Part shown: piece after piece, positions 1 to 25,374 of the stretch
How positions within the stretch are numbered: the first letter of the stretch is position 1
How the letters are laid out: every line of letters starts with the position of its first letter
Virus record (IMG/VR): IMGVR_UViG_3300001472_000157
Span: 1-25,374 of that record
DNA length: 25,374 nt
Origin: a virus
Reading direction: 5' to 3' (one strand)
The notes under the pieces: generated by a model
Told to the model about the DNA's origin: nothing
Database searches by the model: none
The model's input: the letters and a program-made list of their open reading frames with translations, nothing else
Program-made: the position numbers and the translations under genes

Positions 1-548
1 TCGGCAATCTCTAAATCCCAATCGCCCGCCGTCTCCTCGTGCCAGCTAAGCATACCTAAATGATGGTCGGATACCGGGTAACATGCCATTAGGTCTGCGC
101 GGGCAGTTTTTGGTCCGGCTGTTGGCTTGAGCTTTGGGAGTTTGTCCGTCATAGCCTGAAGGGCCTCGCGGATCATTTCTTCTTGGCGCTCCTGATCGCG
201 GGTCGTCTTGACCCACTCCATTGCAACCTCGCCGTCTGGGCGGTAGAGCGTGGAACGGCCCTTGACGTTGTAGCCGTCCTCGACCCCAGAATCAAACGAT
301 CCGCGACCGGATGGCTCTGGCTTTACCCACAACGATGCGTCTGCTGTGCGACCGGCTGTGGCACATGCCGCGTCATACCAAGCGCCTGATCCGCCTATAG
401 AGGAGCCATCCTCGATGGCTGCGGTACGAATAGCGCCGTGCAGCCCCTTGGCTAACACGCCTCGCGGCGGGTGGCCCAGTGCTAGCTTGGCTTCAACGCA
501 GTCAATCCGCCTGTTGGCTTCATCTTCTGAAATACCGGGGTTTGGCAT
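1..548 (-). CDS. Partial phage wHTH-metallophosphoesterase-like protein (runs off left edge)
   Basis: I read 182 complete codons from an ATG at 548 down to base 3; no stop is reached, so the C-terminal part lies outside the window. GAGG sits 6 bases before the ATG. The first ~75 residues (ANRRIDCVEA near 11-20, GLHGAIRTAA near 35-44) look like a phage helix-turn-helix/winged-helix segment. A strand-rich stretch follows (VKGRSTLYRPDGEVAMEWVK, about 95-114), then a helix, and at 159-165 the motif VSDHHLG, continuing to LSWHEETAGDWDLEIA. From memory, phage proteins with this layout continue into a calcineurin-like metallophosphoesterase, and DxH would be its first metal-binding motif. The remaining metal motifs cannot be checked because the gene is cut. 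It lies 47 bases downstream of the lysis-type genes. Function is inferred; the gene itself is clear. Confidence 0.72.
   Translation of the reverse strand, partial: MPNPGISEDEANRRIDCVEAKLALGHPPRGVLAKGLHGAIRTAAIEDGSSIGGSGAWYDAACATAGRTADASLWVKPEPSGRGSFDSGVEDGYNVKGRSTLYRPDGEVAMEWVKTTRDQERQEEMIREALQAMTDKLPKLKPTAGPKTARADLMACYPVSDHHLGMLSWHEETAGDWDLEIA
391..400 (-). promoter_or_regulatory. CTATAGGNGG motif, copy C (inside a coding region)
   Basis: The minus strand reads CTATAGGCGG, preceded by GGATGGCTCCT. It matches copy B (minus strand, 14195-14204) at about 16 of 22 bases when the flanks are included. It lies inside the partial phosphoesterase-like gene, where it encodes Ser-Ile-Gly-Gly, so coding constraint could explain it. 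It is listed because all three CTATAG hexamers I found in the window share this context. Function is unknown. Confidence 0.2.
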
Positions 549-595
549 AATCGACCTCGCCTAGTCGTTGGTGGGGTTTGCTCGTCCTGTGCGTT

Positions 596-952
596 TCATG
601 TCGCCTTCCTCTCGCTTGCTACGGGGGGGTGTGCGCCGTTATGCTGTTTTCTAAGCGACGCAGTTTCAGATTTTAGGTACGCGATATCCGATTGCATCAT
701 TGCAGCCGCCATATGGTCGCGCCTCATGTTTTCTGGCGACGACATCTGCGCCAAAATGTTAATGCGCTGCTCTTGTTTTTCTGTCCGGGTATCCAACGCA
801 TCGATGCGGCGATCCAAGCCGCGCAAACGGACCTCGGTGTCCGCGAGCTGCTCGATCACGGTTGACAGTTTCTGGCGTACGATTGCCGCTGCTGAAACCA
901 CGGATACCAGCATTCCCGCCAGAGTCAGGATCATCCGTCCGTCGAGTTCCAT
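596..952 (-). CDS. Membrane-anchored coiled-coil protein, possible i-spanin-like lysis protein
   Basis: A 118-residue protein with an N-terminal hydrophobic helix (about residues 7-25, ILTLAGMLVSVVSAAAIV), followed by a long charged heptad-like region (about 27-75, including TEVRLRGLDRRIDALDTRTE) and a polar tail. This single-span plus coiled-coil layout is typical of inner-membrane spanins (Rz-like) and of some haemolysin XhlA-type phage proteins. I cannot distinguish these, and no lipoprotein o-spanin partner is visible nearby. Its ATG overlaps the TGA of the holin-like gene by one base (TGATG), which indicates translational coupling within a lysis operon. The topology is predicted by eye and the function follows from topology plus context. 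Confidence 0.7.
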   Translation of the reverse strand: MELDGRMILTLAGMLVSVVSAAAIVRQKLSTVIEQLADTEVRLRGLDRRIDALDTRTEKQEQRINILAQMSSPENMRRDHMAAAMMQSDIAYLKSETASLRKQHNGAHPPVASERKAT

Positions 953-1116
953 CAGTCGCGCCGCGTCCAGCGCTTGACGGTCTCAGTCTCCCAGATGCGC
1001 AGCGTCAGCCAAATTATAGAAAGGATCGCCGCGACATCCGGGATGATGGCGAACCAAGAGCCGATTCCGCCAGCCACAGCGGCCACGTCAAATCCTGTTT
1101 TGAGTTCATCGGTCAC
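952..1116 (-). CDS. Small holin-like membrane protein (GTG start)
   Basis: A longer frame is open upstream (to 1203), but that extension lies over the preceding gene. I choose GTG at 1116, which gives 54 residues beginning VTDELKTGFD. This start overlaps the upstream TGA (GTGA) and has GGAG 7 bases before it, inside the end of the upstream gene. The protein has a short amphipathic N-terminus, one or two closely spaced hydrophobic segments (VAAVAGGIGSWFAIIP and VAAILSIIWLTLRIW) and a basic tail (TVKRWTRRD). Size, topology and position between a secreted small protein and a membrane-bound coiled-coil protein match small phage holins, which form lesions in the inner membrane at the end of infection. 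The holin call is an inference from topology and context. Confidence 0.72.
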   Translation of the reverse strand: MTDELKTGFDVAAVAGGIGSWFAIIPDVAAILSIIWLTLRIWETETVKRWTRRD

Positions 1117-1388
1117 GCCGGATCTCCAGGCTGTAAGATTTCTCCCAAGTACATCGGCCCGGTGCAGATAGCGCCTTCCGGTCTTACAAACCACACTGTC
1201 CATCTGACTTTTCCTGCAAACACAAAGAAAATCTGTCCGAGCTTGTTAACGCCAATAAATCTCAGCGTCTCATCATGCTTCGCCATCTGCTCTTGCATAT
1301 CCTTGTCGTTTTTAACGCAAATAATCTGCTGCTGCGCAGCAACCGGCGTCGTAAACAGGCACGCTGCGATGACGAGGGCGGCGCGCAC
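1113..1388 (-). CDS. Small secreted protein of the lysis region (signal peptide, GTG start)
   Basis: A 91-residue protein from GTG at 1388, with a GGGG/AGGCG purine run upstream. Residues 1-18 (read with initiator Met, MRAALVIAACLFTTPVAA) form a classic signal peptide with an AxA signal-peptidase I site before QQQ. There is no lipobox, so it is not an obvious o-spanin. The mature ~72 residues contain two cysteines, at the start (IICVK) and near the end (GAICTG), a GQIFFVFAGK strand and a WTVWFVRPEG strand. This pattern recalls small secreted proteins I have seen in alphaproteobacterial genomes and phages, whose function is not known to me. It follows the 229-residue tail protein by 5 bases and overlaps the holin-like gene by 4 bases. 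Export to the periplasm is inferred. Confidence 0.72.
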   Translation of the reverse strand: MRAALVIAACLFTTPVAAQQQIICVKNDKDMQEQMAKHDETLRFIGVNKLGQIFFVFAGKVRWTVWFVRPEGAICTGPMYLGEILQPGDPA

Positions 1389-1393
1389 GTCGC

Positions 1394-2083
1394 CTACCCC
1401 TCATAGCTGATGTTGATCGTACCTGCGTCGAAGGTGTCAGTCGTTTTGATTTGGAGGCGATCCAACTCAGCGGACAGTGACTTTGATCCGCCCTGTATGC
1501 GTGTGACTGCGCCAGCATCGGCTAGGATGCTGCTCGACACCCACGAGTACGTTGCTGCGTTTGCCAAGTGCATTGTCATGGTCCCCGACCAAATTTCCGA
1601 CGCCGCGTTGGCGTCAATCGCTAAAAAAGCCGCGGTTGTGCTTGCGGAGGCAGTGCCATAGCTGATTGAACTGAGATAGCCGCTGGTTTCAAGGCCACCG
1701 GCATCGCCGATTGTGACTAGCAATTGCGCGCTGCCGTTGGTTGACACACCTGCGAATAGTATGTTGATCCGCTTTGTCCCGGCGGGGATGCCAGTAAAAT
1801 CTATCGCGCTGCCGCTGGTTGTCGCTTGGCGTGTCGCAAGCGTGATGTTGGCGGCGACACTCGCAAAAACGGGCGCAGCGCCAGCGCCTTGAGAAGTTAG
1901 GATCTGGCCGCTGCTGCCAGTTGCTACCGCCGCCGGATTTCCGGACGCATCGTACGTGATGAGGTTTCCATCGGTTCCGGGTGCCATCTTGGCGAGGGTA
2001 ACTGCATCGTCCGCGATGCTGGCAGTTACGACCTCGCCCGAGGCAATGGTGCGAACGCCGCTTGTGACCTTTGTGAGTGCCAT
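1394..2083 (-). CDS. Tail-fibre-associated/accessory virion protein
   Basis: A 229-residue protein from ATG at 2083, with GGAG 7 bases upstream. The N-terminus (MALTKVTSGVRT, then ASIADDAVTLAKMAPGTDGN) is a common opening of phage tail-fibre and tail-spike accessory proteins. Next come low-complexity Ser/Ala/Gly stretches and the motif GSSGQILTSQGAGAAPVF, which resembles the fibre segment GTDGHVLTSNGSGSAPTF in the large upstream fibre. The C-terminal ~130 residues look beta-rich (FTGIPAGTKRINILFAGV, TINISYEG), compatible with a receptor-binding or decorating domain. No catalytic motif is visible. It lies between the fibre and lysis genes, so a distal tail position is plausible but inferred. 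Confidence 0.75.
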   Translation of the reverse strand: MALTKVTSGVRTIASGEVVTASIADDAVTLAKMAPGTDGNLITYDASGNPAAVATGSSGQILTSQGAGAAPVFASVAANITLATRQATTSGSAIDFTGIPAGTKRINILFAGVSTNGSAQLLVTIGDAGGLETSGYLSSISYGTASASTTAAFLAIDANAASEIWSGTMTMHLANAATYSWVSSSILADAGAVTRIQGGSKSLSAELDRLQIKTTDTFDAGTINISYEG

Positions 2084-2092
2084 CGGAATCTC

Positions 2093-2314
2093 CTATGCGT
2101 TTGATGCAATTGCATTGTGAAACGGTGTCAGGTCTTCGTCCGTCCAGAAATCCCACTCAACGACGAGTTTCAAATGCTCAACGTTTCGCGCCACAATTGT
2201 TTTATCGTTTGCAAATGCGTCAGGATCAGCGGCGACCTCATTAAGCATCGTTACACTCCCCATCGCGGCTCTGTATCGACGGGCAATATCTTCTTCGGTG
2301 AGATCATCATCCAT
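2093..2314 (-). CDS. Small acidic phage protein next to the tail fibre
   Basis: A 73-residue acidic protein. Its ATG lies in the last codons of the fibre gene (8-base overlap), so translation is likely coupled. The C-terminal half (NVEHLKLVVEWDFWTDEDLT, then PFHNAIA) matches a pattern I recognise in small phage proteins encoded beside fibre genes. I do not know an established function. It could be a fibre chaperone or attachment factor by analogy of position only. There are no membrane segments and no cysteines. Confidence 0.7.
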   Translation of the reverse strand: MDDDLTEEDIARRYRAAMGSVTMLNEVAADPDAFANDKTIVARNVEHLKLVVEWDFWTDEDLTPFHNAIASNA

Positions 2315-5300
2315 TGACTTGCTCCTTTAATGTTTCAACTTCGGCTGACAGGTCCTGAATGGCTTTGACCAAAACCGGTATCAACTTGCCGGGTGCGGCT
2401 TCGAGCTTTTCAGGGTTTTCCTTGAGCACAATATCCAGAAAATCCTCAGCACCGGCTGCGACCTGCGCTTCGTCAAGCTCCTGCGCGATAAATCCGGCCT
2501 CTTGCTGCCCGACTTTGCCGCCATCGCGCATGTCCCACGTAAACTTCACAGGGTTCAAAGTATTGATAAAGTCAAGACCAAGTAATAGCGGCACAATATC
2601 CTTTTTATCTCTGCGATCTGACAGTGCAGTGATGCTGGTTACTTGGCAGCGGAGTGCGCCGACGCTACTACTGCCCAATGTTACTTCATGGTTGACACTA
2701 TTACTTGAGGGATTAGCACTAAATCCAATTATAGTGCAGCCAATATTTGTCGCCGTTGCCTTCCCGGCAGTGCTTCCCAGTATTGTGTTATGGGTGCCAC
2801 TGCTCAAATTTTCACCACAGTCATTTGCGCCGATGACTATGTTATCAGACCCGCTGGTCAGAGATTTCGCTGCATCGACTGAGCCGCAGAAATTGTCGGA
2901 CCCCGTGGTCAGGTCTTCAGAGGCTTTTATGCCGAGCGCGACGTTATTCAAACCGCTGGTGATCGACTTTCCGGCTTTTTGCCCTACAGCGACGTTTCCA
3001 TAAGCACTGCCGTTGAGCGCTTGCAAAGTTTGCTGGCCTACGCCGGTGTTTGCGGCAGTGTTCCCGTTGCCCACGTCTGTGCCTAAATAGAGCGAATTAG
3101 TTCCGCTTGCCGCTGCATCCGACAAACCATTGATGCTTGTCGCGCCACCGCCACCGGCAGCGGCTTGGAATGTCGGAGCAGAACCAGACCCGTTCGATGT
3201 GAGGACGTGCCCGTCAGTCCCTACGGCAGTGGCGCCAATCGCACTCGTGCCATTTCCAAACAAAATTCCGTTGGCCGCAAACGTCCCAGCACCCGTTCCA
3301 CCCTGAGCAACCGTCAGGTCCGTCGTTAGTCCTGTGATCGAGGTGATGTCAGAGTTCGCACCGCGCGCCGCTGCACCAAGCGCGGTTAGCGCCGCACCTG
3401 CGCTCGTGGCATTTGTGCCTCCGTTGGCGATAGGTAATGTGCCGCTCACATCTGTTGTGAGTACAATTGCACCTCGCGTAATTTCCTGCCCACTCAGCGT
3501 GAGGTAGTCCAGAGAACCGGCGAGAGTGACGTTCGTGGAATTATCCGTCCCCGCAGCATCTACTCCAATCGATGTGCGTAGTGTTGCGCCACTCTCAGCA
3601 ACAGGATCACCAGAACCGTCCCCAACAATCATCTGACCGTCGGAAAGCACTGACATAGCTGTAATAGCGCCCGTTCCCGAGCCAAGCAAAATGCCGCCGT
3701 CAGTTAAAGATGTTGCGCCGATACCGCCGTTCGCCACGGGCAGCGTACCGGAAACATCCGTCGTCAAAACAATCGCACCACGCGTAATTTCCTGACCGCT
3801 GATCGTCAAATAATCGAGCGATCCAGCGAGAGTTACGTTTGTGGAGTTATCCGTGCCAGCGGCGTCAACGCCAATCGACGTGCGCAGCGTCGCACCACTT
3901 TCCGCGACCGGATCGGTAGTACCGTCACCGACAATCATTTCGCCGTTTGCGAGGACAGCCATAGCTGTAATTGCACCAGTGCCGCTTCCGAGCAATAAAC
4001 CTCCGTCGGTCAGTGATGTTGCGCCACTACCGCCGTTGGCGACTGGCAATGTGCCTGAAACGTCGGTCGTCAGGACGATTGCGCCTCGTGTGATTTCTTG
4101 GCCACTGAGTGTTAGATAATCAAGCGACCCAGCAAGGGTGACCGGCGCTGCGTTGGCGTCGATGCTTTGCTTGACGCGCAGGCTGGACATGCCCTTAACA
4201 TTGTCACTGCCAGCCTCGGCCTCAGCCTGAGAAGCGATTGCCGAAAACACGCCATTGGATCCGGCGGCTCCGGTCGATCCGGTAGCCCCGGTATCGCCGC
4301 GCGGGATAGCAAAATTAAATGTTGCCGAGCTGGACGAGCCTCCGTTGACGACGGTTGCGCTACTTCCAGCCGCGCCGGTTGTCACCGTGCCAACTGCAAT
4401 TGTTGCCGCGTTGCCAGCTGTCCCTTGGTCGCCTTTTGGTATGGTAAAATTGAAGGTTGCAGCAGACGATGAGCCACTGTTAGCGACAGATGCGCTGGTG
4501 CCAGCGCCGCCGGTTGTCGTTGACCCAACCGCGACGGTCGCCGCCGAGCCTGTTGATCCCGTCGATCCCGTCGATCCGGTCGCACCGTTATCACCCTTCG
4601 GTATCGTAAACGACAAAACGCCACCGGACGTGATCGAAACCGCCGCACTGCTCCCCGCCGCACCGGTCGTTACTGAACCGATCGACGGGTCCACGCCAAG
4701 CGACTGCGTGGATATGTGCATAACCTCAATGTTGCCAGTGCCGGAAGGCGGGGCAGTCGAGAACGTCAGTGTCGTCCCGGAAACAGAATAAGTGTTTTTC
4801 TGCTGGTACACGCCGCTGATGTAGACGCTGGTATTGTTTTCGCTTGCCGGAGTGGCCGACAGCGTAAATGCGGTCTGCGAACCTGTGCCATTAAACAGAT
4901 CAACGGATTGAGTTCCCGCGTGAGTTTCTGCCGTAGCAGCAGACGCCGCCGAAGCCGTGGCCGAGTTAGCACTAGCCGTTGCGCTGCTTGCGCTGGCTGT
5001 CGCGCTGGCCGCCGCTGCCGTCGCGCTTGCCGCAGCACCGCTAATTGCGGCTGTGGTCGGGCCAGTTTCAAAAGCCGTGGCGGCTTCATTAAACGCAAGA
5101 ACCGTGCCGCCGGTAATTGCAGTGGGCAACGTAGGATCAAACGATCCTGTGTAGCCGTCAGGAAGCTGCGCCGTGCGCTCCAACGCGCGCTGCTGCTCTT
5201 GGTCAACAGCCGTAAGCCGGTCAAGCGCCTCTTCATGGCTCTCCGCCGGGAACGGATCGTTTTCAACGTAATCCGTTTCCTGCGTTTGCGTTGTGGCTCG

Positions 5301-5552
5301 GTTGATGACCCATTTAACCGTACTGGCCGGAGCCACTGCCGCTGTTACCGTGCCGGTCGCGCCGGAACCACCAGAAACCGTAAAGTCAGAGCCGTTTGAT
5401 TTGACGGTCTCCGCTCCGGTCGCGATTACAACCTCAACGACCTCAATTTCAGCAGTCGTGCCGGTGCCGAAAAATACATAAGTCACGGCAAAAGACGTAG
5501 TTGATCCGTTCCCTGTGTAGGAAACCGTATTTGTGGTACTGGAAATCGTCAT
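2307..5552 (-). CDS. Modular tail fibre with S74-type intramolecular chaperone
   Basis: A 1081-residue adhesin. The N-terminus (MTISSTTNTVSYTGNGSTTS, with residues to ~170 including ETDYVENDPFPAESHEEALDRL) is a T7-like fibre base that attaches to the short tail. An Ala/Ser-rich helix follows (ATAAAASATASASSATASAN, about 175-210), then a small beta domain, then three collagen-like/IPKGD units (about 290-430, with GATGSTGSTGSTGS). Next come two and a half near-identical 102-residue repeats (471-717), a region of YadA-head-like motifs (about 845-965: NVAVGQKAGKS, NVALGIKASEDL, NTILGSTAGKA), and a C-terminal S74/ICA domain from ~978 (SDRRDKKDI... EAGFIAQELDEA) ending in a coiled coil. S74 domains trimerise fibres and usually cleave themselves off at the Ser of the SD dipeptide, so the mature fibre may end near 977. 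The ATG overlaps the stop of the upstream ejection gene (ATGA). Confidence 0.92.
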   Translation of the reverse strand: MTISSTTNTVSYTGNGSTTSFAVTYVFFGTGTTAEIEVVEVVIATGAETVKSNGSDFTVSGGSGATGTVTAAVAPASTVKWVINRATTQTQETDYVENDPFPAESHEEALDRLTAVDQEQQRALERTAQLPDGYTGSFDPTLPTAITGGTVLAFNEAATAFETGPTTAAISGAAASATAAAASATASASSATASANSATASAASAATAETHAGTQSVDLFNGTGSQTAFTLSATPASENNTSVYISGVYQQKNTYSVSGTTLTFSTAPPSGTGNIEVMHISTQSLGVDPSIGSVTTGAAGSSAAVSITSGGVLSFTIPKGDNGATGSTGSTGSTGSAATVAVGSTTTGGAGTSASVANSGSSSAATFNFTIPKGDQGTAGNAATIAVGTVTTGAAGSSATVVNGGSSSSATFNFAIPRGDTGATGSTGAAGSNGVFSAIASQAEAEAGSDNVKGMSSLRVKQSIDANAAPVTLAGSLDYLTLSGQEITRGAIVLTTDVSGTLPVANGGSGATSLTDGGLLLGSGTGAITAMAVLANGEMIVGDGTTDPVAESGATLRTSIGVDAAGTDNSTNVTLAGSLDYLTISGQEITRGAIVLTTDVSGTLPVANGGIGATSLTDGGILLGSGTGAITAMSVLSDGQMIVGDGSGDPVAESGATLRTSIGVDAAGTDNSTNVTLAGSLDYLTLSGQEITRGAIVLTTDVSGTLPIANGGTNATSAGAALTALGAAARGANSDITSITGLTTDLTVAQGGTGAGTFAANGILFGNGTSAIGATAVGTDGHVLTSNGSGSAPTFQAAAGGGGATSINGLSDAAASGTNSLYLGTDVGNGNTAANTGVGQQTLQALNGSAYGNVAVGQKAGKSITSGLNNVALGIKASEDLTTGSDNFCGSVDAAKSLTSGSDNIVIGANDCGENLSSGTHNTILGSTAGKATATNIGCTIIGFSANPSSNSVNHEVTLGSSSVGALRCQVTSITALSDRRDKKDIVPLLLGLDFINTLNPVKFTWDMRDGGKVGQQEAGFIAQELDEAQVAAGAEDFLDIVLKENPEKLEAAPGKLIPVLVKAIQDLSAEVETLKEQVNG
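3402..4142 (-). repeat. Tandem 306-bp (102-codon) repeats inside the tail-fibre gene
   Basis: Unit 1 spans 4142-3837, unit 2 spans 3836-3531 and partial unit 3 spans 3530-3402, with a period of exactly 306 bases. Each starts with the codons for VTLAGSLDYL and runs through SGQEITRGAIVLTTDVSGTL; units 1 and 2 continue to GATLRTSIGVDAAGTDNSTN. The amino-acid sequence is almost invariant (Val/Ile, Ala/Ser, Thr/Ser swaps), while the DNA differs at many third positions. The copies are therefore not a very recent duplication, or have been under selection on protein sequence. Likely role: a repeated beta segment that sets shaft length. Confidence 0.93.
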
Positions 5553-7888
5553 CGTGCGGTTCCTTCGTTCGCTGGCTCATTGTAGCCCGTATATGATCGA
5601 ATTGCGCTGTAATATTGACGCAGTTCTTCTTGAATTTCCGGCTCTGCCGCAGAAAGGGCTGCAAGCCTACCCATATGTGCCCCCACGTCCTTGGATATTT
5701 CAGTAGCCGGTGTTGCCAGCCATTTGATGAAACCGGGGTTTGTCATAAGTTTGGCGGCACCAACTGGGGCAAGAACGCTTCCGGTGACCATTGCAGCAGC
5801 CGTGCCGAGTTCACCAGTTATTACTCGCTCCCCCGCGCCCGTCAAAGAACCCCAAAAAATCATCTGATCAATAGCGCCAGCAGTGTTGGAAAAGTTCGTA
5901 TAGCGTTTGACCTCTTTGAGCGCCCCAACAACATCAACGAGATTCATCAAGTTGTTGGACACCCCTGCAAACTGAGTGCCGCCGAACAGCGCCTCCATTC
6001 CCTCGGGGCCATTCTTTTTGATTTGCGACAGGTTCCTCATAAAAATTGCAACGCTGAACTCTGCCACATCGCCCACCTGCGTCCCAGTATTTTCACGACC
6101 AAGGTTATAAAGGGCGGACCCAGCAACATCCCCCCACTCTTCTGGAGTAAAGTTATCCCGAAGACGCTGGAGTGCCTTAATGCCCTCTTTGCCAGTGCCT
6201 TTTGCGGAAGTCATAATGTATTCATAAGCCTGATTGTCGGCATCAAACTTTCTTATTTTGTCAAAAGTTTTCTGCGCTGTATCCGCAAAAATAGCGCGTT
6301 CAGTGTCGATGGCTTTTAATTTGCCGCCAAGGTCAGGCCGAACAGAATTTGCCGCTACGGATAGGTCGTCGGTTATTGCGTCATAGATTTTGCGAACCGC
6401 AGAATCATAGTCACCTTCCGTTCCAGACTTTACTGCCCCTTTCTTGATTTCTCTAAGGATAGTCCTGATGTCCCTTAATTGCTTAAACGTAAGCTCCCCG
6501 CTCTCAGCCATTATGGCGTATCGAGAGTATTTGTTTACGAGTTTAAAGATTGCACCCTCTGGAGCTACGTCAGCGGTTAGCTCCACAAAGTCTGCTATGA
6601 ACGGCTCAAGAACAGAGTTCAGTGCAGTCATTTGCTCAACCGGAGCGTCTGCACCAATTTCATCAAAGACTTCAGTATATTTTTTATGAAACCCTTCTTT
6701 AACGCGCTTTTCAGCGGCCTCAACAGATGCCTTTACCGCCGCACCGGCTTCATTAGGTGTTCGCACTTGCCCCATTTTGGATGCAATACCACGCAAGGCG
6801 TCATCCAACTGAACAACAACTTTCTCAGCCTGTTTTTGCATGATGGGCGCTGCGGCCATCCTTTGCTCAAGACCAGCACCCATCCGTCCAAGCATACCTT
6901 TACGACCAATTGCAGCGCCGACCGGCTCAATCCCAAGAGATTCAAACTTTGCAATCAAATCAGAAGCCGCGTTACGGACTGTGGGCGAAACTCCCGTCAA
7001 AACACGCTTGCCGCCCTCGGCCAACATGCGCCCACCTTTTTCGCCGCCAGCAGTTAAGACAGCACGAGTTCCGCTTTCCGCAAATTCGCCAGCAATAGTT
7101 TTTGGCGCTCTTACGCGGCCACCAAAAACGCCCGCAGAGGTGTCGAATGCCCTCGCTGTAAACTCAGTGCCAGCAATTATTCCGCCATAAGTCCCCGCTC
7201 CCGGACCAGCCAATAAAGTCCCGACAAGACCACCGACCGTTCCACCAATTACTTCAAGACCTGTTTTGGCAAGACTAGCGGCGTCTCCTAAATCTAGTCC
7301 CGGCGGGTTGTATATCGTAAATTTTTTGGTATCTGGGTCAAAAAACAGGAAATTGTCTTCACCATACGGAACTGTTCCGGGGTAATAGTTGTTTAATGTA
7401 GCCAGCTTTTCGTCCGTGGTTTCTAGCTCTCCGACCATAGCCCTAACCAAACCCGGCGCGCCGCTTTCGCTGTCGATGTTTTCCCGTTCCCAAGATTTGT
7501 CCCTCTGAGCCTTTTGGGCGGCGTATGCTGGCGTGCTTTCGTGTTGGGAAATGATTTGATCAAGCTCTTCTTGAGTCACATCCGCTGGAAGACGGAAAAT
7601 TTGCCCTTCATATTCAAATATCTTCACTTGCGGCACTGCGGCTGGTGCAACAGGCGTTGGTTCTACAGGCGCTGGCCCTACAGAATCGGGTTCTGTTGGC
7701 GCAGGTTCTGCAGGTGCCTGTTCAACCGGAACTTCGGCAGGCACTTCAGCAGAAGCCATTTGAACCGGCTCTACCTCTTCGGTTGGCAATGCCTGCTCTT
7801 GCTGCGGGATTAACGCAGAAAGCGCACCAGCAACCTGATCCATATCAATTTGACCGCCAAGAAGGTCTAATGTTTGAGGCTCCGCCAT
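5549..7888 (-). CDS. Large internal virion / ejection protein (T7 gp16 position)
   Basis: A 779-residue protein in the place of the largest ejection protein of T7-like phages, just before the fibre. Residues 1-85 include a Pro/Glu/Ala-rich linker (EVPAEVPVEQAPAEPAPTEP). A small domain follows, about 88-115 (KIFEYEGQIFRLPADVTQEE), whose pattern is common near the N-termini of phage ejection proteins. A glycine-rich hydrophobic stretch at about 205-245 (VIGGTVGGLVGTLLAGPGAG) could insert in or cross the host membrane. The remainder is helical (KQLRDIRTILREIKKGAVKS near the middle). There is no transglycosylase signature like that of T7 gp16, and it is shorter (779 against about 1318 residues). 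It starts one base after the preceding gene's stop. The ejection role is inferred from position and composition. Confidence 0.72.
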   Translation of the reverse strand: MAEPQTLDLLGGQIDMDQVAGALSALIPQQEQALPTEEVEPVQMASAEVPAEVPVEQAPAEPAPTEPDSVGPAPVEPTPVAPAAVPQVKIFEYEGQIFRLPADVTQEELDQIISQHESTPAYAAQKAQRDKSWERENIDSESGAPGLVRAMVGELETTDEKLATLNNYYPGTVPYGEDNFLFFDPDTKKFTIYNPPGLDLGDAASLAKTGLEVIGGTVGGLVGTLLAGPGAGTYGGIIAGTEFTARAFDTSAGVFGGRVRAPKTIAGEFAESGTRAVLTAGGEKGGRMLAEGGKRVLTGVSPTVRNAASDLIAKFESLGIEPVGAAIGRKGMLGRMGAGLEQRMAAAPIMQKQAEKVVVQLDDALRGIASKMGQVRTPNEAGAAVKASVEAAEKRVKEGFHKKYTEVFDEIGADAPVEQMTALNSVLEPFIADFVELTADVAPEGAIFKLVNKYSRYAIMAESGELTFKQLRDIRTILREIKKGAVKSGTEGDYDSAVRKIYDAITDDLSVAANSVRPDLGGKLKAIDTERAIFADTAQKTFDKIRKFDADNQAYEYIMTSAKGTGKEGIKALQRLRDNFTPEEWGDVAGSALYNLGRENTGTQVGDVAEFSVAIFMRNLSQIKKNGPEGMEALFGGTQFAGVSNNLMNLVDVVGALKEVKRYTNFSNTAGAIDQMIFWGSLTGAGERVITGELGTAAAMVTGSVLAPVGAAKLMTNPGFIKWLATPATEISKDVGAHMGRLAALSAAEPEIQEELRQYYSAIRSYTGYNEPANEGTAR

Positions 7889-7889
7889 G

Positions 7890-9569
7890 TTATTTCCCGA
7901 CCACTAATGTTCCGTTAGCATCTCGTTCTATAACTATGACGCTGGGTTCAACTAGCGCAGCGGCTGGTGCAGCGGGGACGGAGGCAGCAGGGTCGGCGGC
8001 GGCGGCAGGGTCGGCAGCAGCAGCAGGGTCGGCAGCGGCGACGGCAGGGTCGCCGCCGGAAGGAACTCTCGGAGTGGCTTTTACACCTTCAAAAAGAATC
8101 TGATATGTTTGTCCTCGCATACCAATTTCGTTTGGTCTGTATCCAGTGTCCTCCAAAATGTCATCTATAAAGCCCTTCGTTAGATCAAGGCCAATATCCT
8201 TGAACCCCTGAGACGCTAAGAACGCCTCTTCAACTAGGCTGTCCGCAACTGCTTCGCCTACGGCCAGAGAGTTTATATATGACCTAAATCTATTTGACGC
8301 AGAAAGCGTTGTGCCAGCTAACTTAATGTCAGAGTCTCGCACAACTGCGCCTTCATCGATCATCTTAAGATAAAAATTCAGAACACCAAGCCCAGCTGAT
8401 TTGTTTCCAGCTTCCCACAGATCATATTGTGATTGCACTTTGGCCATGTTTTTGTACATATCAAGGACAGGAGAAAGCCATTTTTCAGCCTCTTTGTGCG
8501 CACCTTGAACTGAAAGTCTCCCGTCAGGAAGTCGGTCTTGGTTGTAGTCAACTACCGGAACCTCAAATTTAATATTTGGATCACCAGCCAGCGCAATTCT
8601 CTGAGCAAGGGGCATCTCTCTAAGTTCTTCTTCGCTAATGCCAAGATCGGCTGCGTTACGCGCAATTTTTTCGCCCAGCGTCGCATCAGGAGCAAGGTCT
8701 GCCCCCATGACAAAGTTCATGACCTTGCTCGGATCAACTTGAATGCCGCTTGCGACAAGACGGTTGACCGTGGCCTCACGCGCCGCCATTTCAACGCGAG
8801 ATTTGTTTTCGGCCTGCGCGAAATTAGCTATCTGTCTGTTGAATTGATCTTTCTTTGACGGATCAAGATATTTTGCAAGAACCGGGTTGTCTAAAATCAA
8901 GGCCCGTGCGTCCTGCCAAGCGCCGCGATTAAGTAACCCGACAACACCTTGCTCCATAACTGCGGACCTCCCGGCGTCACGAAGGCTGCGCTCTGACGCG
9001 GGGTCTAACGCGTCTGCATATTTATTGACAATGGCGTCAACTTGGTCAAACGAACTACGCAAATTTCCGGGGTTTTGGGCGACCATCGCAGCAATAGGCG
9101 CAATTTCGTCTTGTGCATTCCCTGTTATAAATTTGCGCTGTTCAGTGTTTTGATACTGAATCATCTGGTTAGCGTATTGACCAGCACGACTCCGCAGATT
9201 TGCCTCAAGAGCCGCCCCTGCATTTGCGGTTCCGTTGAAATTCCTTACGGTCTGCATAATTCGCTGTTCCATTTCAGCGTTAAAATTACCAATCGTATTC
9301 AGCTGCGGATCAAGAATGTTACCGGCTTCAAGTGCGGAATTGTAAGACGCCAACGTATCTTGCTCGAACTGGTCGTTAGCTACCGCAGAGCTAATAATAT
9401 CCTCACGGTTCCGAATGCGCGTTGCAGCCGCGTCAAGCGCCGAGGCAGCCTGCGTTATGCCCTCGCCCATGCCACTAAGCGGGCTTGTTGCCAGAGACAA
9501 CGGAACGTTCCGCATCCCGGTGCTGCCGGGGACAGATGCTTTGTTTGTATATGTCGGAACCATTGCCAT
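7890..9569 (-). CDS. Internal virion / ejection protein (T7 gp15 position)
   Basis: A longer frame exists, but I choose ATG at 9569 (MAMVPTYTNKASVPG) because AAGGA lies 6-7 bases upstream and the start falls just after the previous stop at 9580. That gives 559 residues. The protein is predominantly helical and polar, with N-terminal coiled-coil-like segments (MGEGITQAASALDAAATRIR) and many Gln/Asn/Ala residues, as in internal core proteins of short-tailed phages. Near the C-terminus, about residues 505-540, lies an Ala-Asp-Pro repeat tract. It sits between a small gp14-like gene and the large 779-residue ejection protein, reproducing the gp14-gp15-gp16 order of T7. T7 gp15 is longer (about 747 residues). 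No enzymatic motif is seen. Confidence 0.72.
   Translation of the reverse strand: MAMVPTYTNKASVPGSTGMRNVPLSLATSPLSGMGEGITQAASALDAAATRIRNREDIISSAVANDQFEQDTLASYNSALEAGNILDPQLNTIGNFNAEMEQRIMQTVRNFNGTANAGAALEANLRSRAGQYANQMIQYQNTEQRKFITGNAQDEIAPIAAMVAQNPGNLRSSFDQVDAIVNKYADALDPASERSLRDAGRSAVMEQGVVGLLNRGAWQDARALILDNPVLAKYLDPSKKDQFNRQIANFAQAENKSRVEMAAREATVNRLVASGIQVDPSKVMNFVMGADLAPDATLGEKIARNAADLGISEEELREMPLAQRIALAGDPNIKFEVPVVDYNQDRLPDGRLSVQGAHKEAEKWLSPVLDMYKNMAKVQSQYDLWEAGNKSAGLGVLNFYLKMIDEGAVVRDSDIKLAGTTLSASNRFRSYINSLAVGEAVADSLVEEAFLASQGFKDIGLDLTKGFIDDILEDTGYRPNEIGMRGQTYQILFEGVKATPRVPSGGDPAVAAADPAAAADPAAAADPAASVPAAPAAALVEPSVIVIERDANGTLVVGK
7982..8053 (-). repeat. ADPAA-coding minisatellite
   Basis: The plus-strand hexamer GGGTCG recurs at 7990, 8008, 8026 and 8047 (spacing 18, 18 and 21 bases), embedded in GCA/GCG runs. 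It encodes ADPAAA-type hexapeptides near the C-terminus of the gp15-like protein. This GC-rich repeat is prone to slippage, and unit number probably varies between relatives. Confidence 0.85.
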
Positions 9570-9579
9570 TCTATTGTCC

Positions 9580-10053
9580 TTATTTAATCTTACCGGCAAG
9601 CTGCGCCGTAGACGATGCGCCCGTCAGAAGTGATTTAGCCGCCGCGCCCGTGGCCCTTTGCTTCGCCACTGCGCCTTCAAAACCTGCCAACTGCGCGCGT
9701 TGCTGCCCTGCTCGAAAGCCCATATCGCCACCGTATCGGATTGTAAGGTTTTCAAGCTCGGCTTCTTCCGCGCTCATGTCCCGAACGTCGCCCATGTCCA
9801 GCAATTCACCGCCTGTGGAGGCCATAGAGGCCCGCTGACTGCCCGCGAACAACCTTGCCTGACGATCCTGCGCCCTAGCGTCGAACTCGGCCTTCTGACG
9901 CGCCGCAATGGCGTCGTTCTGTGCAATCTGCGCGTTGTAATTAGCAAGATTCTGAGCCGACTTGCCCTGCTGAATTGCGCCAAGCGTACTAACCGCCGTG
10001 CCAGCGCCTGACGCGATGGTTCCAATAAGCGCTATTTCTGCTCCAGTACACAT
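9580..10053 (-). CDS. Small internal virion protein (T7 gp14-like position)
   Basis: A 157-residue protein beginning MCTGAEIALIGTIASGAGTA, a hydrophobic glycine-rich N-terminal helix, followed by a long Ala/Gln-rich amphipathic helix (QNLANYNAQIAQNDAIAARQ). A second helical segment after residue ~80 includes ELLDMGDVRDMSAEEAELEN. Short-tailed phages encode a small gp14-type ejection protein with this kind of hydrophobic helix plus long coiled coil directly after the tail-tube genes; it inserts into the outer membrane during DNA ejection. The call rests on length (T7 gp14 is about 196), composition and order. It lies 1 base after the nozzle gene. Confidence 0.7.
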   Translation of the reverse strand: MCTGAEIALIGTIASGAGTAVSTLGAIQQGKSAQNLANYNAQIAQNDAIAARQKAEFDARAQDRQARLFAGSQRASMASTGGELLDMGDVRDMSAEEAELENLTIRYGGDMGFRAGQQRAQLAGFEGAVAKQRATGAAAKSLLTGASSTAQLAGKIK

Positions 10054-10054
10054 A

Positions 10055-12130
10055 TCAAACCTTCGTCGTGTTAAGTTCTGGCATAATAGCCAGAATAGTA
10101 AATGGCAGCGGCTGGTCCTGCACTAAGAAAATATATCCGTCTTTATCCCAGTTACGCGGGAATTCAACCTCTTTGTCGCCGGTAAACAGTGCCGGTGCCT
10201 CGTCCATGTCGTCGGCGCTAGACCGGAATGGAATAATATCTAGGCGATCCGCGCTGGGTCCGTGCTTCAAACCAAGTGTATCATACAGCCGATAAGTAAT
10301 CCGGGATATGCGCTTCTTCTTACCCTGCGCCGTGCCGTCTTTTGCCCCCGCCTCAATCCGCATGGTTTGCAGCGTGGATGTGTACGGCAGCCCAACATGA
10401 ACAATAGCGTATGATCCATTTAATGTAATTGATCCGCCGGAGACAACTCGATCTGGGTGCGCTGCACCATTTGCCAGAACTGATACGGTCTGACCCTCTA
10501 AATGGTCCAGCCCAAACACTGCCGAAACCGCGCCGCCCTCGTAGGTCAGCATAGAGTCAAGATATGTAGCGGCTCGTGTGTTTACAGAAACCTCCGGCAT
10601 TCCTCGGGTCAGGAACTCAATGTAACGAACAGATTGTCCGTTTATCGTGCGCTGAACAACCGCCCAGAGATCATCGCGGCTGCCGGTTGTGTTTGGAATT
10701 ACAGAAACGCTTTCAACTTTGGCATCAGCTCCGCCAACAATGTGACGGTGCCAACCTACAACGTCTTGAGCGCGTTCGTATGTCATGCCAAGCAAAACGC
10801 CGTCAGATCGAACCATCCAAACAACACTGTCTGGCTCTTGCTGATAGGCCATGTCAACAACACCGCCCTCAGTAATGTGCTCCGACAGAATAGCAAGGTC
10901 AGGCGCGGTATACGCGTCTGTTTCAAATTGATAGACGTATTCACGCAATTTGCGGTTGGCGCGCTGCAAGAATAGAACAGAGCTTCCAACCTGCGGCGGC
11001 GTTACAGCGGCGCTGCCAAACGTGGTCTGACGAACAACTCGCGTGTTGGTTGGCGATAGCGGGCTGTTCTGATCACCCTGAGAAACCACAAACTCGCCGC
11101 CAGCAGTGCCTACAGACAACACCCTACCAGCCCTCATCCAGCGGATTGTGTTTACCTGATCGGTTGCAATGGTATAGACAAATCCACTGTCGTCTAAAAC
11201 CACCCCGTCTGTGTCAGTCGGGGCGTGGTTGTTGTAATCAGCCGAAACAGAGAAAAACATTGACTGCGGACGGTTTGTTGTCGCCGCGTAGACTAATCTT
11301 TGCTCAAAAAACGTCACAACAGACGGGTAGCCGGTTGTTTCGGAAAACGAGCCTAGCCGCCAGCCCGTGACGGCTGTAGTTGCGGATGCGTCTGGGCCAA
11401 TAAAGTCAGCCGTAACGTGCGTTGTGTCCGCTCGTGCAGTAATTTCAAGATAGGTCTGGTCGTTTGCCGCGTCCTCAAACCTAATCAGACGCCCAATGTC
11501 CGTTGCAAGAAACCCTGCCCCGTCATTGATTCCAGTGACCGCAGAGGCCGTTACCGTAACTCCGGTCCCTGACGTAGCCGAAAGCCCGAACGTTGTCTCG
11601 GTAGCGTTCACAGGGTCGTATGGGCCATCAAGAAACTGAATGATGTCTAAGGCCCAATTTGTGTCCCCGGTTCGAGACAGCGTGCGCGGCTCGTGGTTCT
11701 GGTGCGCTATGTAGAGAACGTCAGCAGATTGCGTAACCACCAACTCAAACAGTTCTGCTTCAAGATACGGAGTTGATACCTCGTATGCTGCGCCAACATT
11801 AAATTCTGCCGCAAACACCTCATCAAACGGCCCAGACTGAATCTGACCATAGTTTTTGTAGAACCGAACGTACTGATCGCCAAATTCAATGACGTAAGCC
11901 TGAGTAGAGCTAAACTCGAACGGAATAATGCGAGTCCTTTTGCTGCTGTCTTTTACCTCTGCGGAAAAGTAGAACCCACCCCGCCGGGAGGCTGGACCGT
12001 GCTTTTGCACAATCATGTTTTCAAGCGTTTGGCAACCGTTGTTGTACTTCTGAAGGTCCACGCGGCCTTCAAGGCGGGGCGAAAGTTCGCCAGCCGTGAA
12101 ATTAGTAAATATCGGCGCAGAGCGCACCAT
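10055..12130 (-). CDS. Tail nozzle / tail tubular protein B-like
   Basis: A 691-residue beta-rich protein. The opening (SAPIFTNFTAGELSPRLEGR, then VDLQKYNNGCQTLENMIV) is a strongly conserved N-terminus of the nozzle family in short-tailed phages (T7 gp12 and P22 gp10 relatives). The following QKHGPASRRGGFYF, with its cluster of basic and glycine residues, is also characteristic. The rest has propeller-like repeating strands with many aromatic residues (e.g. FFEQRLVYAATTNRPQSMFF) and a C-terminal region with FPRNWDKDGYIFLVQDQPLP. The nozzle is a hexamer that closes the distal end of the tail tube and anchors fibres. The ATG directly follows the tail-tube A stop. Confidence 0.88.
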   Translation of the reverse strand: MVRSAPIFTNFTAGELSPRLEGRVDLQKYNNGCQTLENMIVQKHGPASRRGGFYFSAEVKDSSKRTRIIPFEFSSTQAYVIEFGDQYVRFYKNYGQIQSGPFDEVFAAEFNVGAAYEVSTPYLEAELFELVVTQSADVLYIAHQNHEPRTLSRTGDTNWALDIIQFLDGPYDPVNATETTFGLSATSGTGVTVTASAVTGINDGAGFLATDIGRLIRFEDAANDQTYLEITARADTTHVTADFIGPDASATTAVTGWRLGSFSETTGYPSVVTFFEQRLVYAATTNRPQSMFFSVSADYNNHAPTDTDGVVLDDSGFVYTIATDQVNTIRWMRAGRVLSVGTAGGEFVVSQGDQNSPLSPTNTRVVRQTTFGSAAVTPPQVGSSVLFLQRANRKLREYVYQFETDAYTAPDLAILSEHITEGGVVDMAYQQEPDSVVWMVRSDGVLLGMTYERAQDVVGWHRHIVGGADAKVESVSVIPNTTGSRDDLWAVVQRTINGQSVRYIEFLTRGMPEVSVNTRAATYLDSMLTYEGGAVSAVFGLDHLEGQTVSVLANGAAHPDRVVSGGSITLNGSYAIVHVGLPYTSTLQTMRIEAGAKDGTAQGKKKRISRITYRLYDTLGLKHGPSADRLDIIPFRSSADDMDEAPALFTGDKEVEFPRNWDKDGYIFLVQDQPLPFTILAIMPELNTTKV

Positions 12131-12733
12131 TTACGGACTCCCGTTTACGCTAACACCGGAACCGGCAGAATAACCGCTGCGGCTGTCTAGCCATGTGTCC
12201 GCAACAACCTCCAGATAACCGCTTTCCTGCGCGTCCATAGAGCGGGCATCCGCAACTTTGCGTTGGTACATTTCCATCATATTTGAATAAAGCGTGTTGC
12301 TTTCCGAAAGCGTGACTGACAATTCAGCCGCAAGCCGGGCAGACAGGGCCTCAACAAACATAGCGTCAAACAAGTTTACGTCTTCAACGCGAGCTAAATA
12401 TAAAATCTTCGCAGTGCCTTCGTCCGTTAGCAGCTTGCCGCCTTCGATCTTATAAAACATATCTATATTTTCCATCTGCAAAACCCGAAGGCAATTAGAC
12501 GGAACGCTGTATTGGTAAGCAAACCCAAAAGCTGGGGCGACGGAGTTCTGCGCCAACTCCACGCGGTTGACAGCAAAATTCCAAACATGGTCGCGAATGC
12601 AAGCGTCGCGAACTTGCTCATAAATAAGATTAGCGGCACGAGCCGCTTCACTGTCTTCAGTTAGTGTCAAAATGGCATTTGCACCAATCTTGACTAGAGC
12701 ATTGTTTACAATCTGAACAACGGAAGTCGCCAT
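12131..12733 (-). CDS. Tail tubular protein A-like (tail tube/head-tail adaptor)
   Basis: A 200-residue protein, almost exactly the size of T7 gp11 (about 196). The N-terminus VVQIVNNALVKIGANAILTL followed by EAARAANLIYEQVRDACIRD is the recognisable start of the family: two helices, then NHxWNFA-like residues (here DHVWNFAVNR). The C-terminal half contains a helical segment with Asp/Ala-rich heptads (EALSARLAAELSVTLSESNT) that contacts the portal in solved structures of relatives. It begins just after the 12754-12775 hairpin, with AGG about 10 bases before the ATG, and is followed immediately by the nozzle gene. Gene order portal, capsid, tube A, nozzle supports the call. Confidence 0.88.
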   Translation of the reverse strand: MATSVVQIVNNALVKIGANAILTLTEDSEAARAANLIYEQVRDACIRDHVWNFAVNRVELAQNSVAPAFGFAYQYSVPSNCLRVLQMENIDMFYKIEGGKLLTDEGTAKILYLARVEDVNLFDAMFVEALSARLAAELSVTLSESNTLYSNMMEMYQRKVADARSMDAQESGYLEVVADTWLDSRSGYSAGSGVSVNGSP

Positions 12734-12753
12734 GCTAACACCTAAGTAAAGTG

Positions 12754-12775
12754 TGGGGAGGCCGAAGCCTCCCCA
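12754..12775 (-). terminator. Hairpin terminator or processing site after the capsid/decoration unit
   Basis: A perfect 9-bp stem closes a UUCG tetraloop on the minus strand (TGGGGAGGC-TTCG-GCCTCCCCA). It lies 6 bases after the decoration-gene stop. The following minus-strand bases (CACTTTACTT) are only moderately U-rich, so this may be a leaky terminator or an mRNA-stabilising 3' hairpin. Confidence 0.75.
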
Positions 12776-12781
12776 ACCTTA

Positions 12782-13204
12782 TTACGTCGCGGAAAAGTAC
12801 ATATCCACAACCAACCGACCCGAACCCGGAAGGCTCGCACCAGCAATAGTAATAAAGATTTCTTCTTCTGCGGCAACTGTTGCCACTCCTGCATTGACGC
12901 CGAAAAGCGTCGGAACGCTTACAGCAGTGTGACCAGCCGCTGCTCGGTACTTACCAACAGTGCCGGTGACGCCAATAGCAATCGTGGCGGAACCGCCGAG
13001 AGTTGCACTGGCGTTGATGACACCGTAAAGGAAAGACTCGCCCTCGTGAGCTTTCGCAATAACAATGGTGTCCGAGGTCGTCTGAGTGTTAAGCGTGATG
13101 GTGGCCCGCTTTACGCGGACATTACCATCAACAATACCGCCAGACGGAAGGCTAACCGGAACATCAGCCAGCCCACTCATTTCTGCGCTATAAAGTACAG
13201 TCAT
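12782..13204 (-). CDS. Probable head decoration/stabilisation protein
   Basis: A 140-residue protein of mostly beta character, with alternating small and hydrophobic residues (RVKRATITLNTQTTSDTIVI) and glycine/alanine-rich turns (SATLGGSATIAIGVTGTVGK). It has no cysteines and no helices of note. It is encoded 13 bases after the major capsid gene, with a near-perfect AGGAGG site that overlaps the capsid stop (TAGGAGG), so high coupled expression is expected. Decoration proteins that stabilise expanded capsids commonly occupy this slot and size. I do not recognise the sequence family itself; the role is inferred from neighbourhood, size and expression signals. The gene pair is closed by a strong hairpin. 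Confidence 0.72.
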   Translation of the reverse strand: MTVLYSAEMSGLADVPVSLPSGGIVDGNVRVKRATITLNTQTTSDTIVIAKAHEGESFLYGVINASATLGGSATIAIGVTGTVGKYRAAAGHTAVSVPTLFGVNAGVATVAAEEEIFITIAGASLPGSGRLVVDMYFSAT

Positions 13205-13217
13205 TTTTCATGTCCTC

Positions 13218-14096
13218 CTATTCGACGCACAAGATTTCAAGGACGCGAGCTTCTTCCATGCGAGTGCCGCCAATGCTCATTGAGCAAAAGACCTGCGTTG
13301 CATAGTTTTTGTCCGCACGCTCTGAAATCTTCGTTGTCATGTCAGCACCGACACCAAGAAGCATTCCATCATTCTGGAATGCAAAGCAACGACGATGGGT
13401 CGTCCCGGCTGCAACCGGAACCAGCTTGGTGCCGTCAGTGCGCTTGCCATTTACTGAGATAAACTGAAAACCTAAAAACGAATCCAATTCACCGCGAGCA
13501 AGTGCCTTAACCGTATTGAAATCTGAACTTTTGATTTCAGTCGTGTTTAAAAGATCAGAAACCTGATCGGAAGTGCAAACAATGACTCGACCATTCTCAG
13601 GAACATCGTCACCGTCCATAGTTTCCTTAGCAGTAAGGAGTTTAGCAAGGGTAAGCCCAGTTCCGCCGTTAGCAATAGCCGTCTGCCCTGCAACAGTGGT
13701 TCCGCCAGACACGCCGGTAAAGGCATTGCCAAGAGCGGCATCAATAAGAATTTCGTCCATTGCACGACCCATAGCCATAGCCGCTGCGCGGGCATAGTCG
13801 GAAGTCGGGTCAATCAACATGCGAACCTTGTCCTCATTATCAATGAGGTCGGCCCAATCAAAATCCTCAAGCGAAACGCGACGGCGCGCATGAGGGGTGT
13901 CAACACGAGGGGTGTCGGAATGACGGGAGGTACGACGAAGTGCCGCTGTGGCTCCAATCTGCTCAAAAAAGGCATTCTTGCCAGTTACTGACTCTTCACG
14001 AACTGAACCGCGCAACTTAGACCCGTCCTGCTGGACAAGGTGCTGAACGTTGGCGCTGTACTGCTCGACGAAGGCCGTTGTCACTTGAATAGACAT
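13218..14096 (-). CDS. Major capsid protein
   Basis: A 292-residue protein preceded by TAGGAGA, a near-consensus Shine-Dalgarno 8 bases before the ATG. The N-terminal arm (VTTAFVEQYSANVQHLVQQD, then GSKLRGSVREESVTGKNAFF) and the following EQIGATAALRRTSRHSDTPR with DFDWADLIDNEDKVRMLIDP are the characteristic layout of a short-tailed-phage capsid family with an HK97-type fold. The mid-region ARAAAMAMGRAMDEILIDAA is the long spine-like helix. The end MSIGGTRMEEARVLEILCVE is typical for the family. It is somewhat shorter than T7 gp10A (about 345). It follows scaffold and portal and sits between two hairpins, apparently as its own expression unit. Confidence 0.92.
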   Translation of the reverse strand: MSIQVTTAFVEQYSANVQHLVQQDGSKLRGSVREESVTGKNAFFEQIGATAALRRTSRHSDTPRVDTPHARRRVSLEDFDWADLIDNEDKVRMLIDPTSDYARAAAMAMGRAMDEILIDAALGNAFTGVSGGTTVAGQTAIANGGTGLTLAKLLTAKETMDGDDVPENGRVIVCTSDQVSDLLNTTEIKSSDFNTVKALARGELDSFLGFQFISVNGKRTDGTKLVPVAAGTTHRRCFAFQNDGMLLGVGADMTTKISERADKNYATQVFCSMSIGGTRMEEARVLEILCVE

Positions 14097-14194
14097 ACGG
14101 ATTTCTCCTAAAAGGTTGAAACAGTAGTTTAAGGGTTATCGTCAAGGACGGCCCAAGCTGCCTTCGTGCTTGTGCGGGTTCCAAGAGGAATTGT

Positions 14195-14204
14195 CCACCT
14201 ATAG
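14195..14204 (-). promoter_or_regulatory. CTATAGGNGG motif, copy B, in the capsid leader
   Basis: The minus strand reads TTGCCTTTCTATAGGTGGACA about 100 bases before the capsid ATG. The core resembles the start region of T7-class phage promoters (CACTATAGGG). No phage RNA polymerase is encoded in the window, so a promoter role is speculative. A weak sigma70-like alternative lies just upstream (see 14219-14246). Confidence 0.3.
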
Positions 14205-14218
14205 AAAGGCAACCCAAC

Positions 14219-14246
14219 ACTATCTTGTTTATTTAATACATGCAAA
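14219..14246 (-). promoter_or_regulatory. Possible sigma70-type promoter for the capsid unit
   Basis: The minus strand shows TTTGCA, a 16-base AT-rich spacer, then GATAGT. Each box matches 4 of 6 consensus bases. It lies directly after the 14251-14277 terminator, where a promoter would be needed to express the capsid gene independently. The match quality is modest. Confidence 0.3.
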
Positions 14247-14250
14247 CACA

Positions 14251-14277
14251 AAAAAACCCCGCTAAAGCGGGGCTTTT
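14251..14277 (-). terminator. Intrinsic terminator before the capsid gene
   Basis: On the minus strand a CCCCGC-TTTA-GCGGGG hairpin is followed directly by seven T residues and preceded by AAAAG, the textbook form of a rho-independent terminator. The A-run on the other arm gives it some activity in the opposite direction too. It overlaps the very end of the 55-residue ORF and separates the scaffold operon from the capsid unit. Confidence 0.88.
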
Positions 14278-14278
14278 C

Positions 14279-14446
14279 TTAATTGTGATTTGAAAAAACC
14301 ACATCCTTTTTGGGAGGTCGTCTTCGTTTGGGCTTTTCTGACTTCATCACCCAGTCATAATAAATCTGCGCGGCCCTTATTGTAACATCAGGGCTGCCCG
14401 TTTGAGCAAGCCTTAAACACTCAATTTTGATAACAGACTCGTCCAT
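14279..14446 (-). CDS. 55-residue basic protein downstream of scaffold
   Basis: A small ORF from ATG at 14446, two bases after the scaffold TGA, with GGTGAG just upstream in the end of the scaffold gene. The sequence starts MDESVIKIECLRLAQTGSPD, continues as a helix (VTIRAAQIYYDWVM) and ends in a strongly basic tract KPKRRRPPKKD. The well-formed codons, tight spacing and placement immediately before a terminator support a real gene. Function is unknown. The helix-plus-basic-tail layout could bind nucleic acid or the scaffold, but this is only a suggestion. Confidence 0.7.
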   Translation of the reverse strand: MDESVIKIECLRLAQTGSPDVTIRAAQIYYDWVMKSEKPKRRRPPKKDVVFSNHN

Positions 14447-14448
14447 TA

Positions 14449-15288
14449 TCACTCACCATAAGCTTGGTTAAACAGACCTTGAACTTTTTTGACCATAGAA
14501 ACGTGTTCAGGGTGATGCCTGTCCATGTAAGCAGGGTGCGACATAATTGTGGAAGCCTCCGCCTTTGCCTCGTCTGGCGTCAAAGCCATCCGCGTCCCGC
14601 TTGACGGTCCAGCCAAATCATTGTCGGCCATTGTTGTCTTGGCAATGTTGGCAAACGCTTTTAGAACATCCGGGTCATTCCCTAGTCCGCTAGACTCCAT
14701 CTTAGCAGCCAACTGTTCGCCGCCGTATTCCTCAAAAGCCTTGCGGGCAAACTCAATGTTTTGATCGTAAGCACGACCCCACTCCGCCTTTAGTGCGGTC
14801 TCGCCCTGCTCCATAGACTCGTCAACCATGCCCTTGTAGGCATCATGCTGAGAACCCATGCTGCCAGCCTGCCACGCAATCAGGCTTTTGACCTGATCGG
14901 CATTGAGGCCAAGTTTGTGCGCTTCCTGCTTAAACGAAGAAAGTGTTTCATCATTAAATTGCGATGCTATTTCTTCAGGCAAGCCCTCTGGAAGTGCAAC
15001 TTCGTATTCTTCGGGGCTTTCTGGGCGACCAAGAAACTCGTAAACGTCGTCCCAGTCGCTGTCTGTAACCGGCTTGGCGATTTTATCCCGGCCAAGGTGC
15101 GATTGCAGATTGACGTAAGACGCTGCGAGGCTGTCTACGTCCTTGAATTTCGAGAAACTTGGATTGTCCCGAAGTTCTTCTGACAACGACGAACGCCAAC
15201 TATCGTCGCTGGTCTCTGTAGTCTGTGTCGGCTCACTAACTGCTTCTGCATTATCTGCCGTTTCGGCAGGTGCGATATCGTCAGGCAT
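14449..15288 (-). CDS. Capsid assembly scaffolding protein
   Basis: A 279-residue acidic protein between portal and capsid, close in size to T7 gp9 (about 307). I choose ATG at 15288 (MPDDIAPAE), which overlaps the stop of the previous gene; a TTG nine bases upstream is less likely. The N-terminus is acidic and disordered (EPTQTTETSDDSWRSSLSEE), followed by LRDNPSFSKFKDVDSLAASY and the conserved-looking EYEVALPEGLPEEI. Helical regions follow (FKQEAHKLGLNADQVKSLIA), and a C-terminal helical hook (HPEHVSMVKKVQGLFNQAYG) would contact the capsid shell. Scaffolds direct procapsid assembly and then exit. The order portal, Bbp19-like, scaffold, capsid supports it. Confidence 0.88.
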   Translation of the reverse strand: MPDDIAPAETADNAEAVSEPTQTTETSDDSWRSSLSEELRDNPSFSKFKDVDSLAASYVNLQSHLGRDKIAKPVTDSDWDDVYEFLGRPESPEEYEVALPEGLPEEIASQFNDETLSSFKQEAHKLGLNADQVKSLIAWQAGSMGSQHDAYKGMVDESMEQGETALKAEWGRAYDQNIEFARKAFEEYGGEQLAAKMESSGLGNDPDVLKAFANIAKTTMADNDLAGPSSGTRMALTPDEAKAEASTIMSHPAYMDRHHPEHVSMVKKVQGLFNQAYGE

Positions 15289-15523
15289 TAGCCTCAATCT
15301 CCTGTGAAAGTTCTAAGAAACGTTCCGGGGTTTCATCAAGTGCCGTAAGAATCATCAATGCGACATTTCTCATGCCCTCATTGAACGCAGTGTTTTCCAA
15401 CGCCTCGCCCGGAATAAACGATGGCCGGAGAACGCCGCACTCGCGGCAAATATGGGAAAGAACTCGCTTGCCCTCTTCAGATGAAAAGATAAACTTAAAG
15501 TCGTCTTTGCTAACTTTGGACAA
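15281..15523 (-). CDS. Bbp19-like small phage protein (TTG start)
   Basis: An 80-residue protein whose segment KFIFSSEEGKRVLSHICREC and following FIPGEALENTAFNEGMRNVA match, from memory, the Bbp19-like family named after Bordetella phage BPP-1: F-x-S/T-xxGxxVL, then a GE/D-xxxxAFxEGxRxVxL pattern. The only in-frame start before the conserved part is TTG at 15523, which lies inside the end of the portal gene (14-base overlap), and no strong Shine-Dalgarno is visible. The family sits beside portal and capsid genes in several short-tailed phages; its role is not established to my knowledge. A cysteine pair (CREC) is present. Confidence 0.8.
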   Translation of the reverse strand: MSKVSKDDFKFIFSSEEGKRVLSHICRECGVLRPSFIPGEALENTAFNEGMRNVALMILTALDETPERFLELSQEIEANA

Positions 15524-17153
15524 GATTCAACCCAGCCTCTCCTGCTGTTTTGGCCACGTTCGCGCCCTTTTGCATCATATCCATGACTTGAGCGCCCTGC
15601 ATCATCTGCTGCTGCGCCGCTTGGGCCTCCTGCTGCGCCTTGGCTTCTGCCAGCAACTCTTCGTCAGACTTCAACAACATCGGCGGAACACCATTGAGTT
15701 CCGCAATGTGCCGAACAGTGTCCGCGCCCTTAACAACCTGAGCAGCCTGCGGGTCCATGCCTGCGATTGGGCCAATGAACTCAAGGGTTCGCATGATTCC
15801 CTGCGTCTCGCTCTGACGCTGCGCCCGCGCAAGCGGAGACACATATTCAATCTTTAGCTCTTGCTCGGCGATAGACTCAGGCGGTTCCGGCAGACGGCCA
15901 GAGCGTGACAGAACGCCGTAAATGCGCTCAATCATCGGGCCAAGGAACTCAGACTGAAGACGCCCCAGCGTCGGCCCCAGCAGCCGCAACGTGCGCTCCG
16001 TGCGCTCAACAACTTCCGTTGCCGTCATGCGCGGTGCGCCTTGGAACTGCAACTGGTCCAGAAAAAACATGGTTCGAATGCGCTCACGCAAATCGTTCAT
16101 CATGTCGTAGCTAAGTCCAATGTTTGCGCCCGTCTGCAACGGCTCAATACGCGCGCCGGACGACGCACGGTAATAATTCAAACCGCCGGGAATAGTGCGA
16201 ACTGGACCCAGAACGCCATCGTCAGGAACCAACAGCGGCGGATCAACAACTTTCTGCGCCGCTTTGATAGTGGTTTTCATGATTTCTTGAAGCATCTTGA
16301 TGTCAGGCAACGCCGTCATTGCCGGACTTCTTCCAAAAACCTCACCGACCGCCTTAGACCAGCGGCTCACCATATAAGGCATCTCGTCAAAGCCACCTTC
16401 GGCCAAGACGTGCTTGTCCTTTTCGTCGATATACACCGACGCAACAGGAAGCATGGTTGCAGCTTTCTTGCCTTTGTCCATGTCTTCACGGGGATACACG
16501 CAATGCAGCAACTGGACTTGCCTATCGTAATCCTTCTTCTCGTACATCTTGGCAATGCGCGGAGAAAGCGACTTCTCGCCCCACTTCTGAACAATCTGGC
16601 GAACGGTCATCTCAAAGCTGCGGAATACCGTGTCAATAATGCCGTCAGCATTTTCAGCGATAAAGATTTCTTCGATGTGAATTGCGCGGAAGCTAACGCC
16701 TTCACGATTTACAGGATCACCGATAAAAATACACGCCGTACCAATCGAGCACAGCGACAAATAATATTCATGGATATGAGACGAAAACGCTACTGACGGG
16801 GCTGCAATTTCAGACAATATGACGTTCGTCGTGTCTTCAAGCCACTGCTTGGCCTCGCTGCTGTCGGCTAGATTGCTCTGATCATCCTTGATTCGCAGGC
16901 TAAACCAGTTAGACGCCGGGTTTGTCAGCATCCCGTGCAGACCAGCGGCAAGCATCTCATTCGCATGGATGCCGGTGCTGTCGTACACATGCGTTGTTCG
17001 CTTGCCGCCTCTGGACCGCTCAGTGTTGAAATCAGCCTCATTCGGCAGAACAAGGTTTGTCAATTCCTGCCAGTTAGACTCCCACGTTCCTCGCTGGGCC
17101 TTCAATTTGCCCTTGCGTTTTACGAGATGGACGACTTGCTCCTGACTTATCAT
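15510..17153 (-). CDS. Portal protein (head-to-tail connector)
   Basis: A 547-residue protein, the same size class as T7 gp8 (about 536). The opening VVHLVKRKGKLKAQRGTWES, NWQELTNLVLPNEADF and then GIHANEMLAAGLHGMLTNPA with SNWFSLRI is the diagnostic start of the podovirus head-to-tail connecting family. Later GLSYDMMNDLRERIRTMFFL and MTATEVVERTERTLRLLGPT form the conserved stem/wing helices. The C-terminus (QQEAQAAQQQMMQGAQVMDM) is Gln/Met/Ala-rich, fitting the barrel or crown that projects into the head. Twelve copies form the DNA channel through which terminase packages the genome. It begins 9 bases after the upstream gene. Confidence 0.93.
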   Translation of the reverse strand: MISQEQVVHLVKRKGKLKAQRGTWESNWQELTNLVLPNEADFNTERSRGGKRTTHVYDSTGIHANEMLAAGLHGMLTNPASNWFSLRIKDDQSNLADSSEAKQWLEDTTNVILSEIAAPSVAFSSHIHEYYLSLCSIGTACIFIGDPVNREGVSFRAIHIEEIFIAENADGIIDTVFRSFEMTVRQIVQKWGEKSLSPRIAKMYEKKDYDRQVQLLHCVYPREDMDKGKKAATMLPVASVYIDEKDKHVLAEGGFDEMPYMVSRWSKAVGEVFGRSPAMTALPDIKMLQEIMKTTIKAAQKVVDPPLLVPDDGVLGPVRTIPGGLNYYRASSGARIEPLQTGANIGLSYDMMNDLRERIRTMFFLDQLQFQGAPRMTATEVVERTERTLRLLGPTLGRLQSEFLGPMIERIYGVLSRSGRLPEPPESIAEQELKIEYVSPLARAQRQSETQGIMRTLEFIGPIAGMDPQAAQVVKGADTVRHIAELNGVPPMLLKSDEELLAEAKAQQEAQAAQQQMMQGAQVMDMMQKGANVAKTAGEAGLNLVQS

Positions 17154-17162
17154 GCCAATGCC

Positions 17163-17738
17163 TTAAACGGTTGGAAGCGCAACAGCTTGGAGATTATAGT
17201 CAGCAATGGTCAGATTGGCCGTTGATGTTTCGTTTGTTCCGTGGATTTCAATGTAGTCATTGTTGCTCATCAACGCGCTGCCCTGCAAAGAAACTGCGCC
17301 GAGCTCTCCCGACGCGGTAATTTTGCGGGTGACTAGTGTCGGCGCAAGCAATGCCCCGGAAGAACCGCTGGTGTCGTACAGCCAAGCCTTAAAAGAAATA
17401 ACCTGATTGTTAGACGCCGCTGTGCAACTGAGCGACGCCGAGAACGTGACCACCCGGTTCGGAGCGCCAATGTAGCGCAAACGCCCGGTGTTGGTGCTGT
17501 TGTTGTCAAACAGAAGTTCGTTTCCAGAAAGCGCCGTGGTCCCAGCAATCTTCACATATGTACCGGCGCCCGAAATAACTGTCTCAGTCGAGTTGCCCTG
17601 CATCGAGCATTCACCAAAGCTGGGGCGCAACGAAACAATCAAGTCCCGCACATCGTTTGCTGTGATTGCGTTAGCTGCTTGGCCGTCCTGAAATACAGCC
17701 GAAAGAAGCGAAGCTGTTGTGCGAACGGTATCAACCAT
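17163..17738 (-). CDS. Virion-type beta protein upstream of portal (possible head fibre or decoration)
   Basis: A 191-residue protein. The N-terminal ~40 residues (SLLSAVFQDGQAANAITAND followed by VRDLIVSL) carry a motif (FxDG..A..IT..DVRDLI) that I associate with phage structural proteins. The remaining ~150 residues look like a jelly-roll-type beta sandwich (VISGAGTYVKIAGTTALSGN, RLRYIGAPNRVVTFSASLSC), similar in style to head-fibre or capsid-decorating lectin-like modules. The ATG overlaps the TAA of the 70-residue gene (TAATG). Its location beside portal rather than with the tail fibre makes a head-associated adhesin plausible, but this is inference. Confidence 0.75.
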   Translation of the reverse strand: MVDTVRTTASLLSAVFQDGQAANAITANDVRDLIVSLRPSFGECSMQGNSTETVISGAGTYVKIAGTTALSGNELLFDNNSTNTGRLRYIGAPNRVVTFSASLSCTAASNNQVISFKAWLYDTSGSSGALLAPTLVTRKITASGELGAVSLQGSALMSNNDYIEIHGTNETSTANLTIADYNLQAVALPTV

Positions 17739-17950
17739 TATTCACCAAGCAGCATCTTCTTGCCGCCAGCCTCTGCGTCGCCAGTGTTTAGCGAGCCGGT
17801 GAGAATCGTAGACTGTCTGCCCCGAGCGCCAGCCGCACGGCGGCGAGCGTCTTGCTCAGCCGCACGAACTTCACCGGCTGATTTTTCAGGCGGGGGCGGC
17901 GGAGGTGGGGGAGCAACTGGTGCCGCTGGCGCTGAAAATATTCCGCCCAT
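17738..17950 (-). CDS. Small proline-rich phage protein
   Basis: A 70-residue protein with an N-terminal proline tract (APAAPVAPPPPPPPPEKSAG), an Arg/Ala-rich helix (AAEQDARRRAAGARGRQS) and the ending TILTGSLN...GGKKMLLGE. Small proteins with an RRRAxxxxGRxSTILTG core and a terminal LLG are common near the portal genes of tailed phages. Their role is not established to my knowledge; they may be minor virion or assembly factors. It overlaps the next gene by one base. Confidence 0.78.
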   Translation of the reverse strand: MGGIFSAPAAPVAPPPPPPPPEKSAGEVRAAEQDARRRAAGARGRQSTILTGSLNTGDAEAGGKKMLLGE

Positions 17951-17987
17951 AGCTGAAACCTTTCAAAATTAGATTTGCTTAAGTGAT

Positions 17988-18446
17988 CTATATCACAGAT
18001 GTCGGTTTTTTGTAAATGGTGTATTTTTCGGTGTATCCCAGCCGCTCGTATAGCTGCCCAGTCCTGTCAGGCGTGATGCCCGCCGACACACCCAGCAGCG
18101 GCTCTCGAACGCCCTGCGCCTCGCACCAAGCGGTGTATTTCTTCACCAGCCGCGCGCCTATCGTGCCGCCCCGTTGCTCTGGCACAACATAGATCGCAAG
18201 GTCGCCGCTGGTTAGTTCAGTGCCGAAGAAATGCGGCGCAACATAACCGCAGCAAAATCCAATGATGTCGCCATCGCGTTCAACGACCAGCGCAAGCCAT
18301 GAATCAGGGTTGCCCAACATCGTCTCGCCAAGCTGCCACAACTTCTGAGGATCAAAGTCCAGATTCGCATATCTGCTTTCCTTGTGCATCTCCGCGCCCA
18401 ATACGAGCAGAACCGGGATGTCCTGCGCGGTCATGGGTCGGATCAT
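17988..18446 (-). CDS. GNAT-family N-acetyltransferase
   Basis: A 152-residue protein with the GNAT order: MIRPMTAQDIPVLLVLGAEM (strand 1 and helix 1), SWLALVVERDGDIIGFCCGY (strands 2-4), DLAIYVVPEQRGGTIGARLV (the acetyl-CoA pyrophosphate-binding motif A; the usual R/QxxGxG/A is here QRGGTIGA), and PDRTGQLYERLGYTEKYTIY (C-terminal motif B with the YxRxGY-type signature). It would transfer an acetyl group from acetyl-CoA to an unknown amine. Such genes recur within structural clusters of short-tailed phages; their substrates are not known to me. Its ATG overlaps the stop of the 30-residue ORF (ATGA), implying coupling. Confidence 0.88.
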   Translation of the reverse strand: MIRPMTAQDIPVLLVLGAEMHKESRYANLDFDPQKLWQLGETMLGNPDSWLALVVERDGDIIGFCCGYVAPHFFGTELTSGDLAIYVVPEQRGGTIGARLVKKYTAWCEAQGVREPLLGVSAGITPDRTGQLYERLGYTEKYTIYKKPTSVI

Positions 18447-18535
18447 TTATTGCCTTTAGACTTCTTCTTGCCGCCCTTAGACGTGCCCATCTTCCTGTAA
18501 CTTTCGGTCAACAGGGTTTTGATGTTTTTGCTCAT
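18443..18535 (-). CDS. 30-residue lysine-rich micro-ORF upstream of the acetyltransferase
   Basis: ATG at 18535, five bases past a GAGGAAG that overlaps the end of the previous gene, opens a frame ending at TGA 18443, which overlaps the acetyltransferase ATG (ATGA). The product begins MSKNIKTLLTESYRKMGTSK and ends GGKKKSKGNK, giving 9 lysines in 30 residues. The good ribosome site and stop-start coupling on both sides argue for translation. Function is unknown. It may simply couple translation, bind DNA or RNA, or be a lysine-rich partner or substrate of the acetyltransferase encoded next. Confidence 0.65.
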   Translation of the reverse strand: MSKNIKTLLTESYRKMGTSKGGKKKSKGNK

Positions 18536-18539
18536 AGCT

Positions 18540-18962
18540 CTACTTCCTCGCCTTGGTAGCTTTTTTAGATTCCATATCCATGATCTGATGCATAGCTTTT
18601 GACCGAGCATTCAGTTCTTCGCCGCTATTGTATACCGGCCATTGACCTGAATCTATTTCAGATTTCCAACGTTTGTATGCTTCGCCCTCAGTCATAATTT
18701 CCTTCTTTACGTTGTCGTAACCGGGAACCGAGACAAATTTACCGGCGTTTGGTTCGCCCGCTGGTATTTTTATGCCAGTGGAGTAAACCGTGACGGGACG
18801 CCCTTGGTCATCCTTGCCAACTGTGCCTTTTGCAATAGTGTCATCGTGGTATTTGACAATCCGCATTTCCTGCGGCGTTAGCCCCAACGATGATTTAACA
18901 GTAGCCACACCTGAAGGTGGCGATGGTAAGCTATTCTGTGGTTGCTGTGGTAAGCCACCCAT
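18540..18962 (-). CDS. Hypothetical protein between large terminase and acetyltransferase
   Basis: A 140-residue polar protein starting one base after the terminase stop, with GGGGAAT upstream. The N-terminus is Gln/Pro/Ser-rich (MGGLPQQPQNSLPSPPSGVA). The centre has LGLTPQEMRIVKYHDDTIAK, followed by a strand-rich part (GRPVTVYSTGIKIPAGEPNA) and KFVSVPGYD. The C-terminus is basic (MDMESKKATKARK). I recognise the general style from phages with this gene order but no named family. It could be a head-completion or packaging accessory factor; nothing in the sequence shows that directly. Confidence 0.75.
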   Translation of the reverse strand: MGGLPQQPQNSLPSPPSGVATVKSSLGLTPQEMRIVKYHDDTIAKGTVGKDDQGRPVTVYSTGIKIPAGEPNAGKFVSVPGYDNVKKEIMTEGEAYKRWKSEIDSGQWPVYNSGEELNARSKAMHQIMDMESKKATKARK

Positions 18963-18963
18963 A

Positions 18964-20271
18964 TTATTCCCCTATCGCCACGGCTTGACGGCCCCGGTAG
19001 TCGTTGGTCTCGTAGTTCATAACATTGTAATCCATATCAGCAACCGCTTGCTGGCGGTATACCTCGCCAGTTTTGTTCACCAATTTCGGGAATAGTTCGG
19101 TAAACCCCCACACCATAGCATCAACTCTGTCGGGCGATCCATCGCCTTCGTAGCCCGCAACTGTCATCTGGCACATCTCGGATTCCAACTGCGGAAACGT
19201 GCCGACATGGTGGATGCGGCCCAGCGAATAGAGCGCGCTGATAGGCTCGGCCCTAACGTGTTTGCCCCGCGTCGCGTGGACCTCGATGATATTGATGCCG
19301 GGGCGGACGCTGTTCAGGACGTGGCGGCACATATCACCGCCCTGATTCTTCTCAATCACAATCCCGTCGGCATCGTAGCGGTCGTACAGGGCGATGGCAC
19401 GCCTTGCCCATTGTTCCGGTGCGCCCCGTGTCGAGCCGTCTTCCAGCACGTAGCCATGACCGGACTGGCTGGACGCCACCGCCATGACGCCGTGGCTGTC
19501 TGAGTGCTCGTGACTAGACACCGCCGGGTCAACGGCTATCAGGATGCGTGACAGATCGTTCGGAACCTCGGTTTGACGCCCCTCGTTGATGTCTCGCATT
19601 GTCCAGATCGCGCCGACCGCTTGCGGCTCGTAGTCGCCTTCCCAGATATGGCTGTATCGGTCGGGCCGCATACGATGGTCAAGCGCCCGTTCTGCTTCAA
19701 GCGCTTTAGGAAACCACGGGTTGCTGTCGTGGTTGACCTGCACCACCGCCGCGCCTTCGGGAACGTCATCGCCGCGTAGGAACTTGTCAACCGCATCAAG
19801 ACGGTTGCGCGGGTTCCAACTGAAGTACATCTGCGATCCGGGCGAGCGAATGGTCGGTCGCAGTAGCTCAAGCGACTTAGCCGACAGCGTTTGAGCCTCT
19901 TCAACCCAAGCAATGCGGAAACCTTCCAGCGATTTAATACTTTCCGCCGTGTGGTCCTGCATCCCCATAAAGATAACCACACCGCCCTGCGTTGTTTCGA
20001 TCCGGTCGTGCATAACTCTGAAACGGTCGGAAACACCGAGAGCGGTGATCTTGTCGCCTATCAGCCGATATGCCGACTCACGCAAGGATTTCTGGACTTC
20101 ACGGATGCAAACGGCACGGATGGTCGGGTCTTCGATCATCCTGTCCACAATGCGCTCCGCAAAATGGTGCGACTTGCCGGACCCTCGGCCACCGTGTGCG
20201 CCGAGGTAACGCAATCCCGGCTGGAACAGGGGCCGAAATGCTTTAGGCGTCGGGATCGTTAATTTTGCCAT
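18964..20271 (-). CDS. terL: Terminase large subunit (DNA-packaging ATPase/nuclease)
   Basis: I choose ATG at 20271 (MAKLTIPTPKAF), giving 435 residues; a TTG at 20298 has poorer spacing. The ATPase domain carries Walker A at 27-34 (GGRGSGKS), Walker B at 118-125 (FRIAWVEE, catalytic Glu 124/125) and a coupling-motif-like stretch near 150 (FSWNPRN). The C-terminal RNase H-like nuclease shows its acidic residues at D248 (ILIAVDPAVSS), E307 (GIVIEKNQGGD) and D381/D384 (PDRVDAMVWG). It resembles the PBSX/Terminase_3 type. It cuts the concatemer and pumps DNA through the portal. Its start overlaps the small terminase gene by 29 bases. Confidence 0.93.
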   Translation of the reverse strand: MAKLTIPTPKAFRPLFQPGLRYLGAHGGRGSGKSHHFAERIVDRMIEDPTIRAVCIREVQKSLRESAYRLIGDKITALGVSDRFRVMHDRIETTQGGVVIFMGMQDHTAESIKSLEGFRIAWVEEAQTLSAKSLELLRPTIRSPGSQMYFSWNPRNRLDAVDKFLRGDDVPEGAAVVQVNHDSNPWFPKALEAERALDHRMRPDRYSHIWEGDYEPQAVGAIWTMRDINEGRQTEVPNDLSRILIAVDPAVSSHEHSDSHGVMAVASSQSGHGYVLEDGSTRGAPEQWARRAIALYDRYDADGIVIEKNQGGDMCRHVLNSVRPGINIIEVHATRGKHVRAEPISALYSLGRIHHVGTFPQLESEMCQMTVAGYEGDGSPDRVDAMVWGFTELFPKLVNKTGEVYRQQAVADMDYNVMNYETNDYRGRQAVAIGE

Positions 20272-20620
20272 CAACAAACACTCGCTCAATTGTTTCAATC
20301 CTGCCGGTATGTTCTATCTCTTGCTTTTCCTTCCAGCCCATCTGCGTCTTGGCCCAGAAGATAGCCGCCGAAGTGTCGCCGTTCATAACCTTGTTGAACA
20401 GCGTCCCGCCAACCTTGGCGTTCGCCAGTATCTTACTCTCGCGGATTTCCTTCTTGAAATGCTTGGCAAGCGTGTCCGCATCGATGCCGTCGCGGATCAC
20501 CATGGCAATCTGCTCCTGCGGTATGCCGACAGCCACCATCTGACCGACCTGTTTGCGCTCGTCGTCCGTTGGCTTGAACGGCGGACGGCCCGTTGGTTTA
20601 CCCGTTGGTTTACGCGGCAT
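20243..20620 (-). CDS. terS: Terminase small subunit
   Basis: A 125-residue protein immediately before the large terminase. The N-terminus is basic and proline-rich, with an AT-hook-like tract (RKPTGKPTGRPPFKPT). Next comes a helix-turn-helix (ERKQVGQMVAVGIPQEQIAM, then VIRDGIDADTLAKHFKKEIR) that would bind the packaging site. A second helical part (NAKVGGTLFNKVMNGDTSAA, followed by IFWAKTQMGWKE) is a well-known phrase in small terminases of this kind. The protein forms a ring that selects viral DNA and stimulates the large subunit. Its ATG lies inside the end of the methyltransferase gene (11-base overlap). Confidence 0.87.
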   Translation of the reverse strand: MPRKPTGKPTGRPPFKPTDDERKQVGQMVAVGIPQEQIAMVIRDGIDADTLAKHFKKEIRESKILANAKVGGTLFNKVMNGDTSAAIFWAKTQMGWKEKQEIEHTGRIETIERVFVDGKINDPDA

Positions 20621-21785
20621 CTGCTTCCAATCCCTTTTCTAATACCGAAAAAGACTTACCATTTGCCTCAAGCGTAGCATCTTTCCCGGTAAAGTCACAC
20701 CACCGCTTTACGATCACGTCGCAGTATTTGGGGTCGAGTTCCATAATGTAACCAGTAATTTCATACTTCTCTGCGGCAATTAGCGTTGACCCTGATCCGC
20801 CAAACACGTCAAGGATGGCTTTAGATGACAATTTGAAGCGTTTAATGATCCACTCCATGAGACTTACGGGCTTCTGTGTCGGATGAACTCGGTTTGTCTT
20901 TTCAGACGCTTGCGTGAATTGACGAACAACGCTTCTGAAATTCCCCCACGCTAACTCGCAGTCTGTTTGGTCAGAGTCGCCGTTGTTCTTATCCCACACC
21001 AACCAACACTCGCTGTCTGGCAAAACGCTGCTGTAATAATTTGCACCCCACCATATGTGCTTTGCGTTTGGCAGCATCCCGTATATTAGCCTGAACGAGT
21101 CCTTTGCCACGTCAGAATTATCATCACCAAGAATGTCTCCGCTGTAGTTGGCTGACAATACGCCGCTCTTAGAAACGGCATTTATCCCATAAGGCGGATC
21201 AGTATGAACCAAATCAATCTGCGCCCCGTTAATTAACCGCTCCACCGCATCAATGCTGGTGCTATCTCCGCACATCAGCCGATGATCGCCCATCAGCCAA
21301 ACGTCGCCCAACACCGTCACCGGGTTCTCCGGCACGTCAGGCACCGCGTCCTCATCGGTCAGCCCTTCGGTCGGATCAACCAGCATATTGGCTAGCATAT
21401 CATCGCCAAACCCGATCAGGGACAGATCGAAGCCATCCGCGTCCAAGTCTTTCATTTCCACCGATAGCAAATCCATATCCCACCCGGCGTTCTGCGGTAG
21501 CTGATTATCCGCCAGCACGTAGGCTTGCTTCTGCGCCTTCGTCCAGCCGGTCGCCGTCATGGTTGGCACTTCCTCAATGCCCAGCTTCCGCGCCGCCATG
21601 ACGCGGCCATGCCCCGCGATGATCTCACCATCCTCATCTACCAACACTGGGGTCGTCCATCCCCATTCTTTTATCGACGCTGCAAGCTGCGCCACCTGTT
21701 CGTCAGAATGCGTTCGTGCGTTCCTCGCGTATGGTATCAGCGCATCCACTTTGCGCCGTTTAATTTTATCTGCGGGCCAATCCAT
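20610..21785 (-). CDS. ParB-like domain fused to beta-class DNA methyltransferase
   Basis: I choose ATG at 21785 (MDWPADKIKRRKVDALIPYA) because AGGACAGGA lies just upstream; an extended reading to 21866 adds 27 residues over the previous gene. The protein has 391 residues. Residues ~10-100 form a ParB/sulfiredoxin-like domain, with IPYARNARTHSDEQ, EIIAGHGRVMAARKLG (GHGR at 58-61) and VLADNQL. The methyltransferase has motif IV DPPYG at 196-200, a target-recognition region, HPTQKP at 301-306 and the AdoMet motif DVFGGSGST at 326-334. This permuted order (motif IV before motif I) is the beta class, methylating adenine-N6 or cytosine-N4. No paired restriction enzyme is seen, so anti-restriction or packaging-linked modification is likely. 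Confidence 0.92.
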   Translation of the reverse strand: MDWPADKIKRRKVDALIPYARNARTHSDEQVAQLAASIKEWGWTTPVLVDEDGEIIAGHGRVMAARKLGIEEVPTMTATGWTKAQKQAYVLADNQLPQNAGWDMDLLSVEMKDLDADGFDLSLIGFGDDMLANMLVDPTEGLTDEDAVPDVPENPVTVLGDVWLMGDHRLMCGDSTSIDAVERLINGAQIDLVHTDPPYGINAVSKSGVLSANYSGDILGDDNSDVAKDSFRLIYGMLPNAKHIWWGANYYSSVLPDSECWLVWDKNNGDSDQTDCELAWGNFRSVVRQFTQASEKTNRVHPTQKPVSLMEWIIKRFKLSSKAILDVFGGSGSTLIAAEKYEITGYIMELDPKYCDVIVKRWCDFTGKDATLEANGKSFSVLEKGLEADAA

Positions 21786-21798
21786 AGTTCCTGTCCTT

Positions 21799-22377
21799 TC
21801 AAAAAGGTATGTCACTGTCCAGCGATTGCCGTGACAGTCTAGGGCGGATGTCTTCAACGACAGCATCCGGGAAATTCTTCTTCACCACGTTCAGCAGGGT
21901 ATTGGCTTCAAGAATGCGCCCCACTTCTTCCAGCGAGTAAACCGCGACACCTTCAAATTCTGGCATTGTTTTGATTGCTTTGAAAGCGTCAGCGTTAGAT
22001 CGCGCAATAGCGCACTTAAAACCGTCGTCGGTCGTGTAGCTCCAAACGTCAGGCACCAGCGCCTCGTTGCCACGTTGCGTGGCCTCAGTGTCCATCGCCG
22101 CCCAGCCGCGCGCCAAAACATCGGCTCGTTTAATTACCTCCTGCGGATCGTTCAAAACAATGGCCGCGTCCAGTTTCGCCTTGGCCGATCCAAACCGTGA
22201 GGCCATCTCAGGGCTGACTAGTTCTGGCAAGCGGTCGCATCCCCATTTGGTTTCCGCGTCAGTCGCTATTCTGTCGAGTGGCATAATGGCGTGGTGGATA
22301 GCCTCAGCAACACTGTCGCCTACGCCTCCCTGATCTAGTATGCGATCGGGACGCCGCCGTTTTGTTTTCGTTGCCAT
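21799..22377 (-). CDS. Replication-module protein with an SSB-type C-terminal tail
   Basis: I choose ATG at 22377 (MATKTKRRRPDRI), 7 bases after AGGGA; an ATG six bases upstream is too close to that site. The product has 192 residues. A basic N-terminus (KTKRRRPDR) leads into a helical body (GVGDSVAEAIHHAIMPLDRI, then FGSAKAKLDAAIVLNDPQEV and IKRADVLARGWAAMDTEATQ). A mixed segment follows (VPDVWSYTTDDGFKCAIARS), then a helix before the end. The last residues, SRQSLDSDIPF, nearly match the terminal DDDIPF of bacterial SSB, the docking peptide for replication and repair enzymes. The family is unknown to me. It lies between the PrimPol-helicase and the methyltransferase. Confidence 0.8.
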   Translation of the reverse strand: MATKTKRRRPDRILDQGGVGDSVAEAIHHAIMPLDRIATDAETKWGCDRLPELVSPEMASRFGSAKAKLDAAIVLNDPQEVIKRADVLARGWAAMDTEATQRGNEALVPDVWSYTTDDGFKCAIARSNADAFKAIKTMPEFEGVAVYSLEEVGRILEANTLLNVVKKNFPDAVVEDIRPRLSRQSLDSDIPF

Positions 22378-22421
22378 TTCCATGTCCCTTTTGTTTGTTG
22401 TGTTTTGCCCAAGACACCTAT

Positions 22422-22452
22422 GGGGCGCACATCTTTGCGCCCCCTATAGGGG
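22422..22452 (-). promoter_or_regulatory. CTATAGGNGG motif copy A, with stable hairpin and 12-base palindrome
   Basis: The minus strand reads CACCCCTATAGGGGG and then a perfect 8-bp stem, GGGGCGCA-AAGATG-TGCGCCCC (22422-22443). The palindrome CCCCTATAGGGG (22441-22452) overlaps one arm of the stem. There is no U-run, so it is not an intrinsic terminator. If transcription began at the G run, the mRNA of the 192-residue protein and downstream genes would start with this hairpin. Operator or promoter function is unproven. Confidence 0.45.
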
Positions 22453-22470
22453 TGAAGATCGGGGTATTGA

Positions 22471-22572
22471 TTAAGTCATTGATTCTATTGCGTTATTAGG
22501 AAAGCGTGTAATCAGATACCGCGATGTTGAGAACGCGCGCAATTTCAATGGGTTATGCTCCAAATGTACCAT
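22471..22572 (-). CDS. Possible 33-residue ORF coupled to the PrimPol-helicase
   Basis: An ATG overlapping the PrimPol-helicase stop (TAATG) opens 33 codons: MVHLEHNPLKLRAFSTSRYL, then ITRFPNNAIESMT. GAAAAGAG lies about 7 bases upstream. The coupling favours translation, but the peptide is short and unrecognised. A different frame of the same DNA reads IEIARVLNIAVSDYTLS without a start codon, which looks more protein-like, so the region may be a decayed gene end rather than a functional small ORF. Confidence 0.35.
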   Translation of the reverse strand: MVHLEHNPLKLRAFSTSRYLITRFPNNAIESMT

Positions 22573-24560
22573 TATACGCTCTTTTCCGTTTTGAACCCGT
22601 AACGGTCAATATGGACGATATTTCCATCCGCTATGAGGGCATTTGCGGCCTTGATTACAGCCGCAGGTTTGTGTGTTGGTAGCTGCCGTGGGAGGGCTAC
22701 TTTGTAGCCTCGTGCGCCTTGTTTGCGGAACGCGTTCTTCTCGCCCCATGCAATATCGACCTCGGCCATGATGGCATGTTTGAGGGTCGTGGCGTTGATC
22801 CTGTCGAGTGCGTCTTCAGATGCCGGGATCGCCAGCACGCCATTTTCCCATATCAGTTGGATGTCGTTATTGCCGCTGATGTCGCTGTAGTTTGATTTCT
22901 TGCGGGAGAGTATGCGGATGTCGTCGCTGTCTTCCTGTCTGGCGAGGTATGCACGCGCCCTGACGCTGTTCTCCCACGCTGTTGACCCTGACATGCCCGA
23001 ACCACTAGCAAGCCCTGACAGGCTCGGGTGGGCCAGCAGGATAACGGTTGCGTTGTGATTTACCACGATGCTGCCCAGATATGTCTTAATGAACGTGTTA
23101 ACGGTTCGCCGCTCGTTCTCGTTGCCGCCGAACATATCTGCCGCTGTGTCGAGTATTATCAGGATTTCTCCCGCATCGCCCTTAACTTCGCGCACCTTGT
23201 CGCAGAGGTTTAGGTAAAACTCTCCGGGTTCGTCTTTCCCGGCGTTGGGCCACGTTACCAGCACGTTATCAGCGCCGACGCGGGGCCAAAGAACTAGATT
23301 GTCAGGGCCGTTGCCGAAGTCGTCTATGCCTCGTGATTCGTTGATCCGCAGCTGGCGGCGCTTCACCTCGTCGGCGTCGTCCTCGCACATAACGCTAAGA
23401 ACCGGCATCTTCATGGTCTCGATGCCCAGAAACCGCTCACCCTCGGCCACTGCGTTAGCAAACTGCTGCATCAGGAGCGTCTTACCGACCCCACCAGCCC
23501 CGAACAGCATCCCCACCGTGCGTGAGGGCCACCAGCCATCCAGCACCCACTCACGGGGCGGTATAGGGCCGACAACGCTGGCGGCTGTAAAACTTCCGTC
23601 CGTTGCGTCCGTCGCTGGTGTAGTTTGAATTTCTTCTTCTGCTAGATCAGCCGGGCCGTACTTCCTATCCCAATTCGCAATGTCAAACCCCGCCTCCGCT
23701 GCAAGGTGAAACAGCGAACCCGCGCCAATTTTGCTGACGCTCCCGATTGACGCCCACAAGCGCTCGGTCTCGTCGTGTTCGTATTTGTCGGATTTCTGGC
23801 TGAACTCGTGAAACAGGGCGAGGCCGTCATCCCCAACCGCCGCCTTGAAAGCGTGGCCCAAGCGCACCCAATCGTCGTAATGAAGGCTAGGGTTTTCGAG
23901 ATACGGCACCGCAGCGGCCAGCTTCGCCATGCTGGTAGCGGTGTCGCTCTCCTGAAAGTCGAAGTTGGAGCCATTATCAAACGGCAGGACGTTCGTGTGA
24001 GAACGCGCCTTTATGTCACCAAAATCCGCCAGCGCCGCGTTGCATGTCGCAATGAAACTCGTGATATCGCTGGGCGTCAGGGCGGTGAGTTCCTCTGGCC
24101 GGTAGTCCAGCAGGGAATCGTCGGGCCATGAATAGTTTTTGTGCGTGTCGGGGTGCAGCCCGGAGGCCACAAATTGCTGGCCCTCTGCGAGACACTCAAC
24201 ACAGGCATCGCCGTTGATTTCGAAAATGGATGTTTTAATTTTCCGCACCGGCTCGGTGCAGCGGTAGACCAGCAGCGTCTTGGGCGCGCTGCCTATTCGT
24301 TCCGGCGCGCTGCCCAGCATGTCGTCGGCCAGATTGCGAATGACGTTCGCGGCCGTGGCGCTTCTCACGTCGATGTCGATAGCGATGAGGTTGTGCTTGC
24401 CGCCCAGAACCACGCCTATGTTGGCGTCACCCCATTTATCCCAATCCAGCGCCGCGTCAGGTCGATGCTGCCAGCCGGTAAGCTGCGGAATTTTACCCCG
24501 CAGCGGCGTAACGTCGAAGCCGCGATGCGAAAGTTCTTGTCCAAATTTTGCGTATCTCAT
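22572..24560 (-). CDS. Bifunctional primase-polymerase / RepA-like helicase
   Basis: A 662-residue protein with AGGG 8 bases before its ATG. The N-terminal archaeo-eukaryotic-primase-like (PrimPol) domain spans about 1-165: FDVTPLRGKIPQLTGW, the catalytic DxD at 62/64 (LIAIDIDV) and the histidine motif at 131-137 (VASGLHP). A PriCT-type segment follows (about 228-275, YDDWVRLGHAFKAAVGDDGL). The C-terminal RecA-fold ATPase has Walker A at 354-361 (GAGGVGKT), Walker B at 466-471 (ILIILD) and HPSLSG near 511-516, as in RepA/DnaB-like hexameric helicases. It would unwind the origin and prime or extend DNA. It is the main replication protein visible in the window. Confidence 0.92.
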   Translation of the reverse strand: MRYAKFGQELSHRGFDVTPLRGKIPQLTGWQHRPDAALDWDKWGDANIGVVLGGKHNLIAIDIDVRSATAANVIRNLADDMLGSAPERIGSAPKTLLVYRCTEPVRKIKTSIFEINGDACVECLAEGQQFVASGLHPDTHKNYSWPDDSLLDYRPEELTALTPSDITSFIATCNAALADFGDIKARSHTNVLPFDNGSNFDFQESDTATSMAKLAAAVPYLENPSLHYDDWVRLGHAFKAAVGDDGLALFHEFSQKSDKYEHDETERLWASIGSVSKIGAGSLFHLAAEAGFDIANWDRKYGPADLAEEEIQTTPATDATDGSFTAASVVGPIPPREWVLDGWWPSRTVGMLFGAGGVGKTLLMQQFANAVAEGERFLGIETMKMPVLSVMCEDDADEVKRRQLRINESRGIDDFGNGPDNLVLWPRVGADNVLVTWPNAGKDEPGEFYLNLCDKVREVKGDAGEILIILDTAADMFGGNENERRTVNTFIKTYLGSIVVNHNATVILLAHPSLSGLASGSGMSGSTAWENSVRARAYLARQEDSDDIRILSRKKSNYSDISGNNDIQLIWENGVLAIPASEDALDRINATTLKHAIMAEVDIAWGEKNAFRKQGARGYKVALPRQLPTHKPAAVIKAANALIADGNIVHIDRYGFKTEKSV

Positions 24561-24591
24561 GTGACGTACCCTAATTTATCTGTTGAAAAGT

Positions 24592-24623
24592 GAAAGGCGG
24601 CAGCCGCTAAACTGCCGCCTTTC
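24592..24623 (-). terminator. Strong hairpin between the SSB-like gene and the PrimPol-helicase
   Basis: A perfect 12-bp stem with an 8-base loop: minus strand GAAAGGCGGCAG-TTTAGCGG-CTGCCGCCTTTC, followed by ACTTTTC. The T-rich 3' flank makes it a likely intrinsic terminator or attenuator on the minus strand. It lies 49 bases after the SSB-like stop and 32 bases before the PrimPol ATG. Confidence 0.8.
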
Positions 24624-24672
24624 TTTCATCCTCTTGGACAGGGAGGGTACGAATCAACCCGCCCGTTGAGAA

Positions 24673-25284
24673 TTAGAACTCATCGTCAGCCTCAACCGCC
24701 GCAGCTTCTTGCTCCGGCTCAGACGATGCTGTCAGGCAGTCCGGGCGGTCTGACCATTTCTTGACAGTCCACATCGGGGCCGACGTTGACCCCTTCTTGA
24801 ACTTGATCTCGTCAACGTCAGTCATGGCCGCGACGACACACTCACCGGAGCCGTCGTTTTCCTTGACCTCGCGCATCAGATGCACCAGACCGGCCCACGC
24901 ACCAGCGCCAGCCTGAGACCATGTTGCGGCCTGATTCTTCCCCAATCCAACGCGGACGGAAAAACCTTTTTTCCAACGCTCGCCTCCCCGGTCTTCCGGC
25001 TGGGCCGTGTTAAAGCGGGACGGACTGTCGTTCCACTGCCACTCTGGGGCCACCCCCGGCGACCCATCTGAGAAGCACCAGCCTGTCCGCAGCGTGTCGA
25101 GATCAAACGCCACGCCCTTCTTCATTTTAGCGGTGACATCAACCCGCTCGCCTTCCTCGTCCCGAATGGAGAAAGTGCGAGAACCCAGCGCGCCGTCGAG
25201 AGTCTCTCTGGCATGCCAATTCAGGAACGGCCCGATTGCGGAGTCTGAGGAGGAGTTGGAACCTTCGTCAAAGTCATATGACAT
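24673..25284 (-). CDS. Probable phage single-stranded DNA-binding protein (SSB-like)
   Basis: A 203-residue protein, ATG preceded by AAGGAA at 7 bases. The body is beta-rich with many aromatic residues (IGPFLNWHARETLDGALGSR, TFSIRDEEGERVDVTAKMKK, WSQAGAGAWAGLVHLMREVK). It ends in an acidic disordered tail (EPEQEAAAVEADDEF): acidic residues with a C-terminal Phe, the layout of the SSB protein-docking tail. Proteins of this style are encoded directly upstream of PrimPol-helicases in several alphaproteobacterial phages and prophages I recall, but I cannot confirm an OB fold by eye. It would coat single-stranded DNA and recruit partners during replication. Confidence 0.75.
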   Translation of the reverse strand: MSYDFDEGSNSSSDSAIGPFLNWHARETLDGALGSRTFSIRDEEGERVDVTAKMKKGVAFDLDTLRTGWCFSDGSPGVAPEWQWNDSPSRFNTAQPEDRGGERWKKGFSVRVGLGKNQAATWSQAGAGAWAGLVHLMREVKENDGSGECVVAAMTDVDEIKFKKGSTSAPMWTVKKWSDRPDCLTASSEPEQEAAAVEADDEF

Positions 25285-25374
25285 TGTGTTTTCCTTGTTT
25301 TCATGTTGTGCCCATTAGCGGGCTACGCACTCTGTAACAAATCGTGTGGGATGTAAAGTCTAACTCGCCATTAT
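25285..25374. other. Edge segment upstream of the SSB-like gene
   Basis: There is no ORF longer than a few codons on either strand. The minus strand contains the ribosome site of the SSB-like gene, a weak GCCC/GGGC inverted repeat near 25309-25322, and an AT-rich part near the edge. I see no convincing promoter. Confidence 0.4.

Follow-up and report, generated by a model that had tools for sequence, protein, structure and literature searches.

The window analysed here is a linear viral record of 25,374 bases. Its minus strand carries a gene for a 192 amino acid protein, referred to below as the tail protein. The gene is part of a 194 aa open reading frame, and homologues start at the second methionine of that frame. 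Their starts favour the ATG at position 22377 and the 192 aa product. The C-terminal end of the protein is ...RPRLSRQSLDSDIPF. Nucleotide positions 21799-21840 translate on the minus strand to LSRQSLDSDIPF, so that the protein closes with SLDSDIPF and the stop codon occupies positions 21799-21801. Table 1 lists the features of the locus.

Table 1. Positions of the tail protein gene, its parts and neighbouring genes in the window
Feature	Position	Strand	Basis or remark
Tail protein gene, 192 aa	21799..22377	(-)	Open reading frame and translation; follows the primase-helicase gene
SSB-type docking tail DSDIPF	21802..21819	(-)	Family consensus [DN]-D-x-[IVL]-P-[FW]
Variable linker, residues 173-185, predicted disordered	21823..21861	(-)	Low column information; low pLDDT from about residue 181
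Small alpha/beta domain, residues 111-168	21874..22047	(-)	AlphaFold2 model
Three-helix bundle, residues 22-101	22075..22314	(-)	AlphaFold2 model and column conservation
Basic disordered N-terminus (MATKTKRRRPDRIL)	22336..22377	(-)	Translation; pLDDT about 52
Primase-helicase, Prim-Pol + PriCT_2 + AAA_25	22572..24560	(-)	Pfam domains; upstream of the tail protein gene
X-type protein, 203 aa, probable phage ssDNA-binding protein	24673..25284	(-)	Slot upstream of the primase-helicase; beta-rich model
T7-type acidic-Phe tail DDEF of the X-type protein (ends ADDEF)	24676..24687	(-)	Translation; not DIPF
ParB-N + DNA methyltransferase gene, next after the tail protein gene	20610..21785	(-)	Domain matches

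Most loci that show both genes have the tail protein gene after that of the primase-helicase. A sequence-only reading of this DNA had taken the neighbour to be a PrimPol-helicase, and its Pfam domains agree with this. Downstream of the tail protein gene in the window are the ParB-methyltransferase gene, whose ribosome-binding region abuts the tail gene stop codon, and terminase genes, including a separate small terminase (phrog_309) at 20243-20620. The gene that follows the tail gene differs between loci: in the window ParB-N is fused to a DNA methyltransferase, and in a close relative (L002/L012; L002:5518-6210) ParB-N has an unrelated C-terminus and is followed by other inserted genes.

Among the hub peptides of bacterial genome maintenance, the C-terminal peptide of SSB (SSB-Ct, DDDIPF) is the best known, and it is taught as belonging to SSB itself; RecO is among its partners. 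SSB-Ct also binds DnaG, the chi subunit, PriA and ExoI, whose pockets read the carboxylate of the terminal Phe via a salt bridge (PMC5872125).

Family of the tail protein and its C-terminal peptide

Viral contigs, scanned with profiles, and phage records together yielded 231 loci with tail protein homologues, which represent 175 distinct proteins. Six relatives are in annotated phage genomes: five Roseobacter phages (CRP series) and the uncultured phage MW202711. A search for cellular and prophage copies, made with a narrow pattern, gave only two matches in cellular genomes, both of them metagenome-assembled. Pfam and PHROGs show nothing convincing for the tail protein or 42 relatives, no SSB family is matched (PF00436, PF10991, PF21265, phrog_112), and the PDB gives nothing significant by profile or by fold (fold cut-off E <= 0.001). 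The tail protein belongs to an undescribed phage replication-module family that is not in Pfam or PHROGs. Among viral proteins the fold matches are to uncharacterised relatives, one of which is labelled small terminase. An assignment as terminase small subunit was rejected, as the window has its separate phrog_309 gene and the remote match has a TM of about 0.4.

The near-perfect SSB docking tail that the sequence-only reading saw in DSDIPF recurs throughout the family. A strict tail, [DE]x[ILV]P[FW] followed by one residue at most, is present in 165 of the 175 distinct homologues, and a looser form, in which N, C, S or L is also allowed, adds four (169/175). The remaining six fit neither pattern and include the window protein itself, because Ser stands for the acidic residue at position -5; by its sequence DSDIPF plainly appears to be the same tail as that of the family. 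The commonest ends are DDPIPF, DDDIPF, DDPIPW and DDEIPF, and DDDIPF, exactly as in E. coli SSB, is found in 37 loci. The SSB tails of Pseudomonadota genomes (host-type) are mostly FDDDIPF or similar, with one FDDEIPF.

Conservation of the tail extends down to about 30-35% identity among homologues. The tail columns average 3.08 bits of information, against 1.58 for the linker and 2.32 for the body; thus the tail exceeds the adjoining linker in conservation. Among 4001 other distinct open reading frames of the same loci (100 aa or longer), only five have the strict tail: four are CRP-clade SSBs and the fifth is the MW202711 helicase. The latter, a RepA-like helicase (L007:1906-4269), ends FDDIPFD and is a second replication protein with an SSB-like end in that phage.

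These counts argue against an origin of the tail by chance. A constraint on the DNA, such as the ribosome-binding site of the next gene, might be considered given how closely that region adjoins the stop codon in the window. However, the conserved P, F, D and I are encoded by varying synonymous codons, each of the three stop codons is used, and the downstream genes differ; selection therefore acts on the peptide and not on the DNA. For the family, chance or DNA constraint is refuted by the codon variation and the tail counts, and the probability left to it is negligible.

The terminal Phe or Trp carboxylate is free in most homologues, but 16 loci have one residue beyond it (DDIPWN, DAIPFD, DEIPFG and similar; L039, L044, L090, L128, L175 and L260 are examples). 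For those loci the carboxylate argument is weaker, since an extra residue would interfere with the salt bridge that the terminal carboxylate forms.

Predicted fold and SSB-like neighbours

An AlphaFold2 model built from a 42-sequence alignment (pLDDT 83.6, pTM 0.61) shows, in order, a disordered basic N-terminus, three long helices (positions 22-45, 56-74 and 78-101), a small alpha/beta domain and a disordered tail. The alpha/beta domain is predicted to have strands at 111-115, 121-125 and 145-148 and helices at 128-137, 149-158 and 160-168. The best-conserved motif of the family, W-G-x-(D)-R-L-(P)-x-L-V...F-G-x-A-x-x-K-L, is in the helix bundle. By a rough script, the N-terminal net charge is at least +2 in about half of the non-redundant family. 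An OB fold was considered and rejected, since a helical bundle and a small alpha/beta domain are predicted instead. The model thus agrees with the earlier description of a body that is not an OB-fold SSB and has a basic N-terminus; the description of the body as helical holds for the bundle and has to be amended for the alpha/beta domain.

That the tail protein might be a divergent ssDNA-binding protein, i.e. a plain SSB, is suggested by its SSB tail and replication context. Against this are the predicted fold, the lack of any Pfam, PHROG or PDB relation to SSBs, and the presence in these phages of an SSB or probable SSB; this explanation appears very improbable. The model would still allow the tail protein to bind ssDNA through a non-OB fold.

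The gene for this SSB or probable SSB is the second one upstream of the tail protein gene. Three SSB or SSB-like types are found in this slot upstream of the primase-helicase: the X-type protein, the Enc34/gp2.5 type of the VapE group and the Enc34/gp2.5 type of the CRP phages. The X-type protein has no Pfam, PHROG or PDB match, and a fold search gave no significant match. Its model is beta-rich with an OB-like strand order, and its slot is that of the annotated SSB in CRP phages. From the slot, the acidic-Phe tail and the beta-rich model, it is probably a phage SSB of an unclassified family. Its acidic-Phe C-terminal end is invariant (in the window, in L012:2728-3333 and in relatives). No profile-profile link was found between X-type and Enc34-type SSBs, but the test is insensitive, because two groups that both match phrog_112 also failed to link.

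In the phages with a VapE helicase, the SSB is of the Enc34/gp2.5 type (PF10991, phrog_112) and ends DDMF or DDVF, and DIPF is on the tail protein. Acidic-Phe ends are common to several replication proteins of this group (L080, L248-L266): the DUF3799 PDDEXK nuclease ends EAEDF or ELEDF, and the VapE helicase ends DDLF in some loci. The C-terminal end of the CRP nuclease is QDDEDVF.

Other Enc34/T7-type SSBs end FDDEIPF (CRP-406, L273), DEQIPF (Rhizobium phage RHph_I20, L278) and AEEIPF (S-SRP02, L279), whereas related SSBs of T7-like pelagiphages with their own Pol A end TDF or SDF. Switches of tail type thus occur within a single SSB family.

Distribution of the tail between two proteins

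After removal of redundant pairs, 112 distinct locus pairs have an acidic-Phe end on the SSB (DAEF, DMEF, DDEF, DDVF and so on) together with DIPF on the tail protein; 98 of these are X-type and 14 are Enc34-type (VapE group). Four CRP-type pairs are reversed: the SSB ends DDALPF or DDDIPW, and the 192-aa homologue is tailless, with ends GLFDNK, GLFEQS, GLFEHD and GLFSNQ. CRP-821 agrees with the reversed arrangement. There are no mixed pairs, and exactly one of the two proteins is tailed wherever both are readable. A hidden, frameshifted tail was rejected for the tailless genes, which show no DIPF in another frame downstream.

The tailless clade consists of the Roseobacter phages CRP-811/821/823/831 and one metagenomic relative. 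Homologues lacking DIPF had been named in the sequence-only reading as evidence against a docking tail. Formally they exist in this clade, but there the phage SSB, two genes upstream, bears the tail, which argues for function.

The reversed arrangement is found in one clade only, and no further phage came from the last viral scan. The tailless state is probably one evolutionary event. CRP-406, a related complete phage, is without a tail protein homologue; its SSB ends SSSMDFDDEIPF (FDDEIPF) and is 43% related to the SSBs of the tailless clade. Given the single tailless clade and this kinship, few events underlie the reversed side of the reciprocity. One homologue (L173) is 78% identical to a tailless one (L091) over residues 2-175, yet ends ELDDPIPF; its SSB gene falls off its contig.

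An alternative is that the tail is a decoy that fills the SSB-Ct pockets of host ExoI, RecQ, RecJ, RecO and PriA, blunting host attack or host replication, with no tie to the phage replisome. The conservation of the tail applies equally here, the protein is small with an exposed tail and a soluble competitor needs the peptide alone, and an SSB-borne tail could also act as a decoy. However, the usual position of the gene after that of the primase-helicase, and a strongly conserved body motif as a specific partner would require, speak against a decoy. In addition, the tail is missing exactly where the phage SSB has one, and a separate decoy need not vanish then. A decoy is therefore considered unlikely.

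Proposed role

The family-wide conservation of the tail, its sequence identity with the SSB tails of hosts and a predicted fold that is not OB support the interpretation, at the level of sequence, that an SSB-type docking peptide is borne by a non-OB replication-module protein. The sequence-only reading had left its use as recruitment, sequestration or competition. Sequence alone cannot separate these, and it is the reciprocity that favours recruitment over the other two.

In the 29 records encoding the tail protein, which include complete CRP genomes and MW202711 but are mostly linear metagenomic contigs of unknown completeness, no DNA polymerase of family A, B or C (Pol A, Pol B, Pol III alpha) was found, nor any bacterial SSB (PF00436). 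CRP-822-type subgroups without a polymerase gene depend on host replication machinery (PMC12629253). It should be noted that RHph_I20, whose SSB has the DEQIPF end, encodes Pol A; thus the DIPF tail is not confined to polymerase-less phages.

The tail protein would, on balance probably, be a non-SSB carrier that provides a genuine SSB-Ct on a flexible linker in trans, and so recruits host replication proteins. Its folded body may bind a phage replication component, i.e. the primase-helicase, the phage SSB or forked DNA. The exposed DIPF tail would dock host SSB-Ct-binding proteins, most plausibly Pol III via chi and/or PriA; because the phage has its own primase, these appear likelier targets than DnaG. 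T7-type SSB tails contact the phage polymerase and primase-helicase (PMC5686142). A phage SSB with such a tail would leave host enzymes without the handle they normally use: an acidic-Phe end cannot offer the DIPF peptide, so the second protein would supply it in trans and restore the handle. This would explain why the tail is on either one protein or the other. Where the SSB itself has a DIPF tail, that of the 192-aa protein would be dispensable and then be lost.

Alternatively, instead of host proteins, the docking partner could be a phage protein with an SSB-Ct-like pocket of its own, e.g. the PDDEXK nuclease or the primase-helicase. Stimulation of the phage recombinase Sak4 in phage HK620 requires the six C-terminal residues of the phage SSB, NDYPPF (PMC5928155), and in the present loci replication genes are conserved neighbours. 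HK620 likewise shows a phage-borne SSB-like tail that is needed for function, but that tail is on the SSB and its reader is a phage protein, whereas here it is on a non-SSB protein. Moreover, the tail equals host SSB tails though the neighbouring helicase varies (AAA_25 or VapE). Since the helicase differs between subgroups, no single phage pocket is obvious as the common denominator, and a phage partner seems quite unlikely. Recruitment of host proteins remains the preferred interpretation.

Like bacterial SSB, the tail protein ends in an acidic-I/V/L-P-F/W peptide on a disordered linker; unlike it, the protein has no predicted OB fold, is unrelated to PF00436 and is accompanied by a separate, in part probable, SSB. 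The T7-type/Enc34 SSBs (PF10991, phrog_112, gp2.5) are in the same replication module, and their representative in CRP phages and in CRP-406 itself bears the DIPF tail, but the tail protein is unrelated to them in both sequence and structure. The SSB C-terminus grafted onto PriB stimulates PriA (PMC8509808); therefore the SSB tail is portable. That chimera likewise places the SSB tail on another replication protein, but it is artificial and an OB-fold protein, whereas the tail protein represents a natural family of unrelated fold. No report of phage non-SSB carriers of an SSB tail was found in the open-licence literature.

A broader proposal, for which the chances appear evenly balanced, is that phages without a polymerase divide the two tasks of SSB, ssDNA coating and recruitment of the host replisome, between two proteins, and that the tail moves between them in evolution. 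If true, this would give a mechanism by which polymerase-less phages use their own SSB and yet connect with Pol III or PriA of the host. A phage protein family that had no annotation is named here, with a testable function. A natural non-SSB carrier together with the reciprocal swap would allow the question of which host proteins a phage has to recruit via SSB-Ct to be addressed in a clean genetic system.
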